Shown here: positions 1-24,155 of the stretch, one piece after another | How positions within the stretch are numbered: the stretch's first letter is position 1 | Layout of the letters: each line of letters opens with the position of its first letter | DNA from: a virus | Virus record (IMG/VR): IMGVR_UViG_3300008267_009933 | Location: 1-24,155 of that record | Reading direction: 5' to 3' (one strand) | Length of the DNA: 24,155 bases | Notes under the pieces: model-generated | Told to the model about the DNA's origin: nothing | What the model saw: only the letters and a program-made list of their open reading frames with translations | The model's database searches: none | Translations under genes and position numbers: made by a program

Positions 1-330
1 GATAATTTAAGTGTTGTAAAACATGGAATGGGTGAATATTGGGATTATATTGAAGACTTTATCGAGGATATGAAAAAAGTATTCCCAACACTACAAGACG
101 ATTGGGGTGTTTATGTTCCTGAAGTAAAATATCTATCTCCTGAACCACTTGTAAACTACCGCAACTTATCTCTTACCAAGTTCTCAAATGTACACTTTGT
201 AGGTGATGCTTTATCAGCTCGAGGTATAACAGTTTCAGGAGCTCAGGCAATATACGTTGCCGAAGACATTCTTTCTTATTACCTTCGCGATACCGAATAT
301 CCGGAATTTATTAGTCATTACGTAGCATGA
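1..330 (+). CDS. FAD-dependent oxidoreductase-like protein, C-terminal part (5' truncated by window edge)
   Basis: The reading frame is open from the first base, so the gene starts outside the window; the first in-frame ATG at 28 is probably internal. The visible 109 codons carry a C-terminal signature typical of two-dinucleotide-binding-domain flavoproteins (amine-oxidase/protoporphyrinogen-oxidase type): a hydrophobic strand followed by VGDALSARGITVSGAQ and a helix (AIYVAEDIL). In that superfamily this Gly-Asp segment contacts FAD. The N-terminal FAD-binding Rossmann motif is not visible, so substrate and reaction cannot be assigned. Its stop overlaps the next start in an ATGA at 327-330, which suggests translational coupling with the accessory genes that follow. 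Confidence 0.6.
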   Translation, partial: DNLSVVKHGMGEYWDYIEDFIEDMKKVFPTLQDDWGVYVPEVKYLSPEPLVNYRNLSLTKFSNVHFVGDALSARGITVSGAQAIYVAEDILSYYLRDTEYPEFISHYVA

Positions 331-596
331 AAAAGCAAACAATTTACGAAGAGCGTCGAATGAAATCTAAAGGCGCATACCACTATTTCTTTAAAGAAAG
401 CGGAAGCACAGCTTGGAAATATCATAATTGGGAAGGACCCGCTATTGAACCATTTGAAAAAGAATCAGAACATTCAAAAGAATACTATCTATATGGTAGT
501 CAACTAACTTTTGAAGAGTGGTCTGATGCACGTAAAGATAGAGAAGGTTTACCTTGGTATAAAAATCCCTCAATGCGAGGCACAACACGATTCTAA
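327..596 (+). CDS. small hypothetical protein, 89 aa
   Basis: Not recognised as a named family. It is a short, charged and aromatic-rich soluble protein without signal peptide or membrane segment. The middle has HNWEGPAIEP followed by KEYYLYGSQLTFEEW, reminiscent of phage proteins with repeats of the type 'GPA...KEYYLNG', and the C-terminus has GLPWYKNP. The start overlaps the upstream stop (ATGA at 327-330). The stop TAA at 594-596 overlaps the next start (TAATG). Both junctions argue that it is a real gene in a coupled operon. Function unknown. Confidence 0.7.
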   Translation: MKKQTIYEERRMKSKGAYHYFFKESGSTAWKYHNWEGPAIEPFEKESEHSKEYYLYGSQLTFEEWSDARKDREGLPWYKNPSMRGTTRF

Positions 597-985
597 TGGG
601 ACATAAATACGAACCAATCCCTCACAAAGGAGATATTCACAAGAAAGCTTGGGAAGCTTGGGGACACGAGCTTTGGATTGTAAACGATGATGAATACTGT
701 GGTAAACTCCTAGTATTTGAAAAAGACAAAAAATTTTCAATGCACTACCATTTGATTAAAAAAGAATCATGGTATGTAGCTAAAGGTCAATTTGAATATT
801 ATTGGATTAATACTGAAACTGCTGAAACTCGAATGACTTTGCTTAATGAAGGAGATGTAGTAGATTTAGAACGTGGTCAACCTCACCAATTGAAGGCACT
901 TACAGATGGTGCTACAATTTTTGAGGTGTCTACTAAACATTACGAAGAAGACAGTTACAGAGTATTTAAAGGAGATAGTCAATGA
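596..985 (+). CDS. cupin-domain protein (mannose-6-phosphate isomerase type II-like fold)
   Basis: A 129-aa single-domain cupin. The first cupin motif is visible as FSMHYHLIKKESWYVAKG, with likely metal ligands His50, His52 and Glu57. The second motif is GDVVDLERGQPHQL, with His97. Similar stand-alone cupins occur in sugar-nucleotide pathways and in large T4-like phages, where the substrate is usually unknown. The protein could be a sugar isomerase/epimerase-like enzyme or a binding protein; the sequence alone does not decide. It starts within TAATG at 594-598 and ends in an ATGA overlap (982-985) with the P-loop gene, so the two are probably co-translated. Confidence 0.8.
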   Translation: MGHKYEPIPHKGDIHKKAWEAWGHELWIVNDDEYCGKLLVFEKDKKFSMHYHLIKKESWYVAKGQFEYYWINTETAETRMTLLNEGDVVDLERGQPHQLKALTDGATIFEVSTKHYEEDSYRVFKGDSQ

Positions 986-1512
986 AAATAGGATTATGTG
1001 GAACTATGAGTGTAGGTAAAACTACACTTGTAAATGCACTTAAAGAACTACCTGAATTTAAAGATTATATATTCAGGACTGAACGTTCAAAATATTTGAT
1101 GGAACAAGGCATCCCATTGAATACTGACTCAACACTAAAAGGTCAAACCGTATTTTTAGCTGAACGAGCTATGGAGCTTATGCAAGAAAATATTATTACA
1201 GATCGTACTGTAATTGATGTTATGGCGTTTGCTCGTGCTTCAAAATCAATGGATCATAGCGAAAAATATGATTTTGAACAAGTAGCTACATTACTAATTA
1301 AAGAATACGATTATATTTTTTATATAAATCCTGAAGGAGTAGACATGGAAGACAATGGTGTTCGCGAAACTGATCAAGAATACCGTCAACTGATCGATTT
1401 TACTATTACTAATTTTATTAAGAGCAAGAAGTTGCTTATTAAAAACTATGGTATATTGGAAGGTCCTACTGAAGAGCGTATTAAGCAGCTTAAATTTCAA
1501 TTAGGTTTGTGA
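982..1512 (+). CDS. P-loop ATPase/kinase-like protein (AAA_28 / NadR-kinase-like)
   Basis: 176 aa. The N-terminus MKIGLCGTMSVGKTT holds a Walker A motif (Gly7 to Thr14). A segment IITDRTVIDVMAFAR (about 71-85) has the Asp-Arg pair typical of nucleoside/nucleotide-kinase-like P-loop proteins. NGVRETDQEYR (125-135) resembles the lid region of AAA_28 proteins, which include NadR-type kinases. A role in nucleotide or cofactor phosphorylation is inference from the fold; the substrate is not visible. It is the last gene of the coupled upstream cassette; a TATTTATA box follows directly at its stop codon. Confidence 0.75.
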   Translation: MKIGLCGTMSVGKTTLVNALKELPEFKDYIFRTERSKYLMEQGIPLNTDSTLKGQTVFLAERAMELMQENIITDRTVIDVMAFARASKSMDHSEKYDFEQVATLLIKEYDYIFYINPEGVDMEDNGVRETDQEYRQLIDFTITNFIKSKKLLIKNYGILEGPTEERIKQLKFQLGL

Positions 1513-1521
1513 TATTTATAT
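1513..1521 (+). promoter_or_regulatory. TATTTATAT box, candidate phage late promoter
   Basis: TATTTATAT starts at the stop codon of the P-loop gene and lies 21 nt before the next ATG (1543). It is one of several TAT(T/G)TATA boxes at gene boundaries in this window. It marks the change from the coupled accessory cassette to the virion/packaging genes. Confidence 0.4.
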
Positions 1522-1542
1522 ATAAACATAATATTTCTAGAA

Positions 1543-2331
1543 ATGAAAATATCTAAGTTAAAGTCCGCTATTCGCGAGATGATTATTGACGAACTTACAG
1601 TAGTTGATAAAACTACAAACCCAGCAGAAGTTAAAGACGAAAACCCTATTACAGTTAAAGCTGCTATTTCTCAGGCTAAGAAAAGCAATCAACCTGTAAC
1701 TATTGCTGAAGATGATGCTCTTATGGAAATGGCTAAAATTGCAGGCGATCTAAAAGTAGCTATCGAAAAAGTAATCGAAAAAAACAAAGACGGTGAAAAG
1801 AAAGATATCCGTAAGGCTATTAAAGCAGACGATGATGTTCAAGCAGCCCTAGGACCAGACGACGATTTGTTTGATAACCAACTTAATAAATTTATCGATC
1901 TAGTAAAAGGCGAAAGAGAAGTTGGTCAACGTGGACGTAAAGCTTCAGACGATAAACCAGCTAAAGAGAAAAAAGAAGGTGGAATGCGTGGCCGTCCTAA
2001 ATCAGCTACTCCAACAATTAAGAAGAAAGAAGAAAAAATGAAAACTTTCTCAATGGGTGATAAAAAATACTATGCTGGTGGTGAAGACGAAGAAGGACCT
2101 TCAGATCTAGAACTACGTAAGTTAGCTAAAGCAGGTGGAAAGGTTGAAAAAGGTAAAGCTGCTCAACTCCGCGCTCAAGAAAAAGCTAAACTTGTTAAAG
2201 CATTCTTAAAAGATATGAGAGATGCTGGTATCGTAGATAACGCTAACCGCGTTCTTGATAAAGAAAAATACGCTGAGGCTTGGTCAAAAGCAAAAATCGA
2301 AATTGAAGACAAAGTATCTAATCTTAGATAA
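1543..2331 (+). CDS. lysine-rich hypothetical protein with AT-hook-like motifs, 262 aa
   Basis: Not recognised as a named family. The N-terminus (KISKLKSAIREMIIDEL) is a short amphipathic helix. The middle is highly charged and probably flexible, with two AT-hook-like cores, QRGRKA (about 129-134) and MRGRPKS (about 148-154), each in a Lys/Glu-rich linker. In known AT-hook proteins the Arg-Gly-Arg-Pro core binds the minor groove of AT-rich DNA. The C-terminal ~75 residues look helical and charged. A DNA-binding role is therefore plausible, and its position two genes upstream of the large terminase makes a packaging role (even a divergent small terminase) conceivable but unproven. Its stop overlaps the next ATG (TAATG at 2329-2333). 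Confidence 0.75.
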   Translation: MKISKLKSAIREMIIDELTVVDKTTNPAEVKDENPITVKAAISQAKKSNQPVTIAEDDALMEMAKIAGDLKVAIEKVIEKNKDGEKKDIRKAIKADDDVQAALGPDDDLFDNQLNKFIDLVKGEREVGQRGRKASDDKPAKEKKEGGMRGRPKSATPTIKKKEEKMKTFSMGDKKYYAGGEDEEGPSDLELRKLAKAGGKVEKGKAAQLRAQEKAKLVKAFLKDMRDAGIVDNANRVLDKEKYAEAWSKAKIEIEDKVSNLR

Positions 2332-2578
2332 TGCTTAAGTGGTTTAAATCGAACCCCCAAACTACGAGCAACAAATAGAAAAGTTACACGATTCAAACGA
2401 TTCTATTTTAAAGTTAAATAACGCAATTGAAAAACAAATTGCAGAAATAGATAAACAAATAGCTAAAAAAGACGCTGAACTAGCTAAACTAAAAACACAA
2501 AATGCAAAGAACACTGCTAAGCTTAATGCTATGTCTGATGCTGAGCTTTCCAGCACTTTCACAGAACTCTTCAACTGA
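2331..2578 (+). pseudogene. frameshifted small coiled-coil ORF
   Basis: An ATG at 2331 overlaps the upstream stop (TAATG) and reads MLKWFK, but this frame ends at a TAG at 2376-2378. In the -1 frame, codons are open from 2348 to a TGA at 2576-2578 and encode 76 residues of clear heptad character (EKQIAEIDKQIAKKDAELAK). That frame has no ATG/GTG/TTG near its beginning. One extra base around 2343-2350 (for example AAAA for AAA) would fuse the two into an 82-aa protein. It may be a sequencing or assembly indel, a programmed frameshift, or a genuinely broken gene; there is no classic slippery heptamer. The last 77 bases overlap the secreted-protein gene in another frame. Confidence 0.45.
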
Positions 2579-2894
2579 TCTAATCTCAGTACCTCGTTCC
2601 ACAGTTGTAAATGCTATTACAAAATACAACGACTGTAAACTTGAACTTCAATATAGTCAAGAAAAATTATTTGCTACTGAGACTAAAATAAAACTTTATC
2701 AAGAAGAAGTTTTAAATTTAAATAATCTTGTTCAAAATAAAGACCAAGAAATTACTACTTTAGGTGAAGTTATTAAATTAAAAGAAAGTGAAATAAAGGC
2801 TTTAAAACAAGCCAAAAAAGCAAAGTTTTGGAATGGTGCACTGATAGGATTTGGTAGCGGTATAGTTGCTATGTTCACAGTAATCCAGTTATAA
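2502..2894 (+). CDS. secreted coiled-coil protein with C-terminal membrane segment (spanin-like topology)
   Basis: 130 aa. Residues 1-20 form a signal peptide: basic n-region MQR, a Leu/Met-rich core and a signal-peptidase-I-like FPALS-Q site; there is no convincing lipobox. Residues about 44-107 are a coiled coil (YSQEKLFATE, NKDQEITTLGEVIKLKE). Residues about 109-130 (FWNGALIGFGSGIVAMFTVI) form a hydrophobic C-terminal transmembrane segment. The predicted topology is a periplasmic coiled coil anchored at its C-terminus. Such topology fits a lysis protein that links membranes (a spanin-like role), but no holin or endolysin lies nearby, so this is inference. It begins inside the preceding coiled-coil ORF and ends 4 nt before the terminase start. 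Confidence 0.7.
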   Translation: MQRTLLSLMLCLMLSFPALSQNSSTDLISVPRSTVVNAITKYNDCKLELQYSQEKLFATETKIKLYQEEVLNLNNLVQNKDQEITTLGEVIKLKESEIKALKQAKKAKFWNGALIGFGSGIVAMFTVIQL

Positions 2895-2898
2895 TATT

Positions 2899-4476
2899 AT
2901 GAGTGAACCGAATTTAAGACAAATAATTCAACAAGAATACATAAAGTGTGCTCAAGATCCAGCTCACTTTATGAAAAAGTATTGTTTTATTCAACACCCA
3001 CAACGAGGTAGAATCCCATTTCACCTTTACCCTTTCCAAGAGAAAGTTCTCCATTTATGGAGAGATAATCCATACTCAATTGTACTTAAATCCCGTCAGC
3101 TAGGTATTTCAACTCTAGGTGGTGGGTATGCTTTATGGTTAATGTTATTCCATAAAGACCGAAACGTGTTGTGTCTCGCAACTACTCAGGAGACAGCTAA
3201 AAACATGGTTACGAAAGTACGATTTATGTTTGATAACTTACCTTCTTGGTTAAAGATTGATTCGGTAGAAAATAACCGTTTGAGTTTAAGGTTAGCTAAT
3301 GGATCTCAGATTAAAGCAAAATCGTCAAATAGTGACGCAGCACGTTCAGAAGCAGTATCTCTTCTACTAATTGATGAGGCTGCCTTTATTGAAAACGTTG
3401 CTGAAACATGGGCATCTGCACAACAAACCCTAGCAACTGGTGGTGGTGCTATTATATTATCTACTCCTTACGGTACTGGTAACTGGTTCCACCAAACATG
3501 GGTTAGAGCAGAAAATGGTGAAAATGACTTTTTACCTATTAAATTACCTTGGTATGTTCACCCTGAACGAGATGAGGCTTGGAGAAAAAAACAAGACGAA
3601 CTTTTAGGTGACCCTAGAGCAGCAGCCCAAGAATGTGACTGTGACTTCGCATCTTCAGGTGACGTTGTATTTTATCAAGAATATCTTGAATTTTACGAAA
3701 AAACCTATATTAAAGAGCCTCTTGAAAAACGAGGGGCTGATGGTAATTTATGGGTTTGGGAACCCGCTGATTACTCTAGAAATTATATGGTTGTAGCCGA
3801 CGTAGCTAGGGGTGATGGTAAAGATTATTCAGCATTTCACGTAATTGATATTGAAACTAATACTCAAGTAGCCGAATATAGAGGTCAAATTGGTACTAAA
3901 GAATATGGTCATTTACTAGTAGGTATAGCTACAGAATATAATGAAGCGCTTTTAATTATAGAAAACGCATCTATTGGTTGGGCAACTATACAAACTGTTA
4001 TAGATCGTGGATATCCTAACCTATACTATTCAAGTAAGAGTGATTCCTCACTAACTGATTCGTATTTTGACAAATATATGGATACCTCAAAAATGGTTCC
4101 TGGATTTACTATGTCATCAAGACTTCGTCCTATGGTTATAGGTAAACTCCAAGAATATATTAGTGACAGAGGAGTTACTATCCAGTCAAAAAGATTGTTA
4201 GAAGAAATGAAAGTATTCATTTGGAAAAATGGTAGAGCAGAAGCACAGCAGGGTTATAATGATGACCTGACTATGTCATTTGCTACCGCTATGTTTATGA
4301 GAGATACTTCATTTAAATTTAGACAAAATGCTTTAGACTCATCTAGAGCAGCATTAAGTAATATAACTAAAGTTACTAACACATTTAGTGGGGTATATAA
4401 CCGCAATTCTTCTGTACCTAATCCTTATGAGCAAGAGGTAAACGGACAGAAAGAAAGTATTAGATGGTTACTCTAA
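2899..4476 (+). CDS. 17: terminase large subunit (T4 gp17-like)
   Basis: 525 aa. This is the ATP-driven DNA-packaging motor and headful nuclease, which docks on the portal of the prohead. ATPase domain: adenine/Q-motif region FHLYPFQEKV (41-50), Walker A SRQLGIST (65-72), Walker B LLLIDEAAF (155-163) with catalytic Glu160, and coupling motif STPYGTGNWF (188-197). RNase-H-like nuclease domain: VVADVARGDGKDYSAF (Asp301), LIIENASIG (Glu355) and YNDDLTMSF (Asp455/456), the acidic triad expected for gp17. Length is slightly shorter than T4 gp17 (610 aa). No small terminase gene was recognised upstream, where T4 has gene 16. Confidence 0.95.
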   Translation: MSEPNLRQIIQQEYIKCAQDPAHFMKKYCFIQHPQRGRIPFHLYPFQEKVLHLWRDNPYSIVLKSRQLGISTLGGGYALWLMLFHKDRNVLCLATTQETAKNMVTKVRFMFDNLPSWLKIDSVENNRLSLRLANGSQIKAKSSNSDAARSEAVSLLLIDEAAFIENVAETWASAQQTLATGGGAIILSTPYGTGNWFHQTWVRAENGENDFLPIKLPWYVHPERDEAWRKKQDELLGDPRAAAQECDCDFASSGDVVFYQEYLEFYEKTYIKEPLEKRGADGNLWVWEPADYSRNYMVVADVARGDGKDYSAFHVIDIETNTQVAEYRGQIGTKEYGHLLVGIATEYNEALLIIENASIGWATIQTVIDRGYPNLYYSSKSDSSLTDSYFDKYMDTSKMVPGFTMSSRLRPMVIGKLQEYISDRGVTIQSKRLLEEMKVFIWKNGRAEAQQGYNDDLTMSFATAMFMRDTSFKFRQNALDSSRAALSNITKVTNTFSGVYNRNSSVPNPYEQEVNGQKESIRWLL

Positions 4477-4478
4477 TA

Positions 4479-4487
4479 TATTTATAA
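4479..4487 (+). promoter_or_regulatory. TATTTATAA box before portal gene
   Basis: TATTTATAA followed by TAATAAC lies in the 25-nt gap between the terminase stop and the portal ATG, 14 nt before the start codon. It is one of the best matches to the repeated TAT(T/G)TATAA element, a candidate phage-specific promoter. Confidence 0.45.
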
Positions 4488-4501
4488 TAATAACAAAAGA
4501 T

Positions 4502-6361
4502 ATGGCTGATACTAGATTATTTAGCAGATTAAAAAGATTATTCTCTACAGACGTAGTAATTCGTAATGTAGGAGGTACTCAGCTTCAAGTAATTGATACG
4601 GACCACATTCAAACAAGTGGTGAATTCCAAACAAACGCTTTAGTAAATAGATTTAAGGGTATTTACCAAAACCCATCTTCTACTTCTCTTATGGGTGCTC
4701 AGTTCAATATGAACTATCAGTACCTAAGAACATATCTTTATAATGACTACGATGCTATGGATACTGATGCTATTGTAGCATCTGCTCTTGACATTATAGC
4801 TGATGAATGTACTCTTAAAAATGACCAAAACGAGGTACTCCAAATCAGAAGTAGTGACGAAGATATTCAAAAAATTCTTTACAACTTATTCTACGATGTA
4901 CTTAATATTGAGTTTAACCTTTGGTCTTGGACTCGCCAAATGTGTAAGTATGGTGATTTCTTCCTTAAACTAGAAATATCAGAAAAATTTGGTGTATACA
5001 ACGTTATTCCTTACACAGCATATCACATTGAACGTAAAGAAAATTTTGATCCCGAAAATCCATCTAAAGTAATCTTTAACTATAGCCCTGATGGTTTCTA
5101 TGGTGGTGGATCTTCTGGTTACTACTATACTCCTAATTCTCAAACTAATAGTAATGTACTTACATTTGATAATTACGAGATAGCTCACTTTAGATTACTA
5201 GCAGACCTAAACTTCTTACCTTATGGTCGTTCATATCTAGAACCAGCTCGTCGTCTTTACAAGCAATATGTGTTGATGGAAGACGCGATGCTTATCCATA
5301 GAATTGTTCGCGCCCCAGAAAAACGTATTTTCTACGTTAACGTAGGTTCTATTCCACCTAATGAAGTAGAAAACTTTATGCAGAAAACCATTTCGACCAT
5401 GAAACGTACTCCGTTTATGGATCCTCAAAATGGTGAATACAACTTAAAATACAATATGCAGAATATCCTTGAGGATTTCTACATCCCAGTAAGAGGTAAT
5501 GATGCTGCTACTCGTATTGATACTACTAAAGGTTTAGAATACGCTGCTATTGAAGACGTAGCTTACTTAAGAGATAAACTATTTGCCGCCCTTAAAGTAC
5601 CTAAAGCATTTATGGGTTACGATAAAGATTTAAGTGGTAAAGCAACATTAGCCGCTGAAGATATTCGTTTTGGTAGAACCATTGATAGAATCCAACGTAT
5701 TCTTCTTTCAGAACTTTATAAAATTGCTCTAGTTCACCTATATGCTCAAGGATATGATGGTGAATCATTAGGAAATTTTGAGCTTTCATTAACTACTCCT
5801 TCTATCATTTACGATCAAGAACGTATCGCTTTGATGAAAGAAAAAGTAGAATTAGCAAATCAAATCTTAGAATCTAAATTGCTCCCAACTGATTGGATTT
5901 ATCATAACATATTCCACTTAAGCGAAGACCAATACGATGAATACAGAGATTTAGTTATTCAAGACCAAAAACGTTCCTTTAGAACTACCCAAATCGCTGA
6001 GGAAGGCAATGACCCAGTTGAAACAGGACGTTCATATGGTACGCCACATGATCTAGCATCATTGTATGGTAGAGGTAGATATGAAGAAAATTCAGTACCT
6101 GATAATTACGATGAGAAAGTTCCATTAGGTCGCCCACAAGAAAAAGCTTCTAATATCAATACTCAAAACAATGCATTTGGTAGAGATAGATTAGGAAGAA
6201 AAGATAATAAAGTGGACGATCAACCTGGTCCAGGTATCGCTGAAGCTAAAAGTGCTTCAAATACTAAACGTTCTTTGATGGAATCTTTACAAAAAGAATT
6301 AGTGTTTGCTTCGGATAAACGTAAGGAATCACTATTAGATGAATCAAGAATCAAAGAGTAA
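4502..6361 (+). CDS. 20: portal vertex protein (T4 gp20-like)
   Basis: 619 aa. The portal forms the dodecameric ring at the unique head vertex through which DNA enters, and it nucleates prohead assembly. Family features: the N-terminal third with YNDYDAMDTDAIVASALDI (residues about 79-97), the clip/stem region WSWTRQMCKYGDFFLKLEI, the conserved PYGRSYLEPARRLYKQY, RAPEKRIFYVNVG and the C-terminal segment KVPKAFMGYDKDLSGKATLA, all typical of gp20-type portals. The C-terminal ~100 residues are hydrophilic and probably flexible. It lies directly after the terminase; T4 places tail sheath and tube genes between them. Confidence 0.93.
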   Translation: MADTRLFSRLKRLFSTDVVIRNVGGTQLQVIDTDHIQTSGEFQTNALVNRFKGIYQNPSSTSLMGAQFNMNYQYLRTYLYNDYDAMDTDAIVASALDIIADECTLKNDQNEVLQIRSSDEDIQKILYNLFYDVLNIEFNLWSWTRQMCKYGDFFLKLEISEKFGVYNVIPYTAYHIERKENFDPENPSKVIFNYSPDGFYGGGSSGYYYTPNSQTNSNVLTFDNYEIAHFRLLADLNFLPYGRSYLEPARRLYKQYVLMEDAMLIHRIVRAPEKRIFYVNVGSIPPNEVENFMQKTISTMKRTPFMDPQNGEYNLKYNMQNILEDFYIPVRGNDAATRIDTTKGLEYAAIEDVAYLRDKLFAALKVPKAFMGYDKDLSGKATLAAEDIRFGRTIDRIQRILLSELYKIALVHLYAQGYDGESLGNFELSLTTPSIIYDQERIALMKEKVELANQILESKLLPTDWIYHNIFHLSEDQYDEYRDLVIQDQKRSFRTTQIAEEGNDPVETGRSYGTPHDLASLYGRGRYEENSVPDNYDEKVPLGRPQEKASNINTQNNAFGRDRLGRKDNKVDDQPGPGIAEAKSASNTKRSLMESLQKELVFASDKRKESLLDESRIKE

Positions 6362-6373
6362 TAAATCCTGATA

Positions 6374-6382
6374 TATTTATAA
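6374..6382 (+). promoter_or_regulatory. TATTTATAA box downstream of portal gene
   Basis: TATATTTATAATAAAT fills the short gap after the portal stop, with the TATTTATAA core ending 13 nt before the ATG at 6396. The spacing is nearly the same as for the box before the portal gene, which argues for a shared function. The start itself follows AGGGA, too close to the ATG for an ordinary Shine-Dalgarno sequence. Confidence 0.45.
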
Positions 6383-6395
6383 TAAATTCTAGGGA

Positions 6396-7262
6396 ATGAA
6401 CATTAAACATTCAAAGTACAAAAATACTGGTATCCTTTTTGAGTTGTTGGTACGCCAAGTAACTGCCGATACTCTCAATGGGAAAAATTCCCCTGCTATT
6501 AAACTTATCCAATCTTATTTTGTTAAAAGCGAATTAGGTAAAGAATACAAGCTTTACGAAACTTTGGTTAAGAATACTTCATTAAATGAAGGTAAAGCTA
6601 ATGTTGTATTAAGTACTTTATTAGAAACTTCTAAAAAATTAAATCGTAAATCTCTTAAGAGACAAAAATATAATTTAATTAACGAAATTAAAAAACATTA
6701 CGATTTAAACGAGTTCTTTACTGCAAAACTTCCTAATTATAAGATTTACGCAGCTTTATATACATTAACCGAAATTGAAAATCTTAATGAGATAGTAGAT
6801 ACGGTTCAAATTATAAATAATAAAGTTACTCTTTTAGAGCATTTGTGTAAAACTCCAATTACAGAAGAAAAAGTTGAAGCAGACGTTTTAAAAGAATTCC
6901 AGTCTTACGACAAAGATACTCGTATGCTTACCTATAGAATTTTAATGGAAAAATTTAATGGCAAATATAGTGATCTTTACCCTAGCCAAAAAGAAATTCT
7001 TAGAGAATACATTAACTCAGTAGATTCAACCCCAGTATTAAGAGAATTTTATAATTCTAAAATTCAAGAAGTAAAAAGCGAATTAGTTACTCTTAATAAT
7101 ACTATTTCAGATAAAACTGTCCAGATTAAAGTGAATGAGGTATTAAATTTACTTCATGAATTAGATAAAACATCTAAAGTTACAAGTGAAAACATTGTAA
7201 ACATTCTTCAATATTACGAACTTTTAGAAGAATTAAAATCTGCACATGGACAAGTTAACTGA
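6396..7262 (+). CDS. hypothetical head-region protein, 288 aa
   Basis: Not assigned to a named family, though the opening KYKNTGILFELLVRQVTADTL recalls conserved unknown proteins next to portal genes in T4-like phages of aquatic bacteria. It is predicted to be almost wholly alpha-helical and lysine-rich, without signal peptide or membrane segment. The C-terminus is strongly helical (QYYELLEELKSAHG). It occupies the slot between portal and protease where T4 has the prohead-core genes 67 and 68, so a prohead-core or portal-associated role is a positional inference. It overlaps the next gene by 17 bp. Confidence 0.75.
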   Translation: MNIKHSKYKNTGILFELLVRQVTADTLNGKNSPAIKLIQSYFVKSELGKEYKLYETLVKNTSLNEGKANVVLSTLLETSKKLNRKSLKRQKYNLINEIKKHYDLNEFFTAKLPNYKIYAALYTLTEIENLNEIVDTVQIINNKVTLLEHLCKTPITEEKVEADVLKEFQSYDKDTRMLTYRILMEKFNGKYSDLYPSQKEILREYINSVDSTPVLREFYNSKIQEVKSELVTLNNTISDKTVQIKVNEVLNLLHELDKTSKVTSENIVNILQYYELLEELKSAHGQVN

Positions 7263-7860
7263 TAAAATTAAAGAAGTAGCTAGAGGACGTAAATTCATTC
7301 TTAAACCTACCCCAGGTGGTGAAGAAGAATTTGAATCAGACGTAGTGTACGTTCCTGATTTTGAAGTTCTTTTAAAGGATATTAACCGTGCTTTAGATAC
7401 ACTTAGAACCATTGCTACAGATCCTGAAATAATCAGTGATCCTAAATTTGGTGAAATCTATAATCAATTTAGACTTCTAAGAAATACTCTTAGAACTCAT
7501 ATGAGAAAAAACTACCCTACCGAATATCAAAAAATTAAGGGTATGTTTGAAATCTCAGCTGTTAGTGGTGGTACCGCCACTTTTAATCCTGGTACTGGAG
7601 CCAATTACGCGGTACCTGCGGCCTTTAACCCTAATAAAAAAGATAAGGGTACAAAACACAAATATTACTACAAACTAGGAATGAAACCAGTTACCGAAAC
7701 TGATCCAGGAGCCACATTAGGTCCTGGTCCTAAAGCTGGTCCTAAAGGAGTAAAAAATAACTATTATGTTAAAAACTTTGGATACAAAGAAGTTAACCCA
7801 GTTAAATTAGCAGCTAAATCTAAAGCTATTGATACTAATTACCTCTGGGGAAAACCTTAA
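7246..7860 (+). CDS. hypothetical structural protein with capsid-like GGTATF-PGTG motif, 204 aa
   Basis: The N-terminal ~100 residues are helical (VLLKDINRALDTLRTIATD, YNQFRLLRNTLRTHMRKNY). Residues 100-122 hold MFEISAVSGGTATFNPGTG followed by ANYA, which aligns without gaps with the processing region of the major capsid protein in this window (Glu61 onward). The C-terminal half is Gly/Lys/Tyr-rich with two related strands, KHKYYYKLGMKPV and KNNYYVKNFGYKEV. The alignment suggests cleavage after Glu102 by the gp21-like protease, so the protein is probably an internal head or prohead-core component. The start at 7246 lies inside the upstream gene; no alternative start gives the conserved N-terminus. 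Confidence 0.75.
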   Translation: MDKLTDKIKEVARGRKFILKPTPGGEEEFESDVVYVPDFEVLLKDINRALDTLRTIATDPEIISDPKFGEIYNQFRLLRNTLRTHMRKNYPTEYQKIKGMFEISAVSGGTATFNPGTGANYAVPAAFNPNKKDKGTKHKYYYKLGMKPVTETDPGATLGPGPKAGPKGVKNNYYVKNFGYKEVNPVKLAAKSKAIDTNYLWGKP

Positions 7861-7871
7861 TATTTATTGTT

Positions 7872-8129
7872 ATGGGATATAGATATAAGCTAAAACAAAG
7901 TCTTAAAGAAGCTGATCCAAAACGTGCAGCTTTTCAACAAGAGCGTATTAAAGCTTTTGATGAAGTTACTGCTCAATTAAATAGGCTTTACCCTATGATT
8001 AGCAATGCTAAAGACGAAACTATAACCTATTACAACGAAAACCCAGGTTCATACGCAGTAGTGTATGGAACTGATTTGATTAAAAAAAGTTTAGACGATA
8101 TAGAAACTTTATTAAACCCCGATAAATAA
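7872..8129 (+). CDS. small hypothetical protein, 85 aa
   Basis: Unrecognised. The N-terminus is basic (MGYRYKLKQSLKEADPKR), followed by a helix (FDEVTAQLNRLYPMISNAKDETITYY) and a short acidic C-terminus (KKSLDDIETLLNPDK). There is no membrane segment. A TATTTATTG sequence at 7861-7869, a weak version of the repeated box, fills the gap before it. Its stop overlaps the next start (TAATG at 8127-8131). Its position in the head cluster suggests a small prohead-core protein, comparable in size to T4 gp67, but there is no sequence proof. Confidence 0.65.
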   Translation: MGYRYKLKQSLKEADPKRAAFQQERIKAFDEVTAQLNRLYPMISNAKDETITYYNENPGSYAVVYGTDLIKKSLDDIETLLNPDK

Positions 8130-9169
8130 TGAAAACCCTACAAGAACAATACAATTTACTAAAAGAAGGTAAGGGTCATAAGGATATGTTTATGAAATCA
8201 GCTCGTAGACTATTTCCAAATTACATTAGCAATGTAACACCATACGAGACAACTGTAACTATTTTAAAACAAAAGCAAATCCTATCTGAGGGTACTATCA
8301 CTAGTGGTAAAGTAGTAACAGTTGATCCATTTGCTAAGTTTAATAGTTTTTTAGGTGAAGCTAAAGCTGAAGAAAAAAAGCCTACAAAAGAAGTAACTGA
8401 CATGGAAACTAGAGGTTACGACTATAAAAACCCAAGAATGATTGATAACGTTTACGGTGAAGAATTTTTAGAAGGCTACTACGCTGAAATGAAAGATCCT
8501 AAAAACGTTGATAAGACTGTAGACGAATTAAAAGAAATCGTAGCTAAAAATTTAGCTAAAGATATTACTTACTACACAACTAACCAAGCTTTTGGTATTA
8601 AGGGAATAGGTTATTCAACTGAACATCCTGGTTTAGGTACTCCTAAAGAAGCCAAGGGCAAATACAAAGCCAGTGGTTATGGTGATTTACCTAAATCAAC
8701 AGTAAAAGAAAACATGATTAAATTAACAGATCTTCTTTCAGAAAACTATAATTACGAATTTAAGGAAGCAGAAGACCAAGAAGAAAAGTATGTCGGAGGT
8801 GACGAAAGATACGAATACGAAAAAGGTGAAAAAGCTGAAAAGAAAAAACTTCAAAAAGAAGTAGATTTAGCTACACGTGTTAAAGAAATTGAAGAAGCAG
8901 GTAATATTGCTGCTTTAGAAGCTAAAATGAATGCTGTTGATGAAGAAATCATGGCTAGAGAAGGTAAATTAAACATGGTAAAGGAAAATGAAGCCCTTGC
9001 TGAGTTTATTAACCCATCTCGTATTAAAGAAATTGAAAGAGAAATTAAAGAATTAGAAAAAGTTAAAGGTAAATACGAAAAGATTTACGAAAAAATGACT
9101 AATTCTAAGAAGAAAGAAGTAGTAGACGAGACAGCGATTGATGAAATGTCTCAAGATATCGAAATCTAA
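8129..9169 (+). CDS. hypothetical coiled-coil head-region protein, 346 aa
   Basis: Not a named family. The N-terminal ~55 residues (KEGKGHKDMFMKSARRLFPNYI) form a distinct basic segment that I associate with unknown head-cluster proteins of aquatic T4-like phages. The middle (about 95-190) is mixed, with Gly/Tyr-rich stretches (YTTNQAFGIKGIGYSTEHPG). The C-terminal part (about 215-330) is a long Glu/Lys-rich coiled coil (EIEREIKELEKVKGKYEKIY). Prohead-core proteins are often helical and charged, and it sits directly before the protease, so a core/scaffold role is likely but inferred. Confidence 0.75.
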   Translation: MKTLQEQYNLLKEGKGHKDMFMKSARRLFPNYISNVTPYETTVTILKQKQILSEGTITSGKVVTVDPFAKFNSFLGEAKAEEKKPTKEVTDMETRGYDYKNPRMIDNVYGEEFLEGYYAEMKDPKNVDKTVDELKEIVAKNLAKDITYYTTNQAFGIKGIGYSTEHPGLGTPKEAKGKYKASGYGDLPKSTVKENMIKLTDLLSENYNYEFKEAEDQEEKYVGGDERYEYEKGEKAEKKKLQKEVDLATRVKEIEEAGNIAALEAKMNAVDEEIMAREGKLNMVKENEALAEFINPSRIKEIEREIKELEKVKGKYEKIYEKMTNSKKKEVVDETAIDEMSQDIEI

Positions 9170-9170
9170 T

Positions 9171-9776
9171 ATGAAACAAGTACTAGTAGAAACCCAACTC
9201 TTCAAGGTTAATCCTGTTCAATTAACTGAAGGCTCTAAGTCTTTAGCAGGTAATCCTATTGTTGAGGGTATCTTAGCTACAGCTGAAGTTAAGAATGGTA
9301 ATGGTAGATACTATGCTAAAGAGTTATGGGAAAGAGAAATCGATAAATACATGGATATTGTTAAGGAAAACCGAGCAACCGGTGAACTTGACCACCCAGA
9401 TTCTTCTATTATCAATTTAAAAAATGTTTGCCATATTATTAGAGATATGTGGTGGGATGGAGATCACGTGGTAGGTAAAATAGAAATTCTACCTACAGCA
9501 TCTGGTAACATTCTTAAAGCACTTATTGATAATAACGTTCAAGTGGGTGTTTCTTCACGTGGAATGGGTTCTCTTAAATCAAGAGGAGACATCATGGAAG
9601 TACAAGACGACTTTGAATTGCTTTGTTGGGACTTCGTTTCAACTCCTTCTAACCCAGGCTCATATATGCACTTAGTAAGAGAAGGTAAAGAAAATAATAT
9701 TATCAATCCTTATAATAGAGTAAATTCGATTGTAACCGAAATTTTGTGTGCAAACGGGACTTGCCCTATAATATAA
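9171..9776 (+). CDS. 21: prohead core protein/maturation protease (T4 gp21-like, peptidase S77)
   Basis: 201 aa when started at ATG 9171, two bases after the upstream stop. An in-frame ATG at 9138 would add 11 residues overlapping the previous gene and is less likely, because MKQVLVETQ gives a normal gp21-like N-terminus. The catalytic His is His75 in GELDHPDS and the catalytic Ser is in QVGVSSRGMGS (Ser128 or 129), followed by the conserved WDFVSTPSNPGS. Such proteases cut prohead proteins after Glu in (L/I/V)-x-Glu sites and then digest themselves. Likely targets here are the capsid protein, the scaffold and the 204-aa head protein. The gene is followed directly by a strong terminator. Confidence 0.92.
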   Translation: MKQVLVETQLFKVNPVQLTEGSKSLAGNPIVEGILATAEVKNGNGRYYAKELWEREIDKYMDIVKENRATGELDHPDSSIINLKNVCHIIRDMWWDGDHVVGKIEILPTASGNILKALIDNNVQVGVSSRGMGSLKSRGDIMEVQDDFELLCWDFVSTPSNPGSYMHLVREGKENNIINPYNRVNSIVTEILCANGTCPII

Positions 9777-9802
9777 ATTTTCCCTCGGACGCTACCTTGG
9801 GC

Positions 9803-9831
9803 TGGCCTCTCGAAAGAGAGGCCATTTTTTT
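9803..9831 (+). terminator. Rho-independent terminator after prohead protease gene
   Basis: TGGCCTCTC-GAAA-GAGAGGCCA forms a 9-bp perfect stem (9803-9811 with 9816-9824) closed by a GAAA tetraloop and followed by a run of T. It ends the transcription unit that includes terminase to protease. Confidence 0.92.
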
Positions 9832-9967
9832 CCTTAAATGCGACTTTAAAATATCTCTATATATGTATAAGCACATAATATGCTATCTATTATATAGCAT
9901 CTAAGTTAAAGTATAACTATTATTGCGATTTTATAATAATCGTATTCCGCAAACTAAATTTTGAGGT
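9832..9967 (+). promoter_or_regulatory. leader and probable promoter region of scaffold/capsid unit
   Basis: There is no gene in this AT-rich stretch. It contains a TATGTATAA box at 9862-9870, a perfect 7-bp inverted repeat ATGCTAT/ATAGCAT (9880-9886 and 9894-9900), and a second inverted repeat CGATT/AATCG (9926-9930 and 9938-9942). The scaffold ATG follows GAGGT with almost no spacing. Lying between a strong terminator and the most highly expressed structural genes, it is the natural site for a strong late promoter and a structured 5' leader. Confidence 0.5.
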
Positions 9968-11227
9968 ATGGCAAACAGAGACTTGCTTAAAGAAGCAATC
10001 GCTGACGCAAAAGCACTTAAAGAAACTGCTATTGCAAATGCTAAAGCCGCACTCGAGGAAGCATTTAATCCTCAACTTCAAGCCATGTTCGCTAAGAAAT
10101 TAGAAGAAATGGAAGTTGAAGAAGAAGAATTAGATGAAAGACAAAAGTACGGTGGCAACAAAGGCGATGTTCCTGCTTCTAAACGTGGTGATAAAAAAGA
10201 CACTGCCGAAGAAGAAGGAGTAGAAGACTACAAGAAGAAAGTCAAGGAGGGAGATGATATCAATCTTACCCGTTTCCCAGACGAACCAGGCGAGCACGGT
10301 AACGTAGCTGGCAAAAACGTTGATGAAATGGATCTTGAAGAGCTTCTTGCCGAACTTAATGAAGAAGAGGATTCTAAAGAAATGGAAGAAAGCCTAAACG
10401 AAGCTGAAGAAGAAGAGGAAATGGAAATTGACTCTGAAGAAGAAAGCGAAGAAGAAGGTGGAGAGGAAGAGGAAATCGACCTTGAAGAAATGACTGAAGA
10501 TGAATTAAAAATGTTCATTGAGGACGTGATCAAAGACATGGTTAGCACTGGCGAATTAGAAGCTGGAGAGGAATTTGAAGCTGAGGAAGACATGGAAGAC
10601 ATGGAAGGCGAAGACGAAGAAGAACTCGACATCGAAGATGAAACAGAAGAAATCATGGAAGGTGAAGAAGAAAAAATGGAAGAAAACGTATTAGATAAAC
10701 TCAAAGCAGTTTACAACGACCCAGAAGTACTTGGTAAACTTATTACAGTAGATGGTAAAAAGATGTCCCTTAAGGATTTCTTAGCTATGGCCGCTTCAGG
10801 CGCTACTGGTGGTATGAAAAAATCAGGATCTGGTAAAACTTCTTCTGTAGGCGAAGCTGAAGACAAAATGGATGAAGCTTATGATGAGATGGAAGAAATG
10901 AAGGACAAGCTTGATGAATTGAAAGCTGAACTTCACGAAGTTAATCTCCTTAACGCTAAACTTCTTTACACCAACAAAATCTTTAGAGCTAAAAACTTAG
11001 TAGAATCACAAAAAGTTAAAGTATTAGAAGCATTCGATAAGGCTGCTACTGTAAGCGAAGTAAAACTCGTATACGAAACTTTAAGTGAGGGTATTAAAGA
11101 AAAAGCTCCTATTAAAGAAAACCTTAGCCGCGCTTCAAAACCAGCAGGCGTAGCACCAAAACAGCAAATTGTTGAAGTTGATTCACAAGTTGCTAGATGG
11201 CAAAAATTAGCTGGTATTATTAAATAA
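9968..11227 (+). CDS. 22: prohead core scaffolding protein (T4 gp22-like)
   Basis: 419 aa, extremely acidic. The N-terminus (DLLKEAIADAKALKETAIAN) is an alanine-rich helix like that of gp22-type scaffolds. Residues about 115-235 are dominated by Glu/Asp runs. A helical region near 300-330 (DEAYDEMEEMKDKLDELKAEL) is coiled coil. The C-terminus ends with VARWQKLAGIIK, a short conserved-looking tail that may contact the capsid protein. The scaffold forms the core around which capsid protein assembles and is normally degraded by the gp21-type protease. Its place between protease and capsid gene matches T4 order 21-22-23. It is longer than T4 gp22 (269 aa), mainly because of the acidic region. Confidence 0.85.
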   Translation: MANRDLLKEAIADAKALKETAIANAKAALEEAFNPQLQAMFAKKLEEMEVEEEELDERQKYGGNKGDVPASKRGDKKDTAEEEGVEDYKKKVKEGDDINLTRFPDEPGEHGNVAGKNVDEMDLEELLAELNEEEDSKEMEESLNEAEEEEEMEIDSEEESEEEGGEEEEIDLEEMTEDELKMFIEDVIKDMVSTGELEAGEEFEAEEDMEDMEGEDEEELDIEDETEEIMEGEEEKMEENVLDKLKAVYNDPEVLGKLITVDGKKMSLKDFLAMAASGATGGMKKSGSGKTSSVGEAEDKMDEAYDEMEEMKDKLDELKAELHEVNLLNAKLLYTNKIFRAKNLVESQKVKVLEAFDKAATVSEVKLVYETLSEGIKEKAPIKENLSRASKPAGVAPKQQIVEVDSQVARWQKLAGIIK

Positions 11228-11246
11228 ACAAAAACCGATATTTAAA

Positions 11247-12905
11247 ATGTCACAAATTCAATCTCTTTTAGAGTCTGCTGGTCAAGGTTGGAAAAACATG
11301 CAGTCAGACGCGGCTAAATTAGCTGCTAAGTGGGAGAAGACAGGTTTACTTGAAGGCCTTAAGTCTGAGGTCGAGAAGAACAACATGTCTTTAATTCTTG
11401 AGAACCAAGCTAAGCAATTAGTTGTTGAGACTTCTCAAATAGATGGTGGTACTGCTTCATTCACTCCAGGTACTGGTAACAACTGGGCAGGAATCGCTCT
11501 TCCATTGGTTCGTAAGGTATTTGGTCAAATCGCTGCTAAAGAATTCGTTTCTGTACAGCCGATGAACTTACCTTCAGGTCTTGTATTCTACTTAGATTTC
11601 CAATACGGTTCAACTAAGGATAACATCGTTGGTTCAAACCCTAACCAATATGTTGCTGGTCAATCAGTATACGGTCAACAGAATAGCACTCAGTACCCAT
11701 TCGCAACTACTAACACTTCTGGTGGTTTCTACGGTCCTGGTAGATTTGCTTACTCTATCTTTACTCAAAGTGACGAGTCTGTAACCTTTACTGCTGCTTC
11801 AGCTTCTTGGAAGGACGTAGGCTTTGATTCTGATCTTTCAGCTTCTGCAGCTGCTGGTCAAATCATCAAAATCTCTATCGCTAGTGGTGCTTTACCAGTT
11901 CCATCTACTCCAGACGGTAACGGTACAATGACAGTTGACTTAGAAGCAGTTAGAGGTTTCTCTTTCATGATTTCTGGAACAACTGACGTAGTTAACCAGG
12001 TTAACGCCTACAACACTAATACTTCAACTGGTGGAGTTGAAATGTACGTTTCATCTTCAGCTGGTAATATCGCAAGTGGTGCTGACGGATTGTTATTCTA
12101 CTTTGCTCAACCAACTCAAAACAACGCTGGTGACTTCGAAAACACAGCTGCTATTCCTGAGATCAACATTCAAATGAGATCACTTGCTATTGTAGCTAAA
12201 ACTCGTAAGTTAAAGGCTGTTTGGACACCTGAATTCGCTCAAGACTTGAATGCTTACCAAGCTCTTGACGCTGAAGCCGAGGTTACAAACATCATGTCTG
12301 AGCACATTTCATTGGAAATCGATTCTGAAATCCTTGCGATGTTGATCCAAGACGCTTCAGCTGGTACTGAGTACTGGTCAGCTAACAACAACATTGTTTA
12401 CAATGGTACAACAATGACAGCTTCTTCATCTGGTTTCTTCAACACTCAAGGCCAATGGTTCCAAACTCTTGGTACTAAGATGCAGAAACTTTCTAACAGA
12501 ATCCACCAGTTAACTCTTCGTGGAGGTGCTAACTTCTTAGTATGTTCTCCAACTGTAGCAACTATCCTCGAGTCAATCCCAGGATTCGCTGCTAACACAG
12601 ATGGTGATGCTTCTAAGATGGAATACGCATTCGGTATCCAGAAAGCAGGTCAATTGAACAACCGTTACACTGTATACAAAAACCCTTACATGGTTGAAAA
12701 TACCATCCTTATGGGTTACAGAGGTTCTCAATTCCTTGAGACTGGTGCTGTATTCGCTCCATACATTCCGTTGATCATGACTCCATTGATCTACGATCCA
12801 GAAACATTCGTACCTAGAAAAGGCTTAATGACTCGCTACGCGAAGAAGATGTTACGCCCTGAGTACTACGGTAAGATCTACGTATCTGGTTTGAACTCTC
12901 TTTAA
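11247..12905 (+). CDS. 23: major capsid protein (T4 gp23-like)
   Basis: 552 aa. Near the N-terminus, SLILENQAKQL (48-58) matches the position and pattern of T4 gp23 IFENQ. It is followed by LVVE-TSQIDGG, where Glu61 corresponds to the gp21 cleavage site of gp23; the mature chain would be about 491 aa. The conserved SVQPMNLPSGLVFYLDFQYG (102-121) parallels gp23's VQPMNSPTG segment. The C-terminal part has VYKNPYMVENTILMGYRG and YDPETFVPRKGLMTRYAKK, typical of gp23-type HK97-fold shell proteins. Codons here are more uniform than in neighbours, as expected for high expression. Two hairpins follow immediately. Confidence 0.95.
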   Translation: MSQIQSLLESAGQGWKNMQSDAAKLAAKWEKTGLLEGLKSEVEKNNMSLILENQAKQLVVETSQIDGGTASFTPGTGNNWAGIALPLVRKVFGQIAAKEFVSVQPMNLPSGLVFYLDFQYGSTKDNIVGSNPNQYVAGQSVYGQQNSTQYPFATTNTSGGFYGPGRFAYSIFTQSDESVTFTAASASWKDVGFDSDLSASAAAGQIIKISIASGALPVPSTPDGNGTMTVDLEAVRGFSFMISGTTDVVNQVNAYNTNTSTGGVEMYVSSSAGNIASGADGLLFYFAQPTQNNAGDFENTAAIPEINIQMRSLAIVAKTRKLKAVWTPEFAQDLNAYQALDAEAEVTNIMSEHISLEIDSEILAMLIQDASAGTEYWSANNNIVYNGTTMTASSSGFFNTQGQWFQTLGTKMQKLSNRIHQLTLRGGANFLVCSPTVATILESIPGFAANTDGDASKMEYAFGIQKAGQLNNRYTVYKNPYMVENTILMGYRGSQFLETGAVFAPYIPLIMTPLIYDPETFVPRKGLMTRYAKKMLRPEYYGKIYVSGLNSL

Positions 12906-12922
12906 TCTAAGTTTTTAGATTA
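12903..12922 (+). other. small hairpin overlapping capsid-gene stop codon
   Basis: TAATCTAA-GTTT-TTAGATTA is an 8-bp perfect inverted repeat whose first arm includes the TAA stop codon of the capsid gene. It sits 7 nt upstream of the terminator stem and lacks its own T-tract. It could protect the 3' end of the capsid mRNA; this is inference. Confidence 0.5.
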
Positions 12923-12929
12923 AAATATG

Positions 12930-12958
12930 GAGCCCCGCGAAAGCGGGGCTCTTTTTTT
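12930..12958 (+). terminator. Rho-independent terminator after major capsid gene
   Basis: GAGCCCCGC-GAAA-GCGGGGCTC forms a 9-bp GC-rich stem (12930-12938 with 12943-12951) with a GAAA tetraloop, followed by seven T residues. Confidence 0.95.
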
Positions 12959-13016
12959 ATATGTATACATGCACATTTGGGTGCAAACGTACTTTGTATA
13001 ATTTATTTTTAATCAC
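12959..13016 (+). promoter_or_regulatory. probable promoter region of the phoH/neck unit
   Basis: Directly after the terminator comes a TATGTATAC box (12960-12968), part of a perfect palindrome ATGTATACAT (12961-12970). Then comes a GCAC/GTGC inverted repeat (12971-12974 and 12981-12984) and a TATAAT-like sequence near 12997. A new transcription unit must start between the terminator and phoH, so at least one of these is likely to be a promoter element. Confidence 0.45.
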
Positions 13017-13739
13017 ATGAGTTCTAATCATCATGATGACGTTATCTTTCAAGAGAAACGTAAACCAAAAAATCCAATTAAATTTAAAATAGAACTAAAT
13101 CAAGAACAAAAAGAAGCAAAAGCCAAAATATTACAAAATACAGTCACGTTACTAGCAGGAGCTGCTGGTTCAGGTAAGACAATGTTAGCTTGCCAAATAG
13201 CACTTGAAAAATTATTCATGAAAGAGTGCGATAAAATAATAATTACACGTCCTACGGTGAGTAAAGAAGAAATTGGCTTCTTACCCGGTGATTTACGCGA
13301 AAAAATGGACCCGTGGGTGCAACCTATATACCAAAATATGTATTCGCTTTATGATAAAATGAAAATAGAGCAACTCATACAAAGTGGTCAAATTGAAATT
13401 GTTCCTGTATCATTTATGCGAGGTAGAACATTCCTAGATTCAGTAGTAATTGTAGACGAGGCACAAAACGTAACACACGAGCAAATGGAAATGATTGTTA
13501 CTCGTTTAGGTTTACGTTCAAAAATGATTGTCTGTGGAGATGATAATCAAGTAGATTTAAAATCTAAACGCGATTCTGGTTTTAGATTTTTATACACAGC
13601 TGCTAAAAAAATTAAAAATTTAGAAGCAATTTCTTTAAAAACTAACCACCGTAACCCAATTGTAGAGGATTTAATCAACTACTATGAGGAAGCATCTTTA
13701 CAAGGTGTATCTTTAGGCACATCAGGTAAAAGTAAATAA
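13017..13739 (+). CDS. phoH: PhoH-like ATPase
   Basis: 240 aa, close to the usual size of a single PhoH domain. Walker A is GAAGSGKT (48-55) and Walker B is VVIVDEAQN (143-151). The family signature ITRPTVSKEEIGFLPGDLRE (77-94 region) and the C-terminal GDDNQVDLKSKRDSGFRF and NHRNPIVEDLI are also present. PhoH proteins are P-loop ATPases related to helicase cores. In phages they are widespread accessory genes, often linked to phosphate stress or RNA metabolism, but their biochemical role is unsettled. It is unusual in sitting between capsid and neck genes, behind its own terminator/promoter region. It is followed by a TATTTATAA box. Confidence 0.92.
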   Translation: MSSNHHDDVIFQEKRKPKNPIKFKIELNQEQKEAKAKILQNTVTLLAGAAGSGKTMLACQIALEKLFMKECDKIIITRPTVSKEEIGFLPGDLREKMDPWVQPIYQNMYSLYDKMKIEQLIQSGQIEIVPVSFMRGRTFLDSVVIVDEAQNVTHEQMEMIVTRLGLRSKMIVCGDDNQVDLKSKRDSGFRFLYTAAKKIKNLEAISLKTNHRNPIVEDLINYYEEASLQGVSLGTSGKSK

Positions 13740-13748
13740 ACTTTTACA

Positions 13749-13757
13749 TATTTATAA
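13749..13757 (+). promoter_or_regulatory. TATTTATAA box before gp13-like gene
   Basis: TATTTATAACAAAAAAGC occupies the 27-nt gap after phoH; the core ends 9 nt before the ATG at 13767. It is the same element as at 4479, 6374 and 16885. Confidence 0.45.
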
Positions 13758-13766
13758 CAAAAAAGC

Positions 13767-14984
13767 ATGGCTAATATTCCTATATACGACGGTACCTCTA
13801 ACTTTACAGCGTATTCTGCGTCTGCGGCTGCTACTGCTTCATTACCACCCCCAACAGCTTTTGGTTTTTATAATAATGATGTTGATTTTAAATCAGATGC
13901 TGATAAAGTAACTACGTTTTGTGCTCGTAGATTAGGATGGCCTATTGAAAATATAGAATTACAAGATATCCAATTTTGGACTGCTTTTGAAGAAGCTGTA
14001 ACAGTTTACGGAAACGAATTATACGCTTTCAAACAGAGAGAAGATTACCTTTCTATGGAAGGCTCTCAAAATTCTTATTTTTCTGGTCAAAACTTTTCTA
14101 ATACTTTAGTTACTCCTAATTTCCAAAATATTGTTCGTTTATCTGAACAATATGGTGAGCAAGCTGGAGTAGGTGGCAACGTTACTTGGTATAGTGGTGC
14201 TCTTGAATTAACAGCTAGTGTTCAAGATTATGATTTAAATGTTTGGGCATCTCAATCATTAGGTATTAGTGGTAGCCAATTAGAAGTTAAAAATATCTTC
14301 TATCAAGGAATCCCAGCAGCAGCTCAATATTTTGCAGCAGGTGGTATGGGATTAGGAGCCGCAGCTGGTGGTTGGTTTGCTGGATTAGGTGGTGTAGCCG
14401 GATATGGTATCTATAACAACTATTTAATTAGTCCTTTAAGCTATAACGTACAAGCAATTCAAGCTACTGAATTAGCTAATGATATCTTATTCAATAACTA
14501 TACTTTTGAATTAATCAATAACCATCTTCGTATATTCCCTATCCCTGGAACCGGTGCTGATGGTAACCCAGAAAAACTTTGGTTTCAATATACTATCGTA
14601 GATGAAGTATATTCTGATTCTTTACAATCTGGTAGTGGACTTATTTCTAACGTATCTCAATATCCATATAATAACCCAATCTATTCTGAAATTAACTCAG
14701 TAGGTAGAGCTTGGATATTTGAATATACATTAGCTTTAGTAAAAGAAATGTTAGGTTACGTAAGAGGTAAATACTCTACTGTACCTATCCCAGGTGCTGA
14801 AGTAACAATGAATCAACAAGATTTACTTGCTTCTGCTACTGAAACTAAGAATGCTTTAATTGAAAAATTAAGAGATTATTTTGATCAAACTTCTCGTCAA
14901 TCCTTACTTGAAAGAAGAGCAGCTGAATCTGTAGCTAGAGTAAGTGAAATTAGTAATGTGCCAATGGTAATCTTTATTGGGTAA
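13767..14984 (+). CDS. 13: neck protein (T4 gp13-like)
   Basis: 405 aa. The N-terminal domain (FYNNDVDFKSDADKVTTF, RRLGWPIENIELQDIQFW, TAFEEAVTVYGNELY) matches what I recall of gp13-type neck proteins in T4-like phages of aquatic bacteria. gp13 joins gp14 on the portal to close the filled head and receive the tail. Residues about 189-214 form a strikingly Gly/Ala-rich stretch (FAAGGMGLGAAAGGWFAGLG), unusual for a neck protein. The C-terminal region has a helix around RAWIFEYTLALVKEMLGYVRG. The stop overlaps the next start (TAATG at 14982-14986), consistent with coupled synthesis with the gp14-like protein. Confidence 0.65.
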   Translation: MANIPIYDGTSNFTAYSASAAATASLPPPTAFGFYNNDVDFKSDADKVTTFCARRLGWPIENIELQDIQFWTAFEEAVTVYGNELYAFKQREDYLSMEGSQNSYFSGQNFSNTLVTPNFQNIVRLSEQYGEQAGVGGNVTWYSGALELTASVQDYDLNVWASQSLGISGSQLEVKNIFYQGIPAAAQYFAAGGMGLGAAAGGWFAGLGGVAGYGIYNNYLISPLSYNVQAIQATELANDILFNNYTFELINNHLRIFPIPGTGADGNPEKLWFQYTIVDEVYSDSLQSGSGLISNVSQYPYNNPIYSEINSVGRAWIFEYTLALVKEMLGYVRGKYSTVPIPGAEVTMNQQDLLASATETKNALIEKLRDYFDQTSRQSLLERRAAESVARVSEISNVPMVIFIG

Positions 14985-15559
14985 TGGCACTATTCGGGCA
15001 AGCTAGAGATATTTCAATGTTTAGATACGTCAACCGAGAGTTGATGCATAACATTATTTCTCAAGAATGTGTCTTATATAAATTTAATTTAGATGAAACT
15101 CCTGTAAACATGTATGGTGAGGCTTCTAAACAAAAGTATTATAACAGACCTATTCTTCTATACTGTTTAATTGAAACTCCAAATCAAGATTCTCCTGTAA
15201 GTGATTTAGGTGTAGACTTTAGTTGGAAACCTACCTTTAGATTCCTAGCAGACGATTTATACTCAGCTTCAATTGAAAGCCCATACGGTGCTAATGTTGT
15301 ACCTCAAGTAGGTGATATTATTATGTATCAAAATGGATACTTTGAAGTTGACCACGTTAATGGAACTCAATTCTTCGTAGGTAAAGACCCAGCTTATCCA
15401 TTTGATGATAGCTTAGGTAATAACTACCCAGCATCTCCATTAAATATCAATCCACTTCCAGAAACTGATTTATCTCAATTTGGTTATAACGTTTCTGTAA
15501 TTTGTGAAACTCACTATGTACCTGCTGATATGGTACAGATAATTTTAGAACGATTTTAA
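14984..15559 (+). CDS. 14: neck protein (T4 gp14-like)
   Basis: 191 aa. The beta-rich C-terminal portion contains VVPQVGDIIMYQNGYFEVD, TQFFVGKDPAYPF and YNVSVICETHYVPADMVQI, a pattern I associate with gp14-like neck/head-completion proteins of T4-like phages. The protein is shorter than T4 gp14 (256 aa). It is translationally coupled on both sides: TAATG with the gp13-like gene upstream and TAATG (15557-15561) with the gp15-like gene downstream. The order 13-14-15 is the same as in T4, which supports all three calls. Confidence 0.6.
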   Translation: MALFGQARDISMFRYVNRELMHNIISQECVLYKFNLDETPVNMYGEASKQKYYNRPILLYCLIETPNQDSPVSDLGVDFSWKPTFRFLADDLYSASIESPYGANVVPQVGDIIMYQNGYFEVDHVNGTQFFVGKDPAYPFDDSLGNNYPASPLNINPLPETDLSQFGYNVSVICETHYVPADMVQIILERF

Positions 15560-16566
15560 TGGCTGAATATAGAAAACCCATTCCTAAGTCTCAAAAGCAG
15601 ATTAGTGCTGACTTATTTGTACCTAGTGATCCTACGGTAGGGAATCCTAATCAGCCAAGTCAATATAGTGAATTTCCAGATTTTAATCAATCTGGTATTC
15701 CTTTTAATCGTTCTGAACAAATGTCTCTTAAAGGAGACACTTATAAACCCTTTACTGTAGGTTTAGAGGATATTGACCAAGCCGTAATGTATTACTTTCA
15801 GAATGTAATTCAACCCTATGTATTACAAAATGGTCAAAGGATTGAAGTACCAATAATATATGGTGCTCCTGAAAAATGGAAATCAGTACAAAAAGATGGA
15901 TATTATAAGGATTTATATGGAGCAATTATGATGCCCCTTATAATGTTCAAAAGAAATTCTATTGCTAAAAATAGAAGTATTGCTAATAAATTAGATGCTA
16001 ATTTTCCTCATTTATATACTTCTTGGCAAAAGCAATATAATCCAAAAAACTTTTATTCAAATTTTGCAGCTTTAAATAATAGAATTCCTACTAAACAATT
16101 TATAGCTAACGTTGTTCCTGATTATGTTACTGTAGAATATAGTGTAATTATACAAACTTATTACATAGATCAACTAAATAAAATTGTAGAAGCTTGTAAC
16201 TATGCTTCTGATGCATATTGGGGTAATCCTCAACGTTATCAATTTAAAGCAATGATTGATAACTTTCAGACAGTAAATGAAATATTTGATACAGAACAAC
16301 GTTCAGTAAGAAGCACATTTAATATAACTTTACATGGTTATATTATTCCAGATATAGTACAAAAAGATTTAAATTCTATTAAAAAATACAACGAAAAATC
16401 TAAAGTTATATTCTCACTTGAAACAGTCCAAACAAGTATGGAAAGGTATCAAACTAACCTAGATCCTCAAATATTTATGGACAACCCCCAAATTGCGCCT
16501 GACGGTAGAAATCGTCTGCCTATTGATGTTTTGAACCCACTTAGACGTATAAATTCTGAAGAATGA
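15559..16566 (+). CDS. 15: tail sheath stabiliser/completion protein (T4 gp15-like)
   Basis: 335 aa. By eye it follows the T4 gp15 plan: a helix plus strand YYFQNVIQPYVLQNGQRIEV ahead of PIIYGAPEKW (in gp15, a tail-end segment followed by VPITYAS), then VTVEYSVIIQTYYIDQLNKI (in gp15, MIYELSIFTRYEDDMFQI), then VRSTFNITLHGYIIP (in gp15, RIEWSLTFEVNGWMYP). gp15 caps the contracted-tail machinery at the head-proximal end and contacts the neck. The first ~60 residues are Pro/Ser/Asn-rich and probably flexible. The gene follows the gp13- and gp14-like genes in T4 order. It ends in an ATGA overlap at 16563-16566. Confidence 0.55.
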   Translation: MAEYRKPIPKSQKQISADLFVPSDPTVGNPNQPSQYSEFPDFNQSGIPFNRSEQMSLKGDTYKPFTVGLEDIDQAVMYYFQNVIQPYVLQNGQRIEVPIIYGAPEKWKSVQKDGYYKDLYGAIMMPLIMFKRNSIAKNRSIANKLDANFPHLYTSWQKQYNPKNFYSNFAALNNRIPTKQFIANVVPDYVTVEYSVIIQTYYIDQLNKIVEACNYASDAYWGNPQRYQFKAMIDNFQTVNEIFDTEQRSVRSTFNITLHGYIIPDIVQKDLNSIKKYNEKSKVIFSLETVQTSMERYQTNLDPQIFMDNPQIAPDGRNRLPIDVLNPLRRINSEE

Positions 16567-16865
16567 GTAATATTAGATTTTTAGATAATGTAGCTGTTAG
16601 CTCATATCAATCTACTCAAGAAGTAGGTTCTACTTTTCCACGCGTAGTGTTTGCTGGGGAATACAAAATAGTACCTACTAACCAAAACTCTTATGCGTTT
16701 GAAGTATATAATTTAGGTTCCATTACCATAAATTCAGGTATTGGTGTTGTAGTAGGAGGTCAATTAGTTTTTTCGCATGGTCTTTTAAGAATTGAAAGTC
16801 TTTTAGTCAACCAGGGCACTGTTAATATTGCTGGTATATTAGAATTAGGCGATATAACTAATTAA
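16563..16865 (+). CDS. small beta-rich hypothetical protein, 100 aa
   Basis: Unrecognised. The sequence is dominated by short beta-strand-like, Gly/Asn-turn segments (YNLGSITINSGIGVVVGGQL, LLVNQGTVNIAGILELGD) that look like rungs of a small beta-helix or beta-prism, common in fibre tips and baseplate accessories. There is no signal peptide. It is coupled to the gp15-like gene by an ATGA overlap and is followed by a TATTTATAA box and the first collagen-like fibre gene. A fibre-associated role is a positional inference. Confidence 0.65.
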   Translation: MSNIRFLDNVAVSSYQSTQEVGSTFPRVVFAGEYKIVPTNQNSYAFEVYNLGSITINSGIGVVVGGQLVFSHGLLRIESLLVNQGTVNIAGILELGDITN

Positions 16866-16884
16866 TTTTATGAAAAAAAATATA

Positions 16885-16893
16885 TATTTATAA
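16885..16893 (+). promoter_or_regulatory. TATTTATAA box before first collagen-like gene
   Basis: TATATATTTATAATAAAAC contains the TATTTATAA core, 15 nt before the GTG start at 16909. Spacing and flanks closely match the boxes before the portal gene and before 6396. Confidence 0.45.
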
Positions 16894-16908
16894 TAAAACT
16901 TATTCGAA

Positions 16909-18297
16909 GTGGCTCAATTTAATATTACCTCTACTGCAACCTCAGGTATATCTGCTCCAGATCCTGGAGTAGTTGCTATTTTCTCTAATGAAGCCGATGG
17001 TGGAAAATTATACTACAGATTTTCAGATGGATCATTTGCCCCTGTAGATACAGGAGGCACTTCAGGTGGTGGTTCAGGTTCATCAGGTACCTCAGGAACC
17101 GCAGGTTCAGGTACTGCAGGCACTTCAGGTACAGCGGGAGCTAATGGCTCCTCAGGTACTTCAGGTGCTAATGGTTCATCAGGTACATCAGGTACAGCAG
17201 GTGAAGATGGCACTTCAGGAACTAATGGTGTTTCAGGCTCATCAGGTACTTCAGGAACAGGCTCAGGACAATCTGGTACAGATGGTACTTCAGGTACTCA
17301 AGGTTTATCAGGTACTTCAGGCACTTCAGGAGCAAATGGTACTTCAGGAACAAATGGTGCTACTGGTACTTCAGGCACTTCAGGAGCTAATGGTACTTCA
17401 GGTACAGCAGGTGTAGCAGGCTCTTCGGGTACTTCAGGTACAGCAGGTGCTGCTGGCACTTCAGGCACTTCAGGAGCAAATGGTACTTCAGGAACAGATG
17501 GTTCAAGTGGTTCATCAGGAACTTCAGGTACAGCAGGCGCTACAGGAGCAGCTGGTACTTCAGGTACTGACGGTACAACTACAATTGTAGGTACTTCAGG
17601 TACAGGCGGTAATTCAGGTACTTCAGGTACAGATGGTATTTCAGGCACAACTGGTACTTCAGGTTCTTCAGGTTCATCAGGAACTTCAGGTTCATCTGGA
17701 ACTTCAGGTACTTTAGGTACAGATGGTACTTCAGGATCATCAGGTACAAGTGGAGTAGGTACATCAGGTACTTCAGGTGCTACTGGTACTTCAGGTACTG
17801 GTGGTTCAGGTACAAATGGAACAAGTGGTTCTTCAGGTGCAACTGGTACTTCAGGTACTTCGGGTGCTGGTGGAGGTGCTGTAGGAGTTCCTGCTATGTA
17901 TACTTTCTTTGTTAATATTAACAGTGGTGCTATTGATACCGCTAATCCAGTAGCATCTGCCGCAGGTCCTAATAACGAAAGCTTTGCAACTTTACAATCT
18001 GCAGGTTGGAGTGTTTCAGCAACAGCTTCTACAGTAACTTTTACAAGAGGAACTTCATTAAGAAATGCTTATCCTGCAGTTAACCCTATGTCGCATGGTA
18101 TTAATGGATCTAATGTATTAGCTCGCCACCCATACCAAACAACAACTATTACAACTACAGTTTTTGAAACTATAGATGGTAGTAATAATTTCCAAACTCT
18201 AACATTCTATAACCTCACCCAGGCTCAGGCTGGTTATCCTTCAGGAACAGGTGTTTTCTTAATACTTAAATTTGCTCTTTACACTCCAGGAGCTTAA
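16909..18297 (+). CDS. collagen-like fibre protein, 462 aa (GTG start)
   Basis: Residues 1-48 form an N-terminal domain ([37 protein letters not shown]) that probably attaches to the virion. Residues about 49-324 are Gly-X-Y repeats dominated by GTSGTSG, with GSS, GAN, GTN and GTA variants and some interruptions such as GTGSGQSG; I see no Pro, Lys or Arg. Residues 325-462 are a globular, beta-rich C-terminal domain ([24 protein letters not shown]). Collagen-like phage proteins are typically trimeric fibres or decoration proteins. GTG is chosen because the only nearby ATG (16870) reads into a stop after seven codons. A terminator follows. Confidence 0.85.
17056..17877 (+). repeat. Gly-X-Y (GTSGTSG) coding repeat in first fibre gene
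   Basis: A short-period coding repeat with 9-bp units variably spelled (ggtacttca, ggaacttca, ggttcatca), giving Gly at nearly every third residue. Units are not identical at DNA level. Confidence 0.9.
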
Positions 18298-18322
18298 TAA
18301 AAAATCATATTTAAAATTTTTT

Positions 18323-18349
18323 AAAATCCCCAATTTGGGGATTTTTTTT
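18323..18349 (+). terminator. Rho-independent terminator after first collagen-like gene
   Basis: AAAATCCCC-AATTT-GGGGATTTT forms a 9-bp stem (18323-18331 with 18337-18345), and the T run continues to 18349. It separates the two collagen-like genes into different transcription units. Confidence 0.88.
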
Positions 18350-18440
18350 AATATGTATAACAAAACCTGTTTGGAAAGTGAAAAATAGGTATTATTTATT
18401 TAAAATTAAAAATACCTTACAAATAAAGTAACTTATATAA
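18350..18440 (+). promoter_or_regulatory. leader and probable promoter of giant collagen-like gene
   Basis: A TATGTATAA box (18352-18360) follows the terminator directly, as after the two other terminators. Downstream, AGGTATT (18387-18393) and AATACCT (18411-18417) form a 7-bp stem around a 17-nt AT-rich loop in the 5' leader. The start codon is preceded by AACTTATATAA rather than a Shine-Dalgarno sequence. No ORF fits in this stretch. Confidence 0.45.
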
Positions 18441-21400
18441 ATGTCAGCTAATCCAGTTACCCCACCTAAAGTAATACCAGGTTCTATTAATTTTGGTAGT
18501 ACTTCTATTGCTGTTACTTATGATAACCCTAGCAGCATTTACGATGGGTTCCCTTATATATTTTCAGCTAGTGTAACCGTAATCCCAGAGTTTACATCTG
18601 ATCCTAATAGTTCACCAAACCCACTCCAATGGGATGCTAATAATATTAATACAAACATGTATTATGGCCTTCCTTCAGGCCAATTGTATAAAGTTATTGG
18701 TGTTAGTGTTGTATCATCAACAAGTGCTAGTATTGTTATAGAAGATCAAGATCTTTTTGTTTTAAATATAGCTCCTAGCCAGGATGGTAATAATGCTCCT
18801 GTAGAAAACCAATTAGGTTTTTTCTTTGAATTAGATGAAGAAGGTCAACCAATTTTAGCAGGCATTTCTAATATTGCCTCAGGATTTGGTATAAATAGTT
18901 ATTGGATTGATGATATCCAAGGTCGTTTTAGGGCCCGTGACTATAGACAAAAATACTTTGCTATAGATAATTTATCTGCAGCTTATACAAACATCCAAAC
19001 CGGATCTTTTGTTTACCTAAGTAGCTCAGGAGAGTTTTATACTGCAAGTACGGGTAATGACTTCGAAAGATTATTTGGTATAGTTCAAGAAAAAGATACA
19101 CCTGAAACCGGAAACATGTATGTTCGACCTATTGCAAAAATAGTCGAAAACTTACCTGTTCTTCCAGGTACAAGAGGTGAAGTTCTTTATTTTACAAGCT
19201 CAGCAGCTACTAATTTCTTAACTAATACTAAACCTGAGATAAATCCTTATCCAGTTTATATTAAAGTTACAGAAAATTCTGCTATTTTATTACCAAACCA
19301 TCCCTCTAATTTAGCACTTCAACCAAATATATATTATACTGGTTCTCTTGTAAGAGGAGATGTTGACAATATTAACTTTACAGGCTCAGGAGTTGTAGTA
19401 ACTGCTTCAGGATCTGATGGAGTATTAGTTACTATTACTGGCGGAGGTGGAGGTACAGGCACTTCAGGAACTTCAGGTGAAGATGGAACATCCGGCACTT
19501 CAATCGTAGGTACATCCGGTACTTCAGGTGCCGGAACTTCTGGCACTTCAAGCGTAGGTACATCGGGTACTTCAGGTGATGTCGGAACGAGTGGAACATC
19601 AGGAGCAGTTGGTACTTCCGGTACAAGTGGTGTAAATGGTACAAACGGTACTTCAGGAAATTCAGGTACAGACGGTACATCTGGAGATGGAACATCCGGT
19701 ACTTCAGGAGAAGGTACAAGCGGTACCTCAGGAGATGGAACTTCAGGAACTTCAGGTATTGGAACCTCTGGTACTTCAGGTGCTGGAACTTCTGGTACCT
19801 CAGGTGCTGGTACTTCAGGCACTTCAGGAGCAGATGGTACAGACGGTACCTCAGGAATTTCAGGTACAGACGGTACTTCAGGAGATGGCACTTCAGGTAC
19901 TTCAGGAGCAGGCACTTCTGGAACTTCAGGCGAAGACGGGACATCAGGAACTTCAGGTGAAGCAGGTACAAGCGGTACCTCAGGTGCTGGTACTTCAGGC
20001 ACAAGCGGAGCAGAAGGTACTTCTGGTACTGATGGTACAAGCGGTGAAGATGGTACTTCAGGCACTTCTGGTGCTGGAACTTCAGGTACTTCAGGTGTTG
20101 GAACTTCAGGTACAAGCGGAGTTGAAGGTACTTCAGGTACAGACGGTGTAGATGGTACTTCAGGCACTTCAGGTGCTGGAACTTCAGGCACAAGTGGAGC
20201 AGAAGGTACTTCAGGTACTGATGGTACTTCAGGAATTTCTGGTACAGATGGCACTTCAGGCGAAGACGGAACATCAGGTACTTCAGGCGATGGCACTTCA
20301 GGAACAAGCGGAATTAATGGTACCTCTGGTACAGACGGTTTAGATGGCACTTCAGGTACTTCTGGCGAAGGTACTTCTGGTACTTCAGGTATAGATGGTA
20401 CAGACGGCACCTCAGGAATTTCTGGTACAGATGGCACTTCAGGCGAAGATGGTACTTCTGGAACTTCAGGAGATGGTACTTCAGGCACTTCAGGTATTAA
20501 TGGAACTTCAGGTACAGACGGTGCAGATGGTACTTCTGGAACTTCAGGTGAAGACGGAACATCTGGTACTTCAGGTGCCGGAACTTCAGGTACTTCAGGC
20601 GTAGATGGTACAGACGGTACTTCTGGAATTAGCGGTACAGACGGTACTTCAGGTGAAGACGGTACAAGCGGTACTTCTGGAGATGGTACTTCTGGAACTT
20701 CGGGCATTGACGGTACAGATGGTACTTCAGGAATTAGTGGTACAAATGGTACCTCAGGAATTAATGGTACAGATGGTACTTCTGGTGTAAATGGTACAAA
20801 CGGTACTTCAGGAATCTCAGGTACAGATGGCACCTCAGGCGAAAACGGTACAAGTGGTACTTCAGGAGACGGCACTTCAGGAACAAGTGGAATTAATGGT
20901 ACCGATGGTACTTCTGGAGAAGACGGAACTTCGGGTACAAGTGGAATTAATGGTACCGATGGCACTTCAGGTATAGACGGAACAAACGGTACTTCAGGTT
21001 CATCAGGAACTAGCGGAACATCCGCTGTAATTTGTACCCCACTCTTAGCGGGGGATTATTACTTCCAAGCAGTAGGGGCAACATACAATGGGCCTTCTTA
21101 TGCAGGTATGGCTTGGGGAGCTGGGCAAACTTTAAGTGTATATGCACCCGAGGGTGTTATACAATATATGTTAGTAACCTCTTATGATCCTTCTACGGGT
21201 GCTTTAGTTGCAGTTATTACATTTTGCTCAAGTGTTAATTTTAAAACAGTTATTGGTGTTACGCTTTGCCTTGTAGGAGAACAAGGTACTTCAGGAACAT
21301 CAGGAAATGGTACCTCTGGCATTTCAGGCACAGACGGTACTTCAGGAATCTCTGGTACAAACGGTACAAGCGGTATAAATGGTACAGATGGTACTTCAGG

Positions 21401-24155
21401 CGAAAACGGTACTTCAGGTACGAGTGGTGTAAATGGTACAAACGGTACTTCAGGAAACTCTGGTACAGACGGCACTTCTGGAATTGATGGTACAGACGGT
21501 ACCTCAGGTGTTTCAGGTACAGACGGTACTTCAGGAGTTTCAGGCACAAACGGTACAAGCGGTATAAATGGTACAAACGGTACTTCAGGCGAAGATGGAA
21601 CTTCAGGTACAAGTGGAGTAGATGGTACAGATGGTACTTCAGGTATTTCAGGTACAGACGGTACTTCAGGTATAGATGGCACCGATGGTACTTCAGGTAC
21701 AAATGGAACTTCTGGAGTTTCAGGTACAAACGGTACAAGCGGTATAGACGGAACAAACGGTACTTCAGGTATAGATGGTACTGATGGAACTTCAGGCATA
21801 AATGGTACAGACGGTACTTCAGGAAATTCCGGTACAGACGGTACCTCAGGTGTTTCAGGTACAAACGGTACTTCAGGAAATTCAGGTACAGACGGTACTT
21901 CAGGTATTTCAGGAACTGACGGTACAAGCGGTATAGACGGTACAGACGGTACTTCAGGTATAGACGGTACAGATGGTACTTCTGGAATTTCTGGTACTGA
22001 CGGTACTTCAGGAATTAGTGGTACTAATGGTACTTCTGGAGTTTCCGGTACAGATGGTACTTCAGGAGTCTCTGGTACTAATGGTACAAGTGGTATAAAC
22101 GGAACAAACGGCACTTCAGGTGAAGACGGTACTTCAGGAACTTCAGGTATAGATGGTACTGATGGAACTTCTGGAATTTCTGGTACTGACGGTACTTCAG
22201 GTATAGATGGTACTAATGGTACCTCAGGTACAAACGGTTCAAATGGTACTTCAGGTATCTCAGGTACAGACGGTACAAGTGGTATAGATGGAACAAACGG
22301 TACTTCAGGCGAAGACGGTACTTCAGGAACTTCAGGTGCTGATGGTACAGACGGCACTTCAGGAATTAGTGGTACGGATGGAACTTCTGGAATTTCAGGT
22401 ACTGACGGTACAAGTGGTATAGACGGTACAGATGGTACTTCAGGTATCTCTGGTACAGACGGTACAAGCGGTATAAACGGTACAAACGGTACTTCAGGTA
22501 CAAATGGTTCAAACGGAACTTCTGGTACTTCAGGTATAGACGGTACCGATGGTACTTCAGGTATTTCAGGCACAGATGGTACTTCAGGCACAAACGGTTC
22601 AGATGGTACTTCAGGTACTGATGGTACATCTGGTATAGACGGAACAAATGGTACTTCAGGTACAAGTGGTTCAAACGGAACTTCTGGTACTTCAGGTATA
22701 GACGGTACAGACGGCACTTCAGGTATTTCAGGCACAGACGGTACAAGCGGTATAGATGGTACAAACGGTACTTCTGGCACAAATGGTTCAAACGGTACCT
22801 CAGGTATCTCAGGTACTGATGGCACTTCAGGAATTGATGGAACCGATGGTACCTCAGGCACAGATGGTTCAAACGGAACCTCTGGTACTTCAGGAATAGA
22901 CGGTACAGACGGTACTTCAGGTATTTCGGGTACAGACGGTTCATCAGGCACATCAGGAAGTTCAGGTACAACAGGTACAAACGGTTCATCCGGCACTTCA
23001 GGTTCTTCTGGTACAACTGGTACAGATGGTTCAAGCGGAACTTCAGGTTCTTCAGGTACAACTGGTACAGATGGTACCTCAGGAATTAGCGGTACAGACG
23101 GTTCAAGTGGTACTTCAGGTACTGATGGTTCAAGTGGTACAACAGGTACAGATGGTTCAAGCGGCACTTCAGGAAGTTCAGGTACAACAGGTACAGACGG
23201 TTCTTCTGGTACAAGTGGCTCTTCAGGTACAACGGGTACAGACGGTACAAGTGGTGTAGATGGTTCATCAGGAACTTCAGGATCTTCAGGTACTACTGGT
23301 ACAGACGGTTCAAGCGGTACTTCAGGCTCATCTGGTACTACAGGTACAGATGGTTCTTCTGGTACAACTGGTACAGACGGTTCATCTGGTACTTCAGGCT
23401 CATCTGGTACTACAGGTACAGATGGTACAAGTGGTATAGATGGTTCATCAGGAACAAGTGGTTCTTCAGGTACTACTGGTACAGACGGTTCTTCTGGTAC
23501 AAATGGTACAGACGGTTCAAGCGGAACTTCAGGCTCATCTGGTACTACAGGTACAGACGGTTCAAGCGGAACTTCAGGAACCTCAGGTTCATCAGGTACA
23601 TCAGGTTCATCAGGAACTTCAGGATCTTCAGGCACAACTGGTACAAATGGTTCATCAGGTACTTCAGGAACCGCAGGTTCTTCAGGAACTAGCGGACAAG
23701 ATGCATTATCAGGTGGTGTTAATTTATTCTTTAATGCTTCAGTTAATAGTGATATCTCGGGTGATGTAGAGTTAGGTCAATTAACAACAACGGCTCCCGA
23801 ATATACTGATGTTGTAACACTTACTGCTAACCAACAAAATGTTCAGGTAAATTCATCATTTGTTACAGTAGCTGATTATCCAGGGGTTACAGTAATACCA
23901 AATGGTATATGGCACGCATATTTGTATTTTACTAAAAATACTCAGAACGATAACGTATCATCATATTTTACAGTATCTAAAGTAAACTCTACAGGTGGAG
24001 GTAAAACATTATTATTTACATCAGATGATGTACAAATAGGTTGGGATACTAATAATACAACTCCTGTTGAAACTAAAATGAATGCTATCGTAACATCGGC
24101 AGCATTACTTATTACAGATAGAATTGTAATTGACATATACGTAAATAACGGTGAT
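18441..24155 (+). CDS. giant collagen-like fibre protein, N-terminal 1905 codons (no stop in window)
   Basis: The frame from ATG 18441 stays open to the last base, so the gene runs off the window and the protein exceeds 1900 aa. Layout: residues 1-333 non-repetitive beta-rich N-terminal region ([47 protein letters not shown]); about 334-856 Gly-X-Y block 1 with frequent one-residue interruptions; about 857-947 a non-repetitive island with three Cys; about 948-1752 Gly-X-Y block 2, essentially uninterrupted; then a beta-rich domain ([20 protein letters not shown]) continuing past the window. I see no Pro, Lys or Arg in the repeats, so they are acidic. It is probably a long trimeric tail fibre or head fibre; adsorption is the likely role but is inferred. 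Antisense and shifted frames look open only because of the repeat composition. Confidence 0.88.
19440..21011 (+). repeat. collagen-like block 1 (interrupted Gly-X-Y)
   Basis: Encodes repeats such as [24 protein letters not shown] and [10 protein letters not shown]. About twenty Gly-X-Gly interruptions (GAG, GDG, GEG, GIG, GVG) break the three-residue period. Ser and Gly codons vary freely. Confidence 0.88.
21309..23696 (+). repeat. collagen-like block 2 (uninterrupted Gly-X-Y, ~265 triplets)
   Basis: From 21309 to 23696 Gly falls at every third residue without a break. The 5' two thirds use [16 protein letters not shown]-type triplets. The 3' third changes to GSS/GTT-rich triplets. Confidence 0.9.
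22945..23670 (+). repeat. higher-order ~45-bp repeat at 3' end of block 2
   Basis: A 15-residue supra-unit, [15 protein letters not shown], recurs several times with small variations, on top of the three-residue period. At DNA level the copies are more alike (ggttcttcaggtacaactgg-type) than elsewhere, suggesting recent tandem duplication. Confidence 0.65.

Follow-up and report, generated by a model that had tools for sequence, protein, structure and literature searches.

The window analysed here is a viral contig of 24,155 bases with a T4-like head cluster. In the window as well as in its relatives, the gene order is portal, o288, o204, o85, o346, gp21, gp22 and gp23. The following features were located, with a slash marking cut sites here and below.

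2899-4476: terminase
4502-6361, plus strand: portal protein, gp20 family (Pfam Portal_T4, 3e-68)
6396-7262: o288, portal-proximal
7246-7860, plus strand: o204, gene of a 204-aa head protein; its start overlaps the end of o288, with o288 on one side and the gp21 protease gene on the other
7246-7551, plus strand: N-terminal region of o204 (residues 1-102), a proposed core-targeting propeptide; its final KGMFE is invariant in the family alignment
7549-7551, plus strand: codon of o204 Glu102, the proposed P1 of a gp21-type cut (MF-E/I); invariant in the family alignment
7552-7611, plus strand: N-fist-like peptide of o204, ISAVSGGTATFNPGTGANYA (residues 103-122)
7567-7611, plus strand: GGTATFNPGTGANYA of o204 (residues 108-122)
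7606-7626, plus strand: YAVPAAF of o204 (residues 121-127), corresponding to the family signature Y-A-T-P-x-A-F
7627-7857, plus strand: basic C-terminal tail of o204
8129-9169: o346, a neighbouring core protein
9138-9776, plus strand: gp21-type prohead protease (Pfam Peptidase_S77, 1.1e-28; PHROG 207, 5e-58)
9968-11227, plus strand: acidic gp22-like scaffold of 419 aa, assigned by position and composition
11247-12905, plus strand: major capsid protein of 552 aa, gp23 family (Pfam Gp23, 1.3e-75; PHROG 138, 6e-71)
11427-11429, plus strand: codon of capsid Glu61, equivalent of the cut-site residue Glu65 of T4 gp23 (T4 alignment); invariant in 29 capsids
11430-11483, plus strand: stretch of the capsid protein (residues 62-79) that occupies the position of the T4 N-fist (66-91)
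11445-11489, plus strand: GGTASFTPGTGNNWA of the capsid protein (residues 67-81)

The start codon of the protease is likely to lie further inside its open reading frame, at MKQVLVE, and the scaffold showed no strong family match in PHROGs or Pfam.

No homologue of o204 was found in PHROGs (E ≤ 1), Pfam or the INPHARED phages. Relatives at the same gene position were present in 33 IMG/VR contigs, and a profile of the C-terminal half reached 408 stretches. The family keeps its place between portal/o288 on one side and o346/gp21 on the other. The sequence before the Glu is about 15 to 200 residues long, and the second half of the protein consists of [LM]xE, a Gly/Ser/Thr-rich tail, Y-A-T-P-x-A-F and a basic stretch. 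Among isolates, the capsid is closest to those of Flavobacterium phage immuto (53% identity) and Microcystis phage Mel-JY01 (48%). Both phages have a small gene in the head cluster that encodes a shortened tail form. In immuto this protein is gp072, which reads MSTTGAVGGYLTK from the proposed cut, and the openly accessible paper on Flavobacterium phages of the Baltic contained no virion proteomics of this phage.

Residues 102-122 of o204 align without gaps with capsid residues 61-81, and 10 of the 15 motif residues are identical. The original observation that the spacing from Glu to peptide is identical and gap-free in the two proteins was exact (Glu102 and 108-122; Glu61 and 67-81). The two 15-mers score 62 (BLOSUM62), whereas 60 shuffles of o204 gave 39 at most, a comparison to be read with the Gly/Ser/Thr-rich composition of the peptide, which raises background similarity. 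No third copy scoring above 26 was present in the six frames of the window, and when the whole record was searched with o204, the capsid protein was the only second match (E = 1.1e-4). Glu-to-Phe spacing was equal in small protein and capsid in 11/11 cases in the clade of the window and 13/13 in another; perfect co-change of this spacing was ruled out by L010 and L015, with 9 in the small protein and 13 in the capsid. The likeness ends at the N-fist/N-arm boundary, and the same holds in the T4 phage group. Residues 103-204 of o204 are predicted to be disordered and contain 16 K/R versus 5 D/E, while a helix is predicted from about 39 to 101 (AlphaFold2 pLDDT about 70-78 for 41-100). The AlphaFold2 models of o204 and capsid, made with 18 and 29 sequences, were poor, with a pLDDT of 49-50.

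For the predicted cut site, 92 distinct family sequences were examined ahead of their YATPxAF signature. The Glu ahead of the peptide was present in all of them (92/92) and, within the interval where the site was expected, a residue of the [LIVMF] group stood two positions before it in 89, versus 40% for [LIVMF]-x-Glu in control windows, which confirms the hydrophobic-x-Glu pattern claimed for this place. At P3, Leu was found in 51 and Met in 17 of the 92, and the site of o204 itself, MFE, has Met. T4 gp21 sites mostly carry Ile or Leu at P3, and the o204-family site follows the same logic as LTE/A in gp23 and IAE/A in the internal proteins (IPs). On the capsid side, all 29 sequences share Glu61, Trp80, Ala81 and Gly82, and alignment with T4 gave Glu65 as the equivalent of Glu61, so the correspondence with the gp23 cleavage position held. 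As for the proposed cutting of both proteins by a gp21-like protease, a conserved gp21-type Glu site and an adjoining gp21-family protease gene were found, and these point to o204 being cut after Glu102 by this type of enzyme. The peptide, originally taken as the protease-processing element itself, did not keep this role, since the shared stretch corresponds to the first residues after the cut.

When compared using phmmer, capsid Trp80 aligned with residue 26 of mature T4 gp23*, which places the shared segment at the position of the T4 N-fist, residues 66-91 of gp23 (PMC7136217). The T4 N-fist contacts four subunits of two capsomers and helps to form the Soc site, and it is disordered in the five portal-facing subunits (PMC9958956, PMC7136217). 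Within the prohead, the T4 N-terminal regions are disordered; they move outward on expansion and become N-fists (PMC9958956). The likeness to gp23 covers both the position right after the predicted gp21 cut and the end at the N-arm boundary, but the T4 N-fist belongs to the capsid subunit, whereas the o204 copy is on a separate small protein. No N-fist mimic was detected in cyanophages S-PM2 and P-SSM2, and the mimic is not universal.

Covariation of the small protein with the capsid of its own genome was evaluated in 61 genome pairs by comparing the tails, defined as the sequence after the capsid Glu and after the small-protein Glu. Tail similarity was 0.42 within genomes and 0.27 between genomes (permutation p < 5e-5). 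This excess persisted with 42, 26 and 8 capsid clusters, with a partial Mantel r of 0.43 given capsid-body identity and p < 2e-4 for permutation within clusters of 60-70% identical capsids. In L097, for example, the capsid has TE/TNTIATNSSFTSGTEGENWAG and the small protein EE/INTIGSNSSFTSGTEGENYATPFAF. A profile built from small-protein tails only and run on 12 long records recovered both the small protein and the N-fist of its own capsid in five of them (112-168 kb), with none of the 12 records giving a third hit at E ≤ 10. The motif, which might have been common in unrelated proteins, was thus confined to two places per genome. The covariation is imperfect: the small proteins of L174, L254, L256, L298, L307 and the immuto type have a shortened tail without F-x-P-G-x-G, and several capsids of those phages retain this motif (e.g., L174, L254 and L298). 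In Straboviridae, own and foreign pairs were indistinguishable (0.408 vs. 0.402, p = 0.27), since the N-fist hardly varies in this group and covariation is undetectable. Cross-group similarity was about 0, the small-protein tails resembling only the N-fist of their own group.

With the gp23 N-fist region as query, one other place was found in T4, gene 61.1 (NC_000866, 18966-19130; E = 2.7e-4), with a product of 54 aa whose function is not annotated. The T4 N-fist also matched residues 116-138 of gp21 (shuffle p of about 0.005 among six proteins), but this was discarded as a probable chance hit. Over 37 residues spanning the cut site, gp61.1 and gp23 57-93 align without gaps, with a score of 82 compared with 42 or less in 2000 shuffles. 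The alignment pairs QAFGSFLTE/AEIGGDHGYNATNIAAGQTSGAVTQIGP in gp23 with KTFKEFIKE/DMVAGDSGGNPENISIGTTSGAVVNKGP in gp61.1, which from Asp11, after the predicted Glu10 cut, reads DMVAGDSGGNPENISIGTTSGAVVNK. The gp61.1 family profile matched gp23 at E = 1.9e-7 over 40 columns from the cut site on. The protein starts with MKTFKEFIKE; two internal proteins of T4, encoded at 65.7 and 66.4 kb, start with MKTYQEFIAE and are alone in T4, besides gp61.1, in matching the pattern MKTxxEFI. The capsid targeting sequence (CTS) is the first 10 residues of IPIII (PMC9026906). From its sequence, T4 gp61.1 resembles an internal head protein that carries a CTS, similar to that of IPII/IPIII, and a copy of the N-fist.

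Relatives of gp61.1 were found in 1440 phage records. Some are labelled 'major capsid protein' and one is noted as 'T4 gp23-like'; the N-fist copy accounts for the first of these labels on several short gp61.1 proteins in public records. In the open literature searched, gp61.1 came up in two gene tables only, and its N-fist copy is apparently undescribed so far. Longer relatives have a domain of about 100 aa ahead of the Glu, as in o204. The gp61.1 family (PHROG 1823 and 2086) shares with o204 a putative targeting N-terminus (short CTS or ~100-aa domain), the hydrophobic-x-Glu site, a copy of the N-fist of its own family and a basic tail. The gp61.1 gene adjoins that of primase gp61, whereas the o204 gene lies between portal and protease, and the peptide of gp61.1 is unlike that of o204 because the T4 N-fist differs. 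Homology between the N-terminal domains was not supported (hhalign probability of 0.2%), and judged by these comparisons o204 is an analogue, not a member, of the gp61.1 family. In T4 gp67 and gp68, whose genes hold the same position as o204, from gp20 to gp21, no N-fist-like sequence was found with the T4 N-fist as query.

The o204 protein has the marks of core and internal proteins, namely head genes and a gp21-type protease gene alongside and a hydrophobic-x-Glu site, and that of an N-fist mimic, a sequence after the predicted cut that matches the N-fist of its own capsid. Building on the mimic, its genome-specific covariation, the conserved Glu site, the place in the head gene cluster and the same architecture in gp61.1, we consider with a probability of about 0.55 that o204 is a gp21-processed core or internal head protein, the mature form of which imitates the N-fist at its N-terminus and docks in sockets of the shell. 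Its N-terminal ~100 residues would recruit it to the prohead core, where the gp21-type protease would cut o204 after Glu102 and the capsid protein after Glu61. The new N-terminus of o204 would then imitate the capsid N-fist, the first ~20 mature residues, which lock adjacent capsomers together as the shell expands. With its tail, basic and predicted to be disordered, the mature fragment would be present in the virion, most likely docked via the mimic into N-fist sockets of the shell. Candidate sockets would be donor-less ones at the portal vertex and, in T4, the gp24 vertices or gp24-facing positions; with docking, the T4 socket occupant would fit ENISIGTTSGAV rather than TNIAAGQTSGAV. It had been suggested that the unknown protein mimics the capsid in order to bind scaffold or portal. 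The mimicry is supported by the covariation with the own capsid, but not the partner: since the N-fist is a shell-to-shell contact (PMC9958956, PMC7136217), the capsid lattice is a likelier one, and capsid imitation is probably how this minor head protein would dock in the shell.

It is also conceivable, with clearly lower odds, that the mimic is a temporary occupant or timer in the unexpanded prohead, placed in the N-fist sockets or at the scaffold interface and displaced on expansion by the capsid N-fists. The transition of the T4 N-terminal regions from disorder in the prohead to N-fists upon expansion (PMC9958956) would suit this role, as would the position of o204 within the core gene cluster. 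However, N-fist contacts arise with expansion, as reviewed in PMC9958956, and freeing the N-terminus of the peptide needs cleavage, which precedes expansion.

The assignment of the shared peptide as a gp21 docking sequence on substrates, with no later role, appears improbable. In both proteins the peptide immediately follows the predicted cut, tracking the Glu wherever it is placed, and covariation with the protease of the same genome would also be expected, but the T4 substrates do not follow this pattern. T4 core proteins undergo gp21 processing (PMC9958956). IPII and IPIII have a CTS and a gp21 cut at IAE-10, are basic and are packaged in the head, and after the cut they continue with ARVGAGKL and ASVVKAKG, nothing N-fist-like; gp24 continues with STTTNSNS after its cut at residue 10. 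As IPII, IPIII and gp24 show, gp21 cuts T4 substrates that lack an N-fist-like sequence, so that recognition by the protease is by itself an improbable explanation for the peptide. In addition, only one non-capsid protein per whole genome has the motif, although substrates are expected among several core proteins.

A capsid-gene fragment captured by a head protein and either homogenised by recombination or left as a functionless remnant would also give high local similarity within one genome, but this origin is very unlikely. At the shared residues, codons were identical in 48% of cases, where codon usage would lead one to expect 55%, and in many cases the shared serines draw on different codon families. 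As synonymous codons do not match, the constraint is at the protein level and not due to recent gene copying, and gene conversion was ruled out on the same data. Moreover, the peptide is kept in hundreds of contigs, and its other form in 1440 phage records. Finally, a chance or low-complexity likeness of two Gly/Ser/Thr-rich linkers, a simple composition common in the phage of the window (collagen-like tail proteins), is hardly credible, as own-genome similarity exceeds that of foreign pairs of equal composition, only two places per genome carry the sequence and T4 provides an independent case with a different one.

Extending the docking of o204 to other phages is more tentative, and it would be somewhat surprising if it held in full: T4-type phages may widely encode an 'N-fist plug', a small protein that, once processed by the prohead protease, would fill vacant sockets (portal vertex, pentamer-facing sites) of the expanded shell with its new N-terminus, where its imitation of the capsid would seal or mark special vertices. 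If so, T4 gp61.1 would offer the first chance to test a protein of this kind in a model phage. With the mimicry, a function open to testing can be proposed for a large family of head proteins that lack annotation, and for gp61.1 of T4, the most thoroughly studied large phage. Docking of the mimic would amount to a way of making special capsid sites without a second capsid gene. A single gp23-like gene, the sole capsid gene, was found in 11 of the 12 long relative records (E ≤ 1), those behind L027, L067, L074, L104, L144, L162, L168, L246, L250, L036 and L037, and no gp24 vertex paralogue was detected in 11/12 (E ≤ 1).

One contig of 268,739 bases, represented by L314 (its positions 225,000-240,000) and L269, carries two distinct T4-like head modules and two capsid genes; it could be a chimeric assembly or a two-module phage. 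In the second module, the capsid has INE/AASTTDSGSF and the protein at L314:13255 ISE/ITGTGGSGSF, with equal Glu-to-Phe spacing again. The Mel-JY01 head cluster contains a gene annotated as ribosomal protein S21 (L037:9188-9415), and a similar small ORF precedes the scaffold gene in an uncultured jumbo phage (L039:9726-9998). In the window itself, o346 contains ILSE/GTITSGK, which resembles a further possible gp21-type site. At 16909-18297 and 18441-24155 the window encodes collagen-like proteins of great length with GTSGTSG repeats, which probably serve as tail fibres or decoration; the second runs past the end of the contig.
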